Shown one piece after another: positions 1 through 40,121 of a stretch of DNA of 40,121 nucleotides. The stretch is taken from NCBI GenBank assembly GCA_946616285.1, contig CAMOIT010000006.1, forward strand, positions 1 through 40,121, in the 5' to 3' direction. Under the pieces are notes generated by a model. It was not told where the DNA came from, did no database searches, and worked only from the letters and a program-made list of their open reading frames with translations. Made by a program: the position numbers and the translations under genes. The stretch is from an uncultured Bacteroidales bacterium (lineage in GTDB: Bacteria > Bacteroidota > Bacteroidia > Bacteroidales > UBA932). The first letter of the stretch is position 1, and each line of letters starts with the position of its first letter.

Positions 1-125
1 TAATACGGCGCATTGCGGCCGGCACCGCCGGCGGTGGATCCCGCGTCAAACCAATACACGGGATCCTTGCCGGAACAGGCCGTCAGGACAAAGATGCCTG
101 ACAATATAATAACCAACCGTTTCAT
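1..125 (-). CDS. N-terminal fragment of a lipoprotein (runs off the window)
   Basis: The first 41 codons of a minus-strand gene can be read from the ATG at 125-123 to the window edge; it is too short for the ORF track. The N-terminus MKRLVIILSGIFVLTAC is a lipoprotein signal peptide with a lipobox (LTAC, Cys17), so the product is probably exported and lipid-anchored. The following residues (SGKDPVYWFDAG) are not recognisable as a family. It begins 12 bases after the stop of the duplicated-domain lipoprotein and probably belongs to the same SusCD operon, where this position is often taken by a surface-binding protein or an enzyme. The function cannot be told from what is visible. Confidence 0.7.
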   Translation of the reverse strand, partial: MKRLVIILSGIFVLTACSGKDPVYWFDAGSTAGGAGRNAPY

Positions 126-137
126 TTTACTTGCGCA

Positions 138-1478
138 TTATTTGACGGGCGAGAGGAACACGGTAAGCCACTGCTCACTCCAGCTCTGGTAGATTTCCAT
201 GCGGACCGTGCCGTCCTTGATGGCTGCCACCGTCCAGCTGGCGTTGAGGCCGTAGTGATAGTTGGCGTTATCGGGAGCAACGCCAGCCTCTCCAGCAAGC
301 ACCAGCGGGAAACCGCCCTCAGAGAACTGTACCTTGACAGCGCCGCCTGCAGTGACAATCTTCCACTTGGGGCTGCCGGTAACGGTATAGACTTCGCCGT
401 TTTCAACGCCGTCGTTGTAGATGCGTGCGGCCTCTTCGCCACCTTCCTCAAGGGGAGGATCGATGCATAAATTCAACGTCAGGGAGCCGTCGGCACCGAA
501 GGTGATGGAGTCGTTGGCCATGTTCGCCGGGACTTCTTCCCCACCGTCGGAGACTGCGAAATACTGCCAGCCGTCACCCCACCAGCCGTAGTCGGAAATC
601 TGGAAGGTCTTGCCGGAAAGTGCCGTCTTGGCAGCGTCCTCGGTCACGTCGCTTTCCACAGGCTCTTCGTACCAGTCGGGAACAAGGGTTACGAAGAACC
701 ACTGGCCGTCCTGGTTGTAGAACAAGCGGAAAGACTCGGTTGAGAGGTCACGGATCTGGTACTTGCCGTTGATGCCGCCTTCGTCGCCAATCATGCCGGG
801 GAAACCGCCGTTGGAGAACTGGATCCACTCGGCGTCACCTTCCTTGGCATAGGCCCATTTCTCGTTGCCGGTAACGGTAACGCCTTCCTGAATACCGCCG
901 GTGACACCGTCGTTATAGACACTCTTGTCGGCGCCCTGGTCCAGCTTGAAGGCCCCGCCTTTCTCGAATTTCATGCGGTCGTCGGCGGCGCAGGAGGGAA
1001 TAGGCAGATTGCCCAGCTCGACATTCTTTTCCTCGGGCCAGTCCTCACCAAAATAGCCGTAGCGGTACAGCTTCCATGTCTCGGAAATCAGGATGTTTTC
1101 AGCAGGACTCAGGTCGGGATCCACGGGTGCCGCCTTGCCGATAGTGAAGCTGAAAGGATAGGGATCGCTCTGTCCGCCGGTGCCGAAAGCTACCAGCGTG
1201 CCGTTGTAGGTTCCCTTGGCCGTAAAGGTCTTCGTTACCTCACGCTCGGTGAAGGTGGTCTTGTTGCCGGAGGGCTCGGTTACAGTCCAGAAGGGGGACA
1301 GGCCCTCGGCAGCGAAGCGGAACACAACCTCGCCGCTTTCGGCGTCGGCCGTTACGGAGAACATGTCGGCCGTTACCACAGGCTTGCTGGCCGGCTGCAC
1401 CTTTTCTTCTTTATTGCCGCAGGAGAACGCCATAATGGCGGCTGCAGCAAAGGTCATCAGTTTAAAAAGCAGTTTCAT
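138..1478 (-). CDS. SusCD-associated surface lipoprotein with a duplicated C-terminal domain
   Basis: A 446-residue lipoprotein with a signal peptide and lipobox (MAFSC, Cys20). Residues about 35-113 look like an Ig/PKD-like beta-sandwich of the kind found in surface glycan-binding proteins (an inference from pattern). Two related halves follow, about 125-270 and 278-446. Both contain a YNDGV motif, then a VTG-x-x-KW motif, then an FS-x-GGFP motif in the same order, so the domain is clearly duplicated. No catalytic motif is seen. It lies 11 bases downstream of the SusD gene in the same direction, the usual place for a surface binding protein that helps a SusCD pair capture substrate. The substrate is not readable from the sequence. 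Confidence 0.8.
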   Translation of the reverse strand: MKLLFKLMTFAAAAIMAFSCGNKEEKVQPASKPVVTADMFSVTADAESGEVVFRFAAEGLSPFWTVTEPSGNKTTFTEREVTKTFTAKGTYNGTLVAFGTGGQSDPYPFSFTIGKAAPVDPDLSPAENILISETWKLYRYGYFGEDWPEEKNVELGNLPIPSCAADDRMKFEKGGAFKLDQGADKSVYNDGVTGGIQEGVTVTGNEKWAYAKEGDAEWIQFSNGGFPGMIGDEGGINGKYQIRDLSTESFRLFYNQDGQWFFVTLVPDWYEEPVESDVTEDAAKTALSGKTFQISDYGWWGDGWQYFAVSDGGEEVPANMANDSITFGADGSLTLNLCIDPPLEEGGEEAARIYNDGVENGEVYTVTGSPKWKIVTAGGAVKVQFSEGGFPLVLAGEAGVAPDNANYHYGLNASWTVAAIKDGTVRMEIYQSWSEQWLTVFLSPVK

Positions 1479-1489
1479 GGTATGTGTGA

Positions 1490-3019
1490 TTAATAATTAT
1501 TCTGTTTGATGGTGCCCTCGGAGCGGTCGATTTCGGACTGAGGTATGGGCAGGTAGCGTTTCACGGCACTGTATCCCCTGCCGCCGAGGACGGCATCGGC
1601 CTTGTCGAAACGGACCAGGTCGAAGAAACGGTGGCCTTCCATCGCGAATTCCAGACGGTATTCGTCCAGGAGGTTGTCCAGGGTGGCCTTCTTTGCGGGA
1701 ACGCCGGCGCGGTCTCGCACTTCCTTCAAATACTTGTCGGCCGTGGCCTGGTCGCCGCCTGTGCGCACAATTAGCTCGGCGGCTCGCAGGAGCGTCTCCG
1801 AATAGCGGTAAATGCGCAGGTTGGTGCGGAAATTCAGTTCCGGGCTGTTGGAGCCGATGTAGTTGGAATTACCGCCGGCACGGGCCATGTATTTCTTGTT
1901 GAACATGCCGGTATCGCCCTGGCGTTTGTTGTACTTTTCGCCGGGTTCTGCGTCGGTGTTAAAGTCCATGATGGTCGCGTCGCGGCGCTGGTCACCCTCT
2001 TCGTAAGCGGCTTTCAAGGCCTTGCTCACCGGGCCGAAGCCGTAACCCTCGCGGGCGAAGCGGGTACCTTTGTAGGAGTCCGGGCATACGAAGGTTGGAT
2101 AGATGGTTCCGCCGGGGGCGAAGATGTCTTCCCATTCGCGGTTGGACGGATTGTCGGCATAGTTGATTTCCCAGATGGACTCGCAGTTCCACTCGCCTTC
2201 GTCCGTCCAAATGTCTGCAAAATTGGGCGTAAGGGCATAGATGTCGGAACCGATGATTTCCTGCAGCTGGCTCAGGACGCTGGTGTAGCGGCTCTGGTCC
2301 TTTTTCAGCATTACTACGTCGGCCCGGAGCATATAGGCGCCGAAGCGGTTCACGCGGCCAACCTGGGTGATGGTAACTGCATCGGGCAGGCGGTTTTCGG
2401 ACGTGCACCAGTCAAGGTCGTCCATGATCTTGTTGTACAGTTCGTCCTCCGAAATCTGCGGCACGATGTAACTGACGTCCTTGCCGTTGGGATTCACTGT
2501 ATAATAAGGCACTGAGCCCCAGAACTTCCACAGGATGTGGTAGTAGAAGGCTCTCAGGAAGCGGGCTTCGGCCACATAGCGGTTGCGGTTGGCTTCGGAG
2601 ATGCCTTCCACGTCGCCTATGCGGTTAACCACGATGTTGCTGCGGTAGATGCCGCGGTAGATGTTCTGCCAGAGGGCGATGAGGCTCTGCTCGGAGGTGA
2701 GGCGGTAGTCGAACATCAGCTGCAGGTAGGGGCAGTCGCCGGGGCCGCTTCCGCCTACAGCGTTGTAGTCATCGGCCAGGATGTCCGAAATAAACTGATA
2801 GGGATGATATTCGCCCTTGGTAGTGAATTCGCTGGTGCAGAAATCCAGCGCCTGCAAGGGTGCATAGGCCGACATCAGGGCCTTGGCAATATCGTTTTCT
2901 GTCTTGTAGCTGTTCTCCTCGGGGATGATGGTCGTAGGCTCCACCTCCAGAAAGGCGGTGGTGCAGGAACCCAGCAGAATGGCCAGCGGAAGAAGGATAT
3001 ATTTCGCTTTCATACGCAT
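1490..3019 (-). CDS. SusD/RagB family outer-membrane nutrient-binding lipoprotein
   Basis: A 509-residue SusD/RagB protein. The leader ends in a lipobox (LLGSC, Cys19), followed by the typical N-terminal SusD segment. The TPR-like core includes the family-typical stretch RFLRAFYYHILWKFWGSVPY, and the C-terminus has YRLEFAMEGHRFFDLVRF and RYLPIPQSEI, both hallmarks of the family. SusD proteins sit on the cell surface as the lid of the SusC channel and bind the substrate. The gene overlaps the upstream SusC gene by one base (TGATG), so translation is probably coupled. A second in-frame Met two codons later (MKAKY) is an equally reasonable start. The substrate (glycan or peptide) cannot be assigned from sequence. 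Confidence 0.95.
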   Translation of the reverse strand: MRMKAKYILLPLAILLGSCTTAFLEVEPTTIIPEENSYKTENDIAKALMSAYAPLQALDFCTSEFTTKGEYHPYQFISDILADDYNAVGGSGPGDCPYLQLMFDYRLTSEQSLIALWQNIYRGIYRSNIVVNRIGDVEGISEANRNRYVAEARFLRAFYYHILWKFWGSVPYYTVNPNGKDVSYIVPQISEDELYNKIMDDLDWCTSENRLPDAVTITQVGRVNRFGAYMLRADVVMLKKDQSRYTSVLSQLQEIIGSDIYALTPNFADIWTDEGEWNCESIWEINYADNPSNREWEDIFAPGGTIYPTFVCPDSYKGTRFAREGYGFGPVSKALKAAYEEGDQRRDATIMDFNTDAEPGEKYNKRQGDTGMFNKKYMARAGGNSNYIGSNSPELNFRTNLRIYRYSETLLRAAELIVRTGGDQATADKYLKEVRDRAGVPAKKATLDNLLDEYRLEFAMEGHRFFDLVRFDKADAVLGGRGYSAVKRYLPIPQSEIDRSEGTIKQNNY

Positions 3020-6000
3020 CAGAAGGTTAAGTTAATACCTGCCGACAGGGTTCTGGCCTGCGGGTAAACGCCCTTGTCGATACCCAGGGATGTACCGCCG
3101 GAAGAGATTTCCGGATCCATCCCGTGGTAGGAGGTAAGGGTGAACAGATTTTCGGCATTCAGATACAGGCGGAGCCTGGAAATGAGGATTTTCCTCGTCC
3201 AGCGCTCGGGCAGGGTGTAGCCCAGGGTAAGGTTCCTGAGGCGCAGGAAGGAGCCGTCGTACACCATAAGGTCGGACGAGCGCCAGTTCTGGTTCAGGCC
3301 GCCGTCGGCCTCGGCTGTGAGCTTGGGAAGCCTGTTGGAGGTGCCGGGACCTGTCCAGCGGTCCAGCAGATAGGTCTGCATGTTCACCAGCGGGAAGTCG
3401 GCGCGGCGGGTTGCGTCGAAAATGTCGCCGCCAAGGGCCGAATAGAAGTTGGCGGAAAGGTCGATGCCCTTCCAAGTAGCGCTGAGGTTCACGCCGAACG
3501 TCCAGTCGGGCATGCCCTTGCCTATCTTCACGCGGTCTTCGTCGTCGATGACGCCGTCCCCATTCACGTCCACGAACTTGACGTCACCGGCAGTGGCGTA
3601 CGGCTGCAGGCGCTCGCCGTCTTTGTTCACGTAGGCCATGGCTTCGATGTCGCTCTGGAAGATGCCGTCGGTCTTGTAACCCCAGAAGAAGGGGAAAGGC
3701 TCGCCGTTTTCGGCACGGGAAATGGTACCCAGCGTACCGTGGACGCCGTCCATGTTCTGGTAGCCGGTGTCGTTGCCCAGCTTCACCAGCACGTTCTTGT
3801 TATAGGAACCGTTGGCGCCGATGGTGTAGCCGAAGTCACCCAGCTGCTGTTTCCAGGTAAAGTCGAACTCGAAACCGGAGTTGCGCATGTTACCCACGTT
3901 GCCCCAGGGCAGGTTGTTGCCGATGTAGGCAGGGAGGGACATGGTCATGAGCATGCCGTTGGTGCGCTTGTCGTAGTAATCCAGGGACAGGCTCAGCTGG
4001 TTTTTCAGCAGGCCGATGTCCACACCCACGTCGAACTGGGAAGACTCCTCCCACTTAAGGTCGGCGTTGGAGTAGGACTTGGGGATGATGCCGGGGGCGA
4101 TGGCTGTCATGCCGCCCACGCCAAGCATATAGCCGGCGATACCCTGCATCATGGACGTATATGCAAACGAACCGATGTTCTGGTTACCGTTCATACCATA
4201 GCTGACGCGCAGCTTGGTGCGGTCCAGCCAGGCCGGACGGCCTGCCATAAAGGGCTCGTTGGTGAGGTTCCAGCCCACGGAGACGGAAGGGAAATTGGCC
4301 CATTTGTTGGCCGGCGAGAAGTTGGAGGAACCGTCCCGGCGGATGGTGAATTCGGCCATGTACCTTTCGCCGTAGTTGTAGCTGATACGGGCGAAATACG
4401 ACGCCAGGCGGCTATAGGGGTCCGGGGAGCCGCTTGCGCTGCGCATATTGGAATCCTGGTCGGTTGCGTCGATCCAGGGCTGCTCCACGTTGCGGATCTT
4501 GTAGCTGGTGCCGCTTACATAGGCTCCGCTGTGGGAATAGGCGCTCTGGCCAAGCAGGGCAGTGAAATTGTGGGCCCTGCCCAGCGTAAAGGTATAGGAA
4601 AGGGTGTTTTCCACCTGCCAGGAGAAGCTGCGGGTGAGGGTGGACCACACCGAGGAACTGCCATTCTGGTGGTTGGAGTTCATGTAGTACGGAATGCTGT
4701 AGCCGTCGTCCTTGATGATCAGGAGGTCACCACCCACTGAAGACTTGAAGACCAGGCCGGGGATGATTTCCAGTTCGGCATAGCCGCTGGCTACGATTTT
4801 GTCCTGCATATAATCGTCAGTGGGCAGATGCAGCATCGCCAGCGGGTTGGGCATGGCGGCGAACTGGTCCCCGACGATGGAGAAAGGCCGGCCCTCGGAA
4901 TCCTTGATGGCGGTGGGATGCTCGGCCAGAAGGGTTACAGGATCTTCGGCATAGACCGGCAGGATGGGCGACAGGGAAACGGCGCAGCCCAGCACCGAAC
5001 CGTATTCGCTGTTGGCGCTGATGGACTTGGAATTGTCGTGCGAATAGGTGACGTTGGTTCCCAGACGCAGCCTCTTCAGGAAGAAGCGTTCCTTGTTGTC
5101 GAATACCGTATAGTTGTTGTTGGCGCGCAGGGTGACACGGCTGTAATTGGAGTGGTTGTAGTTACCGCCGATGATACCTTCCTGGTAGAAATAGCTTCCG
5201 GACAGGAAGTAGTTCATCTTGGCGTTGCCGCCCGAGACGCTTAGCTGATGGTCCAGCACGGGGGCATTGCGGTTGAACACTTCCTTCACCCAGTTGGTGC
5301 CTTCGCCAAAGGCATAGGGATCATCGTACACCGGCGCCTGGCCGATGTTCATGTTCATCTCGTTTATCATCAGGGCGTACTGGGTGGCATTGAGCACCTG
5401 CGGCATGCGCCAGGGGTTCTGGATGCCGTAGGAACCATTGTAGGAGATGACGCTGCCGCCATCGGCTCCCTGCCTGGTGGTGACCAGGATAACGCCGTTG
5501 GCGCCACGGGCACCGTAGATGGCGGCCGATGCAGCATCCTTAAGAACTTCGACCGACTCAATATCGGCCGGGTTGATGTATTCGATGCCGCCGGTTACCG
5601 GCATGCCGTCCACGATGTAAAGCGGGTTGGAGTCGTTGATGGTGCCGATACCGCGGATTCTTACGCGGGTGCCGCTGCCGGGCTGGCCGGACGAAGGCGT
5701 GATGGTGACGCCGGACACCATACCTTTAAGTACATTATCCACACGCGTAGGTGCGATGCCTCCCAGCTGGTCTCCCTTTACGCTGGAAATGGCAGCCGTC
5801 ACCACGCTCTTTTTCTGAACGCCATAACCGACGACGACCGATTCGTCCAAAAGAGAGATGTCCTCCTTCAGAACAAGGGGATAATCCGTGGCGCGTCCAA
5901 GGGACAGCCAGCGGTCTTCGTAGCCAAGGCATACGACTTTAAGCGCCTTGGCGGTCTGGGGGATGGACAGCGTCCAGCGGCCGTCCATGTCGGTGGTGGC

Positions 6001-6426
6001 GGCAATCTGAGTGCCTTCCAGCACCACGACGGCCCCGATTACGGGTTCGCCGTTTTCGTCGGTAACTTTGCCGCTTACGGTGCGGTTTTCCTCCTGCTGC
6101 GGGTTAGGGACACGAGGGCGGTAAATCTGGATTTGCTTGCCGGAGATGGTCCACTTGATGTCGGAGCCCTCGAAGATGCGGCCCAGGACATCGTTCACGG
6201 TGACGTTCTCCATGTGGATGCTGACGTGCCGGGAAAGGTCCACGTCCGTGCTCCTGACCAGCAGGCTGCCGTCAATCTGGTCGCAGAGGACGTCCAGGAC
6301 CTCATTCACGGTCCCGTCGCAGGACAGTGAAACACGCTCTTTCCCGGTATCCTGCGCCCAGGCCGGAGCCAGGGTAAGCAGAACGCCGAAAAGGGCGGCT
6401 GCAAAATGCTTGAACAGTCTTAGCAT
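3019..6426 (-). CDS. SusC/RagA family TonB-dependent transporter with N-terminal STN signalling domain
   Basis: A 1135-residue outer-membrane receptor. Order of parts: signal peptide (cleavage near PAWAQ), STN secretin/TonB short domain at about 30-105 (VNDVLGRIFEG), carboxypeptidase-regulatory-like domain at about 115-195 (VSGKVTDENGEPVIGAVV), plug (SVVVGYGVQKKSVVTAAISS, then NPLYIVDGMPV and DAASAAIYGARGANGVILVTT), and a beta-barrel ending in an aromatic residue (INLTF). It imports substrate across the outer membrane using TonB energy. The STN domain is the part that contacts FecR in signal-transducing receptors, which fits the FecR gene ending 6 bases upstream and the ECF sigma gene before that. 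It overlaps the SusD start by one base. Length is normal for the family. Confidence 0.95.
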   Translation of the reverse strand: MLRLFKHFAAALFGVLLTLAPAWAQDTGKERVSLSCDGTVNEVLDVLCDQIDGSLLVRSTDVDLSRHVSIHMENVTVNDVLGRIFEGSDIKWTISGKQIQIYRPRVPNPQQEENRTVSGKVTDENGEPVIGAVVVLEGTQIAATTDMDGRWTLSIPQTAKALKVVCLGYEDRWLSLGRATDYPLVLKEDISLLDESVVVGYGVQKKSVVTAAISSVKGDQLGGIAPTRVDNVLKGMVSGVTITPSSGQPGSGTRVRIRGIGTINDSNPLYIVDGMPVTGGIEYINPADIESVEVLKDAASAAIYGARGANGVILVTTRQGADGGSVISYNGSYGIQNPWRMPQVLNATQYALMINEMNMNIGQAPVYDDPYAFGEGTNWVKEVFNRNAPVLDHQLSVSGGNAKMNYFLSGSYFYQEGIIGGNYNHSNYSRVTLRANNNYTVFDNKERFFLKRLRLGTNVTYSHDNSKSISANSEYGSVLGCAVSLSPILPVYAEDPVTLLAEHPTAIKDSEGRPFSIVGDQFAAMPNPLAMLHLPTDDYMQDKIVASGYAELEIIPGLVFKSSVGGDLLIIKDDGYSIPYYMNSNHQNGSSSVWSTLTRSFSWQVENTLSYTFTLGRAHNFTALLGQSAYSHSGAYVSGTSYKIRNVEQPWIDATDQDSNMRSASGSPDPYSRLASYFARISYNYGERYMAEFTIRRDGSSNFSPANKWANFPSVSVGWNLTNEPFMAGRPAWLDRTKLRVSYGMNGNQNIGSFAYTSMMQGIAGYMLGVGGMTAIAPGIIPKSYSNADLKWEESSQFDVGVDIGLLKNQLSLSLDYYDKRTNGMLMTMSLPAYIGNNLPWGNVGNMRNSGFEFDFTWKQQLGDFGYTIGANGSYNKNVLVKLGNDTGYQNMDGVHGTLGTISRAENGEPFPFFWGYKTDGIFQSDIEAMAYVNKDGERLQPYATAGDVKFVDVNGDGVIDDEDRVKIGKGMPDWTFGVNLSATWKGIDLSANFYSALGGDIFDATRRADFPLVNMQTYLLDRWTGPGTSNRLPKLTAEADGGLNQNWRSSDLMVYDGSFLRLRNLTLGYTLPERWTRKILISRLRLYLNAENLFTLTSYHGMDPEISSGGTSLGIDKGVYPQARTLSAGINLTF

Positions 6427-6432
6427 AGGTTA

Positions 6433-7407
6433 TTATTTCTTATGGATTTCAATCGTGTCGTCCTGGCGATGCCATACGAACTCGTTGTCCACGTCGATGT
6501 AGGACAGGATTTCGTCGATGGAAAGGCCGGCGGAGATGATGCCGGTAAACCTTTCGTCCAGGAACTGGCTTTCGTCATACACGAAATGTACGCCGTAATG
6601 GCGCTGCAGGCTGGCCAGGATTTCAGGGATGGACTTGTCGGTGAAGACAATCTTGCCGCGGGTCCAGTCGGCCACGTTCTTGTCGGCTGCTTCCAGGCTG
6701 ATGCGGCCGTCCTTGCGCGAAACCACGCCGCAGGTGCCGGGAGTCAGCGTTGCCTCCGCGACGGCTGAGCTAAGGAGGACCGAACCCTCGAGCAGGGAAA
6801 CTGAAATCTCAGGTTCTTCGGCATAACTGCGGACGTTGAATACGGTTCCTTTGACCGTTACCGTGGCATTACCGGCCTGTACCTTGAAGGGCTTACGTGC
6901 GTTCTTGGCCACTTCGAAGAAGCCTTCGCCATCCAGCTTTACGTTGCGTCCTTTACGGCCGAAGTTGTTAGCGAAACTGAGGGTGGAGCCGGCGTTGAGG
7001 CATACGCTTGTGCCGTCCGGAAGAAGAGTCCGGGTGCCAGTTCCGTGAGTGGCTGTGATGGTAGTGACATTGTTCTGGCTCAGGAAGTTTTTGACATCCT
7101 GAAGCTTGTTGCCTGTATAGAGGGTGGAGCCAAGGAACAGGACGGCGGCCAGGCTGGCGGCGATGGCCAGGGGACGCCATATTCTTACGGTGCCGCCGCG
7201 CATCCTGCGGCTGAGACGGCGGTAATCCTCTTCCCTGGTCTTTTCGAAGGCGGGCATGAATGCCGCCACGTAGGCCTGCTCCATCTCATGGAAGCGGGCG
7301 GCGAACTGGGCATCGCTGTCCAGCAGGGAAAGGAATTCGGTCTTTTCGCTATCGCTGAGCTGGCCGGCGAAGTATGCGGCCAGAAGGTTTTCGTGCTGTT
7401 CGGTCAT
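6433..7407 (-). CDS. FecR family anti-sigma factor
   Basis: Inner-membrane FecR-type regulator of 324 residues, starting at MTEQHENLL. The track start ten codons upstream (MYIRSKYICK) would run through a -7 promoter motif and is less likely. The cytoplasmic N-terminus is acidic and helical, and a transmembrane helix (LAIAASLAAVLFLGSTLY) is at about 78-96. A periplasmic FecR domain follows with DGTSVCLNAGS and GEGFFEVAKN, and the C-terminus is a DUF4974 domain (IPEILASLQRHYGVHFVYD). It would hold the neighbouring ECF sigma factor inactive until the STN domain of SusC reports substrate. A hairpin terminator separates it from the sigma gene, and a TACATTTG -7 motif lies four bases before its ATG, so it may be expressed from its own, possibly leaderless, transcript. 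Confidence 0.93.
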   Translation of the reverse strand: MTEQHENLLAAYFAGQLSDSEKTEFLSLLDSDAQFAARFHEMEQAYVAAFMPAFEKTREEDYRRLSRRMRGGTVRIWRPLAIAASLAAVLFLGSTLYTGNKLQDVKNFLSQNNVTTITATHGTGTRTLLPDGTSVCLNAGSTLSFANNFGRKGRNVKLDGEGFFEVAKNARKPFKVQAGNATVTVKGTVFNVRSYAEEPEISVSLLEGSVLLSSAVAEATLTPGTCGVVSRKDGRISLEAADKNVADWTRGKIVFTDKSIPEILASLQRHYGVHFVYDESQFLDERFTGIISAGLSIDEILSYIDVDNEFVWHRQDDTIEIHKK

Positions 7408-7439
7408 TTTACAAATGTATTTTGACCTTATATACACGG

Positions 7440-7468
7440 AAAACCCGGCTGTCGTTTAAAGCCGGGCT
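7440..7468 (-). terminator. Hairpin terminator between the ECF sigma gene and fecR
   Basis: On the minus strand CCCGGCT and AGCCGGG form a 7-bp stem around a 9-base loop directly after the sigma-factor stop codon, followed by a short TTTT run. It suggests that sigma-factor transcripts end here, at least partly, and that fecR-susC-susD are transcribed separately. Confidence 0.7.
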
Positions 7469-7993
7469 CTATTTTTTCAGATTCTCGCGGATTTTGTCAA
7501 GGGCGATTTTGAGCTGGACCCTGACCGTTGAAGGGGAAATACCCAGCCGTTCTGCTATTTCCGAGCTATCCATCCCCTCGTAGAAATGGAGGGAGAACAC
7601 CTGGGCGCAGCGCTCGGGCAGCTGAGCGGCCAGTCGGACAATCATCTGGACGATGTCCTCAACCTCGTTTTCGTCGTACGGGACTGCGTCGGGGATGCGG
7701 TCCAGCAGCTCCAGGGTTAAGCCATTGGCTTTTTTGCTGTCCCTAAGATAATTGTAGCAGGCGTTGCGGACGCCGGAAATCAGATACGGAAGTGGAGGAT
7801 ATTTTAGCTCGGCCCGGCGCTCCCATACCCTGAGAAACACGTCGTTAACCAGCTCGCGGGCTTTTTCGAAGTCGTGGATATAGCTCACGGCCAATCCGCA
7901 GAGGTAGGCGTAATATGCGTCGTACAGCATGCGGAAACACTTTGGATCCGAATGCACAATACCCTGCACGGTTATGGGAGTGATTTCCTGCAT
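7469..7993 (-). CDS. RNA polymerase sigma-70 factor, ECF subfamily
   Basis: A 174-residue extracytoplasmic-function sigma factor. Region 2 (FRMLYDAYYAYLCGLAVSYI, then KARELVNDVFLRVWERR) is at about 20-62. Region 4 (LPERCAQVFSLHFYEG, then SSEIAERLGISPSTVRVQLKIAL) at about 124-170 carries the -35-binding helix-turn-helix. Length is typical of the Bacteroidota ECF sigma factors paired with FecR. The upstream promoter (TTTG, 20 bases, TAATTTTG) is a consensus housekeeping type, so the sigma gene itself seems to be transcribed by the primary sigma. Its probable target is the fecR-susCD operon just downstream (inference from context). Confidence 0.95.
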   Translation of the reverse strand: MQEITPITVQGIVHSDPKCFRMLYDAYYAYLCGLAVSYIHDFEKARELVNDVFLRVWERRAELKYPPLPYLISGVRNACYNYLRDSKKANGLTLELLDRIPDAVPYDENEVEDIVQMIVRLAAQLPERCAQVFSLHFYEGMDSSEIAERLGISPSTVRVQLKIALDKIRENLKK

Positions 7994-8010
7994 AATTCAC
8001 TTCTGGGACA

Positions 8011-8042
8011 CAAAATTACGCAATTTTCCACGAATGGACAAA
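8011..8042 (-). promoter_or_regulatory. Bacteroidota-type promoter for the ECF sigma gene
   Basis: On the minus strand TTTG (8042-8039), a 20-base spacer, and TAATTTTG (8018-8011) match the Bacteroidota -33/-7 consensus TTTG-N17-23-TAnnTTTG exactly. The motif ends 17 bases before the ATG at 7993. Confidence 0.75.
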
Positions 8043-8055
8043 ATGCGGCACACGA

Positions 8056-8085
8056 AAAATGCCGGCCTTTCCGGGCCGGCATTTT
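8056..8085 (-). terminator. Rho-independent terminator after the tonB-type gene
   Basis: AAAATGCCGGCC and GGCCGGCATTTT form a perfect 12-bp stem around a 6-base loop. On the minus strand the stem is followed by a run of T. It lies 20 bases after the stop of the TonB gene and just upstream of the sigma-factor promoter, insulating the two units. Its symmetry would let it work in both directions. Confidence 0.88.
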
Positions 8086-8104
8086 ACAATTCCGAAATTC
8101 CGTA

Positions 8105-8800
8105 TTAGCGGAGCTGGAAAATCACGGGGAAGGTGTAGGTAACCTTAACGGCGCGGTCGCGCTGACGTCCGGGCTTCCACTTGGGGGAGCTGGAAACTAC
8201 GCGGACTGCCTCTGCGTCGAGCGAAGGGTCCACGCCACGGAGAACGCGTACGTTGGTTACGCGGCCATCGGCCTCTACGGTGAACTGGAGGGTAACACGG
8301 CCCTGAACACCGTTTTCCTTGGCGATTTCCGGATAGTTCAGACGCTCGTTAACCCACTTGGAGAAGGTGTTTGCATCGCCTCCGTTAAAGGAAGGCTTCT
8401 GTTCCACCAGCTGGAAAGGAATTGCTTCCTCTTCCACTTCTTCTTCCTGAACCTCAACTTCCTTGTAGTCCATGATGTCTACGCCGAGGTTGGAGTCGTC
8501 TTCCAGGTTGATGAACATGTCGTCGTCCAGCTTGATGTCATCGTCCACGATGTCGATCTGGTCGGAGAGGACAGGAATCTGGGGAGCTTCGGGCGGGGGC
8601 GGGGGAAGCTCGTTCTGGATGGCAATCATTTCCTCTTCGATGAGCACCTGGGTGGTGTCTTCAAGGGCTGCTACTTTGGCATCCTTGGAAGAGAAGTTGA
8701 AAGCCGCATACACGATCACGAGAGCAACGACAAGACCTATCTCGGTGAAGAGGAGGCGCTTGTTCTCAAGGCTCGCTTTGTAGGATTTCTTGACTTCCAT
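8105..8800 (-). CDS. Energy transducer TonB
   Basis: A 231-residue inner-membrane TonB. A short cytoplasmic N-terminus is followed by one membrane helix (LLFTEIGLVVALVIVYAAF, about 16-34). The periplasmic part is proline- and acid-rich (ELPPPPPEAPQIP, then a very acidic stretch at about 80-130). The C-terminal TonB domain is at about 140-231, with FSKWVNERLNYPEIAKENG, GRVTLQFTVEADG and SPKWKPGRQRDRAVKVTYTF. It passes proton-motive energy from ExbB/ExbD to outer-membrane receptors such as the SusC and TonB-dependent receptors in this window. It is monocistronic, with its own promoter and terminator. No exbB or exbD is present here. Confidence 0.95.
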   Translation of the reverse strand: MEVKKSYKASLENKRLLFTEIGLVVALVIVYAAFNFSSKDAKVAALEDTTQVLIEEEMIAIQNELPPPPPEAPQIPVLSDQIDIVDDDIKLDDDMFINLEDDSNLGVDIMDYKEVEVQEEEVEEEAIPFQLVEQKPSFNGGDANTFSKWVNERLNYPEIAKENGVQGRVTLQFTVEADGRVTNVRVLRGVDPSLDAEAVRVVSSSPKWKPGRQRDRAVKVTYTFPVIFQLR

Positions 8801-8832
8801 GATATTTGATTTTTAAGGTTATTGTCCGGATA

Positions 8833-8864
8833 CAAAGGTAGCAAGTATCCCGCCAAAGGCCAAA
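8833..8864 (-). promoter_or_regulatory. Bacteroidota-type promoter for the tonB-type gene
   Basis: On the minus strand TTTG (8864-8861), 20 bases, then TACCTTTG (8840-8833), an exact consensus match. The motif ends 32 bases upstream of the ATG at 8800. Confidence 0.75.
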
Positions 8865-8879
8865 AAACATGGAAATTTT

Positions 8880-8966
8880 AATCTCGCAGAGGCGTATTTG
8901 TAAACAGCTGAAAATAAACAGCTTACATTAGTCCCTAAAACACAAAATCTCGCAAACGCGGATTTG
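8880..8966. repeat. Two near-identical 21-base direct repeats in the tonB upstream region
   Basis: AATCTCGCAGAGGCGTATTTG at 8880-8900 recurs as AATCTCGCAAACGCGGATTTG at 8946-8966 (three differences), with repeat starts 66 bases apart. Between them AAACAGCT occurs twice, 14 bases apart. The copies lie just upstream of the TonB promoter and could bind a regulator; no function is established. No gene is visible in 8865-9014. Confidence 0.45.
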
Positions 8967-9014
8967 CGTGTCGAAAACCATCAAAATCCGGCCGTTTCCC
9001 AAGGCCATGAAAGG

Positions 9015-9587
9015 CTATTTCCCAAAGCATGAAAGGAAAAGATCCCTGTCTTTTGCGCCGGAAACCTTAATGCGTTCCTTGAGCCGGTAAATACGATTAT
9101 AGACGTAAGGTTTGTCCTTCCCGATAAGGGTGGAAATGGTGGTGGAAGAAAAGCCGGAAGCGGCAAAAAGGTACAGCAGAAAATCTTCTTCCTTCCACCT
9201 GGGGAAAGCTTCGCGGAGCTTTGACATCACGCCGTCGTAGCTTTCGTCAAGAGACTGTTCCAGCGACTTCTGCACCGACGGATCCGAACGCAGTCCCTCA
9301 ACTATCGACATTACTTCCTTGAGGATTTTGGGCTGCAGATTCTCGGTGCCTTCATAAATATAGTACTGCTCGCAGAGGCGGTCCAGGGCATCAACCGGGA
9401 TACCCTTGCGACCGCCTCTCTGCTGCAGCGCTCCAAGCCGGGCCTGAAGGTCTTCGGCCGTGGAGAGTATTTTTTCGTTTTCCTCGCGCTCCTGCAAAAG
9501 CTGCTTTTCAAGCTGGGCCTTCCGTGCCCAGAAGTAAAGCACCAGCGTGGCCAGGACGGCCGTAACAAGGAGCGCCAGGGGACCCAT
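9015..9587 (-). CDS. Small membrane-anchored coiled-coil protein with C-terminal HTH-like domain
   Basis: A 190-residue protein. One membrane helix (LALLVTAVLATLVLYFW, about 4-20) leads straight into a coiled coil (about 22-57). The C-terminal part, about 128-173, reads FPRWKEEDFLLYLFAASGFS then TLIGKDKPYVYNRIYRLKER. This resembles the helix-turn-helix tail of the Bacteroidota regulators built as TPR, membrane helix, coiled coil, HTH (DUF6377-like). Here the TPR part is missing. The gene starts five bases after the glyQS stop and is probably co-transcribed with it. DNA binding from the membrane is possible but unproven; a homology search of residues 110-190 would decide. Confidence 0.6.
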   Translation of the reverse strand: MGPLALLVTAVLATLVLYFWARKAQLEKQLLQEREENEKILSTAEDLQARLGALQQRGGRKGIPVDALDRLCEQYYIYEGTENLQPKILKEVMSIVEGLRSDPSVQKSLEQSLDESYDGVMSKLREAFPRWKEEDFLLYLFAASGFSSTTISTLIGKDKPYVYNRIYRLKERIKVSGAKDRDLFLSCFGK

Positions 9588-9592
9588 AAAGG

Positions 9593-11131
9593 CTAAAGGT
9601 TGCGAAGGAGGTTGGTAAGGGAAACCTTCTTCTCGATCATGTCGCGGAGACTGTCGATAGGAACGCGCTCCTGGGTCATGGTGTCGCGGTCGCGGACGGT
9701 GACGCAGTTGTCCTTAAGCGTATCATGGTCGATGGTGACGCAGAAAGGAGTGCCGATTGCATCCTGCCTGCGATAGCGCTTGCCGATGGAATCCTTCTCG
9801 TCGTACTGGTAGGAGAAGTCGTACTTGAGCTCGTCGACCACCTTCTGGGCCACCTCGGGCAGGCCGTCCTTCTTCACGAGCGGCATCACGGCCACCTTGA
9901 TCGGGGCGAGCGGGGCGGGAATCTTCATCACGACGCGCTCCTCGCCGTTCTCGAGCTTCTCGACGGTGTAGGAATGGGCCATGACGGCGAGGCACATGCG
10001 GTCAACGCCGATGGACGTCTCAATGACATACGGGGTATAGGACACATTCTCCTCAGGATCAAAGTATTCGATCTTCTTGCCGGAGAACTTCTGGTGGTTG
10101 CCCAGGTCGAAGTTGGTGCGGCTGTGGATGCCTTCCAGCTCCTTGAAGCCGAAGGGGAAGTTGAACTCGATGTCGGTGGCGGCGTTGGCGTAGTGGGCCA
10201 GCTTCTCATGGTCGTGGAAGCGGTAGTTCTCCGCGCCCATGCCGAGGTTCACGTGCCACTTCATGCGGTGCTCCTTCCACTTCTTGAACCACTCGAGTTC
10301 GGTTCCGGGCTTGATGAAGAACTGCATTTCCATCTGCTCGAACTCCCTCATGCGGAAGATGAACTGACGGGCCACAATCTCGTTGCGGAAAGCCTTGCCT
10401 ATCTGGGCTATGCCGAAAGGAATCTTCATTCGACCTGTCTTCTGGACGTTAAGGTAGTTCACAAAGATGCCCTGGGCAGTCTCCGGACGCAGGTAAATGG
10501 TGCTGGCGCCGTCGGCCGTGGAACCCATTGAGGTCTGGAACATCAGGTTGAATTGACGGACCTCGGTCCAGTTGCAGGTGCCGGAAATGGGGCAGACGAT
10601 GTTGTTGTCGATGATGATCTGCCTGTATTCGGCAAGGTCGTTGGCCTTTTCGGCGGCTACATAACGGTCATGCACTGCATCCCACTTGGCCTTTTCGCGA
10701 AGGACGTTGGGGTTGGTGGCGCGGAACTGGGCTTCGTCGAAGGCTTCGCCGAATTTCTTGCGGCCCTTGGAAACTTCCTTCTCTATCTTTTCCTCGATCT
10801 TGCCAAGGAAATCTTCGATCAGAACATCGGCGCGATAACGCTTTTTGGAATCCTTATTGTCGATGAGGGGGTCGTTGAAGGCGCCCACGTGGCCGGATGC
10901 CTCCCAGATACGGGGGTGCATGAAGATGGCCGAATCGATGCCGACGATATTCTCGTTGAGGCGGGTCATCGCTTCCCACCAGTAATTCTTGATGTTGTTC
11001 TTGAGCTGCACGCCCATCTGGCCGTAGTCGTACACGGCAGCCAGGCCGTCGTAGATTTCGCTGGAGGGGAAGATGAATCCGTACTCCTTGCAATGGGCTA
11101 CAAGCACTTTGAAGAGTTCGTCCTGTGTCAT
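9593..11131 (-). CDS. glyQS: Glycyl-tRNA synthetase (dimeric type)
   Basis: A 512-residue class II aminoacyl-tRNA synthetase that charges tRNA-Gly. The N-terminus (YGFIFPSSEIYDGLAAVYDY) is typical of the alpha2-type enzyme. Class II motif 2 is seen as AQIGKAFRNEI, with FRMREFEQMEMQFF downstream, and motif 3 as ETSIGVDRMCLAVMAHSY. The C-terminal anticodon-binding domain starts near LAPIKVAVMPL. Length is normal. The gene is followed after five bases by the small membrane/HTH protein. The upstream region carries a REP-like element and a TAAATTTG -7 motif (11225-11218, minus) without a clear -33 element. Confidence 0.97.
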   Translation of the reverse strand: MTQDELFKVLVAHCKEYGFIFPSSEIYDGLAAVYDYGQMGVQLKNNIKNYWWEAMTRLNENIVGIDSAIFMHPRIWEASGHVGAFNDPLIDNKDSKKRYRADVLIEDFLGKIEEKIEKEVSKGRKKFGEAFDEAQFRATNPNVLREKAKWDAVHDRYVAAEKANDLAEYRQIIIDNNIVCPISGTCNWTEVRQFNLMFQTSMGSTADGASTIYLRPETAQGIFVNYLNVQKTGRMKIPFGIAQIGKAFRNEIVARQFIFRMREFEQMEMQFFIKPGTELEWFKKWKEHRMKWHVNLGMGAENYRFHDHEKLAHYANAATDIEFNFPFGFKELEGIHSRTNFDLGNHQKFSGKKIEYFDPEENVSYTPYVIETSIGVDRMCLAVMAHSYTVEKLENGEERVVMKIPAPLAPIKVAVMPLVKKDGLPEVAQKVVDELKYDFSYQYDEKDSIGKRYRRQDAIGTPFCVTIDHDTLKDNCVTVRDRDTMTQERVPIDSLRDMIEKKVSLTNLLRNL

Positions 11132-11158
11132 ATTGTTTTGTTTAATCTTTGTTCTTTA

Positions 11159-11212
11159 TGAGATTCTCTCGCTTCGCTCGGAATGACAACTTTGCTTCGC
11201 TCGGAATGACAA
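11159..11212. repeat. REP-like palindromic element (copy 1), in the glyQS leader
   Basis: Starts with TGAGATTCTCTCGCTTCGCTCGGAATGACA and then repeats GCTTCGCTCGGAATGACAA as a partial second copy in the same orientation. The TGAGAT...ATGACA ends and the internal CGCTTCGCTCGG match the element at 17921. It lies between the DUF4249 stop and glyQS, inside the likely glyQS leader. Confidence 0.75.
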
Positions 11213-11239
11213 TTCTGCAAATTTACGCTTTTTTTTAGA

Positions 11240-12094
11240 TTATTCGTCTGGCATAGTGATGGAATATTCGGTGCAGCCGTAGCCGGCGAAGTAGCCAAGG
11301 GCGCCTTCCACGTTGCCTGGGACATTATTGTAGGAGGACAGGATGGGGATGCTGGCCTGAATGGCGTCGGTGTCGAAAATGCGCCACACACCGGCCATAT
11401 CCTCATTCATGGAGCAGAATCGCAGGTGAACGGTTGTGCCTGCAGGGAAATAGCTGTGCACTTCCGTTTCGGAAAAGACTCTGGCGCCTCGAAGGATAAG
11501 AGCATTGGCATCAGCCCCGTCGGGAAGCTGCTCGTCGTCGATAAGGTTGAGCCTGGTGGGATAGAAAGTGCTGTCCACGCCGTGCACGCGGCTGAAGAAT
11601 TTGTAATAATTGTGCTCTCCGGGGGGATCTGTAAAATAGGCCCTGATGAGCCATGCCCTCTCGCGCTCACCGTATCTTTCCGTTTTCATGGACGTAAGAG
11701 GGACGGCAGCGGGGATGGTAGTCACCGCCCTGGCCTTATGGGTGGCTGTTTCCACCGTCAGGGTGTAGGTTTTTCCTTCCTCACCAATCATGCGGCTTGT
11801 GGTATATACATAAGGCGGCAGGCAGCCCTTCCAGGGCATTCCTGTAAGCAGGACCTCGTTTTCACCGTCGCTTATCGACACTTTAGCCCGGCGGATCACA
11901 TGGGCGTCCAGGGCATCGACATCCTGCTGCTCCTCGCCTGGCCTTATCGTAGTGGTAAGCTGCACCATCGGCGGCTGGCCTGAACAGATCCAGGCCTCTA
12001 CCACCAGGCGGTCTTCCTGAACCACTGCAGGTGGCTGCCCCTGACAGGCAGCAAGTACAGCCAGTGAAATCAATATGTAAGGAACTTTTGTCAT
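11240..12094 (-). CDS. DUF4249 family lipoprotein
   Basis: A 284-residue lipoprotein with a lipobox (VLAAC, Cys17). The N-terminal pattern RLVVEAWICSGQPPMVQLTTT is the recognisable start of DUF4249, and ISDGENEVLL and YTLTVETATHKARAVTTIP fit the Ig-like middle. DUF4249 proteins are coded next to a TonB-dependent receptor in Bacteroidota and are thought to be its surface partner, in the manner of SusD; their substrates are mostly unknown. The receptor gene lies four bases upstream. The usual DUF4249 C-terminus (CxDCRxxGGTxxKP) is absent here, where the protein ends in GCTEYSITMPDE. It is the last gene of the acyltransferase/glycosyltransferase operon. Confidence 0.8.
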   Translation of the reverse strand: MTKVPYILISLAVLAACQGQPPAVVQEDRLVVEAWICSGQPPMVQLTTTIRPGEEQQDVDALDAHVIRRAKVSISDGENEVLLTGMPWKGCLPPYVYTTSRMIGEEGKTYTLTVETATHKARAVTTIPAAVPLTSMKTERYGERERAWLIRAYFTDPPGEHNYYKFFSRVHGVDSTFYPTRLNLIDDEQLPDGADANALILRGARVFSETEVHSYFPAGTTVHLRFCSMNEDMAGVWRIFDTDAIQASIPILSSYNNVPGNVEGALGYFAGYGCTEYSITMPDE

Positions 12095-12098
12095 GCCG

Positions 12099-14096
12099 TT
12101 AAAATTTCAGTGAATAGCCGATGGAAGGCATAAAACGTATTCCGATGCCCTCGAAGCTGTATTTGAAACCCGTATCGCTTATTGAAAGATTGCGGTATAA
12201 GGGATTCTTGGCACCGAATACATTATACATTGAAAAATTCAGCGCATGGTCCACGATGCCGGTTTTTCCAAGATTGCAGGTTACGCCGATATCGGTACGT
12301 AAATACCAGGGCAGACGGGCGCTGTTATGGGGTCCGTACTCGATGAGCAGGTAATTGGACAGGAGGTAAATGTCGGTAGCCGGCGTGTAGGGAGTTCCTG
12401 TCGCAGCCAGGGAGGTCAGGGAGAAAACCCATCGGCCCAGCTTGTAGGAGGCCACAAGGTCGGCTTCGAATGTGCGTTCGTGGAAGGCGGGAAGCTCACC
12501 TTCTTCTGGGCTGAAAGTGCGCAGGGAACGTCCCCAGGACAGGGAAAGCCACCCTGTAACGGGACCGGACTTCTTGTGCAGCATCATATTGATGCCGAAA
12601 GCCCGGCCTTTCCCGCTTCGAAGAGCGCCCTCCAGCGAATACGGGCTGCTGATAATATCCACCAGTCCGTCCCTGTACTCCACCTGATTCTCAAGATTCT
12701 TGTAATACAGCTCGGCGGAAAGGCTGAAGCTGTCGTTCCAAAATGATACCTGGTGCTGAATGGAAGCGCCTAAACTGCGCTGCGGCCCGCAAACTGTTCC
12801 GGCAAGCATCCAGAATTCGAACGGCAGGCCTATTCCAGTGAAACCAGCCTGAGACAGGTTCTGATGGTAGAGGCCGAGCCTCATGGACAGTTTTCCGCCC
12901 CGGTGGAAATCCCACCCTACAGTGACCTCGGGACTCAGTTCAGGGACCCATTTCCCGTCAGGGCCATGCCACAGAATGGCTTTCATGGATGCGTCCAGGT
13001 CGAAACCTCCCCATTGTCTCATGTACCTGGCATAGACAGTGCCTTCCTGGCCGTACTGAATTTCGGGATTGTCGGCCATGCCGAAATAGGAGCCTTCGGA
13101 ATAAACCTGCTGCGGATGGGCGACATGGAAAAGGAAGGATCCGCCAAAATAAAGATGGGGATATCGCCACTGCAGGTCGTAGCCGGCAGTGGTTATCTTG
13201 GAAGGGATGGAGAAGTTTATAGCCGCATAAGACATCACCGGCGACAGGCCATAGTGCGTGACGAAGGCCTTATGCCGGAACTCGGCGCCGCCGGAAAGCG
13301 AATGGGAATGGTGGATGGCCGCCATGGCGTTGCGCCAGGGAAGGTCGACCGAAATCGTATTGAAATCGGTGGTGAGAATCACGGCATCGTCTCCGTAATA
13401 TGCATCGACCCAAAGTTTGTCCTTGTCCGACAGACGCCATATTCCGGTAAGGTTGGCGTCCGTGAAGCCGTATTTGATGTTGGAAGAATCAATGCGAAGG
13501 AACTTGCCGTACAGCAAATTAAGGTAGGAGCGCCGGACTGAAGCTGTGAATGAGCCCACTTTTCCCGTTGGCACAGTAACGCTGCCGCCCGCGGCAAGAA
13601 GCCCCATCGAGAATTCGCCTCCGAACTTTTGGGCCGGAGCCTGGGGCAGGACTATGTCCAGCTTTCCGCCCAGCCTGTTGGCCTCGGGGGCCGTCGTCGA
13701 ATAGTCCATGGCGCTGAAATGCGACGGATTGAAGACGGAGAAAAGGCCGAAAAGATGGGATGCCCCATAGATTGGCACTCCGCCGGAAGAAATCAGGTTA
13801 TGGGAATGATCGTTCCCCTGGATATGGATGCCTGCGTCTATTTCGGACGAAGCCTGCATGGAAGGAAGGTAACGGGAAATCCTTAACGGGTCGGTGCTTC
13901 CGAGAAATGCGGGGGTGGTTTTGAGAAGCTCGGCATCCAGCTTAATGGCGCCCTCGGAAAGCTTCAGCATGGACTCGTTTTTCCGCGAAATCAGCACAGA
14001 CTCCTCCAGAAACAGGGAATCGGTCTGCGCCTGCAAAGGCAGGGAACTTACCACTGCCAGAATAAAAAGCAAGGGTATGAGTTTACTCCCCTTCAC
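12099..14096 (-). CDS. TonB-dependent receptor, short form, paired with DUF4249 protein
   Basis: A 665-residue outer-membrane receptor. The signal peptide ends near SLPLQAQ. The plug at about 40-150 contains DPLRISRYLPSMQASSE, IHIQGNDHSHNLISSGGVPIY and ANRLGGKLDIVLP, followed by a beta-barrel ending in a C-terminal aromatic residue (IGYSLKF). It lacks the carboxypeptidase-regulatory-like domain that usually precedes the plug in receptors paired with DUF4249, so it is shorter than usual. It overlaps the end of the upstream lipoprotein gene by 14 bases and lies four bases before the DUF4249 gene. The transport substrate is unknown. Its place behind a glycosyltransferase and acyltransferase raises the possibility of a link to an envelope molecule (inference). 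Confidence 0.85.
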   Translation of the reverse strand: MKGSKLIPLLFILAVVSSLPLQAQTDSLFLEESVLISRKNESMLKLSEGAIKLDAELLKTTPAFLGSTDPLRISRYLPSMQASSEIDAGIHIQGNDHSHNLISSGGVPIYGASHLFGLFSVFNPSHFSAMDYSTTAPEANRLGGKLDIVLPQAPAQKFGGEFSMGLLAAGGSVTVPTGKVGSFTASVRRSYLNLLYGKFLRIDSSNIKYGFTDANLTGIWRLSDKDKLWVDAYYGDDAVILTTDFNTISVDLPWRNAMAAIHHSHSLSGGAEFRHKAFVTHYGLSPVMSYAAINFSIPSKITTAGYDLQWRYPHLYFGGSFLFHVAHPQQVYSEGSYFGMADNPEIQYGQEGTVYARYMRQWGGFDLDASMKAILWHGPDGKWVPELSPEVTVGWDFHRGGKLSMRLGLYHQNLSQAGFTGIGLPFEFWMLAGTVCGPQRSLGASIQHQVSFWNDSFSLSAELYYKNLENQVEYRDGLVDIISSPYSLEGALRSGKGRAFGINMMLHKKSGPVTGWLSLSWGRSLRTFSPEEGELPAFHERTFEADLVASYKLGRWVFSLTSLAATGTPYTPATDIYLLSNYLLIEYGPHNSARLPWYLRTDIGVTCNLGKTGIVDHALNFSMYNVFGAKNPLYRNLSISDTGFKYSFEGIGIRFMPSIGYSLKF

Positions 14097-15216
14097 TCTC
14101 CGCGGGTTTAAAATACTTGTTTATCCTTTCCGCCCAGCCCTTCAGCGATTCGGACAGGGCACTGTCGGAAAATTCGTCCCATGCACGTGAGGAGCCGTCT
14201 TCGAAAAGGAAGACAGGACTGATGTGCCAGTTTCCGGAGCCGTCCATATCCCGGAACACGTCCACGCCAAGGCGGGCCTGTCTGGTTATGCCGCCTTCGT
14301 AGAAAACATCCAGGAACAAATTTTCGTTAAGCTTGTCGGCCATTTCCTGCAGTTTTGTAAGGTCGGCACGGATTGAAGGGTATTCTTCCCTGCTCCGCTT
14401 CACAAGATCGGCGTCCAGGGTGCCGTGAATCTGGACCTGCCCGAGGAAATCGGCGGTAATTTTTGCCCAACCCGGCTGCTTCTCATTATCCCCCTGAAGT
14501 TCGCCGTCGAAAGATATAATCATCTTTCCGTCATGGCGAAGGAGGTAAGAAGATGTGGAAAGACCCGGCCTGTCTATCAGGAACTGGTTAATCGTAAGGC
14601 TGTAGCCAGCCATCTGCAAATTGCCGCTCAGATATAGCCGGTCCTTGTTTTCGTCAAGAATCCCGTCCCGGTCGCTGTCCCTTACGCTGATGTTGAGGGT
14701 TGACATTACCCGCGCCGACGTTTCATCGTTAAGGAACATTACCAGGCGACCCGGAACGCGCACTTTTACCTCGTCCCCGTCCACATTCACCTTATATACA
14801 TCGCTGTTGCTGCCGTAAATCATCTTGAAGGCGGCTCTTTTCCCCTCCGGATATGCTATTATGCTTACCTCGTTGGAGGCGGTGGAAGTGAATTCAAACT
14901 TGTGGTCGATTTCCTCGAAGTCGCCGCCGCCCATGTCGGGAAGCGCATAAACCGCATCCTCGCCTTCCTTATACCAGGAGTCGAAGACATCCGTGGACCC
15001 GGGATAGGTGCGCGACAGCCAGTCGATATGGTCGGTGAAGTCCAGCACGAAGTCCACTTCCCCGCCCCATTTGTCCACGTCAAGCTCGTCTACAAGGGTT
15101 TTTGCCGTCTTTTCAAGGATGTCCTCCTGTTCTTCCGGGGGAATTACCGGCTGCTCTCCCTGCTTGCAGGAAATGGCAAGCAGGCCCAATATAGCAATGT
15201 AATAATGAATCTTCAT
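14083..15216 (-). CDS. Unknown lipoprotein in the acyltransferase/GT2/receptor operon
   Basis: A 377-residue lipoprotein with a clear lipobox (LLAISC, Cys17). I do not recognise the family. Visible features are an acidic N-terminal third, a calcium-loop-like stretch DSDRDGILDENKD near residue 200 that resembles EF-hand or thrombospondin type 3 loops, and a beta-rich middle with alternating polar and hydrophobic residues (YLSGNLQMAGYSLTINQF). The C-terminus is helical. It starts six bases after the glycosyltransferase stop, and its end overlaps the TonB-dependent receptor start by 14 bases, so it is tied to that unit. A periplasmic or surface binding role is possible, but nothing in the sequence proves it. 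Confidence 0.75.
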   Translation of the reverse strand: MKIHYYIAILGLLAISCKQGEQPVIPPEEQEDILEKTAKTLVDELDVDKWGGEVDFVLDFTDHIDWLSRTYPGSTDVFDSWYKEGEDAVYALPDMGGGDFEEIDHKFEFTSTASNEVSIIAYPEGKRAAFKMIYGSNSDVYKVNVDGDEVKVRVPGRLVMFLNDETSARVMSTLNISVRDSDRDGILDENKDRLYLSGNLQMAGYSLTINQFLIDRPGLSTSSYLLRHDGKMIISFDGELQGDNEKQPGWAKITADFLGQVQIHGTLDADLVKRSREEYPSIRADLTKLQEMADKLNENLFLDVFYEGGITRQARLGVDVFRDMDGSGNWHISPVFLFEDGSSRAWDEFSDSALSESLKGWAERINKYFKPAESEGE

Positions 15217-15222
15217 GGCGGG

Positions 15223-16494
15223 TCAGACTGAATGTTTATGCTGTGTAGGTTTCCACTCCACTTTCATGAAAAGTGCTGCTATTGTAAGGGGGATAAAGGT
15301 GGCCATGGAGAAAGGGAACAGCAGTATGTACAGGAACTGTTTCCACTTGGGAGCGTCAAGATAAGGCATGCACTGGAAGACCAGCACGAGGCCGCAGAAA
15401 TACCCTGCAATGAAAGGATATACCCAGTTGGAGATGCAGTAGGTAAGGAATTCCGCATTAAAAACTTCGTACGGCATAGGATTGAAGGCCGCCCAGACCA
15501 GGCCCAGAATGGTGTAAAGGATGAACCAGATGAAGGAAAAAGCGGGGATGGGGGTGATGTGCATCATCATCCCCCACTTGGTGAAGGATGGCTTTCTGAA
15601 AAAACTGCGGTAAAGCTCGGCACCTTTTTTAAAAAATACCTGGTGGTCGCCTTTGGACCAGCGCAGCCTTTGCCGGCAGAAATCCCTGAAACGTACCGGC
15701 TGTTCGTCATAGAAGATGGCGTCGGGGCAGAATTGCACCTTTCCGTCCCTCGCGCACACTACGGTGGATATTTCAAGGTCTTCCGTAAGCGTCGTCGTAT
15801 AGGGCCACCCTCCGGCTTCCATAATGTGACGGGCCGAAACCAGATAGCCGGTACCGGAGGAGAAAGTTCCTATTCCAAGGCTTGATCGGCCGAAATTTAT
15901 CTGGCGCGACTCCCTCAGGTACATGTACCCGCTGGTGCCGGCAAGCCAGTTGTCGGAAAAGTTTTTGGGACAGCGGAAGCCTATTATCACATCTTCGCCG
16001 CAGTCGAAGGCTTTATTCATCTGTTTCACGTAGTCCTTGCCGGCAACATTGTCGGCGTCGAAAATGAAAAAGCCCTCGATTCCCATGTCTCCATACTCCG
16101 CCATTATCTTCTTGAAGGCATAGTCCAGGGCAAAGCCTTTACCCCTGAGGACAGGGTCAGTGCGCTGGAAAACTATGGCTCCCCTCTCCGCTGCCACAGT
16201 GGCCGTTGCATCCGTGCAGTTGTCCGCAACTACAAAGACACTTATTTTTTCGGCAGGATAATCCTGGGCCTTAATGCTGTCCAGAAGCTGCCCTATTACG
16301 GCTTCTTCGTCCTTTGCGGCAATGACGAAAGCGTACCGGTGATCTTTTTCTGCGTCCTTCCAGCGTTTCTTCGGGAGGATCACGCTCACCACTATATGAA
16401 ACATCTGGTTGAAATAGGCGACAGTAAGAACTACTATCACCACCTGGGTTATCAGGAAAAGAACCTTATAGAACGGAACTGTAAATAAAGGCAT
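15223..16494 (-). CDS. Membrane-bound family 2 glycosyltransferase
   Basis: A 423-residue processive-type GT2 of the cellulose synthase-like group. One N-terminal membrane helix (about 10-30) is followed by the catalytic domain. The nucleotide-sugar and metal-binding residues are D91 (VVADNCTDAT) and DAD 146-148 (FIFDADNV), the acceptor/catalytic motif is TED 237-239, and the product-binding QxxRW is present as QRLRW 275-279. The C-terminal third has three or four more membrane helices (about 317-337, 355-376, 387-411). It would transfer a sugar from a nucleotide donor to a lipid or growing chain at the inner membrane. It starts three bases after the acyltransferase gene. Donor and acceptor cannot be told from the sequence. 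Confidence 0.88.
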   Translation of the reverse strand: MPLFTVPFYKVLFLITQVVIVVLTVAYFNQMFHIVVSVILPKKRWKDAEKDHRYAFVIAAKDEEAVIGQLLDSIKAQDYPAEKISVFVVADNCTDATATVAAERGAIVFQRTDPVLRGKGFALDYAFKKIMAEYGDMGIEGFFIFDADNVAGKDYVKQMNKAFDCGEDVIIGFRCPKNFSDNWLAGTSGYMYLRESRQINFGRSSLGIGTFSSGTGYLVSARHIMEAGGWPYTTTLTEDLEISTVVCARDGKVQFCPDAIFYDEQPVRFRDFCRQRLRWSKGDHQVFFKKGAELYRSFFRKPSFTKWGMMMHITPIPAFSFIWFILYTILGLVWAAFNPMPYEVFNAEFLTYCISNWVYPFIAGYFCGLVLVFQCMPYLDAPKWKQFLYILLFPFSMATFIPLTIAALFMKVEWKPTQHKHSV

Positions 16495-16497
16495 AGC

Positions 16498-17367
16498 CTA
16501 CGCTTGTTTGCGGGAAAACAGACGGTAACGGTGGCGGTCTTCAACTTCTACATCCTCCGGAAGCTCTTCCTGACGCTCCAGCAGCTCTTCAGGTTCTGCC
16601 AGGAGGCGCTCCATTTCGGCCAGGACCTTTACGAAATAGAAACCGTCGCAGAAACGTTCGTCCATCACTATGTCAAGCGGCATTGTCTTGGGTGAAGGAT
16701 TCAGTTTCCCCATGGAGACGAATATACCGGTGGTTCCCACGTCATATATATGATGGTAAATGGAAGGCCCGTTGATGGACTTCATATTCGTCAGGAAAAA
16801 GCTCGTGTGGAAGGGGCTGGCTTTGATGACAGGCGCGGGAAGCATGCCGTGCTTGTCCAGCCACAGAGCGGTTTTCACCAGAATTTTAAGGACAAAGTTT
16901 GGAGTAAATGTAAGCACCCTTGCCAGCTTGTCTGTTGAGTTGTTCGCATCTCTTGTGCTGTTCGCCCTGATTGCCTCGTTCATTTTGTCGCGAATCTCTT
17001 TTATGGACTCGTGCCCGGTGAATTCAAGTTTTACAAGGGAGTCCGACGCGGTTACGCTAAGGCTTTTTTTGACCACGAACGATACGCCGATGGATTTGCG
17101 GGCATAGATGCGCCCATTCATTACAAAGCGGTTGAGGCGGGGATAATGCGCATAGGTGCGGACCGAAGCCGCAACAAATAAATGCATATAGTTGTAGCTG
17201 TCCCCTGCCGCTCTTTGCGCCTTGATGAAACTGTCCATAGGTTCGCACGGGATGTCCCGGTGCACCATGTTCTGGGCATCGTAGCGCTTGGTCATTATGT
17301 GCGGGATTATCCGCTGGATCGGGTCGATACCTTTAAGACGTACTCCGTCGGGCCTGAATCCAAACAT
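16498..17367 (-). CDS. Stand-alone E2-like (CAT-fold) acyltransferase domain protein
   Basis: A 289-residue protein made only of the catalytic domain of 2-oxoacid dehydrogenase E2 / chloramphenicol acetyltransferase type. It has no lipoyl or E1/E3-binding domain. The N-terminus (IIPHIMTKRYDAQN) and middle (YNYMHLFVAASVRTYAHYP) fit the E2 core, and the C-terminal active-site region reads MDERFCDGFYF (235-245). In E2 enzymes the motif is DHRxxDG; here the catalytic His is replaced by Glu (E237), while Asp241 and Gly242 are kept. There is no lipoyl carrier or dehydrogenase gene nearby. It is the first gene of the operon with GT2 and may acylate the glycosyltransferase product, or may not be catalytic in the E2 manner. 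Confidence 0.75.
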   Translation of the reverse strand: MFGFRPDGVRLKGIDPIQRIIPHIMTKRYDAQNMVHRDIPCEPMDSFIKAQRAAGDSYNYMHLFVAASVRTYAHYPRLNRFVMNGRIYARKSIGVSFVVKKSLSVTASDSLVKLEFTGHESIKEIRDKMNEAIRANSTRDANNSTDKLARVLTFTPNFVLKILVKTALWLDKHGMLPAPVIKASPFHTSFFLTNMKSINGPSIYHHIYDVGTTGIFVSMGKLNPSPKTMPLDIVMDERFCDGFYFVKVLAEMERLLAEPEELLERQEELPEDVEVEDRHRYRLFSRKQA

Positions 17368-17385
17368 AGGCTAAAGCTTTAATTG

Positions 17386-17408
17386 TTTATAACTTACAAA
17401 GTTATAAA
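17386..17408. promoter_or_regulatory. Perfect 10-bp palindrome overlapping the acyltransferase-operon -7 box
   Basis: TTTATAACTT, three bases (ACA), then AAGTTATAAA: perfect 10-bp arms. The right arm covers most of the minus-strand -7 element TAACTTTG (17404-17397). The placement is that of an operator for a dimeric regulator; alternatively it is a structured 5' end. Confidence 0.5.
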
Positions 17409-17428
17409 TTTTCGGCCTATTCACCAAA
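17397..17428 (-). promoter_or_regulatory. Bacteroidota-type promoter of the acyltransferase/GT2/receptor operon
   Basis: On the minus strand TTTG (17428-17425), 20 bases, TAACTTTG (17404-17397), an exact match to the -33/-7 consensus. The -33 element lies in the last codons of folK. The -7 box ends 29 bases before the ATG at 17367. Confidence 0.72.
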
Positions 17429-17908
17429 AACAGAGACAGGAAGGGCTTCGCGGATGGAAGAACGGAGGATTTCAAGAAGAGGGATACGGGCGAAATCGCG
17501 TTCAGCTATGCGGGGATGAGGAATAGTCAGATCTTTATTATTAATGGTGAAAGTACCGTAGACAAGTATGTCTATATCGATTATCCTGTCGTGGTATATC
17601 CTGTTGCCGCTTTCGTCGTAAATCGGCTCCGACAGGTCCCGGCCCATGGCTTTTTCTATTTCCTTGACCTTTCTAAGAATATCCATTGCAGCCTCTTCAG
17701 GAGTGCCTGCGCGGGGCGGCCTGTACATTACGCACATGTTAAGGAAAGGCTGCCCCTCGAAGCCCCAGGCCGGGGTTTCCATTATGCGGGAAATTCTTTC
17801 CGGATGCATGCCGAAAGCATCGTCCAGAAGGTTGACCGCCCTGAGGAGGTTGATTTCACGCTCCCCGACGTTGGACCCGAGGCCCAGGTATACATCCACT
17901 CTTTCCAT
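17417..17908 (-). CDS. folK: 2-amino-4-hydroxy-6-hydroxymethyldihydropteridine pyrophosphokinase (HPPK)
   Basis: A 163-residue HPPK of folate synthesis, which moves pyrophosphate from ATP to 6-hydroxymethyl-dihydropterin in the cytoplasm. Family motifs are seen in order: YLGLGSNVGEREINLLRAV at the N-terminus, ETPAWGFEGQPFLNMC (pterin-side loop), the Mg-binding DRIIDIDILVYG, and the C-terminal IPHPRIAERDFARIPLLEI. Length is normal for the family. It lies after the DUF59 gene in the same direction, with a 138-base spacer filled by REP-like repeats, so co-transcription with the suf genes is uncertain. Other folate genes are not in view. Confidence 0.95.
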   Translation of the reverse strand: MERVDVYLGLGSNVGEREINLLRAVNLLDDAFGMHPERISRIMETPAWGFEGQPFLNMCVMYRPPRAGTPEEAAMDILRKVKEIEKAMGRDLSEPIYDESGNRIYHDRIIDIDILVYGTFTINNKDLTIPHPRIAERDFARIPLLEILRSSIREALPVSVFGE

Positions 17909-17920
17909 AACAATAATGCC

Positions 17921-18046
17921 TGAGATTCTCTCGCTTCGCTCGGAATGACATTAATTTGTCATACGCTCGAAATGACATTAATTTGTCATACGCTCGGGAT
18001 GACATTAATTTGTCATACCGAGGGCCGAAGGGCCGAGTGTATCTCA
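17921..18046. repeat. Compound REP-like element with three 27-bp tandem copies (copy 2)
   Basis: The left end TGAGATTCTCTCGCTTCGCTCGGAATGACA and the right end TGTCATACCGAGGGCCGAAGGGCCGAGTGTATCTCA are long imperfect inverted repeats (TGAGAT...ATCTCA at the extremes). Between them the 27-base unit CGCTCG(G/A)(A/G)ATGACATTAATTTGTCATA is tandemly repeated three times (17937-17963, 17964-17990, 17991-18017). It fills the whole space between the DUF59 stop and the folK start. Confidence 0.85.
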
Positions 18047-18427
18047 TTATTCGTTTAGCTTCCCGTAGTCGTCTTCGTCATAGTCCAGGCCAAGCTCCAC
18101 GCGGGCTTCTTCGGACAGCATGCTGCGGTCCCATACCGGGTCGAAGGTAAGTTCGATGGTGCACTTGGCAACGCCAGGCACTCCTTCCACGTTTTGCTGC
18201 ACTTCGGCAAGGACCTGGTCGGCCATTGGGCAGTTGGGCGCTGTAAAAGTCATGAGTATGGAAACTTCCTGCGCCTTGTTTATGGTGAGCTCATAGATTA
18301 GCCCGAGGTCGTAGATATTCACCGGAATCTCCGGATCGTACACCTCTTTAAGGGCCGATATAACCGCTGTGTACAAAGGCTGCAAAGCCTTCACGTCCTC
18401 TGCTGTAAGTACTTCTTTATCTATCAT
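18047..18427 (-). CDS. DUF59 / MIP18-family iron-sulfur assembly protein (SufT-like)
   Basis: A 126-residue cytoplasmic protein. The family core is clear: LKEVYDPEIPVNIYDLGLIYEL, MTFTAPNCPMADQVLAEVQ with the conserved Cys, and the C-terminal ELTFDPVWDRSMLSEEARVE. Proteins of this family take part in iron-sulfur cluster maturation and delivery, and are found with suf genes. Here it follows sufS-sufE in the same direction, supporting that role. The stop codon lies directly next to a REP-like element, and another such element separates it from sufE. Alternative names in the family (SufT, PaaD-like) cannot be separated by sequence alone, but the context favours iron-sulfur assembly. Confidence 0.92.
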   Translation of the reverse strand: MIDKEVLTAEDVKALQPLYTAVISALKEVYDPEIPVNIYDLGLIYELTINKAQEVSILMTFTAPNCPMADQVLAEVQQNVEGVPGVAKCTIELTFDPVWDRSMLSEEARVELGLDYDEDDYGKLNE

Positions 18428-18440
18428 ATACTCTATTTAT

Positions 18441-18500
18441 GAGATACCCGATCAAGTCGGGTATGACGTTTCGTCATTGCCGGCTTTGACCGGCAATCTC
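18441..18500. repeat. Head-to-head pair of REP-like hairpins (copy 3), reaching into sufE
   Basis: GAGATACCCGATCAAGTCGGGTATGACG, then TTT, then CGTCATTGCCGGCTTTGACCGGCAATCTC. Each half is a hairpin (ACCCGA/TCGGGT and TGCCGG/CCGGCA), and the two halves face each other with shared GAGAT and ATGACG ends. The right half (18472-18500) contains the last codons and stop of sufE. It may also act as the sufE terminator. Confidence 0.82.
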
Positions 18501-18887
18501 CTTCATTCTTTCAATCATAGAAACCAGACCGTTGGCGCGGGTGGGGGAAAGGTTCTCCTTTAGGCCTATCTGTTCCACGAAGCCGAAGTCATCGGTAGCG
18601 ATTTCTTCGGCCGTGCGGCCCGAATAAACGCTGATAAGGAGCGATATTATGCCCTTGGTTATGATGGCGTCGCTGTCGGCGGTGAAATAAAGCCTGCCGT
18701 CTTTCCTTTCCGTATCAAGCCAAACACGTGACTGACAGCCTTTTATGAGGCGGTCTTCAGTCTTCTTTTCATCCGGTAGAGCATCCAGTGACTTGCCCAG
18801 TTCAATGAGGTATTCGTACTTATCCAGCCACTCGTCGTACATGGAGAAATCCTCTATTATCTCCTGCTTCTTTTCTTCCAGTGTCAT
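18474..18887 (-). CDS. sufE: SufE cysteine desulfuration protein
   Basis: A 137-residue SufE. The sulfur-accepting Cys51 lies in the family motif IKGCQSRVWL, and GIISLLISVYSGRTAEEIA and ENLSPTRANGLVSMIERMKEIA fit the C-terminal half. SufE takes persulfide sulfur from SufS and passes it to the SufBCD scaffold. The start overlaps the sufS stop by four bases (ATGA), so translation is coupled. The last eight codons and the stop (EIAGQSRQ) are read from a REP-like palindromic element, so the natural C-terminus has apparently been replaced or trimmed by the repeat. The core fold appears complete. Confidence 0.96.
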   Translation of the reverse strand: MTLEEKKQEIIEDFSMYDEWLDKYEYLIELGKSLDALPDEKKTEDRLIKGCQSRVWLDTERKDGRLYFTADSDAIITKGIISLLISVYSGRTAEEIATDDFGFVEQIGLKENLSPTRANGLVSMIERMKEIAGQSRQ

Positions 18888-20104
18888 ATCAGCATGTCTA
18901 TTGCCCTGTTAAGGCTCTTTATGAAATATTCGGCTTCTTCGAGAGTATTGTATGGCGCGAAGGAGGCCCTTAAGAGGCCTGTTACGCCAAGGCGGTCCAT
19001 AAGAGGCTCGGCACACATCTGGCCGGAGCGTAAAGCAATGCCCATCTTATCCATTATAAGAGCAAGGTCCTCGTGATGAGCACCTTCAACAGCAACTGAG
19101 AAGAGAGGAATCTTACTTGCACGGTCTCTGCCGAAAAGATGTATCCTGGGATTTTCAGTGAGAGCCGAATATACGTAATTCAGGATGCTCTCCTGTTCCT
19201 TAAGTACCTGATTATCAGCCAAGCAGGCCTTTGCAAAGTCTATGGCGGGAACAAGTGTGGGCTGGGAATTGAAATTCTGGGTGCCGGCCTCGAATTTGCC
19301 GGGAGCCTTGGCGTAGGTAGTTCCGCTGAAACTGACGGATTCAATCATCTCTCCCCCGCCCATGTACGGAGGCAACTTGTCCAGCCACTCCTTTTTGCCA
19401 TAAAGCACACCGGTTCCGGTGGCGGCATAAAGCTTATGACCGGAGAAGGCGTAAAAGTCGCAGTCAAGTTCCTGGACATCCACTTTACAATGGACAACGC
19501 CCTGGGCACCGTCGACTAGCACGGGAACGCCATGATTATGGCTGATTCTAACGATTTCACGCACAGGGTTTACAAGGCCTAACACATTGGAAATGTGCGA
19601 TATAGCTACAATTTTAGTACGTTCAGAAATCAAATTTTCCAAACACTCGGCCTGCAGTACACCATTTTCGTCAATATCAAGGACTTTGATGACGGCATTT
19701 TTCCTTTGAGCCACCATCTGCCAGGGTACAATGTTGGAATGATGTTCGGCGACTGAGACTATAATCTCGTCTCCTTCTCCGATGAAAGCTTCGCCGAAAG
19801 AGAAAGCGGCAAGGTTGATTGACGCGGTTGCTCCAGAAGTGAATATTATCTCTTCCCTGCTTTCTGCGTTAAGGAAATCTGCAACTTTTGTCCGTGCGTC
19901 TTCGTACGCGTCGGTAGCCTTGGCGGCTAGGCTGTGCACCGCCCTATGGATATTGGCATTAGCACCAAGAGTAAGTTCTTTCCAGCAATCAACTACAGAA
20001 AGAGGCCTCTGGGCACTGGCGGCATTGTCCAGGTACACAAGAGGTTTTCCGTACACTTTAGTGTCCAGAACAGGAAACTGATCTCTGACCGACTTAATGC
20101 TCAT
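18884..20104 (-). CDS. sufS: SufS cysteine desulfurase
   Basis: A 406-residue PLP enzyme that removes sulfur from cysteine for iron-sulfur cluster assembly. The start chosen is MSIKSVRDQFPVLD; the track ORF adds 22 unlikely residues that read through the promoter region. Visible motifs: HHSNIVPWQM (His121/122), PLP lysine K224 in FSGHKLYAATGTGVLYG, and the catalytic loop Cys364 in LRSGQMCAEPLM. Many SufS proteins have RTGxHCA at that loop; here it is RSGQMCA. It overlaps sufE by four bases. SufBCD are not in the window. A TAAATTTG -7 box (20132-20125, minus) lies 20 bases upstream in a palindrome shared with ruvA. Confidence 0.96.
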   Translation of the reverse strand: MSIKSVRDQFPVLDTKVYGKPLVYLDNAASAQRPLSVVDCWKELTLGANANIHRAVHSLAAKATDAYEDARTKVADFLNAESREEIIFTSGATASINLAAFSFGEAFIGEGDEIIVSVAEHHSNIVPWQMVAQRKNAVIKVLDIDENGVLQAECLENLISERTKIVAISHISNVLGLVNPVREIVRISHNHGVPVLVDGAQGVVHCKVDVQELDCDFYAFSGHKLYAATGTGVLYGKKEWLDKLPPYMGGGEMIESVSFSGTTYAKAPGKFEAGTQNFNSQPTLVPAIDFAKACLADNQVLKEQESILNYVYSALTENPRIHLFGRDRASKIPLFSVAVEGAHHEDLALIMDKMGIALRSGQMCAEPLMDRLGVTGLLRASFAPYNTLEEAEYFIKSLNRAIDMLI

Positions 20105-20123
20105 TTCCGGGTTGGATAAGTGT

Positions 20124-20143
20124 GCAAATTTACATAAATTTGC
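20124..20143. promoter_or_regulatory. Perfect palindrome carrying divergent -7 boxes between sufS and ruvA
   Basis: GCAAATTTACATAAATTTGC is a perfect inverted repeat (9-bp arms around CA). Each arm is a TAAATTTG -7 element: the minus copy (20132-20125) serves sufS and the plus copy (20135-20142) serves ruvA. Upstream of the plus copy GTTG (20111-20114) gives a 20-base spacing to a near-consensus -33. The plus box ends four bases before the ruvA ATG. Confidence 0.5.
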
Positions 20144-20146
20144 GAT

Positions 20147-20734
20147 ATGATTGAATATATTAAAGGACAAATCGTAGAGCTGACCCCCACGGAGCTCATT
20201 CTGGACAATGCCGGTATCGGCTACAGCATACTTATCTCACTTCAAACCTACGAGGCCTTCCAGAACAGGAAGGACGCCACGGCGTACATTCACCACTACA
20301 TCAGGGAAGACGAAGAGCTCTACTACGGCTTCGCCACAAAGGACGAAAGGGAACTCTTCAGGCTTCTGATCGGTGTAAGCGGCATTGGTGTCGCTTCTGC
20401 TCGCATGATGCTGTCCACTCTAACATCGGAAGAGATCCGTCAGGCCATCCTTTCCGAGGATATCCACAGAATTAAAAGCGTGAAGGGAATCGGCCTCAAG
20501 AGCGCCCAGAGACTGGTCCTGGAACTCAAGGACAAGATTGTGAAAGGTGCCGGAACGGCCGACACTCCCCTATTCCAGTCCGACAATTCCGCCCTGGTGG
20601 ACGAGGCCACAACCGCCCTTGTAATGCTTGGATTCTCCAAGGCCAACATTTCCAAGGTCATGCCAGCCATCCTCAAAGACAATACTAACGCCAAGGTAGA
20701 GGACATAATAAAAGCCGCCCTGAAGCGGCTGTAA
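20147..20734 (+). CDS. ruvA: Holliday junction branch-migration protein RuvA
   Basis: A 195-residue RuvA, which binds four-way DNA junctions and loads the RuvB helicase. The N-terminal OB domain (MIEYIKGQIVELTPTELILD), the tandem helix-hairpin-helix region (LLIGVSGIGVASARMMLS and IKSVKGIGLKSAQRLVLELK), and the C-terminal RuvB-binding helix bundle (LVMLGFSKANISKVMPAIL) are all present. Length is normal. It is alone on the plus strand, divergent from sufS and convergent with mnmG. The -7 motif four bases before the ATG suggests a leaderless or nearly leaderless transcript. ruvB is not in the window. Confidence 0.97.
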   Translation: MIEYIKGQIVELTPTELILDNAGIGYSILISLQTYEAFQNRKDATAYIHHYIREDEELYYGFATKDERELFRLLIGVSGIGVASARMMLSTLTSEEIRQAILSEDIHRIKSVKGIGLKSAQRLVLELKDKIVKGAGTADTPLFQSDNSALVDEATTALVMLGFSKANISKVMPAILKDNTNAKVEDIIKAALKRL

Positions 20735-20750
20735 TGTTCCACGTGGAACG
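20735..20750. promoter_or_regulatory. parS-like ParB-binding site 1 (between ruvA and mnmG)
   Basis: TGTTCCACGTGGAACG holds the perfect 14-bp palindrome GTTCCACGTGGAAC, matching the bacterial chromosomal parS consensus TGTTNCACGTGNAACA at all but the last base. It sits in the short space between the convergent ruvA and mnmG genes. Confidence 0.82.
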
Positions 20751-20751
20751 T

Positions 20752-22614
20752 TTATCGTCCAAAATAGACCAGCAGCACGGAAATATCCGCAGGAGACACT
20801 CCTGAAATTCTTGAAGCCTGAGCGATGGTCTCGGGCTTATATCTTTTAAGCTTCTGTCTGCACTCTATTGTGAGGCCGTTGAGCGAGTCAAAATCGAAAT
20901 CTGCGGGGATACGGATATACTCAAGCCTCTCATTCTTCTGTGCCTGTAGTTTTTCTCTCTCTATATATCCTGCATACTTGATAGCAACTTCAACAGAAGT
21001 AATGGCATCGGAAGAGAATGCCGTTCCACGTGGAACAATTTTTAAAATTTCGGACAACGATATCTCGGGACGCGAAACAAGTTCAGATAAGTGCTTAGAC
21101 TCAGTTAAAGAAGTAGAGCCAACAGACTCAAGATAATCATTTACGACATCTGCACGCATCTTTTGTCTTTCGCAAAGGCGTGATAATTCCTCAACTTCTT
21201 CCTGCTTTTTCATCATGGCAGAATAGCGTTCTTCAGAAGCAAGACCAATTTCGTGGGACAGTCCGGTAAGCCTGAAATCAGCGTTGTCCTGGCGAAGCAG
21301 GATACGATATTCGGCCCTGGAAGTGAACATACGGTAAGGCTCGTCTACACCTTTATTAATAAGGTCGTCAATTAGCACACCAATGTAAGCTTGGTCTCGC
21401 CTAAGGACTAGTGACTCCTTCTCATTAATCCACTGATGAGCATTAATTCCGGCTACAATCCCCTGTGCTGCGGCCTCTTCGTAACCGGTTGTACCATTAA
21501 CCTGACCAGCCATAAACAGGTTTTCTACTATCTTGGAGCGGAGGGAATAATGAAGATACTGAGGGTCGAAATAGTCATATTCAACAGCATAAGCAGGCTT
21601 GAAAACAACAGCATCTTCAAGCCCTTCTATGGCATGCAGGGCCTCCAGTTGGACTTCCAAAGGGAGAGAAGAAGAAAAACCCTGAAGATAATACTCAGGA
21701 GATGTTCTCCCCTCGGGCTCCAGGAAAAGCTGATGAGAATCTTTATCGGCAAAAGTCCTAAGCTTATCTTCGATACTGGGACAATACCTCGGGCCTTTAC
21801 CATGAATCATGCCGGTGAAGAGAGGAGAACGGTCAAAACCAGTACGCAGAATATCATGAACTCTCTCATTGGTATGAAGAAGATAGCAATTCATCTGCTC
21901 TCCCCCGCCCTGAACTGCTGATGGAACATTCAGGAAAGAAAACCTCTCCGGGTTCGCATCGCCTTCCTGCTTTTGAAGCTTTGAAGTATCAACAGATCGG
22001 AAATCAATTCTTGGAGGTGTGCCTGTCTTCATACGGGCTGTAGGAATTCCCATAGAAGCCAGCTGATCGGAGATACCATAAGATGCCTTCTCCCCTATTC
22101 GTCCTCCTTCGAAAGAATGCTGACCGATAAACATACGACCGTTAAGGAAGGTGCCGGCGGTCAAAATAAAGGCTTTAGAATAAAAAATTGCACCTGTAAT
22201 TGTACAGACAGCCGCAATTTTTGAATTCTCAAAGAGAAAATTTGCTGCAAAATCAGCGTAAATACTTAATTTAGAGTTACTTAAGAGCGTTTTGAGCCAT
22301 GTTTGGGAAAAGAGCTGTTTATCGCACTGGGCACGGGGGCTCCACATAGCAGGGCCCTTTGAACGGTTGAGCATCCTGAACTGCAGAGTAGCCGCATCAG
22401 TAACGAGTCCAGAATAACCTCCAAGAGCATCTATCTCCCTGACAATCTGGCCTTTAGCGATACCGCCGACTGCTGGATTGCAACTCATCTTAGCAAGACC
22501 GGTTAAATCAGGTGTAAGCAAAAGAACCGATGAGCCCATGTTTGCGGCCGCCATGGCAGCTTCGCATCCGGCATGCCCCCCCCCTATAACTATGACATCA
22601 AAGTGGTTGTTCAT
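20752..22614 (-). CDS. mnmG: tRNA uridine-5-carboxymethylaminomethyl modification enzyme MnmG (GidA)
   Basis: A 620-residue FAD enzyme that, with MnmE, modifies the wobble uridine of several tRNAs. The N-terminal FAD site is [21 protein letters not shown], followed by the conserved [23 protein letters not shown] and KTGTPPRID. The second dinucleotide/FAD region has [20 protein letters not shown], and the C-terminal MnmE-interacting part ends near [19 protein letters not shown]. Length is normal. It overlaps ybeY by four bases. A parS-like site is embedded in its coding sequence (codons reading VPRGT), and a second site lies just after its stop. Confidence 0.97.
21022..21037. promoter_or_regulatory. 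parS-like ParB-binding site 2 (inside mnmG)
   Basis: CGTTCCACGTGGAACA contains the same perfect palindrome GTTCCACGTGGAAC as site 1, 287 bases away. It encodes part of IVPRGTA in MnmG. Confidence 0.82.
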
Positions 22615-23030
22615 ACTTTGTCCCGGAGAGAAAGGTAATAATTCTCCTTGGAGCGCATCACAGCTATATCTTCATCACTATGGTCATCGTATCCGATAAG
22701 GTGAAGCAAGCCATGGACTATTACCCGGTTAAGCTCATCTGCAAACTCTGTCCCGTAGAAAGAAGCGTTCTCGCGTACCGAATCGATACTGATGAAAAGA
22801 TCGCCCGAAAGGGTGTCCCCTTCACAGTAATCGAATGTGATAATGTCAGTATAATAATCGTGCTGGAGATATTTTATATTGACATCCAAAATATAATTGT
22901 CGGAACAGAATATGACAGAGATGTCCCCGAGGCGCTTTGCTTCGCTCCCGGCAACGAATTTAAGCCAGCGCGAAGTAAGGCGCTTTTCCTTGAAAGGAAA
23001 AACGATATCTTCAGTAAAAAAAGAGACCAT
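22611..23030 (-). CDS. ybeY: Endoribonuclease YbeY (rRNA maturation factor)
   Basis: A 139-residue YbeY using the start [13 protein letters not shown]; the track ORF begins 21 codons earlier inside the STAS gene. YbeY is a metal-dependent RNase for 16S rRNA maturation and ribosome quality control. The metal motif is [12 protein letters not shown] (His106, His110). The canonical spacing HxxxHxxxxxH would put the third ligand at residue 116, which is Asp, with His at 117. The upstream [11 protein letters not shown] and [14 protein letters not shown] stretches fit the family. It starts one base after the STAS stop and overlaps mnmG by four bases, so it is part of a tight operon. Confidence 0.94.
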
Positions 23031-23031
23031 T

Positions 23032-23334
23032 TTATTCGAACTCGAAAATTGAAATGAAGCCGGTGAGTTCCAGAACATCGTGGACCATTTCATTCACATT
23101 CTTCAGAACAACGCGGGAGCCCGATGCCTTTGCCTTTTTAAGAATGGCGAGGAAAAGGCGAAGACCGCTGGAAGCAATGTAGTCCATCTTCGTGCAGTCA
23201 ATCACAATATCTTTTCCGGCACTTTCCATAAGGGGCTGCAGGTCTTTTTCGGCTGCAGGAGCCGCGGCGGTGTCCAGATCTCCGCAAAGGGTCGCAACAA
23301 TCTTACCGTCGATTTCCTGAATTGAAGTTGTCAT
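23032..23334 (-). CDS. STAS-domain anti-sigma factor antagonist (SpoIIAA/RsbV type)
   Basis: A 100-residue single STAS domain. The phosphorylatable serine lies in the expected motif CTKMDYIASSGLRLFLAIL (Ser55/56), and the N-terminal strand pattern IDGKIVATLCGDLDTAAAP fits RsbV/SpoIIAA. Such proteins are switched by phosphorylation: the free form binds the ATPase partner. The partner is almost certainly the RsbW-like domain fused to the phosphatase in the overlapping upstream gene (4-base overlap). What is released when STAS binds is not evident; no SigB-like sigma factor is nearby. Confidence 0.93.
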   Translation of the reverse strand: MTTSIQEIDGKIVATLCGDLDTAAAPAAEKDLQPLMESAGKDIVIDCTKMDYIASSGLRLFLAILKKAKASGSRVVLKNVNEMVHDVLELTGFISIFEFE

Positions 23335-25442
23335 ACTATAGTTTTTGTTAAAGTGAATATATTCTTATCTTTTCTGCGGCTATAGGAAACGCTGTCCATC
23401 AGTTTCTTCGTAAGATGAACACCCAAACCTCCGATGGGCCGGTTCTGGGCATCAAGAGTAGTGTCGGCCGCCAGAACTGCCGTAGGGTCGAAGGGAACGC
23501 CGCAGTCAATTATAGTAAAGCGAACCTCTCGATGGTTACTGTCGGCATTGATGGTAACAGTACCGGCCTCATCGTCGGGGTATGCATAATTCATCACGTT
23601 AACCACCGCTTCCTCCACCGCAAGACGAATCTCTGCCTGGAGCCTGTGATCCAGCTGAAGTTTCTCGCAGAATGTCTTTATAAAGTTCCCAAGCAGAGTA
23701 ACATCAGCTGTATCGGTGGTAAGGGTAATAGTGTCACGCAGACAATCTCCGGCGTCGAACTTGAACAGCAGCATGGCCAGATCGTCGCTTTGAGGTGCTT
23801 CACCTGCAAAATGGTGAGCAGCCCTGCTCAAGGTTTCAACAATCGTGCGGGGAGTAGAATCAGGTGACGAAATGCAGGTCCTGAGCGTATGCTCAACCCT
23901 GTCACGCCCAAATTCCTTTCGCTGCAAATTCTTAGCCTCGGTAAGGCCGTCTGTATAGAGGAAAAGGCCGGAGCCGGGGGTGAGGGTGAAAGTCTCCTCG
24001 GGGAACTGCATGTCAGGGAAAACGCCAAGCGGAAGGTTGGACTTCAGGGGCACCATTGAGGCCCCTGACGAGCTTAGCAGGAAGGGTTTGTCGTGGCCGG
24101 CATTGGCAATGCGGAGCTCGCCCGTATACAGGTCCAGGCATCCAGCCTGGAAAGTAACGAACATGCTGCTGTAATTCCCTCGGCAAATCTGGTCGTTGAG
24201 TATGAACAACACTTTGGACATGTCGTCATATCTCATGGACGTAACACGGAAAAGCGAATGAGCCATCGACATGAGCATGGCGGCGGGGACGCCTTTCCCG
24301 CTTACGTCTCCCATGCAGAAAAGGAGTTTACCATCCCTGATATAAAAGTCAAACAGGTCTCCACCTACCTCAAGGGCCGGTTCCAGAGAGCCATGAATGA
24401 AAGGCGGGAACTTGTCCGGAATCATTTCCTGCTGGATTTCTCTGGCAACCGAAAGTTCGCCGCTGATGCGCGCCTGTTCGGCCGTTGTGTCACGCAGCTT
24501 CTTTTCGTTGCGGGCAAAACGCTCGATCATGAAAAAGAGAATCAGAAGACCCAGCAAAACCAGCACCATCTGCTGATTGCGCATTTTACGCATTGGAGCC
24601 ATGACTACATCCATGTGGTATACATGAACAACCTGCCAGAAAGGGTCCCTATCCATAACGATGGAGCGAAGGGTCAGGCGCTTGTCGGCCGAGACGCTGC
24701 GTCCTTCGGAAATCATTTGCATAGCCGAATTGACTTCCTCTGGAGAAGTTTTGTCAGAGGGGGGGGCTGCGACCAGTTTACCATCTTGTGCAAGCAGCAT
24801 GAGAAATGAATGTTTCTGCCGCTGAGGGGTGTTCAGGGTGTCTCCCAGCCAGGAAACATCCATGTCCAGGCCACACACTCCGGCCAGTTCTCCGGATTCG
24901 TCAAAAACCGGACAGGAGTAGGTGATAAGGGTTGACGTCTTGTTCTCCGATTCATAAACATAAGGGTCCGACCAGCTTGGGGTACGTGTTTCCACAACTT
25001 TCCGGTAGGCAGGATTATCGAAATAATTATGCTGCGGGCTTCCAAGTTGCTCATAAACATAACCATCCCCTTTTTTGTAGACATAAGGCTCATAGTAAAG
25101 CCCTTTGGAAGAGTAGTAATCGGGTTCGAAGGAAAGGCAGCCGCCTACTATGTTCGGATTGTCGTCTATGGTGTACTGCAGAGCAAGATATACGTCGTCC
25201 GGTCGCTTCAGGCTATGACGCAAATCATGCAAGTTCTCACGCATGGTGGTTTCCGTAATTTCCAGCAGATGAGCCACTTTATCGGCCGTAGCACCCATGG
25301 CAATGCGCGAGCGGGTGGTCATGCCTTGATCCATTATGCGACGGATTCTCTGATATTGTATAATGGAGATGACCTCCACCAGAATGGCGGCGATAACAAC
25401 AATCCCAACGCGGGAAAGCCAGGATTTCTGCGTAATTTTCAT
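23331..25442 (-). CDS. Sensor SpoIIE/PP2C phosphatase fused to an RsbW-like ATPase
   Basis: A 703-residue inner-membrane signalling protein. Membrane helices at about 12-31 and 291-309 enclose a periplasmic Cache-type sensor domain (about 35-285). The cytoplasmic PP2C-type phosphatase is at about 335-562, with metal-binding motifs EVGGDLFDF, GDVSGKGVPAAML, YTDGLTEA and QSDDLAML. The C-terminal GHKL ATPase domain is at about 575-703: N-box EEAVVNVMNYAYP, then DCGVPFDP and GGLGVHLTKKLMD. This joins RsbU-like phosphatase and RsbW-like kinase in one chain, so it could both phosphorylate and dephosphorylate the STAS protein that follows. It leads the operon STAS-ybeY-mnmG. A TATCTTTG -7 motif lies four bases before its ATG. 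Confidence 0.93.
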   Translation of the reverse strand: MKITQKSWLSRVGIVVIAAILVEVISIIQYQRIRRIMDQGMTTRSRIAMGATADKVAHLLEITETTMRENLHDLRHSLKRPDDVYLALQYTIDDNPNIVGGCLSFEPDYYSSKGLYYEPYVYKKGDGYVYEQLGSPQHNYFDNPAYRKVVETRTPSWSDPYVYESENKTSTLITYSCPVFDESGELAGVCGLDMDVSWLGDTLNTPQRQKHSFLMLLAQDGKLVAAPPSDKTSPEEVNSAMQMISEGRSVSADKRLTLRSIVMDRDPFWQVVHVYHMDVVMAPMRKMRNQQMVLVLLGLLILFFMIERFARNEKKLRDTTAEQARISGELSVAREIQQEMIPDKFPPFIHGSLEPALEVGGDLFDFYIRDGKLLFCMGDVSGKGVPAAMLMSMAHSLFRVTSMRYDDMSKVLFILNDQICRGNYSSMFVTFQAGCLDLYTGELRIANAGHDKPFLLSSSGASMVPLKSNLPLGVFPDMQFPEETFTLTPGSGLFLYTDGLTEAKNLQRKEFGRDRVEHTLRTCISSPDSTPRTIVETLSRAAHHFAGEAPQSDDLAMLLFKFDAGDCLRDTITLTTDTADVTLLGNFIKTFCEKLQLDHRLQAEIRLAVEEAVVNVMNYAYPDDEAGTVTINADSNHREVRFTIIDCGVPFDPTAVLAADTTLDAQNRPIGGLGVHLTKKLMDSVSYSRRKDKNIFTLTKTIV

Positions 25443-25446
25443 GCTT

Positions 25447-25482
25447 CAAAGATACATATTTCGGACGAAAATTCTAAATTTG
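25447..25482. promoter_or_regulatory. Divergent -7 promoter motifs for the SpoIIE operon and hflX
   Basis: Minus strand TATCTTTG (25454-25447) ends four bases before the SpoIIE-gene ATG. Plus strand TAAATTTG (25475-25482) ends 20 bases before the hflX ATG. Neither has a clear TTTG at the usual -33 distance, so confidence is limited. Confidence 0.42.
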
Positions 25483-25502
25483 TAAGAATTAAACTACGGA
25501 GA

Positions 25503-26687
25503 ATGAGTGAATTTAAAACCAATAAAGCCGTTTTTGTGGGCGTAATCCTGGAGAAAGGAGGGGAGAGGAAGGTACAGGAATACCTTGAGGAACTTAAATT
25601 TCTGGCCGAAACAGCCGGCGCGGAAGGGGACAAATTCTTCACCCAGCGCCTGGACAGGCCGGACAAGGCAACGTACATCGGCCCGGGAAAACTGGAAGAG
25701 ATAAAGCAGTACTGCCTGGATAACGAGATAGAGTACGTCATTTTCGACGACGAACTCACCGGTATGCAGCAGCGAAACATCGAAAAGGTTATTGCCTGTT
25801 CCGATGTTATCGACCGTACAAGCCTTATACTGGAGATTTTCGCCCAAAGGGCCAAGACATCATACGCCAAGATGCAGGTGGAACTGGCGCATTACAACTA
25901 TATGCTCCCGCGTCTTGCGGGCATGTGGACCCATCTGGAGCGCCAGAGGGGCGGCATGGGCACCCGAGGCGGCATGGGCGAAACCCAGATAGAAATAGAC
26001 CGGCGAATCGTGAAGCAGCGCATATCCAAGCTTAAGGAAGACCTGAAGAAGGTGGATAAACAGATGGCAACGCAGAGGAGCAATAGGGGAGCGCTGGTTC
26101 GCCTGGCCCTTGTCGGATACACAAACGTAGGGAAGAGCACGCTGATGAACCTCCTTGCAAAGTCGGACGTATTTGCCGAAAACAAACTCTTCGCCACTCT
26201 GGATACGACAGTCCGTAAAGTAGTCATCGAAAACGTACCTTTCCTGCTAAGCGACACGGTAGGCTTCATCCGCAAGCTTCCCACCCAGCTGGTGGAAGCT
26301 TTCAAAAGCACCCTGGACGAAGTCCGAGAGGCCGATGTCCTGGTGCACGTGGTTGATATTTCGCACCCCGACTTCGAGGAACAAATGGCAGTAGTGGAAC
26401 AGACATTAAGGGACATAAATGCCTCAAACAAGCCGGTGTACGTGGTTTTCAACAAAGTGGACGCCTACACCTACGAACCCTACGACGAATTCTCACTCAC
26501 ACCCAAACAGCCCATAAACCGTACGCTGGAAGAGCTGAAGAACAGCTGGATTGCAGAGGAAAAGACACCTTGTATATTTATATCCGCGCGCGAGAAGATA
26601 GGGATAGAAAAGCTTCGAAACGACCTTTATAAAATAGTGGCCGAAATCCACGCGGGCCGCTATCCGTTCAACAATTTCCTGTGGTAA
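25503..26687 (+). CDS. hflX: Ribosome-associated GTPase HflX
   Basis: A 394-residue GTPase that splits or rescues ribosomes under stress. The start is taken as MSEFKTNKAVFVGVI; the track ORF extends 158 codons back across the divergent SpoIIE gene. The HflX N-terminal domain (KATYIGPGKLEEI, FDDELTGMQQRNIE, VIDRTSLILEIFAQRAKT), the coiled linker with GGMGTRGGMGETQIEIDRR, and the G domain follow in order. G motifs: GYTNVGKST (G1), DTVGFIRKLP (G3), NKVD (G4), and SARE as the G5-like motif. It is a single gene with a -7 motif 20 bases upstream. No terminator is obvious after the stop. Confidence 0.97.
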   Translation: MSEFKTNKAVFVGVILEKGGERKVQEYLEELKFLAETAGAEGDKFFTQRLDRPDKATYIGPGKLEEIKQYCLDNEIEYVIFDDELTGMQQRNIEKVIACSDVIDRTSLILEIFAQRAKTSYAKMQVELAHYNYMLPRLAGMWTHLERQRGGMGTRGGMGETQIEIDRRIVKQRISKLKEDLKKVDKQMATQRSNRGALVRLALVGYTNVGKSTLMNLLAKSDVFAENKLFATLDTTVRKVVIENVPFLLSDTVGFIRKLPTQLVEAFKSTLDEVREADVLVHVVDISHPDFEEQMAVVEQTLRDINASNKPVYVVFNKVDAYTYEPYDEFSLTPKQPINRTLEELKNSWIAEEKTPCIFISAREKIGIEKLRNDLYKIVAEIHAGRYPFNNFLW

Positions 26688-26738
26688 ATCGGCCCCCCAG
26701 GCCCCCTACATTTGCATTTTTAAAATTATTTTCACAAA

Positions 26739-26776
26739 TTTGCAAGGAATACCCGCTTTTTGGCGGACTATATTTG
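26739..26776 (+). promoter_or_regulatory. Likely promoter of the second SusCD locus
   Basis: TATATTTG (26769-26776) is a perfect -7 box. The nearest TTTG (26739-26742) is 26 bases upstream, longer than the usual 17-23. A small hairpin (CCGC...GCGG) lies just before the -7 box. The leader to the start codon is about 60 bases. No other feature is seen in 26688-26835. Confidence 0.5.
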
Positions 26777-26841
26777 TTTTACCTACACAAGAAAAAAGGT
26801 AATCAGTATCAATATTTATGTTTAATTAATTTTTCATGCTT

Positions 26842-29800
26842 ATGAAAAAAATCAGTTTGTTCCTGATGTGCGTCCTTGCCACCATCTCGGTGGGACTGAA
26901 CGCGCAGAACATCACCGTGAAGGGAACTGTGTCTGATGCATCCACCGGCGAAGGCATCGCCTATGCAGGTGTGATTGTGAAAGGTGGAAACACCCTCACC
27001 GGCACAACCTCCGATGAAACCGGTGCCTACGAGATCACCGTCTCCAAGAATGCAGTTCTGGTGTTCTCCTCCATCGGCTACAAAGACCTGGAAGTTCCCG
27101 TTCAGGGCAGGGCAGTCGTAGACGTCGCCCTCACCGCCGACAACGAAATGCTTGACGAAACCATCGTTGTGGCTTATGGTACCGCAAGGAAGTCCTCATT
27201 CACCGGTTCCGCATCAATGGTAGACGCCGAAAAGCTGGAAAACCGTTCCGTCTCCAACGTCTCCAACGCACTCCAGGGTGCTGTTGCCGGTGTTCAGACC
27301 GTTTCCAGCAGCGGTACTCCCGGTTCCGGATCCAGCATCATCATCCGCGGTATCGGCTCCATCTCCTCCAGCCAGAGCCCTCTGATCGTGGTTGACGGCG
27401 TTCCTTACGAAGGTTCCCTCAACTCCATCGCCACCCAGGACATCGAGTCCATGACCGTCCTCAAGGACGCTGCCGCAAACTCCATGTACGGTGCACGTGG
27501 TTCCAACGGTGTCATCATCATCACCACCAAGGGCGCCAAGACCGGACGCGCTGTGGTCAACTTCGAAGGCAAAGTCGGTTTCAACACCCGCGCCGTTCCC
27601 AACTACGACGTAATCACCGACACCGGCGAATACTACGAGATGATGTGGGAAGCCTATCGTAACAGCCTCCTTTCGGAATACTCCTATCCCGAAGCCAACC
27701 AGATCGCTTCCGAAACCCTCATCTCTGACGTTCTCGTATACAATAAATACAGGTACGTAGAAGATAACAACATCATCGATCCCCTTACCGGAAAGATTAC
27801 CACCCACGCCCGCAACGCTTCCTACAAATGGAACGACAACTGGATCACCGATCCTTACCGCAACGGCCTCCGTCAGGAATACAACATCAACGTATCCGGC
27901 GGTAACGGCGGCACCCAGGCCTACGCTTCCCTCGGTTACCTTAACGACAAGGGTTATGTAGTAGGTTCCGGCTTCGACCGTTTCTCCGGCCGCGTTAAAG
28001 TGGACCAGAAGATTGGCAAGAGCATCAAGATCGGAGGTAACCTCTCCTACGCTCACACCAGGATGGACCAGTTCAACGACAACGTGAGCACCAACTATTC
28101 CAACATCTTCATGTTCTCCCAGAGCATCGGTCCCATCTATCCTATCTATCTGTACGACGAAAACGGCAACAGGGTAAAGGACGCCAAGGGTAACGACAAA
28201 TACGACTTCGGCGACACCGACGGTCACGCTCGTCCTTATGGTTCTACCGCAAACCCTTACGCACAGGCCAAGGAAAGTATCTATAAAAACGAAGTTGACG
28301 TAGTTACTTCACGCGCATTCTTCGAGTGGAAGTTCCTGAAGGACTTCACCTTCACCGCAAACGTGGCATACGATGTGTTCAACAGTAACAACACTGCGTT
28401 CATGACTCCTATCGGCGGTGATGCTTACAATGTAGGCGGACGCGGCGAAAAGGAAACCAACTTCTATCACGCCCTCAACGCCAACCAGCTCCTCAACTGG
28501 AGCCACAAGTTCGGCCGTCACGAAGTAAGCGCCCTCCTCGGTCACGAAACCAAGTCCGACAAGTCCTCAACCCTGTACGGACACATGACCAAGTACTCCC
28601 TATACACCAATCCCGAATTTGCCAATGCAGCAGAGTATCAGAATCTCACCAGCTACACTTCGGCATACGCACTGGAAGGTTACTTCTTCAAAGGCGAATA
28701 CAACTTCGCAGACCGTTACTACCTCACCGCTTCCATCCGTCGCGACGGTTCCTCCAGGTTCTCCGCACAGAACCGCTGGGGTACCTTCTGGGCAGTGGGT
28801 GCATCCTGGCGTATAAAGGAAGAGGCCTTCATGAAGGACATCGACTGGATCGACAACCTCAAACTCAAGGCCAGCTACGGTACCCAGGGTAACGATAGCG
28901 TAGGTTATGCTCACAACTATACAGACCTCTACGAAGTAAACCGCATTGACGGCGAAGCCGCATTCGTCAAGGTTCTCCGCGGCAACCCCGACCTCACATG
29001 GGAGAAGTCCAACAACCTTAACATCGGTCTGGAATCTTCCTTCCTGAACCGCATCACCTTCAACTTCGACTTCTTCATCAAGGAAACCAAGGACCTCCTC
29101 TATGCATCTCCCCTTGCCCCTTCAGAGGGTAACCCTGCATACATCTACAGGAACGAGATGGACATGAAGAACACCGGTTTCGAAATTGAACTCGCAGCCG
29201 ACATAATCAAGACCAACAACATCCGCTGGAACGTGAGCGTCAACGGCACCCACTACAAGAACCAGCTCACCAAGCTCCCTGTTTCCAAGCCCGCTTCGGA
29301 ATTCCCCAACGGCTATCAGGCAGGTAACTACTGGCGTCAGCTCGGCGGCAGCCTCTATGACTGGTACACCTACGACTATGCAGGCGTAGATCCCACCAAC
29401 GGTAAGCCCCTGTTCAACGTATGGGAGTTCGAAAAGGATAAAAACGGTAACGAAACTTCCAACTACGTCCAGAAGATGGTCAAGGACGCCGAAGGCAACA
29501 TGGTTCCCCTCCAGTACAACGAGTACTCCAAGGCAGGCCAGTACCGCACCGGCAAGTCGGCCATTCCTGACTTCGTAGGCGGTCTTTCCACCACCTTCGA
29601 GGCCTATGGCTTCGACCTCTCCCTGCAGGCATCCTACCAGCTTGGCGGTTGGGTAATGGACAGCTACTATCAGGCTCTCATGAGTGCCGGTGACAAGGGC
29701 CACAACTTCCACAAGGACATGTTCGCCCGCTGGACTCCCGCCCACACCGACACCAACATTCCGGCTCTCAACTACGAAAACCAGAATGCATCCCCTCAGG

Positions 29801-30045
29801 GTACATTCTTCCTCACCAGCGCTTCTTACTTCAGCCTTAACAACGTAACTCTTGGCTACACCCTTCCCAAGAACCTCACGAAGCGCATTCACATCGACAA
29901 ACTCCGCATCTTCGTCACCGGTGACAATGTGTGGATGACTACCCACAGAAAGGGTCTGGATCCCCGTCAGAGCTTCTCCGGCGAAACAGGCTACGTATAC
30001 TCTGCACTGGCAACATATGCAGGCGGTATCCAACTCACTTTCTAA
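26842..30045 (+). CDS. SusC/RagA family TonB-dependent transporter (no STN domain)
   Basis: A 1067-residue receptor; the start MKKISLFLMCVLATISVG is preferred over a Met two codons earlier. Order: signal peptide (cleavage near LNAQ), carboxypeptidase-regulatory-like domain (KGTVSDASTGEGIAYAGVIV, about 25-100), TonB-box/plug (ETIVVAYGTARKSSFTGSAS, SPLIVVDGVPYEG, DAAANSMYGARGSNGVIIITT) and a long beta-barrel ending GGIQLTF. It has no STN domain, so it is a plain importer, unlike the first locus. The SusD gene follows after 31 bases. Codon choice is strikingly uniform (AAC, ATC, CTC, TCC, GGT), which suggests strong expression. The M16 peptidase downstream and the RagA similarity make peptides a possible substrate (inference). 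Confidence 0.95.
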   Translation: MKKISLFLMCVLATISVGLNAQNITVKGTVSDASTGEGIAYAGVIVKGGNTLTGTTSDETGAYEITVSKNAVLVFSSIGYKDLEVPVQGRAVVDVALTADNEMLDETIVVAYGTARKSSFTGSASMVDAEKLENRSVSNVSNALQGAVAGVQTVSSSGTPGSGSSIIIRGIGSISSSQSPLIVVDGVPYEGSLNSIATQDIESMTVLKDAAANSMYGARGSNGVIIITTKGAKTGRAVVNFEGKVGFNTRAVPNYDVITDTGEYYEMMWEAYRNSLLSEYSYPEANQIASETLISDVLVYNKYRYVEDNNIIDPLTGKITTHARNASYKWNDNWITDPYRNGLRQEYNINVSGGNGGTQAYASLGYLNDKGYVVGSGFDRFSGRVKVDQKIGKSIKIGGNLSYAHTRMDQFNDNVSTNYSNIFMFSQSIGPIYPIYLYDENGNRVKDAKGNDKYDFGDTDGHARPYGSTANPYAQAKESIYKNEVDVVTSRAFFEWKFLKDFTFTANVAYDVFNSNNTAFMTPIGGDAYNVGGRGEKETNFYHALNANQLLNWSHKFGRHEVSALLGHETKSDKSSTLYGHMTKYSLYTNPEFANAAEYQNLTSYTSAYALEGYFFKGEYNFADRYYLTASIRRDGSSRFSAQNRWGTFWAVGASWRIKEEAFMKDIDWIDNLKLKASYGTQGNDSVGYAHNYTDLYEVNRIDGEAAFVKVLRGNPDLTWEKSNNLNIGLESSFLNRITFNFDFFIKETKDLLYASPLAPSEGNPAYIYRNEMDMKNTGFEIELAADIIKTNNIRWNVSVNGTHYKNQLTKLPVSKPASEFPNGYQAGNYWRQLGGSLYDWYTYDYAGVDPTNGKPLFNVWEFEKDKNGNETSNYVQKMVKDAEGNMVPLQYNEYSKAGQYRTGKSAIPDFVGGLSTTFEAYGFDLSLQASYQLGGWVMDSYYQALMSAGDKGHNFHKDMFARWTPAHTDTNIPALNYENQNASPQGTFFLTSASYFSLNNVTLGYTLPKNLTKRIHIDKLRIFVTGDNVWMTTHRKGLDPRQSFSGETGYVYSALATYAGGIQLTF

Positions 30046-30076
30046 TCCGATACTAATCTGTTAAATTGCAAGTACT

Positions 30077-31594
30077 ATGAAATTCATCAAATATATTGCT
30101 GTTTCTCTGCTCGCAGCCGGAATCCTTTCCTCCTGCGCAAAGGAATTTCTTGATACTGAGTACACAAGGTATCTTGGCTCCGAGGAAGCCGCAGAAGCCG
30201 CAGGTGAAAACCCCGACGTTTTCCTTAACGGTATGTGGTCCTTCATGTCCGGAGCGGGCGATATTTCAACCGCTCACGACTGCTTCAACTTCATGGCTAT
30301 CTTGATGATGTCCAACGTTGAGGCCCAGGATATGGCTCTTGCCTCCTCCCACTACTTCATCTACGACTATCAGTTCGACTATCGTGCCCAGCAGTACATA
30401 AAGACCCGCCTTATCTGGAGTGTTTTCTACTCCCTGATCGACAAAGCCAACGCCGTTATCACCCTCTATCCCGACGGTGGTAAGACCGCGGGCGAAAAAG
30501 CCCTGTACGGTCAGGCACTTGCAGTTCGCGGTATGTCCTACTACTATCTGGTCCTTCACTATCAGCACGTAGTTGACGCCAGCGGCAAACCCAACCTGAA
30601 CGCCCCCGCAGTTCCTATCATCTACAACGCCATCGACGGTAAGACTGAGGCCGAAATGGAGGCTGCCAAGGGCCGCAACACTGTTGCCGACATTTACGCA
30701 GTTATCGAGAAAGACCTCGAAGGTGCCGTCAAGGCCCTCGGCGAAGCCCGCGAAGATGGATTTGTCCGTGGCAACAAGAACTACATCGACGTAGACGTTG
30801 CAAACGGTCTCCTTGCCCGATACTACCTCCTGAGCCAGCAGTGGCAGAAAGCCGCCGATGCAGCTCACGCAGCTCACCAGAACTACACCATCATGTCTTC
30901 TGACGAGATCATGGACGGCTTCATGAATGTTGCCAATCACGAATGGATGTGGGGCTTCAACCACACCACCGAGACCAGCACCATCTATGCTTCCTTCTTC
31001 TCGCACATCTCCAGCTACGGTCCCGGTTACGGCGGAGCTGTCGGTTGCGTAAAGATGATCGACGCACAACTGTACTCCTATATCCCCGACACCGACGCCC
31101 GTCGCGCCTGGTGGAGCGGCCCTCAGGGAGACGCCTCCCAGCCCACCGCTGCCGCAAAGAAAGCCTATGCCAACCACAAGTTCGGTTACGAATCCGACTG
31201 GGCCATGGACTATATTTACATGCGTGCATCCGAAATGGTTCTCATCGAGGCCGAAGCTTACGCTCACCTTGGTGACGGTGCAAAGGCCGCTACCGTGCTC
31301 AAGGAACTCATGAGCCAGCGCCAGCCCGACTGGAACGAATCCTCCGTACTGGTAGAAGATGTCTATCTGCAGCGCCGTATCGAACTCTGGGGAGAAGGCT
31401 TCTCCTACTTCGACCTCAAGCGCCTGAACCTTGGCATCGACCGCGGATATCAGGGCACCAACCACCTTGCAGGCTGCCGTTTCGCCGTGAAACCCCAGAG
31501 CGCCTGGTGGCTGTATCAGATTCCTCTGTCCGAGCTTAACGAGAATTCCCATATCTCCAGCGACGACCAGAATCCTCTTGACGACGAGGAGTAA
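30077..31594 (+). CDS. SusD/RagB family outer-membrane lipoprotein
   Basis: A 505-residue SusD/RagB protein with a lipobox (ILSSC, Cys20). Family landmarks: AVRGMSYYYLVLHYQHV in the N-terminal half, YMRASEMVLIEAEAYAHLGD in the TPR-like region, and the C-terminal RRIELWGEGFSYFDLKRL and YQIPLSELN. It would form the substrate-binding lid on the SusC channel coded directly upstream and shares that gene's regular, C-ending codon use. There is no overlap, and the spacing is 31 bases. The substrate is not directly readable. Confidence 0.95.
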   Translation: MKFIKYIAVSLLAAGILSSCAKEFLDTEYTRYLGSEEAAEAAGENPDVFLNGMWSFMSGAGDISTAHDCFNFMAILMMSNVEAQDMALASSHYFIYDYQFDYRAQQYIKTRLIWSVFYSLIDKANAVITLYPDGGKTAGEKALYGQALAVRGMSYYYLVLHYQHVVDASGKPNLNAPAVPIIYNAIDGKTEAEMEAAKGRNTVADIYAVIEKDLEGAVKALGEAREDGFVRGNKNYIDVDVANGLLARYYLLSQQWQKAADAAHAAHQNYTIMSSDEIMDGFMNVANHEWMWGFNHTTETSTIYASFFSHISSYGPGYGGAVGCVKMIDAQLYSYIPDTDARRAWWSGPQGDASQPTAAAKKAYANHKFGYESDWAMDYIYMRASEMVLIEAEAYAHLGDGAKAATVLKELMSQRQPDWNESSVLVEDVYLQRRIELWGEGFSYFDLKRLNLGIDRGYQGTNHLAGCRFAVKPQSAWWLYQIPLSELNENSHISSDDQNPLDDEE

Positions 31595-31629
31595 TGGAAT
31601 TAAGTTCAAACAACTAAAAGTAAATTGTC

Positions 31630-32445
31630 ATGAAAAGAATACTTAACGCAATTCTTGGACTTACCATTGCTTTCGCATCGCTCACATCGTGCTTCAAAGT
31701 AATGGGCGACAAAGCGTCGTACGATGCCCAGTTTGCCGTGGACGCCCCAAAGGTAACCCTTGACATCACCGATATCAAGTTCAATAAGGCAACCGCAACT
31801 TTCGGTGTATACGACAGCGTGGACCTTGCACATCAGACCGGTATTATGTTCTCCGAAACCGAAGATTTCGCTGAATACGAGACTATCATTTCAGATGCAG
31901 CAGGAAAACCTGTATTGATTTCAGGACTTCTGCCCTTAAGCACTTACTTCGTACGCGCTTTCGTATACGGTAAGGGTGGTCAGGTGGCATATTCCGATAT
32001 TAAGAAATTCACCACCGCCGATTCTCCCGAATTCCCTCTTGCCGGTAACTACACTGCAACGGACTACAAACTGAACACCTCTACCTATACATTTGCACAG
32101 GACGGTGATTCCTACGATGTGGTTATTACCGTTAGCGGCAATGACGTAGAAATCTTCAACCTCTGGGGCGGCGAAGAGACCATCACCGGTACCTATGATA
32201 CCGCTACACACATCATAGCTGTTCCTACCTTCCAGCTGATACTGCTTCACCCCGACTACGGCCAGGTTGTCGCAGCAGCCTTAAAGGCCGACCTGAGCGA
32301 CTATGACGATTATGTTTATTTCGAATTTGCACCTAAGGGCGGTACTATTGAGACCTCATTGTACCAGGCACTCGTTCCCGCTCTGGGCGCCGGATTCGGA
32401 ATCTACGCAACGGAGATGATTCACGAAGAACTCCCCGAAGAGTAA
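31630..32445 (+). CDS. SusCD-associated surface lipoprotein
   Basis: A 271-residue lipoprotein with a lipobox (ASLTSC, Cys21). Residues about 40-130 look like an Ig/fibronectin-III-like domain (KVTLDITDIKFNKATATFGV, then LPLSTYFVRAFVYG, the typical last strands of such folds). The C-terminal half (about 135-271) is beta-rich (ITGTYDTATHIIAVP) with no catalytic motif. The place after SusD is that of a surface binding protein. It starts 35 bases after the SusD stop. A hairpin with a T run directly follows the stop, so the SusCD-lipoprotein transcript may end here. Confidence 0.78.
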   Translation: MKRILNAILGLTIAFASLTSCFKVMGDKASYDAQFAVDAPKVTLDITDIKFNKATATFGVYDSVDLAHQTGIMFSETEDFAEYETIISDAAGKPVLISGLLPLSTYFVRAFVYGKGGQVAYSDIKKFTTADSPEFPLAGNYTATDYKLNTSTYTFAQDGDSYDVVITVSGNDVEIFNLWGGEETITGTYDTATHIIAVPTFQLILLHPDYGQVVAAALKADLSDYDDYVYFEFAPKGGTIETSLYQALVPALGAGFGIYATEMIHEELPEE

Positions 32446-32458
32446 TAATTTAATGAAT

Positions 32459-32490
32459 AAGGTGATCAAATTTTGGTCACCTTATTTTTT
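32459..32490 (+). terminator. Hairpin with T run after the SusCD-lipoprotein operon
   Basis: AAGGTGATC and GGTCACCTT pair (one G-U) around AAATTTT, followed by ATTTTTT. It ends ten bases before the M16 peptidase start, so it is either a leaky terminator/attenuator or the peptidase has a promoter that is not obvious. Confidence 0.75.
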
Positions 32491-32500
32491 CCTTAAGCTT

Positions 32501-35392
32501 ATGAAAAAAATAATTCTGGCTCTTTCACTGCTGCTGGCGTTTTCCTTTGCTCAGGCTCAGGGATTAAAGACATTCAAACTAAAGAACGGACTCACCGTAT
32601 TCATTTGGGAAGACCACGAAAAGCCCGATGTATACGGAAACGTAGTAGTAAGGGCGGGTTCCATGAACGAACCTGCAAATTACACCGGTCTGGCCCATTA
32701 TCTGGAACATGTCCTTTTCAAGGGCACGCAGAAGATAGGCGCACTTGACTGGGAGGCCGAAAAGCCCGTCTACGAACAGATCATCGCCAAATACGACGAG
32801 CGTGCAGCCGAAACCGATCCCGAGAAACGCGCAGCCATCGACAAAGAAATCAACCGCCTTACAGTTGAGCAGGGCAAGATTTCGCTGTCTCAGGAGTATT
32901 CCTCTCTTATAGAGGGTATGGGCGGTACAGGCCTTAACGCAGCCACCACCTTCGACTATACCTACTATCACAACTCTTTCCCGGCATATCAGATAAACAG
33001 CTGGCTGGAGGTGGCGTCTGAACGCTTCCTTGACCCTGTTTTCCGCCTCTTCCAGAGCGAACTGGAGACTGTTTACGAGGAGTACAACATGGGCAAGGAC
33101 AACCCCAGTTCGCTGGGCTCGGAATTCCTCTTCGCAAAGGCTTTCGAGGGACATCCTTACGCCAGGGGAGTGATAGGTCTTCCCGAGCATCTCAAGAACC
33201 CTCAGCTGAGCGTTCTTATGGACTTCTACCAGACCTGGTACGTTCCGGACAACATGGCCCTTATACTTGTTGGCAACGTAGATACACGTAAGGTCATGAA
33301 CAAGATAAACATGACCTTCGGCCGCCTTCCGCGCCGTCCTGTTCCCGAAAGGACAGTCTGGCCGGAACTCAACATAAGCGGACGCACCGCCTACACCACC
33401 AAGTTCTCACAGTATCCCGAGATTTATCTCGTATTCCCCGGCATCCCCGAAGGACATGCCGATGAAAACGCGCTTGACGTGTGCCTCAGGCTTCTTTCGA
33501 ACAACTCCGACACCGGCATACTGGACAAACTGGTCATAGACGACGAACTAATGATGGGAATAGCCCAGAGCCTTTCCCTCCGCGAACAGGGCAGGATTAT
33601 CCTTGCCGGCGTTCCTTCGTACGACAACGCCCAGCGCCGCTTTACCTCGTCGAAAGCCGTGGAAAAGAAGCTTCTCGCCGCAATAAAGGAACTTACCGAC
33701 GGTAAAATAGACCCTGATATGGTGGAAGCCATCAAGGCCAACCTGTGCCGCGATTTCACCCTTTCAATGGAAAGCAATGAATCCAAGTCCCAGGCCATAA
33801 TGAGCGTTTTTGTCAACGAAACCCCCATGTCCGATTTGCTGGAGTATACCGACAAGATAATGGCGGTTACAGTGGATCAGGTGAAGGCAGTTGCTAAAAA
33901 ATACTTCGGCAAGGACTATATCGCCATTTTCAACGAGCAGGGAAAGCCCGAAAAAGCCTCTAAAATCCGCAAGCCGGACCTTGACCCTATCGAGCCCCCG
34001 GTGGGAGCATCTTCCGAATATGCAAAGCAGTTAAGGGCCCTTCCCGTGCAGGAAATGAATCCCAACTTCGTAGACTGGAACAGTGTTCAGCAGAAAAAGC
34101 TTAACACTTATTCCAACGTCTATTACACGGAGAACAAGGAAAACGACGTATTTACGCTCACTGTGCGTTATGGCGTGGGTACTCACGTATTCCCCAAGCT
34201 TGAATACGCCGCAGACCTTATGTCCGACGCAGGCATAATGGGTGGCTCCAACGCCAGGCAGGTGAAGGAGGAACTCTCAAAACTGCATGCAACGATGAAT
34301 ATCAGCGCAGACGAGAGCTACCTTTACATAACTCTGAGAGGCTTCGAAAACACCCTCCAGGATGCCTGCATGATACTTACGCGCCAGATGCTTATGCCGG
34401 ACCTGGACCAGAATCAGCTTAATTCTACCATAAGCGGCGAATTCTCCCAGCGAATGGTGCGTAAGAACAACGTCAATTACATGGCCCAGGCCTTGAGCAG
34501 CTACATCAACTACGGCGAGCATTCTCCCTACATAGAGGAACTTTCGGACGAAGATGTGTACGGCCTTGACATCGCCACACTTACCGGTGATATCAACCGC
34601 GCCACCCACTATGCATCTGACGTTTTCTATTCCGGAACGCTGCCTTTTGACACGGTTTACGCCATTCTGTCGTCTTCGCTTCCCCTCACCGAGAACGAGA
34701 TGCCGTCCATGTCGCCTTACCGCAGGCCGATGGCCGAATACAAGGAGAACACCGTTTACTTCCTGCCCAATTCCGACGCACAGCAGAGCCAGGTATTCTT
34801 CTATATACCTATGGGAGAATTCGACCCTGCTCTGGAAGTGAAGAGGATGGCTTTCTCGCAGTACATCAGCGGCGGCTTCAGCGGACTTATCATGAATGAA
34901 ATCCGTGAGAAAAACTCAATGGCCTACACCGCCTACGGACAGCCTGTAACCGATGGTTTCCCGGGCTCTGAGGTGTATTTCACCGGCTACATGGGAACGC
35001 AGAACGACAAAGCCTTGGGCGCCATTGAACTCTATCACAAGCTGCTTACTGACATGCCTGAGCACCCTGAACGCATAGACAACATCAAGAGCTACCTGCG
35101 CCAGGTTCTCATTACCCGTAAGCCATCTTACCGTTCCCTCGGACAGAATATCGCCCGCTGGAAGCAGCAGGGATACACCCAGGATCCGGCTATAGAGCAG
35201 GTGAAACAGGTCGAAGCCCTTAACTTCCAGGATATCCTGGACTACTACAACCAGTACGTAAAGGGCAAGCCCATCATTATCGGTGTTCTGGGTAACCCCA
35301 AGGACATTCCCGCAAAGCAGCTTTCTGCTTACGGCAAAGTGGTCCGACTCTCCGACAACGATCTCTTTAACCAGGAAGGAAAACTCTTCTAG
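32501..35392 (+). CDS. M16 family zinc metallopeptidase (pitrilysin-like), secreted
   Basis: A 963-residue peptidase with a signal peptide (MKKIILALSLLLAFSFAQAQ); the track ORF starts 16 codons earlier, inside the hairpin. The inverted zinc motif HxxEH is intact as HYLEHVLFKGT (residues about 67-71), and the third ligand Glu is probably in LETVYEEYNMG. There are two M16 halves: the active N-terminal half and a C-terminal half (from about 530, VDWNSVQQKK) without HxxEH, as usual for the long form. It would degrade peptides in the periplasm or at the surface, fitting a peptide-import role for the upstream SusCD pair. The stop codon overlaps the stop of the convergent gene by four bases. Confidence 0.94.
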   Translation: MKKIILALSLLLAFSFAQAQGLKTFKLKNGLTVFIWEDHEKPDVYGNVVVRAGSMNEPANYTGLAHYLEHVLFKGTQKIGALDWEAEKPVYEQIIAKYDERAAETDPEKRAAIDKEINRLTVEQGKISLSQEYSSLIEGMGGTGLNAATTFDYTYYHNSFPAYQINSWLEVASERFLDPVFRLFQSELETVYEEYNMGKDNPSSLGSEFLFAKAFEGHPYARGVIGLPEHLKNPQLSVLMDFYQTWYVPDNMALILVGNVDTRKVMNKINMTFGRLPRRPVPERTVWPELNISGRTAYTTKFSQYPEIYLVFPGIPEGHADENALDVCLRLLSNNSDTGILDKLVIDDELMMGIAQSLSLREQGRIILAGVPSYDNAQRRFTSSKAVEKKLLAAIKELTDGKIDPDMVEAIKANLCRDFTLSMESNESKSQAIMSVFVNETPMSDLLEYTDKIMAVTVDQVKAVAKKYFGKDYIAIFNEQGKPEKASKIRKPDLDPIEPPVGASSEYAKQLRALPVQEMNPNFVDWNSVQQKKLNTYSNVYYTENKENDVFTLTVRYGVGTHVFPKLEYAADLMSDAGIMGGSNARQVKEELSKLHATMNISADESYLYITLRGFENTLQDACMILTRQMLMPDLDQNQLNSTISGEFSQRMVRKNNVNYMAQALSSYINYGEHSPYIEELSDEDVYGLDIATLTGDINRATHYASDVFYSGTLPFDTVYAILSSSLPLTENEMPSMSPYRRPMAEYKENTVYFLPNSDAQQSQVFFYIPMGEFDPALEVKRMAFSQYISGGFSGLIMNEIREKNSMAYTAYGQPVTDGFPGSEVYFTGYMGTQNDKALGAIELYHKLLTDMPEHPERIDNIKSYLRQVLITRKPSYRSLGQNIARWKQQGYTQDPAIEQVKQVEALNFQDILDYYNQYVKGKPIIIGVLGNPKDIPAKQLSAYGKVVRLSDNDLFNQEGKLF

Positions 35393-36978
35393 TTATCCAC
35401 CTCGAAATAAGTTACGCATCTCAAGGGCTTTCCATCATCGGAAAGCCCTTCTGCTATAGCACAGAAGCGTCCGGAATAAGAAGGGGCGGTAAGGTTAAGC
35501 CGAAGTGGTTCACCCGCCTTCAATTCAAGTAATGGGTGCCAGTAAAGGAGTTCCCGCGTATCGCGGCCGGAAGGTACTGTTCCAGGGTATGCCACGGGGT
35601 AACTTACTCCCTTGAAATTAAGTACGCAGACGCTTTCCGGAAAGTTAAGCGCAGTTACGTAATTCTTCTTCGTAACGAAATTGACTATTCCGTTAAATAC
35701 AGTAGTGCCGAGAACCAGAGGTTGGGTACATACCAGCACGTCTTCGATTAACATGGCGTCAAAATCCATAATCAGTGACAAATCCGGAATAACAACCCCG
35801 TCCATCATAGTCAGCACATAATCCTTATAAACCGACTTTGAGGATGTTCCGTCATGGACGGCCACTTCAAGCCTTTCTCCGCGTATCCTGACTTCCGGAA
35901 GTATCTCAACAGCGACTTCCTTGATGGTAGGGAAGCGCGTATAGTCGTCAAGGTGATAATTTTTCCATGAAACCCCGGACAGGAGAAGGTCGCTCCGGCG
36001 GGGGAGGAACTGAACAAGGGTATCGGCTGCATAATATGTGGAAAGTGCGTCCTTGCGTCTTATAAGGGCCGAATATTGTTCTCTGTCCAGCTTCAGGGCC
36101 GGAATATCCCCGGCTGAAGGATGCATGAAAGGACTCTCAAGCCTTATCCTGACATTCTCGCCGCTTTCCATTACGGCGCAAACCATCTCCCTGTCGCCGA
36201 ATATATTGCCGGTAGGGAAGTGGACCGAGCCGTCTTTTTCGACAAAGGCAACGTAAGTGTCGCCGGGGGAGCCTGCCGAAGAAAGGATACAGGCAGTGGA
36301 GGGAGTTGCATTCTGGACGTTTCCGTGAATGATTTCGCCATCGAATTCGACAGTTCCACCGGAACCGGCCAAGGGGAAACAGTTCTTGAAAGCAGCCATA
36401 GGTTCCGCAAGACACTGTTCAAGGCCGTCTGTATGATAGACCGAAACGCTTATATCGGAACTTATTCCGCTAATCATGGCCGTAAAACTTTTCCCCTGCC
36501 GTACTTTTCCAGGACATACTATACTGATTCCTTCAGAAACCTCATCCAACGCCACTGAAGGTGCTTTTTCACCGGTAATGACGCCCCCTGGGACTCTGGC
36601 AATGGACGAAGTGTTATATACGGAAAGCAGTCGGCTACCCTCAAGCGCATTCCCGGCGCCTTCAAGCGCAGTATAGGCCATAAGCCGATAGTTTCCCGTA
36701 GGCAGGTTTCCCGGTAGCAGGAATTCACCTGCACCACGGCCGTTTAACAGCGAAATTTTGGCTTCTGCAGCACAATCTGCAGTAGATACCAGCTCCAGGT
36801 AGGCGACAGAACTTCGGCCCGAAAGAAGGCCTTTTTCGTCCAGGCAGAAAAGGGAACACCAAACCCTGTCGCCGGCAATGTATGCCTGTCTGTCGGTTAC
36901 CACGAAAACTCTCTCCGACTGTGCAAAAGCCGAAAAAACCGACACCATGAACAAAGCAAATGCAAGTAACCTTTTCAT
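35389..36978 (-). CDS. Secreted MG2-like protein with C-terminal plug-like segment
   Basis: A 529-residue exported protein (signal peptide ending SAFAQ). The N-terminal region (VVTDRQAYIAGDRVWCSLFC, then LPTGNYRLMAYT) is the MG2/alpha-2-macroglobulin-like domain common in Bacteroidota envelope proteins. The C-terminal half has a plug-like stretch (VRIRGERLEVAVHDG, VLTMMDGVVIPDLS, VFNGIVNFVTKKN) similar to TonB-receptor plugs but with no barrel after it. Such proteins often sit next to DUF4249 genes. Here the DUF4249 remnant ends six bases upstream, so the two were probably one operon. The function is unknown; a scaffold or surface-assembly role is only a guess. It converges with the M16 gene, with overlapping stops. 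Confidence 0.72.
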   Translation of the reverse strand: MKRLLAFALFMVSVFSAFAQSERVFVVTDRQAYIAGDRVWCSLFCLDEKGLLSGRSSVAYLELVSTADCAAEAKISLLNGRGAGEFLLPGNLPTGNYRLMAYTALEGAGNALEGSRLLSVYNTSSIARVPGGVITGEKAPSVALDEVSEGISIVCPGKVRQGKSFTAMISGISSDISVSVYHTDGLEQCLAEPMAAFKNCFPLAGSGGTVEFDGEIIHGNVQNATPSTACILSSAGSPGDTYVAFVEKDGSVHFPTGNIFGDREMVCAVMESGENVRIRLESPFMHPSAGDIPALKLDREQYSALIRRKDALSTYYAADTLVQFLPRRSDLLLSGVSWKNYHLDDYTRFPTIKEVAVEILPEVRIRGERLEVAVHDGTSSKSVYKDYVLTMMDGVVIPDLSLIMDFDAMLIEDVLVCTQPLVLGTTVFNGIVNFVTKKNYVTALNFPESVCVLNFKGVSYPVAYPGTVPSGRDTRELLYWHPLLELKAGEPLRLNLTAPSYSGRFCAIAEGLSDDGKPLRCVTYFEVDN

Positions 36979-36984
36979 AAGCCT

Positions 36985-37320
36985 CTAGAAACTGGGTTTT
37001 TCAAGCGTTCCTCCACGAAGCCTGCAGTCCAGGCACTCTTCTCCTCCCCAATACACGGCACCCCAAGTCCTGAAAATCGGGACCATGTGGTAAACTTCAT
37101 AGTACAGCTGAATATCGTCAGAAGATTCAAGCTTGATGTAATTATCGTAGTTTATCGGCTGCGTCTTACGGAATCTGGTATCCAACTTTCCATCTATGGT
37201 GGCATAGGACGAAGAAGTAACATAACCGAGCGTAGCCAAGCCATTTTCGCTTTCGCAGCGTACGTTTCCAGACACATCGCCAGGATTTGGCGTAAACAGA
37301 TTATATCCGCCCTGAGCATG
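36985..37320 (-). pseudogene. C-terminal remnant of a DUF4249 lipoprotein gene
   Basis: Only the last roughly 110 residues are family-like: QGGYNLFTPNPGDVSGNVRC at the start, LGYVTSSSYA in the middle, and the diagnostic end CLDCRLRGGTLEKPSF, which is the usual DUF4249 C-terminus. No signal peptide or N-terminal DUF4249 domain precedes it. The track ORF (to 37551) only continues through the promoter and coding region of the antitoxin on the other strand, so its first 75 or so codons are not genuine. An ATG at 37328 (MKRML...) five bases after a minus-strand TATATTTG is out of frame with the remnant. This suggests an internal deletion that joined the old start to the C-terminus, or truncation when the toxin-antitoxin pair arrived. 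Confidence 0.72.
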
Positions 37321-37359
37321 CGTTTCATAATTGCAAATATAGACAAAAAGGGGCAAACT

Positions 37360-37400
37360 CACTTTAATTTTGCTTTTTGTTTTTAAAGTGATTATATTTG
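37360..37400 (+). promoter_or_regulatory. Promoter and inverted-repeat operator of the toxin-antitoxin pair
   Basis: TTTG (37369-37372), 20 bases, TATATTTG (37393-37400) is an exact promoter consensus. CACTTTAA (37360-37367) and TTAAAGTG (37383-37390) are perfect 8-bp inverted repeats flanking the -33 element and touching the -7 box, a good binding site for an autoregulating RHH antitoxin. The -7 box ends 17 bases before the antitoxin ATG. Confidence 0.7.
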
Positions 37401-37417
37401 CAAAAAAGTTATCACTT

Positions 37418-37690
37418 ATGGAAACGATTACAAGAGAACAGACTGTTATCAGGTTCAGGAAGGACATTCTTAACAGGGCCAGGTTCAAGGCAAAGCAGAA
37501 CAATATGTCCCTGAACTCGTATCTGGAAGATATCATAGCAGAGGCAGTCAAACCTAAAATACCAAAATTGCCTAAGGATTTTCAAATTGATCCTGTAATT
37601 CATGCCCTTAGTGGAAAGATTCCTCATCCCACTAAAGAAATGTTGGATTCAGATGAAAGACTTGCATATATCGTTAATAAGGGAAATTAA
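37418..37690 (+). CDS. Ribbon-helix-helix antitoxin (DUF6364-like)
   Basis: A 90-residue protein starting METITREQ; the track ORF begins 16 codons upstream in the promoter. The N-terminal half fits a ribbon-helix-helix DNA-binding fold: strand QTVIRFRKDI, helix LNRARFKAKQ, helix SLNSYLEDIIAEA. The C-terminal half (about 48-90) is proline- and charge-rich (KPKIPKLPKDFQ) and would wrap and block the toxin. It lies one base before a PIN-domain toxin gene in the same direction, the classic antitoxin-first order. The DNA is clearly AT richer than the neighbouring genes, suggesting recent transfer. Confidence 0.82.
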   Translation: METITREQTVIRFRKDILNRARFKAKQNNMSLNSYLEDIIAEAVKPKIPKLPKDFQIDPVIHALSGKIPHPTKEMLDSDERLAYIVNKGN

Positions 37691-37691
37691 T

Positions 37692-38123
37692 ATGAAAGTA
37701 TTTGTAGATACTAATATTATTCTTGACTGGATGTTGGATAACCGTCCGTTCAAAGATGAGTCAGAAACAGTATTGACTGCTGCGAAGAAAGGAACTTATA
37801 AGTTGGTTGTAACAACTCAAAGTATTATTGATGCGCAGTTTACTACAAGAAAAAACGGAATAAAATATAAAGAATTCATAGAATATATAGAAGAACTGCG
37901 TACTTATGCAGAAATTATAGGTATTGATCAAATCGATATGTTATGGGCAATGTCCCATCATTCCGGAGACTTCGAGGACGATATGCAGTACGCTTCGGCC
38001 TATAATGCCGTTTGCGACTATTTCATAACACGGGATAAGGAACTGCTTAAACTTAATGATCCATACTGTCCGATGACCGTAATTACTCCCGACGATTTTG
38101 TAGGAGCAATGATGGCTGACTAA
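37692..38123 (+). CDS. PIN-domain toxin (probable endoribonuclease)
   Basis: A 143-residue PIN domain, starting MKVFVDTNIILDWML; the track ORF adds 30 residues from another reading of the antitoxin gene. Acidic active-site residues are in place: D6 (FVDTN), the DFEDDMQYASA cluster (D93, D96/D97), and D115 in FITRDKELL. The NRPF after the first helix is typical of the Bacteroidota subgroup. It probably cuts RNA and is held inactive by the upstream antitoxin. Spacing to the antitoxin is one base. A strong hairpin terminator follows the stop. AT-rich codon use matches the antitoxin and differs from the flanking genes. Confidence 0.9.
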   Translation: MKVFVDTNIILDWMLDNRPFKDESETVLTAAKKGTYKLVVTTQSIIDAQFTTRKNGIKYKEFIEYIEELRTYAEIIGIDQIDMLWAMSHHSGDFEDDMQYASAYNAVCDYFITRDKELLKLNDPYCPMTVITPDDFVGAMMAD

Positions 38124-38125
38124 AA

Positions 38126-38159
38126 AAAGATGCTGACTCAAAAATGAGCCAGCATCTTT
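38126..38159. terminator. Bidirectional hairpin terminator between the PIN toxin and sdhB
   Basis: AAAGATGCTGACTC and GAGCCAGCATCTTT form a 14-bp stem (one G-U or mismatch depending on strand) with a 6-base loop. A-rich and T-rich flanks on both sides let it serve both the toxin gene and the convergent sdhB gene. Confidence 0.9.
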
Positions 38160-38177
38160 CTTAATATAAAAGCGATA

Positions 38178-38921
38178 TTACTCGCTGAATCTTGCCTTAA
38201 GGTACTCGCGGTTCAGGCGCGCAATGTGGTCGATGGTAACGTGCTTCGGGCACTCCATTTCGCAAGCGCGGGTGTTGGTGCAGTTACCGAAGCCAAGTTC
38301 GTCCATCTTGGCAACCATGGCGCGGGCACGGCGGGCTGCCTCGGGCTTACCCTGGGGCAGGAGAGCCAGCGAACTGACACGGGCTGCAACGAAGAGCATT
38401 GCCGAACCGTTCTTACAGGTAGCAACGCATGCACCGCAGCCGATGCAGGCAGCTGCGTCCATGGACAGTTCTGCAGTATCGTGCGGAATAAGCTGAGTAT
38501 TGCCGTCCTGGGCGCTGCCGGCACGTACGGTTACAAAGCCGCCGGCCTGCATAATCTTGTCAAATGCACCGCGGTCCACAACAAGGTCCTTGATCACGGG
38601 GAAAGCGCCGCTGCGCCAAGGCTCAACGGTGATGGTTGCACCGGGCTTAAAGTGACGCATAAACAGCTGGCAGGTAGTTACCTGATCGTCCGGACCATGG
38701 GCGCGGCCGTCCACATAAAGGGAACAGGCACCGCAGATACCTTCGCGGCAGTCGTGGTCGAAAGCGATGGGTTCGATACCCTTGCGGATAAGCTGGTCGT
38801 TCAGGATATCAAGCATTTCCAGGAAGGAAGCATCTTCCTCCACATCCGTAACGTGGTAGGTTTCGAAATGGCCTTTTGCCTTGGCGTTCTTCTGACGCCA
38901 TACTTTAACATTATACTCCAT
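38178..38921 (-). CDS. sdhB: Succinate dehydrogenase/fumarate reductase iron-sulfur subunit
   Basis: A 247-residue iron-sulfur protein carrying electrons between the flavoprotein and the membrane quinone site. The N-terminal [2Fe-2S] ferredoxin domain has [19 protein letters not shown]. The C-terminal domain has the cluster motifs [15 protein letters not shown] and [15 protein letters not shown] for the [4Fe-4S] and [3Fe-4S] centres. Length and motifs fit the Bacteroidota SdhB/FrdB type, in which the complex often works as a fumarate reductase in anaerobes. It lies one base after the flavoprotein gene. Sequence alone does not tell succinate oxidation from fumarate reduction. Confidence 0.96.
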
Positions 38922-38922
38922 A

Positions 38923-40121
38923 TTAGTCCTTGTAGTTACGGGTTGCTATCTTGATATTTTCGTACTTGAGTTCTTCCTTGTGAAGTTCAGGCTCCTTGCC
39001 TTCACCCTTGTATTCCCACGCACCCACGTACATGAAGCTCTCGTCGTCGCGCTTGGTTTCACCGTCTTCGGTCTGCATTTCCTCGCGGAAGTGACCGCCG
39101 CAGGATTCCCTTCTGTGAAGGGCGTCGCGGGCCATCAGTTCGCCGATGTCGAAGAAATCAACAAGCCGGAGGGCTTTTTCAAGCTCCTGGTTGAACTCAT
39201 CGTTAGTTCCGGGAACGCGTACGGTCTTCCAGAATTCCTGACGAAGTTTACCGATTTCCTCGATACCCTTCTTGAGACCTTCTTCGTTACGTGCCATGCC
39301 AACGTATTCCCACATGATGTGACCAAGTTTCTTGTGAAGGCTGTCCACGGTTTCATTACCCTTGACGGCAAAAATCTTGGCTATGCGCTCCTTGACGGCT
39401 TTTTCTGCCTCTGCGAATTCAGGAGCATTGGTGTCCGTCTTGGGCTCCGCAAATTTATGGGAAAGATAATCGCCGATGGTGTAGGGGAGAATGAAGTAAC
39501 CGTCCGCCAGGCCCTGCATAAGGGCCGAAGCACCCAGACGGTTTCCGCCATGGTCGGAGAAGTTGGCTTCGCCGATGGCATACAGGCCGGGGATGGTTGT
39601 CTGGAGATCATAGTCTACCCAGAGACCGCCCATGGTATAGTGGATGGCGGGATAAATCATCATAGGCTCTTCCCAAGGCGAAGAAGAAGTAATCTTCTCG
39701 TACATATCGAAGAGGTTGCCATACCTTTCCTGAACCCTCTGGTGACCAAGACGCTTGATGGCGTCGGCGAAGTCAAGGAATACGGCAAGGCCTGTCTCGT
39801 TTACTCCGAAGCCTGCATCGCAACGCTCCTTGGCGGCACGGGAAGCTACGTCACGGGGAACGAGGTTACCGAAAGCGGGATAGCGGCGCTCCAGATAGTA
39901 ATCGCGGTCTTCTTCAGGAATTTGGGAAGCTTTAATTTCGTGCTTGCGAAGTTTCAGAACGTCTTCCTTCTTCTTGGGCACCCAGATGCGGCCGTCGTTG
40001 CGGAGGGACTCACTCATGAGGGTGAGCTTGCACTGCTGCTCTCCATGAACGGGAATACAGGTGGGGTGGATCTGTGCGAAGCAGGGATTTGCAAAGAAAG
40101 CGCCCTTGCGGTATGCCTGCA
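38923..40121 (-). CDS. sdhA: Succinate dehydrogenase/fumarate reductase flavoprotein subunit (5' end outside the window)
   Basis: The C-terminal 399 codons of the FAD-bearing subunit. The reading frame stays open to the window edge ([19 protein letters not shown]...), so the Met at 40017 in the track is internal. Visible active-site parts: [23 protein letters not shown] with the probable catalytic Arg, [30 protein letters not shown], and the FAD-binding [22 protein letters not shown]. The C-terminal helical domain follows ([13 protein letters not shown]). It oxidises succinate or reduces fumarate. The iron-sulfur subunit gene follows after one base; the cytochrome b subunit, if in the same operon, would be upstream, outside the window. 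Confidence 0.96.

Follow-up and report, generated by a model that had tools for sequence, protein, structure and literature searches.

A five-gene insertion between folK and glyS joins a conserved receptor-lipoprotein core to a glycosyltransferase and an E2-fold protein

The window (the whole stretch of 40,121 nucleotides that was analysed, which is contig 6 in the 1.6-Mb draft assembly of a gut Bacteroidales) carries a lineage-specific insertion of five genes at a single site, between folK and glyS. Three of these genes, LIPO-TBDR-DUF4249, form a core which is conserved in the genus and extends a known type of receptor pair to three genes. All five open reading frames lie tightly packed on the minus strand; their gaps of 3, 6, -14 and 4 bases, as given in the original prediction, were found to be exact when re-checked in the ORF calls. 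The features of the block and of its surroundings are the following:

16498..17367, minus strand: ACYL, E2/CAT-fold protein, 289 aa (PF00198 E 3e-6, homologue alignment, PDB 3mae profile match)
15223..16494, minus strand: GT2, membrane glycosyltransferase of a distant BcsA/PgaC type, 423 aa (PF13641 E 1e-20, PDB BcsA E 4e-6)
14083..15216, minus strand: LIPO, member of a fast-evolving lipoprotein family with no Pfam match or known fold, 377 aa
12099..14096, minus strand: TBDR, short TonB-dependent receptor, 665 aa, GTG start (plug and barrel via orthologues)
11240..12094, minus strand: DUF4249 lipoprotein, 284 aa (PF14054 E 5e-25, model with Ig/FN3-like domains)
17397..17428, minus strand: Bacteroidota-type promoter TTTG-N20-TAACTTTG (motif scan), overlapping the 3' end of folK
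17417..17908, minus strand: folK, native left border of the insertion site (comparison with relatives)
9593..11131, minus strand: glyS, native right border of the insertion site (comparison with relatives)
11159..11188, strand not given: copy 1 of a 30-nt direct repeat, between DUF4249 and glyS
17921..17950, strand not given: copy 2 of the repeat, a perfect match to copy 1, on the far side of folK

The insertion site was examined in 31 related loci whose glyS is at least 94% identical (94-96%). The gene order in relatives is sufS, sufE, an FeS-assembly gene, folK and glyS. In 29 of these 31 loci nothing but 14-115 bases separates folK from glyS, where the window holds exactly the five block genes; of the other two, one contig starts near glyS and one has no detectable folK. 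Both borders are considered native because the window is as similar to the relatives as the relatives are to one another: median folK identity is 65% between the window and the relatives and 64% among the relatives themselves, and glyS, the suf genes and tonB behave in much the same way. We infer that the genus of the compared relatives is Cryptobacteroides. The closest genus relatives of the block proteins are 52-62% identical, and those of LIPO about 20-30%. Tight spacing is by itself weak evidence for a functional unit, since gaps of at most 10 bases occur in 49% of same-strand neighbour pairs in related loci, where runs of at least five genes account for 12 of 429; what takes the five-gene block beyond chance is that the site is empty in 29 of the 31 loci from close relatives.

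The single consensus promoter that had been placed before the block was also recovered by the motif scan: TTTG-N20-TAACTTTG, at 17428-17397, has no second full match from 9.5 to 20.2 kb on the minus strand, for a chance expectation of 0.25 per strand per 40 kb. As for further TANNTTTG elements on the strand of the block, none occurs inside it past the first start codon, and one overlaps that codon. A sigma-70 scan of the window is uninformative for Bacteroidota. The five genes are probably co-transcribed from this one promoter. A tonB-like gene (PF03544, 8105-8800) lies near glyS and is native at the site in relatives; we rejected it as a partner carried in by the insertion, since it adjoins glyS in relatives without the block, and it probably lies near the inserted receptor by chance. 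On the plus strand, the region 26836-35392 contains genes for a SusC-like receptor, a SusD-like lipoprotein and an M16 peptidase.

Conservation of the core was assessed on receptor orthologues of 29-61% identity and their neighbourhoods in the genus (30 loci: the window and L061-L089). DUF4249 directly follows TBDR in all 30, and a LIPO-family lipoprotein lies directly upstream of TBDR in 23, the seven loci with no LIPO before the receptor including those of genomes G114, G109 and G120. Among the ten closest named loci the TBDR-DUF4249 pair is found ten times, with LIPO directly upstream eight times. In 70 more distant loci across the wider Bacteroidota, DUF4249 was found directly after TBDR in 51 and LIPO in one, that of Chryseotalea sanaruensis (L144, 8995-10260, minus strand), where it is convergent to DUF4249 and scores 34 bits. 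The TBDR and DUF4249 trees agree on their well-supported groups: the window and G114 are grouped with 100/100 support in both, and another group common to the two trees holds the window, G114, G089, G083 and G086. The original prediction of a five-gene unit is retained as far as one block with one promoter at folK-glyS is concerned; the gene-neighbourhood search shows that the order conserved in the genus is LIPO-TBDR-DUF4249, and the full order is unique to the window among the genomes sampled. The genome of the window has a second LIPO-TBDR-DUF4249 module (L066, G000:C44, 215-3708), with a TBDR 40% identical and a short lipoprotein. At L080 (G018:C80, 1-11655) several proteins of 520-605 aa, at least two of them lipoproteins, flank a TBDR-DUF4249 pair whose TBDR is broken by one TAG.

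The perfect 30-nt direct repeats (11159-11188 and 17921-17950) flank the block together with folK. They were rejected as a target-site duplication of the cassette because folK is enclosed too; repeat-mediated recombination at them is possible. At 17937-18018 of the window, between folK and the FeS-assembly gene, CGCTCGGAATGACATTAATTTGTCATAC, which is related to the 30-nt repeat, forms a tandem array of three 28-nt copies with a period of 27. A rearrangement mediated by the repeats, or a misassembly, would have placed side by side genes without any joint function, and perfect repeats on both sides, a draft genome in 112 contigs (71% complete) and the scattered positions of ACYL and GT2 in the genus are in its favour. 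We nevertheless consider this unlikely: the genes at the two borders are native and keep the order that is expected, the repeats also enclose a folK that looks native, and the order of the core is conserved elsewhere.

The family names first proposed were borne out by Pfam for DUF4249 (E 5e-25), GT2 (E 1e-20) and the 2-oxoacid_dh (E2) family (E 3e-6), and for the receptor by its orthologues. The 665-aa window protein itself matches no Pfam model; it is assigned to TBDR through its orthologues, of which 6 of 26 match Plug and 1 of 26 the TBDR barrel. Its signal peptide is followed by a TonB-box-like LEESVLIS, and it has no CarboxypepD_reg domain. Searches of PDB sequences with the TBDR and DUF4249 profiles gave no matches. 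The AlphaFold model of DUF4249 (pLDDT 88, pTM 0.82) is beta-rich, and its best Foldseek matches in the PDB, to tandem Ig/FN3 domains, have low TM-scores; "Ig-like" should be taken as a fold-class guess.

For LIPO, neither the window protein nor any of 23 family members matches Pfam. Members range from about 130 to 580 aa and have in common a lipobox and a C-terminal RF(D/E)DG(T/S)S-like motif in the alignment, where the shortest members, placed by their C-terminal part, are less certain. A single-sequence scan of the named genome contigs found nothing, whereas profile searches did find copies: a profile built on a subset of LIPOs finds unprofiled copies upstream of receptors in G018, G124, G045, G038 and G000:C44. 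Structure prediction of the 377-residue lipoprotein alone, an analysis already proposed with the original prediction, yielded a model (pLDDT 75, pTM 0.74) in which helices at the N-terminus are followed by a long stretch of antiparallel strands and a helix at the C-terminus; this model has no PDB match under E 0.001 by Foldseek. After the lipobox Cys, position +2 is acidic in 9% of DUF4249 and 19% of LIPO proteins and position +3 is basic in 52% and 62%, an acidic export signal being not universal. The residues after the lipobox Cys of LIPO and DUF4249 make up no clear signal of this kind, and surface exposure of the two is accordingly no more than possible.

A precedent is the BT2172-BT2173 pair of Bacteroides thetaiotaomicron: disrupting either gene has similar consequences, a shared phenotype reported for this pair only, and the account consulted states no substrate (PMC11003636). 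We found no settled substrate in the literature for TBDR-DUF4249 pairs. Like the window, BT2172-BT2173 has a TBDR with an adjoining DUF4249 lipoprotein gene, an association conserved across Bacteroidota; unlike it, the window adds LIPO, GT2 and the E2-fold gene upstream, and its TBDR is short, without an N-terminal CarboxypepD_reg domain. SusCD systems likewise bring together an outer-membrane TBDR and an accessory lipoprotein in one operon, but the block has no SusD-family match in Pfam, its lipoproteins being DUF4249 and LIPO.

The two remaining genes are less firmly tied to the core. ACYL scores 27.2 bits against PF00198 (cut-off 23), compared to 41.9 bits for a paralogue. It is similar to E2 components and CAT-fold acyltransferases over its N- and C-terminal parts, but lacks a lipoyl domain and has Glu for the catalytic His of DHRxxDG (DERFCDG in the window). 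DERxxDG is present in 10/10 aligned homologues, three paralogues included, and aligns with DHRILDG of PDB 3mae. Acyltransferase activity of the window protein is not supported by these residues, and with the catalytic His lost the acylated product originally suggested is not implied. Paralogues, also with Glu for His, adjoin AMP-binding acyl ligases at L095 (5466-8069), L099 (1736-4329) and L100 (9255-11847), which makes acyl handling plausible for the wider ACYL family. ACYL orthologues (53-60% identity) occur in six other genomes of 101 and adjoin GT2 or TBDR in none, contrary to the proposed tie between the acyltransferase and these genes; in the loci read their neighbours are unrelated metabolic genes (aldolase, threonine aldolase, hydroxyacid dehydrogenase). 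ACYL is thus most likely loosely attached, as a passenger or pseudo-enzyme.

The translation of GT2 contains DAD, TED and QRLRW, i.e. the DxD, TED, Q(Q/R)xRW pattern, and like BcsA/PgaC-type synthases the protein has DxD, TED, QxxRW and membrane segments. It differs from them by its score to BcsA, only about 30 bits and far under the NCBIfam cut-offs of named synthases, and neither a synthase partner nor an export gene is recognised in the block. Only four others among 400 genus genomes carry GT2, and no further one passes the same threshold in 393 genomes across the order. Their four copies are 81-99% identical mutually and 51-54% identical to that of the window. In G114, GT2 runs in frame into TBDR, with DUF4249 next and no LIPO: this fusion, predicted from a draft genome, is one frame of 1081 codons (L061, G114:C19, 7995-11240) in which the GT2 tail RHYRY leads directly to a signal-peptide-like stretch ending in RAQ. 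The association of GT2 with the receptor therefore recurs in one other genome, and GT2 stands alone in three of its five carriers (G283, G154 and G379). A single origin of the link is favoured because both linked copies accompany sister receptors (100/100), independent joining being the alternative. No TBDR remnants were found behind the standalone GT2 genes, so that a GT2-TBDR unit which existed in an ancestor and was then split is not borne out. The MurU/AmgK-like genes that precede the G114 fusion raised the idea of a link to peptidoglycan recycling, which was dropped because the window block has no such genes. GT2 may be a loosely attached accessory which joined this receptor clade and modifies the envelope or uses an imported sugar.

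It had been suggested that all five genes serve one pathway, in which the cell makes an envelope molecule, acylated or glycosylated, that is then handled at the outer membrane. A single promoter, near-zero gaps, one block at one site and the in-frame fusion in G114 of GT2 to a TBDR of the same clade are what such a pathway would lead one to expect; however, the five-gene order is unique in the sample, ACYL elsewhere has aldolase, threonine aldolase or hydroxyacid dehydrogenase genes as neighbours and has lost its catalytic His, and GT2 is solitary in G283, G154 and G379. A joint biosynthetic pathway is possible, not favoured, and we judge it improbable. We are very doubtful of a glycan synthase coupled to the receptor, by which the GT2 product would be handled by a TBDR-LIPO-DUF4249 complex and the 1081-residue GT2::TBDR frame of G114 would be split by signal peptidase or an internal start; if true, inner-membrane synthesis and outer-membrane transport would be made in a fixed ratio. 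Outward transport, in which GT2 would make a polymer that TBDR and the lipoproteins display or export, is hardly credible despite the processive-type motifs of GT2 and the GT2::TBDR fusion in G114, since the core is present in most genomes without GT2 and TBDRs act as importers in established cases.

The reading that we consider fairly probable is that of an acquired TonB-dependent outer-membrane module with two accessory lipoproteins, accompanied by a GT2 specific to the lineage and by an E2-fold protein as passenger. The five genes form a lineage-specific insert at folK-glyS, likely under one promoter. An import role is proposed for the core because TBDR-DUF4249 pairs, BT2172-BT2173 among them, are expected to have one: TBDR, LIPO and DUF4249 would most likely capture a substrate and import it across the outer membrane, the direction being deduced by analogy. 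The fast-changing LIPO may set specificity. GT2 would be accessory to the receptor clade, with a possible role in envelope modification or in the use of an imported sugar, and ACYL a passenger or pseudo-enzyme. As the clean empty site at folK-glyS shows, a receptor module can share one acquired block with enzyme genes, and neighbourhood alone does not amount to one pathway. TBDR-DUF4249 pairs gain here a third partner, a fast-evolving lipoprotein without recognised domain, which occurs chiefly in one group of gut bacteria, Cryptobacteroides.
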